A model generated the notes under the pieces. It worked only from the letters and a program-made list of their open reading frames with translations, searched no databases and was not told the origin of the DNA. Made by a program: the position numbers and the translations under genes. A stretch of DNA of 6,420 bases from an uncultured Clostridia bacterium (lineage in GTDB: Bacteria > Bacillota > Clostridia > Oscillospirales > Ruminococcaceae). Positions 1 through 6,420 of the stretch are shown piece after piece. The DNA is taken from positions 1 to 6,420 of the forward strand of contig CAMNDR010000060.1 of the NCBI GenBank assembly GCA_946535685.1. The letters run 5' to 3'. The stretch's first letter is position 1, and each line of letters begins with the position of its first letter.

Positions 1-16
1 ATGCGATCTAATACCC

Positions 17-2089
17 TTATTCCTGTGCAATGGAAGCGATAACTTCTGCAAGCAGATTGGACGGCAGCGGCTCATAGCGGAGGAACTCCATCGTAAAGCT
101 GCCCATGCCTCTGGTCACCTGACGCAGATACAGCGCAAAATCATGCATCTCACGTACCGGCACCTCTGCAGTGATGGTCGTCTCGCCCTTGGCAGCCGGC
201 TCCATGCCGAGTACACGGCCACGGCGCTTGTTCAGCTCGCCCATGATGTCGCCGGTGTTCTCATCCGGTGCGGTGACGATCAGCGTGCTGATCGGTTCGA
301 GCATCACGGGATCTGCGGCACGCATGCCCTCCTTATAGGCGATGGATGCTGCCATCTTGAATGCCATTTCAGAGGAATCTACCGGGTGGTAGGAGCCATC
401 GAGCAGGATCGCCTTCACGCCGACAACCGGGCAGCCTGCGAGCACACCCTTTCTGACGGATTCCTGCAGACCCTTTTCAACAGCCGGGAAGTAGTTCTTC
501 GGTACGGAACCGCCGAATACCCTCTCCTCGAATACCAGCGTATCGCTCACGCACGGCTCAAATGCGATCTTGACATGGCCGTACTGACCGTGACCGCCGG
601 ACTGCTTCTTGTGCTTGCCCTCGGCCTCGACCTTCTTGCGGATGGTCTCACGGTATGCGACCTGCGGCTCGGAGAGCTTGACCTCTGCGCCGAATTTCGC
701 AGCGAGCTTGGCGACAGCGATCTCAATATGCTGCTCGCCCAGACCGCTCAGGATCATTTCCTTCGTGTTCGGATCCTGCTCATAGGTCAGCGTCGGATCC
801 TCCTCTACAAGGCGCTGCATTCCGGCGGAAACCTTCGCCTCATCGCCCTGGTTCTTCGCACGGACTGCCATCGAATAGCATGCATGCGGGAATTTCGGCA
901 TTGGCACGGAAATCACCCGACCCGGTGCGCACAGCGTATCGCCCGTCAGTGCGCCGATCTTGACGGCGGCAACGATATCACCGGCCTCTGCAGCCTTGAC
1001 CTCGGTCTGCTTCTTGCCGAGGAGCGTGTAGAGCTTGCCGATCTTCTCCTCTGCGCCGGTGCGGGAATTGATGACAGCCGTATCTGCGGAGAGCTTGCCG
1101 GCGAGCACCTTGATAAAGCTCATCTTGCCGACGAACGGGTCAGCGACGGTCTTGCATACGAGCGCTGTGAGCGGTGCGGCTGCATCGCACTTGATCTCGG
1201 CAACATCATCATTGGCCTCTGCCTCTGCCGGAGTGACTTCATCGGCTGCCGGAACGAGGAGCGTGAACTCCTTGAGCAGCATGTCGATGCCTGCCAGCGT
1301 TGCTGCGGAAGTGCAGACAACAGGCGTGATCAGACCCTTGTTCATGCCGGCGTGGATGCCGTCGATCAGCTCCTTCTGCGTGAAGGCTTCACCCTCGAAG
1401 AACTTCTCCATGAGTGCCTCATCGGTCTCGGCAACGGCCTCGGAGATCGCAGCGACCAGACCTTCCAGACGATAGTCATGCTCGGTGGTCACCTCTGCGG
1501 GCATGTCAGTCTCGATGGCCTTGCCCTTTGCATCATAGGTATAGGCCTTCATCTCGATCAGGTTGATATAGGACACGATCTCGCCCTTTTCAATGACCGG
1601 AACAACGACCGGGCAAACGGTCGGGCCGAACACGGTCTTGAGATCGGTCAGGACATTGTAGAAATTGGCATCCTTGTCGTCGATCTTGGTGATGGCGAAC
1701 ATGGTGGACTTGCCCTGTGCCTGCGCAGCAGCGTAAGCCTTGCGTGTGCCGACAGCAACGCCGGACTTAGCAGATACCGTGATGAGCACAGTGTCCGCAG
1801 CGGTGATGCCGGAGAGCTGCTCCCCTGCAAAATCGAGGATACCGGGTGTATCGAGCAGGTTGATCCAGTTGTTCTCATAGGCAAAGCCGGCCAGCTTCGT
1901 GGAAATCGAACCCTTGCGGCGGATCTCTTCCGGATCATAATCGCAGACCGTTGTACCGTCAGCGATCTTGCCGAAACGGTCGGATGCACCTGCTGCATAC
2001 AGCAGTGCCTCCGCAAGCGAGGTCTTGCCGGAACTGTGATGTCCGGTCAGTGCAATGTTCTTGATGTTGCTTGCATGGAATTGGTTCAT
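17..2089 (-). CDS. EF-G-like translational GTPase (EF-G-2 / FusA paralogue type)
   Basis: This is a 690-residue protein, the usual EF-G length, with all five EF-G domains. The GTPase domain has a P-loop GHHSSGKT at 16-23, a switch I region DPEEIRRKGSIS at 52-63, G3 DTPG at 80-83 and G4 TKID at 134-137. Domain II is at about 300-390, domain III about 400-475, domain IV about 476-590 with SGGHGQYG at 497-504 and the tip segment GSYHPVDSS at 565-573, and domain V about 595-680. The serine-rich P-loop, TKID instead of NKxD, and DTPG followed by Ile84 instead of His mark it as the EF-G paralogue family related to Thermus EF-G-2, not the housekeeping translocase. His568 at the domain IV tip, which matters for translocation in EF-G, is kept. 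The protein presumably binds the ribosome in the cytoplasm, but its exact role is not established. The start is supported by AAAGGAG at 2107-2101, 11 nt upstream. The TAA stop is 16 bp from the window edge, so its terminator is not visible. Confidence 0.93.
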   Translation of the reverse strand: MNQFHASNIKNIALTGHHSSGKTSLAEALLYAAGASDRFGKIADGTTVCDYDPEEIRRKGSISTKLAGFAYENNWINLLDTPGILDFAGEQLSGITAADTVLITVSAKSGVAVGTRKAYAAAQAQGKSTMFAITKIDDKDANFYNVLTDLKTVFGPTVCPVVVPVIEKGEIVSYINLIEMKAYTYDAKGKAIETDMPAEVTTEHDYRLEGLVAAISEAVAETDEALMEKFFEGEAFTQKELIDGIHAGMNKGLITPVVCTSAATLAGIDMLLKEFTLLVPAADEVTPAEAEANDDVAEIKCDAAAPLTALVCKTVADPFVGKMSFIKVLAGKLSADTAVINSRTGAEEKIGKLYTLLGKKQTEVKAAEAGDIVAAVKIGALTGDTLCAPGRVISVPMPKFPHACYSMAVRAKNQGDEAKVSAGMQRLVEEDPTLTYEQDPNTKEMILSGLGEQHIEIAVAKLAAKFGAEVKLSEPQVAYRETIRKKVEAEGKHKKQSGGHGQYGHVKIAFEPCVSDTLVFEERVFGGSVPKNYFPAVEKGLQESVRKGVLAGCPVVGVKAILLDGSYHPVDSSEMAFKMAASIAYKEGMRAADPVMLEPISTLIVTAPDENTGDIMGELNKRRGRVLGMEPAAKGETTITAEVPVREMHDFALYLRQVTRGMGSFTMEFLRYEPLPSNLLAEVIASIAQE

Positions 2090-2100
2090 GAGTGGTTACG

Positions 2101-2107
2101 CTCCTTT
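2101..2107 (-). promoter_or_regulatory. Ribosome binding site of the EF-G-like gene
   Basis: The minus strand reads AAAGGAG here, 11 nt before the ATG at 2089. The spacing is slightly long but acceptable, and the site fixes the start codon. It lies inside the possible leader ORF. Its AGGAG core could pair with the CTCCT arm of the upstream hairpin (2143-2139), so accessibility could change with leader folding. Confidence 0.75.
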
Positions 2108-2122
2108 GCAATAAAATAGACG

Positions 2123-2148
2123 GCAGTCTCTCCTGAACAGGAGGCTGC
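2123..2148 (-). promoter_or_regulatory. 5'-leader hairpin upstream of the EF-G-like gene
   Basis: CTCCTG and CAGGAG are perfect inverted arms (2130-2135 and 2138-2143) separated by two bases, flanked by an outer GCAG/CTGC pair (2123-2126 and 2145-2148) across a small asymmetric internal loop. On the predicted transcript the hairpin forms about 20 nt after the transcription start and ends 15 nt before the ribosome binding site. No T tract follows it, so it is not a standard terminator. The arm CTCCT could instead pair with the AGGAG of the gene's ribosome binding site, giving two alternative folds. Confidence 0.5.
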
Positions 2149-2174
2149 TGACATATCTCAAATAGACACTATCT

Positions 2175-2203
2175 ATTATAGCATTTATGAATAAATTTTG
2201 CAA
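2175..2203 (-). promoter_or_regulatory. SigA-type promoter of the EF-G-like gene
   Basis: The minus strand carries a consensus -10 box TATAAT (2180-2175), preceded by TGC as an extended -10. A -35 box TTGCAA (2203-2198, four of six bases matching TTGACA) lies 17 bp upstream. Transcription would start near 2168 and leave a leader of about 79 nt before the ATG at 2089. The surrounding AT-rich sequence contrasts with the GC-rich genes on both sides. This promoter would make the EF-G-like gene independent of the upstream prmA cluster. A second TATAAT at 2213-2208 has no recognisable -35 box. Confidence 0.75.
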
Positions 2204-2223
2204 GCAAATTATACATTTTCTAT

Positions 2224-2249
2224 ATAGTTTACATGATAGTTAAACTATC
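2224..2249. repeat. AT-rich dyad-symmetric repeats, possible operator
   Basis: Two overlapping inverted repeats occur here. GATAGTT-A-AACTATC is a perfect 7-bp dyad at 2235-2249, and ATAGTTTA (2224-2231) pairs with TAAACTAT (2241-2248) across 9 bp. They share arms, so only one can form at a time. A smaller dyad of the same kind, ATAG-ACA-CTAT, lies at 2162-2172 over the predicted transcription start. The placement upstream of the -35 box and over the start fits binding sites for a dimeric regulator. The first dyad also begins 12 nt after the stop of the upstream gene, but lacks GC pairs and a T tract, so it would be a poor terminator. Confidence 0.35.
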
Positions 2250-2260
2250 TTTGTGCATAT

Positions 2261-3835
2261 TCAACAAATCTCAAGCTGCCCTTCCGGCGTCAGAAGGATC
2301 GTTTTCATCTCCGGCTGCGCAGTCAGGAGCGGTGTCAGGTCTGTCATATCATTCCCAAAGCCCGTCCGGTCCAGCGGCATGCCGAACACGCCGTTGGTCG
2401 CATTGCGGATGCCGTCGATCGTGAGCATGCCGCCGTTCTGTGTTGCGATCTCTCCGCAGACCTCCAGACACAATGCTGTCAGGCCACGGTAGGTCTCGCC
2501 GTTCTTGCAGCGACCCTTGACATCGGAATCAAGGTTGAACGACTGCAGATCCTCGCTGAACCAGATGCGCTGCTGCGCAAAGAACAGGTTTTCCGCATCC
2601 TGACGGCCGCCATAGGAGAACCGGTCGCCTTCCTTGAAGAAGCAATAGGGTGCATGCCCGTGCAGGATGCAGGCGTGATCCTCCAGAAGTGCTTCACGGG
2701 ACGGCCAGATCTTGCCCTGCAGGTATTTGGAATACAGGCCGTTGCGTGACCAGATGATCTGCCGGAGCGGGCCGTTATAACCGGCAACAGACGCATCCAG
2801 GCGATAGGCATAGACAGCCTTGTCCGGATCGGCTGCCATATCCGCACGGATGAAATCGAAGGCACTCGCCAGCATCCCCGCATGGACGATGTAATAGTTC
2901 ATCTGCTTCCCACGGAGCGCAAGGATATCCGGCTGATTCTCCAGCGGATACCACGGGCTGAGCTCCCGTTCATGATTGCCCCGGATCAGGTGGAAACCGG
3001 GCTGGCTGTAATCCGCTGCATAGTGCTTGGCGATCACCTGCAGAAGTGCGTGTACATTTCCGCCGCTGTTGTAATCACCGACAAAATAAACATGATCCTT
3101 TTCCGGATCAAAGCAGATCTTCTTCAGGAGCAGTTCAAGCGTCCGGGCCTCTCCGTGCGTATCACCGACCACAAAATGCAGCCCGTCCGGATAGGCTTCC
3201 CGAAGCTGCAGGATGTTGTCATCCGCACGGTCAAGGATGCGGCGTTCACGGTGGTTCAGGAGGTTTTGTGAAGCACAATACTCCGTGATGCGGCTCTTGG
3301 CCGCCTCCATCTGCGCCAGGGAATCGGCTTCGCTGCGATCCAGGCCGTCTGCCTTGAACAGTACACATTCCGGGATGCCGTAGATGCGCTCTGCAAGCTC
3401 CTTGACATAGTCAAAGCCAAACGTGTCCGACGTATCCGGATCACCGGAGGTCGTCACATAATACAGCTTCTGCGCCTTACAAAGGCCAAAGGGAACGTTT
3501 TTCTCCGAATATCCAAAGGTCAGTCCGATGACGCTGATCTGCTCAAAATACTGCTTGAGCACCGCCGGGAACGACAGATCCCAGTAAGGCGCAGCAATCA
3601 CGATGAGATCCGCTGCGGCAAACTGCTTTGCGAGATCAAAATACGGCGCACGGAAGTCCTTTGCCAGCGCCTCTGCCCTGCGGCGGTTGAGAAATTCCTC
3701 ATCCATTTCCGGGAACTGTATGTTCCGGAGCTGCACATGCGTCATATCACCCCTGAGCCGCCGCAGAAGATGGTTAGCCAGCTCCGCTGTCCGTGACCTG
3801 GCGCGGATCGTTGCATCAATATACAGGATTTTCAT
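2261..3835 (-). CDS. AzoR-like flavin oxidoreductase fused to PPP-type metallophosphatase
   Basis: This is one uninterrupted 524-residue ORF with two catalytic folds. Residues 1-190 form a flavodoxin-like domain of the NAD(P)H-quinone/azoreductase type (Flavodoxin_2). It starts with a beta strand MKILYIDAT, has APYWDLSFPAVLKQYF at 82-97 matching the AzoR FMN loop, then the GLTFGYSE segment near 104-111 and TTSGD at 128-132. A charged linker of about 30 residues follows. Residues 219-524 form a calcineurin-like PPP phosphatase: GDTHG 224-228, GDYNSGG 253-259, RGNHE 285-289, VHAG 317-320 and HGHAPY 392-397. The expected two-metal ligands Asp225, His227, Asp254, Asn287, His318 and His392 are present, but the usual GDxVDRG Asp-Arg pair is replaced. 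There is no signal peptide or membrane segment, so the protein is cytoplasmic. It starts 7 bp after prmA with no good ribosome binding site, which suggests translational coupling. The flavin substrate and the phosphatase target are unknown. Confidence 0.85.
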   Translation of the reverse strand: MKILYIDATIRARSRTAELANHLLRRLRGDMTHVQLRNIQFPEMDEEFLNRRRAEALAKDFRAPYFDLAKQFAAADLIVIAAPYWDLSFPAVLKQYFEQISVIGLTFGYSEKNVPFGLCKAQKLYYVTTSGDPDTSDTFGFDYVKELAERIYGIPECVLFKADGLDRSEADSLAQMEAAKSRITEYCASQNLLNHRERRILDRADDNILQLREAYPDGLHFVVGDTHGEARTLELLLKKICFDPEKDHVYFVGDYNSGGNVHALLQVIAKHYAADYSQPGFHLIRGNHERELSPWYPLENQPDILALRGKQMNYYIVHAGMLASAFDFIRADMAADPDKAVYAYRLDASVAGYNGPLRQIIWSRNGLYSKYLQGKIWPSREALLEDHACILHGHAPYCFFKEGDRFSYGGRQDAENLFFAQQRIWFSEDLQSFNLDSDVKGRCKNGETYRGLTALCLEVCGEIATQNGGMLTIDGIRNATNGVFGMPLDRTGFGNDMTDLTPLLTAQPEMKTILLTPEGQLEIC

Positions 3836-3842
3836 AACTTCA

Positions 3843-4814
3843 TCATTTCAGACGGAGCAGTGCTGCAGCCCACCCTTCCTTTTCACGGACATCGAGCTTC
3901 TCAAAACCTGCTGCCGTGAGCGTATCGAGCACTTCATCCGCACGCTCGATGATGATGCCGGAGACGATCAGGCTGCCGCCGGGCTTCAGGAAGCTCTCAA
4001 ACAGCCCGGACATGGCGATCAGCACATCTGCCACGATATTCGCGCAGATCAGGTCGTAGCCTGTGCCGAGCTTCTCCCGGAGCGCAGTATCGCTGATGAT
4101 ATCGCCGCAGTACGCAGTATAGCGGTCTGCGCCGATGCCGTTCTTGCCGGCGTTCTCGATCGCTGTGCGCACGGAATTGTCCACAATATCCACAGCGGCC
4201 GCCTCCTTTGCGCCGAGCAGAATCGTGCCGATGGAGAGGATGCCGCTCCCGCAGCCGAGATCGAGCACACGGTCTCCCTCCTGCAGCACGCTCTCTGCAA
4301 GCTCCAGGCACAGCCGGGTGGTGTGATGCTGCCCCGTGCCGAAGCTCGATGCAGGGTCGATCTCGAGCACCGTTCTGTCCTCACAGCCCGCCGGGATCTC
4401 CTCCCAGGACGGCTTGATGAGGAGCTTTCTGCCGATCTGCAGGGGCTTGAAATACTGCTTCCAGTTGTTCGCCCAGTCCTCCTCGCTGACATTGCCGCAC
4501 TGCAGCGCAAGGCTGCCGTAAAATGCGGCATGCTCGCCGCTGCGCAGCCCAGCGAGCAGGCTGCGCACGCCGTTTAACTGCTCTGCGCCCTGTGCATCAT
4601 CCGGGAGATAGAAGGTCACGGTCGTGTCACAGTCCTTCAGTCCCATCAGATCATCGTCGATATAATCCCACTTGCCGTCCTTGTCATCCAGAAATTCCTG
4701 GAAGCTCTCCTTGTCCTGGATGGAAAAGCCCTTGACACCGTGATCGGTCAGCAGCGCACAAAGCGCATCCACAGCGGGCGTTTCAGTACGGATCGTTACT
4801 TCAAACCAGTTCAT
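3843..4814 (-). CDS. prmA: Ribosomal protein L11 methyltransferase
   Basis: PrmA transfers methyl groups from S-adenosylmethionine to ribosomal protein L11 in the cytoplasm. The N-terminal L11-recognition domain spans about 1-115 and contains an acidic stretch near 42-62, as in Gram-positive members, which accounts for 323 residues against about 293 in E. coli. The diagnostic WANNWKQYFKP is at 114-124, and GTGQHHTT at 159-166 is the family signature. The class I methyltransferase fold shows DLGCGSGIL at 185-193 (cofactor loop), the acidic AVDIVDNS at 207-214 and NIVADVL at 259-265, the substrate-side motif. The start has a near-perfect AAGGAGG 6 nt upstream. The gene ends TGATGA, 7 bp before the next gene. 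In many Clostridia prmA is followed by rsmE, but here an oxidoreductase-phosphatase fusion takes that place. Confidence 0.96.
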   Translation of the reverse strand: MNWFEVTIRTETPAVDALCALLTDHGVKGFSIQDKESFQEFLDDKDGKWDYIDDDLMGLKDCDTTVTFYLPDDAQGAEQLNGVRSLLAGLRSGEHAAFYGSLALQCGNVSEEDWANNWKQYFKPLQIGRKLLIKPSWEEIPAGCEDRTVLEIDPASSFGTGQHHTTRLCLELAESVLQEGDRVLDLGCGSGILSIGTILLGAKEAAAVDIVDNSVRTAIENAGKNGIGADRYTAYCGDIISDTALREKLGTGYDLICANIVADVLIAMSGLFESFLKPGGSLIVSGIIIERADEVLDTLTAAGFEKLDVREKEGWAAALLRLK

Positions 4815-4820
4815 AATGTT

Positions 4821-4827
4821 CCTCCTT
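4821..4827 (-). promoter_or_regulatory. Strong ribosome binding site of prmA
   Basis: The minus strand reads AAGGAGG with 6 nt to the ATG at 4814, close to ideal. It begins only 4 nt after the base of the perfect hairpin at 4832-4859, so a ribosome at this site would touch the hairpin. This strong site contrasts with the poor one in front of the next gene. Confidence 0.85.
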
Positions 4828-4831
4828 ACAG

Positions 4832-4859
4832 CAACACCGCACGAAGCTGTGCGGTGTTG
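4832..4859 (-). promoter_or_regulatory. Perfect 11-bp intercistronic hairpin before prmA
   Basis: CAACACCGCAC (4832-4842) and GTGCGGTGTTG (4849-4859) are perfect complements around a 6-nt loop. The hairpin fills most of the 51-bp gap between the transglutaminase stop (4866) and the prmA start (4814). No T tract follows on either strand, so it is not a canonical intrinsic terminator. Likely roles are protecting the 3' end of the upstream message, acting as a processing site, or setting relative expression of the two genes. Confidence 0.6.
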
Positions 4860-4865
4860 GTATGA

Positions 4866-6420
4866 TCATGCTTTCTTTGCCCTGCGCTCGGCCTTTCTCC
4901 GCTCACGGGCAAGGCGTTTCTGTTCCTTGACATAGCGCTTGTGCGCTTCATCCCACCGGATATAGGCAGCGGCTGCCTCCGCAGACTGCTGTCCGGCATC
5001 ACTGCTGTAGAGCCGTTCATCAAGCTGCGTATACAGCACCTGCTCTGCGAAGAACGGTGCAGATGCATCCGCAAGCTCATTGACCGTGGTGCTCTCCGGC
5101 AGGCGCATCGTTTTCCGCATGCGGCAGAAGATCGCAGAAGCAGCTTCCACGGGCGTGAGCTTCTGCAGGCGGCTCCGGAACAGCTTCTCCCGGATCATCG
5201 GCATCATCAGCCAGATCACCAGCACGATCAGTGCCAGTGCCAGCATCACGAAGCCCCAGCGCATGACGTTCAGGTTCTCGGCGGTACCGTTCTCCTCCAG
5301 TGCGTCTGCGGCGATCGTCGGTTCAAAGCTCACCCAGCCGTATCCTGCGATATAGACCTCCGGGAATGCATGGGCATCCCTTGCCTTGATGACAAAGTTT
5401 GTGTTCCATTCTTCTCCGTCTGTAAAACGGATGCGGTTGTCGTACCGCTCGCCCATGTTATAGCCCACGGCACAGCGTGCCGGAAGCCCTGCACTGCGGC
5501 AGAGCAGCGTCATGGCAGTGGCATATTCCCAGCAGACACCACGGTGCGTGGTCAGCAGGAAATCTTCAACATTCTCACCGGGCGCCTTCTGGTAGGCCAT
5601 GTCATAGAGATATTCCCCGTTGCCGAAATACTGCTCGATGGCAAGCGCTTTTTCCAGATCAGAGTCCAGACCCTCCGTAAGCTGTGCGGCAAGCGCATCG
5701 ACCGCCTCCGGACGCCAGTCCTCCTCATCCGTCATTGCCAGATAAGCATCTGCATCCTCCGCCTCCGCCTGTGCCTGCAGCAGGAGCGCTGCTGCATCAG
5801 CGTCACGTTCCTGCAGCACATCCGCTGCATCGCCGAGCAAAGCTGCATAGTCTTCGTGCTGCAGATAATGCAGCACCTCACGGACACGCCCGGATCGTGC
5901 ATAGGTATCCGGGTAATAGTTCGCAGTAACAGTCGAATAGCCGATCTTCATCGTGCCGGTCGGCGATGTCTGGATCGCTGTGTAATCACTCGGATGGTCG
6001 ATCGAATAGGTTCTGGTCGGAGCGATCAGAACATCAGCAGGGCGCCAGGATACGCTGGCAACAGAGATCTGATACCTGAACTGCTCCGGCAGCTCCGCAC
6101 CGGCAGTCTCCTGCAGACCATAGCGTGCAGCAAACGCCGCATCCGCCTCTGCCGCATCGCAGATCGCCTGCAGCAGATCCTGTGGTCTGTAGGTCAGGGG
6201 CTCCGTATAGGGCAGCGTCGGGCGGTCATAATCGGAGGCATTCCAACTGTCATCCTCGTGATAATACGTAAACGTCTGCGTCCGCAGCCGCAGTGATTCC
6301 GGTGAGATGACATAGAACAGCGTCCGGGCATTGTTGTTGGACAGGCCGCGGTTATCCGTGGACTCCATAAAGGACGAGATCATCGACATCAGCGTATCAG
6401 ACCATGTGCTGTAGGACATG
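4866..6420 (-). CDS. TgpA-type membrane transglutaminase, C-terminal part (5' end outside window)
   Basis: The reading frame is open at the window edge. The visible 517 residues begin at Met (6419-6417), but the true start is probably further upstream, because this family normally has a multi-helix membrane N-terminus. Residues about 38-60 (SPESLRLRTQTFTYYHEDDSW) resemble the extracytoplasmic segment that follows those helices. The transglutaminase-like core lies at about 250-370, with the nucleophile in GVCWEYATA (Cys296), DAHAFPEVY (His350) and WVSFEPT (Glu366 where many members have Asp). One membrane helix follows at about 387-408, then a cytoplasmic DUF4129-like region at about 420-490 and a Lys/Arg-rich tail at 494-517. 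An Ala/Asp/Glu-rich stretch occupies about 186-240. Relatives often sit beside MoxR ATPase and DUF58 genes, which might lie off-window. The substrate is unknown; roles in cell-envelope protein processing or crosslinking are inferred from the family. Confidence 0.85.
   Translation of the reverse strand, partial: MSYSTWSDTLMSMISSFMESTDNRGLSNNNARTLFYVISPESLRLRTQTFTYYHEDDSWNASDYDRPTLPYTEPLTYRPQDLLQAICDAAEADAAFAARYGLQETAGAELPEQFRYQISVASVSWRPADVLIAPTRTYSIDHPSDYTAIQTSPTGTMKIGYSTVTANYYPDTYARSGRVREVLHYLQHEDYAALLGDAADVLQERDADAAALLLQAQAEAEDADAYLAMTDEEDWRPEAVDALAAQLTEGLDSDLEKALAIEQYFGNGEYLYDMAYQKAPGENVEDFLLTTHRGVCWEYATAMTLLCRSAGLPARCAVGYNMGERYDNRIRFTDGEEWNTNFVIKARDAHAFPEVYIAGYGWVSFEPTIAADALEENGTAENLNVMRWGFVMLALALIVLVIWLMMPMIREKLFRSRLQKLTPVEAASAIFCRMRKTMRLPESTTVNELADASAPFFAEQVLYTQLDERLYSSDAGQQSAEAAAAYIRWDEAHKRYVKEQKRLARERRKAERRAKKA

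What the first reader, a model, noticed from the sequence alone, without database searches (positions are those of the whole stretch)
2261..3835. Single-chain fusion of an AzoR-like flavin reductase and a PPP-type phosphatase
Seen directly: one ORF without a stop or frame change carries an FMN-loop-bearing azoreductase-type domain (residues 1-190) and a complete set of PPP metal-ligand motifs (224-397). I know of no characterised protein with this domain order. The usual reading of such a fusion is that one activity controls the other, for example a flavin redox state or NAD(P)H/quinone supply gating dephosphorylation. The PPP di-metal centre is oxidation-sensitive in known phosphatases, so a redox domain on the same chain is plausible. 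No internal start with a ribosome binding site was seen that would release the phosphatase alone.
Basis: partly seen in the sequence, partly recalled or inferred. Interest (0 to 1): 0.7.

Follow-up and report, generated by a model that had tools for sequence, protein, structure and literature searches.

The report
Azoreductase fused to ApaH-like phosphatase
A bacterium, likely a gut or rumen Clostridia species, carries one gene that joins a flavin-enzyme (azoreductase-type) domain to a phosphatase domain that most resembles the nucleotide-cutting enzyme ApaH; the fusion is real and was found in only two other proteins, and its halves likely do separate jobs rather than one switching the other.

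Summary
The fusion is real. The minus-strand ORF 2261-3835 (524 aa) has Flavodoxin_2 at 1-183 and Metallophos at 222-326. Two database proteins share it: P0001 (98%, from residue 31) and P0002 (61%, full length), so a sequencing error is very unlikely. A close relative (G024/L058) keeps the halves as two genes 2 nt apart between the same neighbours, prmA and an EF-G gene; G005 has only the reductase there, G013 neither. Redox gating is not supported: the phosphatase is usually alone (110 of 120 listed), its commonest partner is DUF1810 (19 of 22 long proteins), the linker is not conserved, and this species has Asp where 105 of 105 relatives have Gly, in a loop recalled to contact flavin in AzoR. 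The phosphatase keeps the metal ligands, but motif 2 reads GDYNSGG instead of GDxxDRG; ApaH models are its best named match (31 of 31 relatives), far below cut-off where scores were shown. I read it as a fused coupled gene pair, likely a dimer with two largely independent activities, the second predicted to act on a nucleotide-type substrate. New architecture of known parts; the odd phosphatase family is the more interesting thread.

The parts
2261..3835 (-). Fusion gene, 524 aa: azoreductase-type domain + ApaH-like/PPP-type phosphatase domain
3287..3835 (-). Flavodoxin_2 / azoreductase-type domain, residues 1-183
   Evidence: Pfam; AlphaFold2 model pLDDT 92.8 and Foldseek TM 0.80 to the AzoR-FMN complex 8h4j
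3566..3589 (-). FMN-loop region PYWDLSFP, residues 83-90
   Evidence: nearly invariant in the 23 relatives of alignment A4; D86 in 105 of 105, W85 in 103 of 105
3440..3445 (-). G131-D132: residue 132 is Gly in 105 of 105 relatives, Asp here and in P0001
3221..3286 (-). Linker, residues 184-205; junction of the two former genes
   Evidence: comparison with the split genes in L058 and with P0002
3308..3310 (-). In-frame ATG at codon 176, the only ATG/GTG/TTG in codons 151-221; no Shine-Dalgarno-like run upstream
2264..3220 (-). ApaH-like/PPP-type phosphatase domain, residues 206-524
   Evidence: Pfam, structure matches over 218-491
3152..3166 (-). Motif 1 GDTHG (224-228)
   Evidence: D225, H227 in 130 of 130 relatives
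3059..3079 (-). Motif 2 GDYNSGG (253-259), lacking the second Asp and the Arg of GDxxDRG
   Evidence: residue 258 is Gly in 122 of 130 relatives and Arg in none
2969..2980 (-). Motif 3 GNHE (286-289)
   Evidence: N287, H288, E289 in 130 of 130
2876..2884 (-). Motif 4 HAG (318-320)
   Evidence: H318 in 130 of 130
2654..2662 (-). Motif 5 HGH (392-394)
   Evidence: H394 in 130 of 130
3843..4814 (-). prmA (ribosomal protein L11 methyltransferase), upstream neighbour; 7 bases separate it from the fusion's start codon
   Evidence: TIGR00406 205.7 bits against cut-off 183.15
17..2089 (-). EF-G-like GTPase gene, downstream neighbour, 171 bases after the fusion
   Evidence: NF009381 836.7 bits against cut-off 583

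Best explanation
The minus-strand ORF 2261-3835 is a genuine gene fusion, also present in two database proteins, that joins an azoreductase-type Flavodoxin_2 domain to a phosphatase domain whose best named matches are ApaH models, and it likely acts as a dimer with two largely independent activities. Shown: a relative with 94% identical prmA has the same two domains as separate genes 2 nt apart, with a Shine-Dalgarno-like GGAGG inside the end of the first, at the same prmA/EF-G site. Inferred: the fusion is most simply the loss of the stop between two such coupled genes. Shown: dN/dS between the fused version and its unfused relatives is about 0.2-0.3 in both halves (rough, dS near saturation), so both halves have been under constraint. 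Inferred from AzoR relatives: the reductase half dimerises and, if it still binds FMN despite D132, reduces quinone- or azo-type acceptors with NAD(P)H. Inferred from the best-matching models and the partners of the family (DUF1810, microbial PARG): the phosphatase half uses two metal ions to hydrolyse a nucleotide-type phosphate or phosphoanhydride rather than a phosphoprotein. Inferred: the fusion secures equal amounts and co-localisation; the variable linker and the free-standing relatives argue against one active site controlling the other.
Against: The reductase half sits on the longest branch of its clade (0.60, against 0.28 for P0002 and about 0.20 by path for G024 and G005) and has lost an invariant loop Gly: it may no longer be a working flavin enzyme. 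Independence of the two activities is not shown; no interface was measured (no inter-domain error estimate was returned; full-length pTM 0.69, linker pLDDT about 70). The ApaH matches are far below the curated cut-offs where scores were shown (32.4 bits for the window and 33.6 for P0004, against 176), and ApaH keeps in motif 2 the Arg that is missing here (recalled, in line with passages of PMC8220851).
Confidence: 0.58

Rival explanations
1. Redox gating: the flavin domain's redox state or NAD(P)H supply controls the phosphatase on the same chain.
For: Both domains lie on one chain and both halves show constraint against unfused relatives; the fusion is found at 98% and at 61% identity.
Against: Family mostly unfused; other partners commoner; linker not conserved; D132 in the flavin-side loop; split in G024.
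Confidence: 0.1
2. The reductase half has become a flavin-poor dimerisation scaffold for the phosphatase after the fusion.
For: Longest reductase branch of its clade in this lineage and Asp for Gly at 132 against 105 of 105 relatives, shared by P0001.
Against: dN/dS about 0.2-0.3; PYWDLSFP, S14-R15-T16 and other conserved positions kept; P0002, also fused, keeps the GG loop.
Confidence: 0.2
3. The fusion belongs to an ADP-ribose/NAD turnover system: the phosphatase family processes ADP-ribose-derived or dinucleotide products, and the reductase links it to the NAD(P)H pool.
For: Same phosphatase family fused to microbial PARG (P0055; P0223 also with DUF1810); reductase relatives fused to Macro domains (P0149, P0171, P0181); coupling of calcineurin-like phosphatases to ADP-ribosyl glycohydrolases is described in PMC9503650 section 3.8 (section read whole).
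Against: None of the other three genes in the window matched an ADP-ribose family; 2 PARG fusions among 22 and 3 Macro fusions among 104 are few; no PADLOC match; I found no paper that gives DUF1810 a function.
Confidence: 0.1
4. Sequencing, assembly or frame artefact joining two neighbouring genes.
For: The relative G024 has two adjacent genes; the window's genome is a fragmented draft (292 contigs, 59% complete).
Against: P0001 and P0002 show the same open junction on other contigs, and both differ from the window by substitutions, so they are not copies of one sequence.
Confidence: 0.02

Closest known systems
FMN-dependent NADH-azoreductase AzoR / NAD(P)H:quinone oxidoreductases (Flavodoxin_2, PF02525)
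   Same: Fold (TM 0.80 to 8h4j), Pfam match above cut-off, FMN-loop region.
   Different: Fused to a phosphatase; D132 for the loop Gly; NCBIfam azoreductase models far below cut-off (35 bits against 188).
ApaH, symmetrical bis(5'-nucleosyl)-tetraphosphatase, and PPP-family phosphatases
   Same: Metal-ligand motifs GDxHG, GD, GNHE, H, GH; best named sequence models and top, though tied, phosphatase rows among solved structures.
   Different: Motif 2 GDYNxGG, Arg absent at residue 258 in 130 of 130 relatives; score below ApaH cut-offs; 19 strong GTDB loci, 18 titled as Clostridia-class bacteria and 1 as Solobacterium, from gut or rumen where the title names a source.
DUF1810-phosphatase and phosphatase-PARG fusions (e.g. 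P0065, P0055, P0223)
   Same: Same phosphatase family; in the DUF1810 proteins too the partner is at its N-terminus.
   Different: Partner is DUF1810 or microbial PARG rather than an azoreductase-type domain.

Membership tests
Flavodoxin_2 / AzoR-type flavin reductase | Pfam Flavodoxin_2 above gathering score | tested here: met
   77.8 bits against 27
Flavodoxin_2 / AzoR-type flavin reductase | AzoR fold | tested here: met
   Foldseek E 3.5e-13, TM 0.80 to 8h4j_E
Flavodoxin_2 / AzoR-type flavin reductase | GG of the TTxGG segment | tested here: not met
   G131-D132; Gly at 132 in 105 of 105 relatives; that this loop contacts flavin is recalled
Flavodoxin_2 / AzoR-type flavin reductase | Bound FMN, NAD(P)H oxidation, homodimer | not testable with these tools
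   needs protein
Named AzoR equivalog or subfamily (NCBIfam) | Score above curated cut-off | tested here: not met
   35 bits against 188 for NF010075
PPP-family phosphatase | Motifs GDxHG, GNHE and the metal-binding His residues | tested here: met
   D225, H227, D254, N287, H288, E289, H318, H394 in 130 of 130 relatives; motif list from passages of PMC8220851
PPP-family phosphatase | Motif 2 GDxxDRG (Asp and Arg) | tested here: not met
   GDYNSGG in the window; among 130 relatives the Arg position (258) is Gly in 122 and Arg in none, the Asp position (257) is Asp in 2
ApaH (symmetrical Ap4A hydrolase) | NCBIfam ApaH equivalog above cut-off | tested here: not met
   32.4 bits against 176
ApaH (symmetrical Ap4A hydrolase) | Structural likeness to ApaH | tested here: inconclusive
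ApaH (symmetrical Ap4A hydrolase) | Ap4A hydrolysis | not testable with these tools
   needs protein

The most novel reading that the evidence does not exclude
The fusion exposes an unnamed family of ApaH/PPP-lineage phosphohydrolases of gut and rumen bacteria, with motif 2 recast as GDYNxGG, that is passed around as a module and joined in turn to DUF1810, microbial PARG and an azoreductase-type domain; it cleans up ADP-ribose- or dinucleotide-type products, and in this lineage is tied physically to an NAD(P)H-consuming flavoprotein.
Probability: 0.15. Interest if true: 0.65.

Novelty: new variant of a known kind. Interest (0 to 1): 0.37.

Why it matters
It captures a gene fusion with its split, half-empty and empty forms still readable in close relatives, and it points to a phosphatase family, for which I found no description, that lacks the motif-2 Arg yet keeps every metal ligand. 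If that family acts on ADP-ribose or dinucleotide products, its links to PARG, DUF1810 and a flavin reductase would outline a small NAD-related pathway in gut bacteria. If not, it is a clear caution that a fusion of two catalytic domains need not mean that one regulates the other.

Tried and rejected
Artefact: set aside on P0001 and P0002. Redox gating: kept only as a low rival. Phage or plasmid carriage: with the free-standing relative P0004 as query, only 2 phage records and 1 plasmid record matched, over 22-25% of the query at 36-37% identity; with alignment A1 no viral contig encodes a relative. Defence system: no PADLOC match for the window protein or four database proteins. Conserved operon partner of the phosphatase: 20 neighbour ORFs from 12 of the 19 strong GTDB loci were scanned, out of 115 that one search listed; the choice favoured close same-strand genes. 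They were mixed: a tRNA_U5-meth_tr-type methyltransferase at two loci, another metallophosphatase at two, a DNA glycosylase, a TIR domain, and others; no shared partner, and several without any Pfam match.

Recurrence of the fused gene: the first genome-contig scan with the full protein found nothing; the second, with alignment A1, gave 26 loci of which 19 are strong (E <= 3e-95), and only L058 has the reductase beside it in the DNA held, some loci having short flanks. The phosphatase was found in 1 of 396 family genomes and 2 of 394 order genomes (E <= 1e-20) and 3 of 391 class genomes (E <= 1e-60), the window's own genome counted each time.

Order of the fused and split versions: the first phosphatase tree put the split G024 beside the fused P0002 (100/96), which would mean two fusions or one fission; but holding the three fused rows together gave a log-likelihood 13.7 higher, p-AU 0.766, so that nesting is not to be trusted and a single fusion is not excluded. 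Both trees used chosen rows (46 of 134 phosphatase rows; 28 of 107 reductase rows plus 3 from other loci). Raised synonymous divergence in the cassette (four-fold sites 0.55-0.56 against 0.36-0.43 in the flanks, window against G024) could mean replacement by a divergent copy; the site counts (88 and 63) are small and I leave it open.

Alignment A2 was discarded because MAFFT laid the reductase-only rows on the phosphatase; A3 and A4 replaced it. The full-length model therefore has only 3 rows of depth over most of the reductase half, and its pLDDT is under 50 at 108-116; the reductase claims rest on the separate model. Counts first made on the chosen rows of A3 and A4 (48 and 23) were repeated on every relative held (130 and 105); in that wider count residue 258 is not Gly in 8 of 130.

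Literature: the listings showed, by title and start of abstract, no paper on this fusion or on DUF1810's function; no search was made for the GDYNxGG motif itself, and the library holds open-licence papers only. Seen: PMC9503650 section 31 whole and passages, passages of PMC8220851, PMC11833690, PMC7824862; others as search listings only.

Full report
What is there. The interval 2261-3835 is one open frame of 524 codons on the minus strand. Pfam finds Flavodoxin_2 at residues 1-183 and Metallophos at 222-326, both above gathering score. The window is the whole of a 6420-base contig of a fragmented draft genome (1.46 Mb, 292 contigs, 59% complete), which holds no second match to the protein. 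The neighbours on the same strand are prmA (3843-4814) and an EF-G-like gene (17-2089).

Is the fusion real. A search of about 5.8 billion proteins gave two other proteins with the same architecture: P0001, 98% identical from residue 31 on, and P0002, 61% identical over the full length. They lie on other contigs and differ by substitutions, so a local frame error at the junction is very unlikely. Searching with the reductase half alone among proteins of 288-917 aa (104 hits), and with the phosphatase half among proteins of 451-1435 aa (22 hits), again gave only these two with both domains. These searches reach only relatives that share short exact words, and only the 7996 candidates sharing most words were scored.

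How it arose. In the same genus (38 genomes), loci around prmA were held for 30. Three of the 30 have the reductase after prmA: the window, G024 and G005; the other 27 show neither domain, but several contigs end too soon to tell. The remaining 8 genomes had no loci fetched; the whole-protein search of 61 genomes, which included them, showed none with a match on its prmA contig (one weak match in G032 lies on another contig). G024 (the same contig as L058, a named Oscillospiraceae MAG, RUI441) has the reductase (189 aa) and phosphatase (332 aa) as separate genes 2 nt apart, with a GGAGG run inside the end of the first. G005 has the reductase alone and G013 has neither, prmA and EF-G lying about 300 bases apart. 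prmA is 92-94% identical between the window and these three, EF-G 95-97% (partial in G005 and G013), but the reductase only 63% and the phosphatase 56%. The phosphatases of the window, P0001, P0002 and G024 form one clade (99/92), as do the reductases with G005 added (98/91). Whether fusion happened once or twice is open: the first tree nested G024 beside P0002, but a tree with the fused rows together scored higher (p-AU 0.766).

The reductase half. Its own model (pLDDT 92.8) matches AzoR-type structures, TM 0.80 to the AzoR-FMN complex 8h4j. The PYWDLSFP loop and the SRT segment are intact. Residue 132 is Asp in the window and in P0001, and Gly in all 105 other relatives held, P0002 and G024 included. 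In AzoR this loop lies at the flavin (recalled), so FMN binding needs testing. The window lineage has the longest branch of its clade (0.60, against 0.28 for P0002 and about 0.20 by path for G024 and G005). Constraint persists: dN/dS 0.19-0.31 by NG86, a rough figure because dS is near saturation and YN00 failed for two of the three comparisons with the window.

Partners. Of the 120 listed phosphatase hits, 110 are free-standing, 7 follow DUF1810, 1 precedes PARG and 2 are the reductase fusion (261 passed the threshold and 141 were not listed). Among long proteins 19 of 22 carry DUF1810, and one of these, P0223, has DUF1810, phosphatase and microbial PARG on one chain. Of 19 strong GTDB loci, 18 from MAGs titled as Clostridia-class bacteria and 1 as Solobacterium, 4 have DUF1810 fused and 1 has the reductase adjacent. 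No conserved neighbour emerged from 20 ORFs of 12 loci. PMC9503650 section 3.8 (section read whole) describes calcineurin-like phosphatases coupled to ADP-ribosyl glycohydrolases and proposes that they process released ADP-ribose; PMC11833690 (passages) describes a PARG operon with a phosphatase-kinase. These make an ADP-ribose or nucleotide role for the family plausible but do not test it.

Judgement. The interpretation as a redox-gated phosphatase is not supported. The simplest account is the fusion of two translationally coupled accessory genes, each from a family that also joins other partners, likely yielding a dimer with two largely independent activities. Interest is moderate: the fusion itself is a modest novelty, and the GDYNxGG phosphatase family with its DUF1810 and PARG links is the part most worth a specialist's time.

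Noticed in passing
window 2235-2249: Near-palindrome GATAGTTAAACTATC in a stretch upstream of the EF-G-like gene, kept with few changes in G024 and G005 and partly in G013; could be an operator in the EF-G gene's leader.
   Followed up: no
window 17-2089 (-): The EF-G-like protein scores above the cut-off of subfamily NF009381 but below the canonical EF-G equivalog TIGR00484 (549.7 against 659.4 bits), so it is likely an EF-G paralogue.
   Followed up: no
P0223 and P0055 (database proteins): DUF1810, the GDYNxGG-type phosphatase and a microbial-type PARG on one chain (P0223, 1036 aa), and phosphatase plus PARG (P0055, 820 aa).
   Followed up: partly
P0149, P0171, P0181 (database proteins): Relatives of the reductase half fused to a Macro domain; 78 of 104 long relatives are instead joined to a C39/C70-type peptidase domain.
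   Followed up: partly
L061:3357-3713: A small TIR_2-domain ORF lies about 500 bases downstream of a free-standing relative of the phosphatase.
   Followed up: no
window 4866-6419 (-): Transglutaminase-core protein with a Lys/Arg-rich C-terminal end, upstream of prmA; it begins at the contig edge and may be incomplete.
   Followed up: no
L043:5335-5952 and L051:7158-7763: Another metallophosphatase-family ORF lies next to the phosphatase relative at two loci.
   Followed up: no
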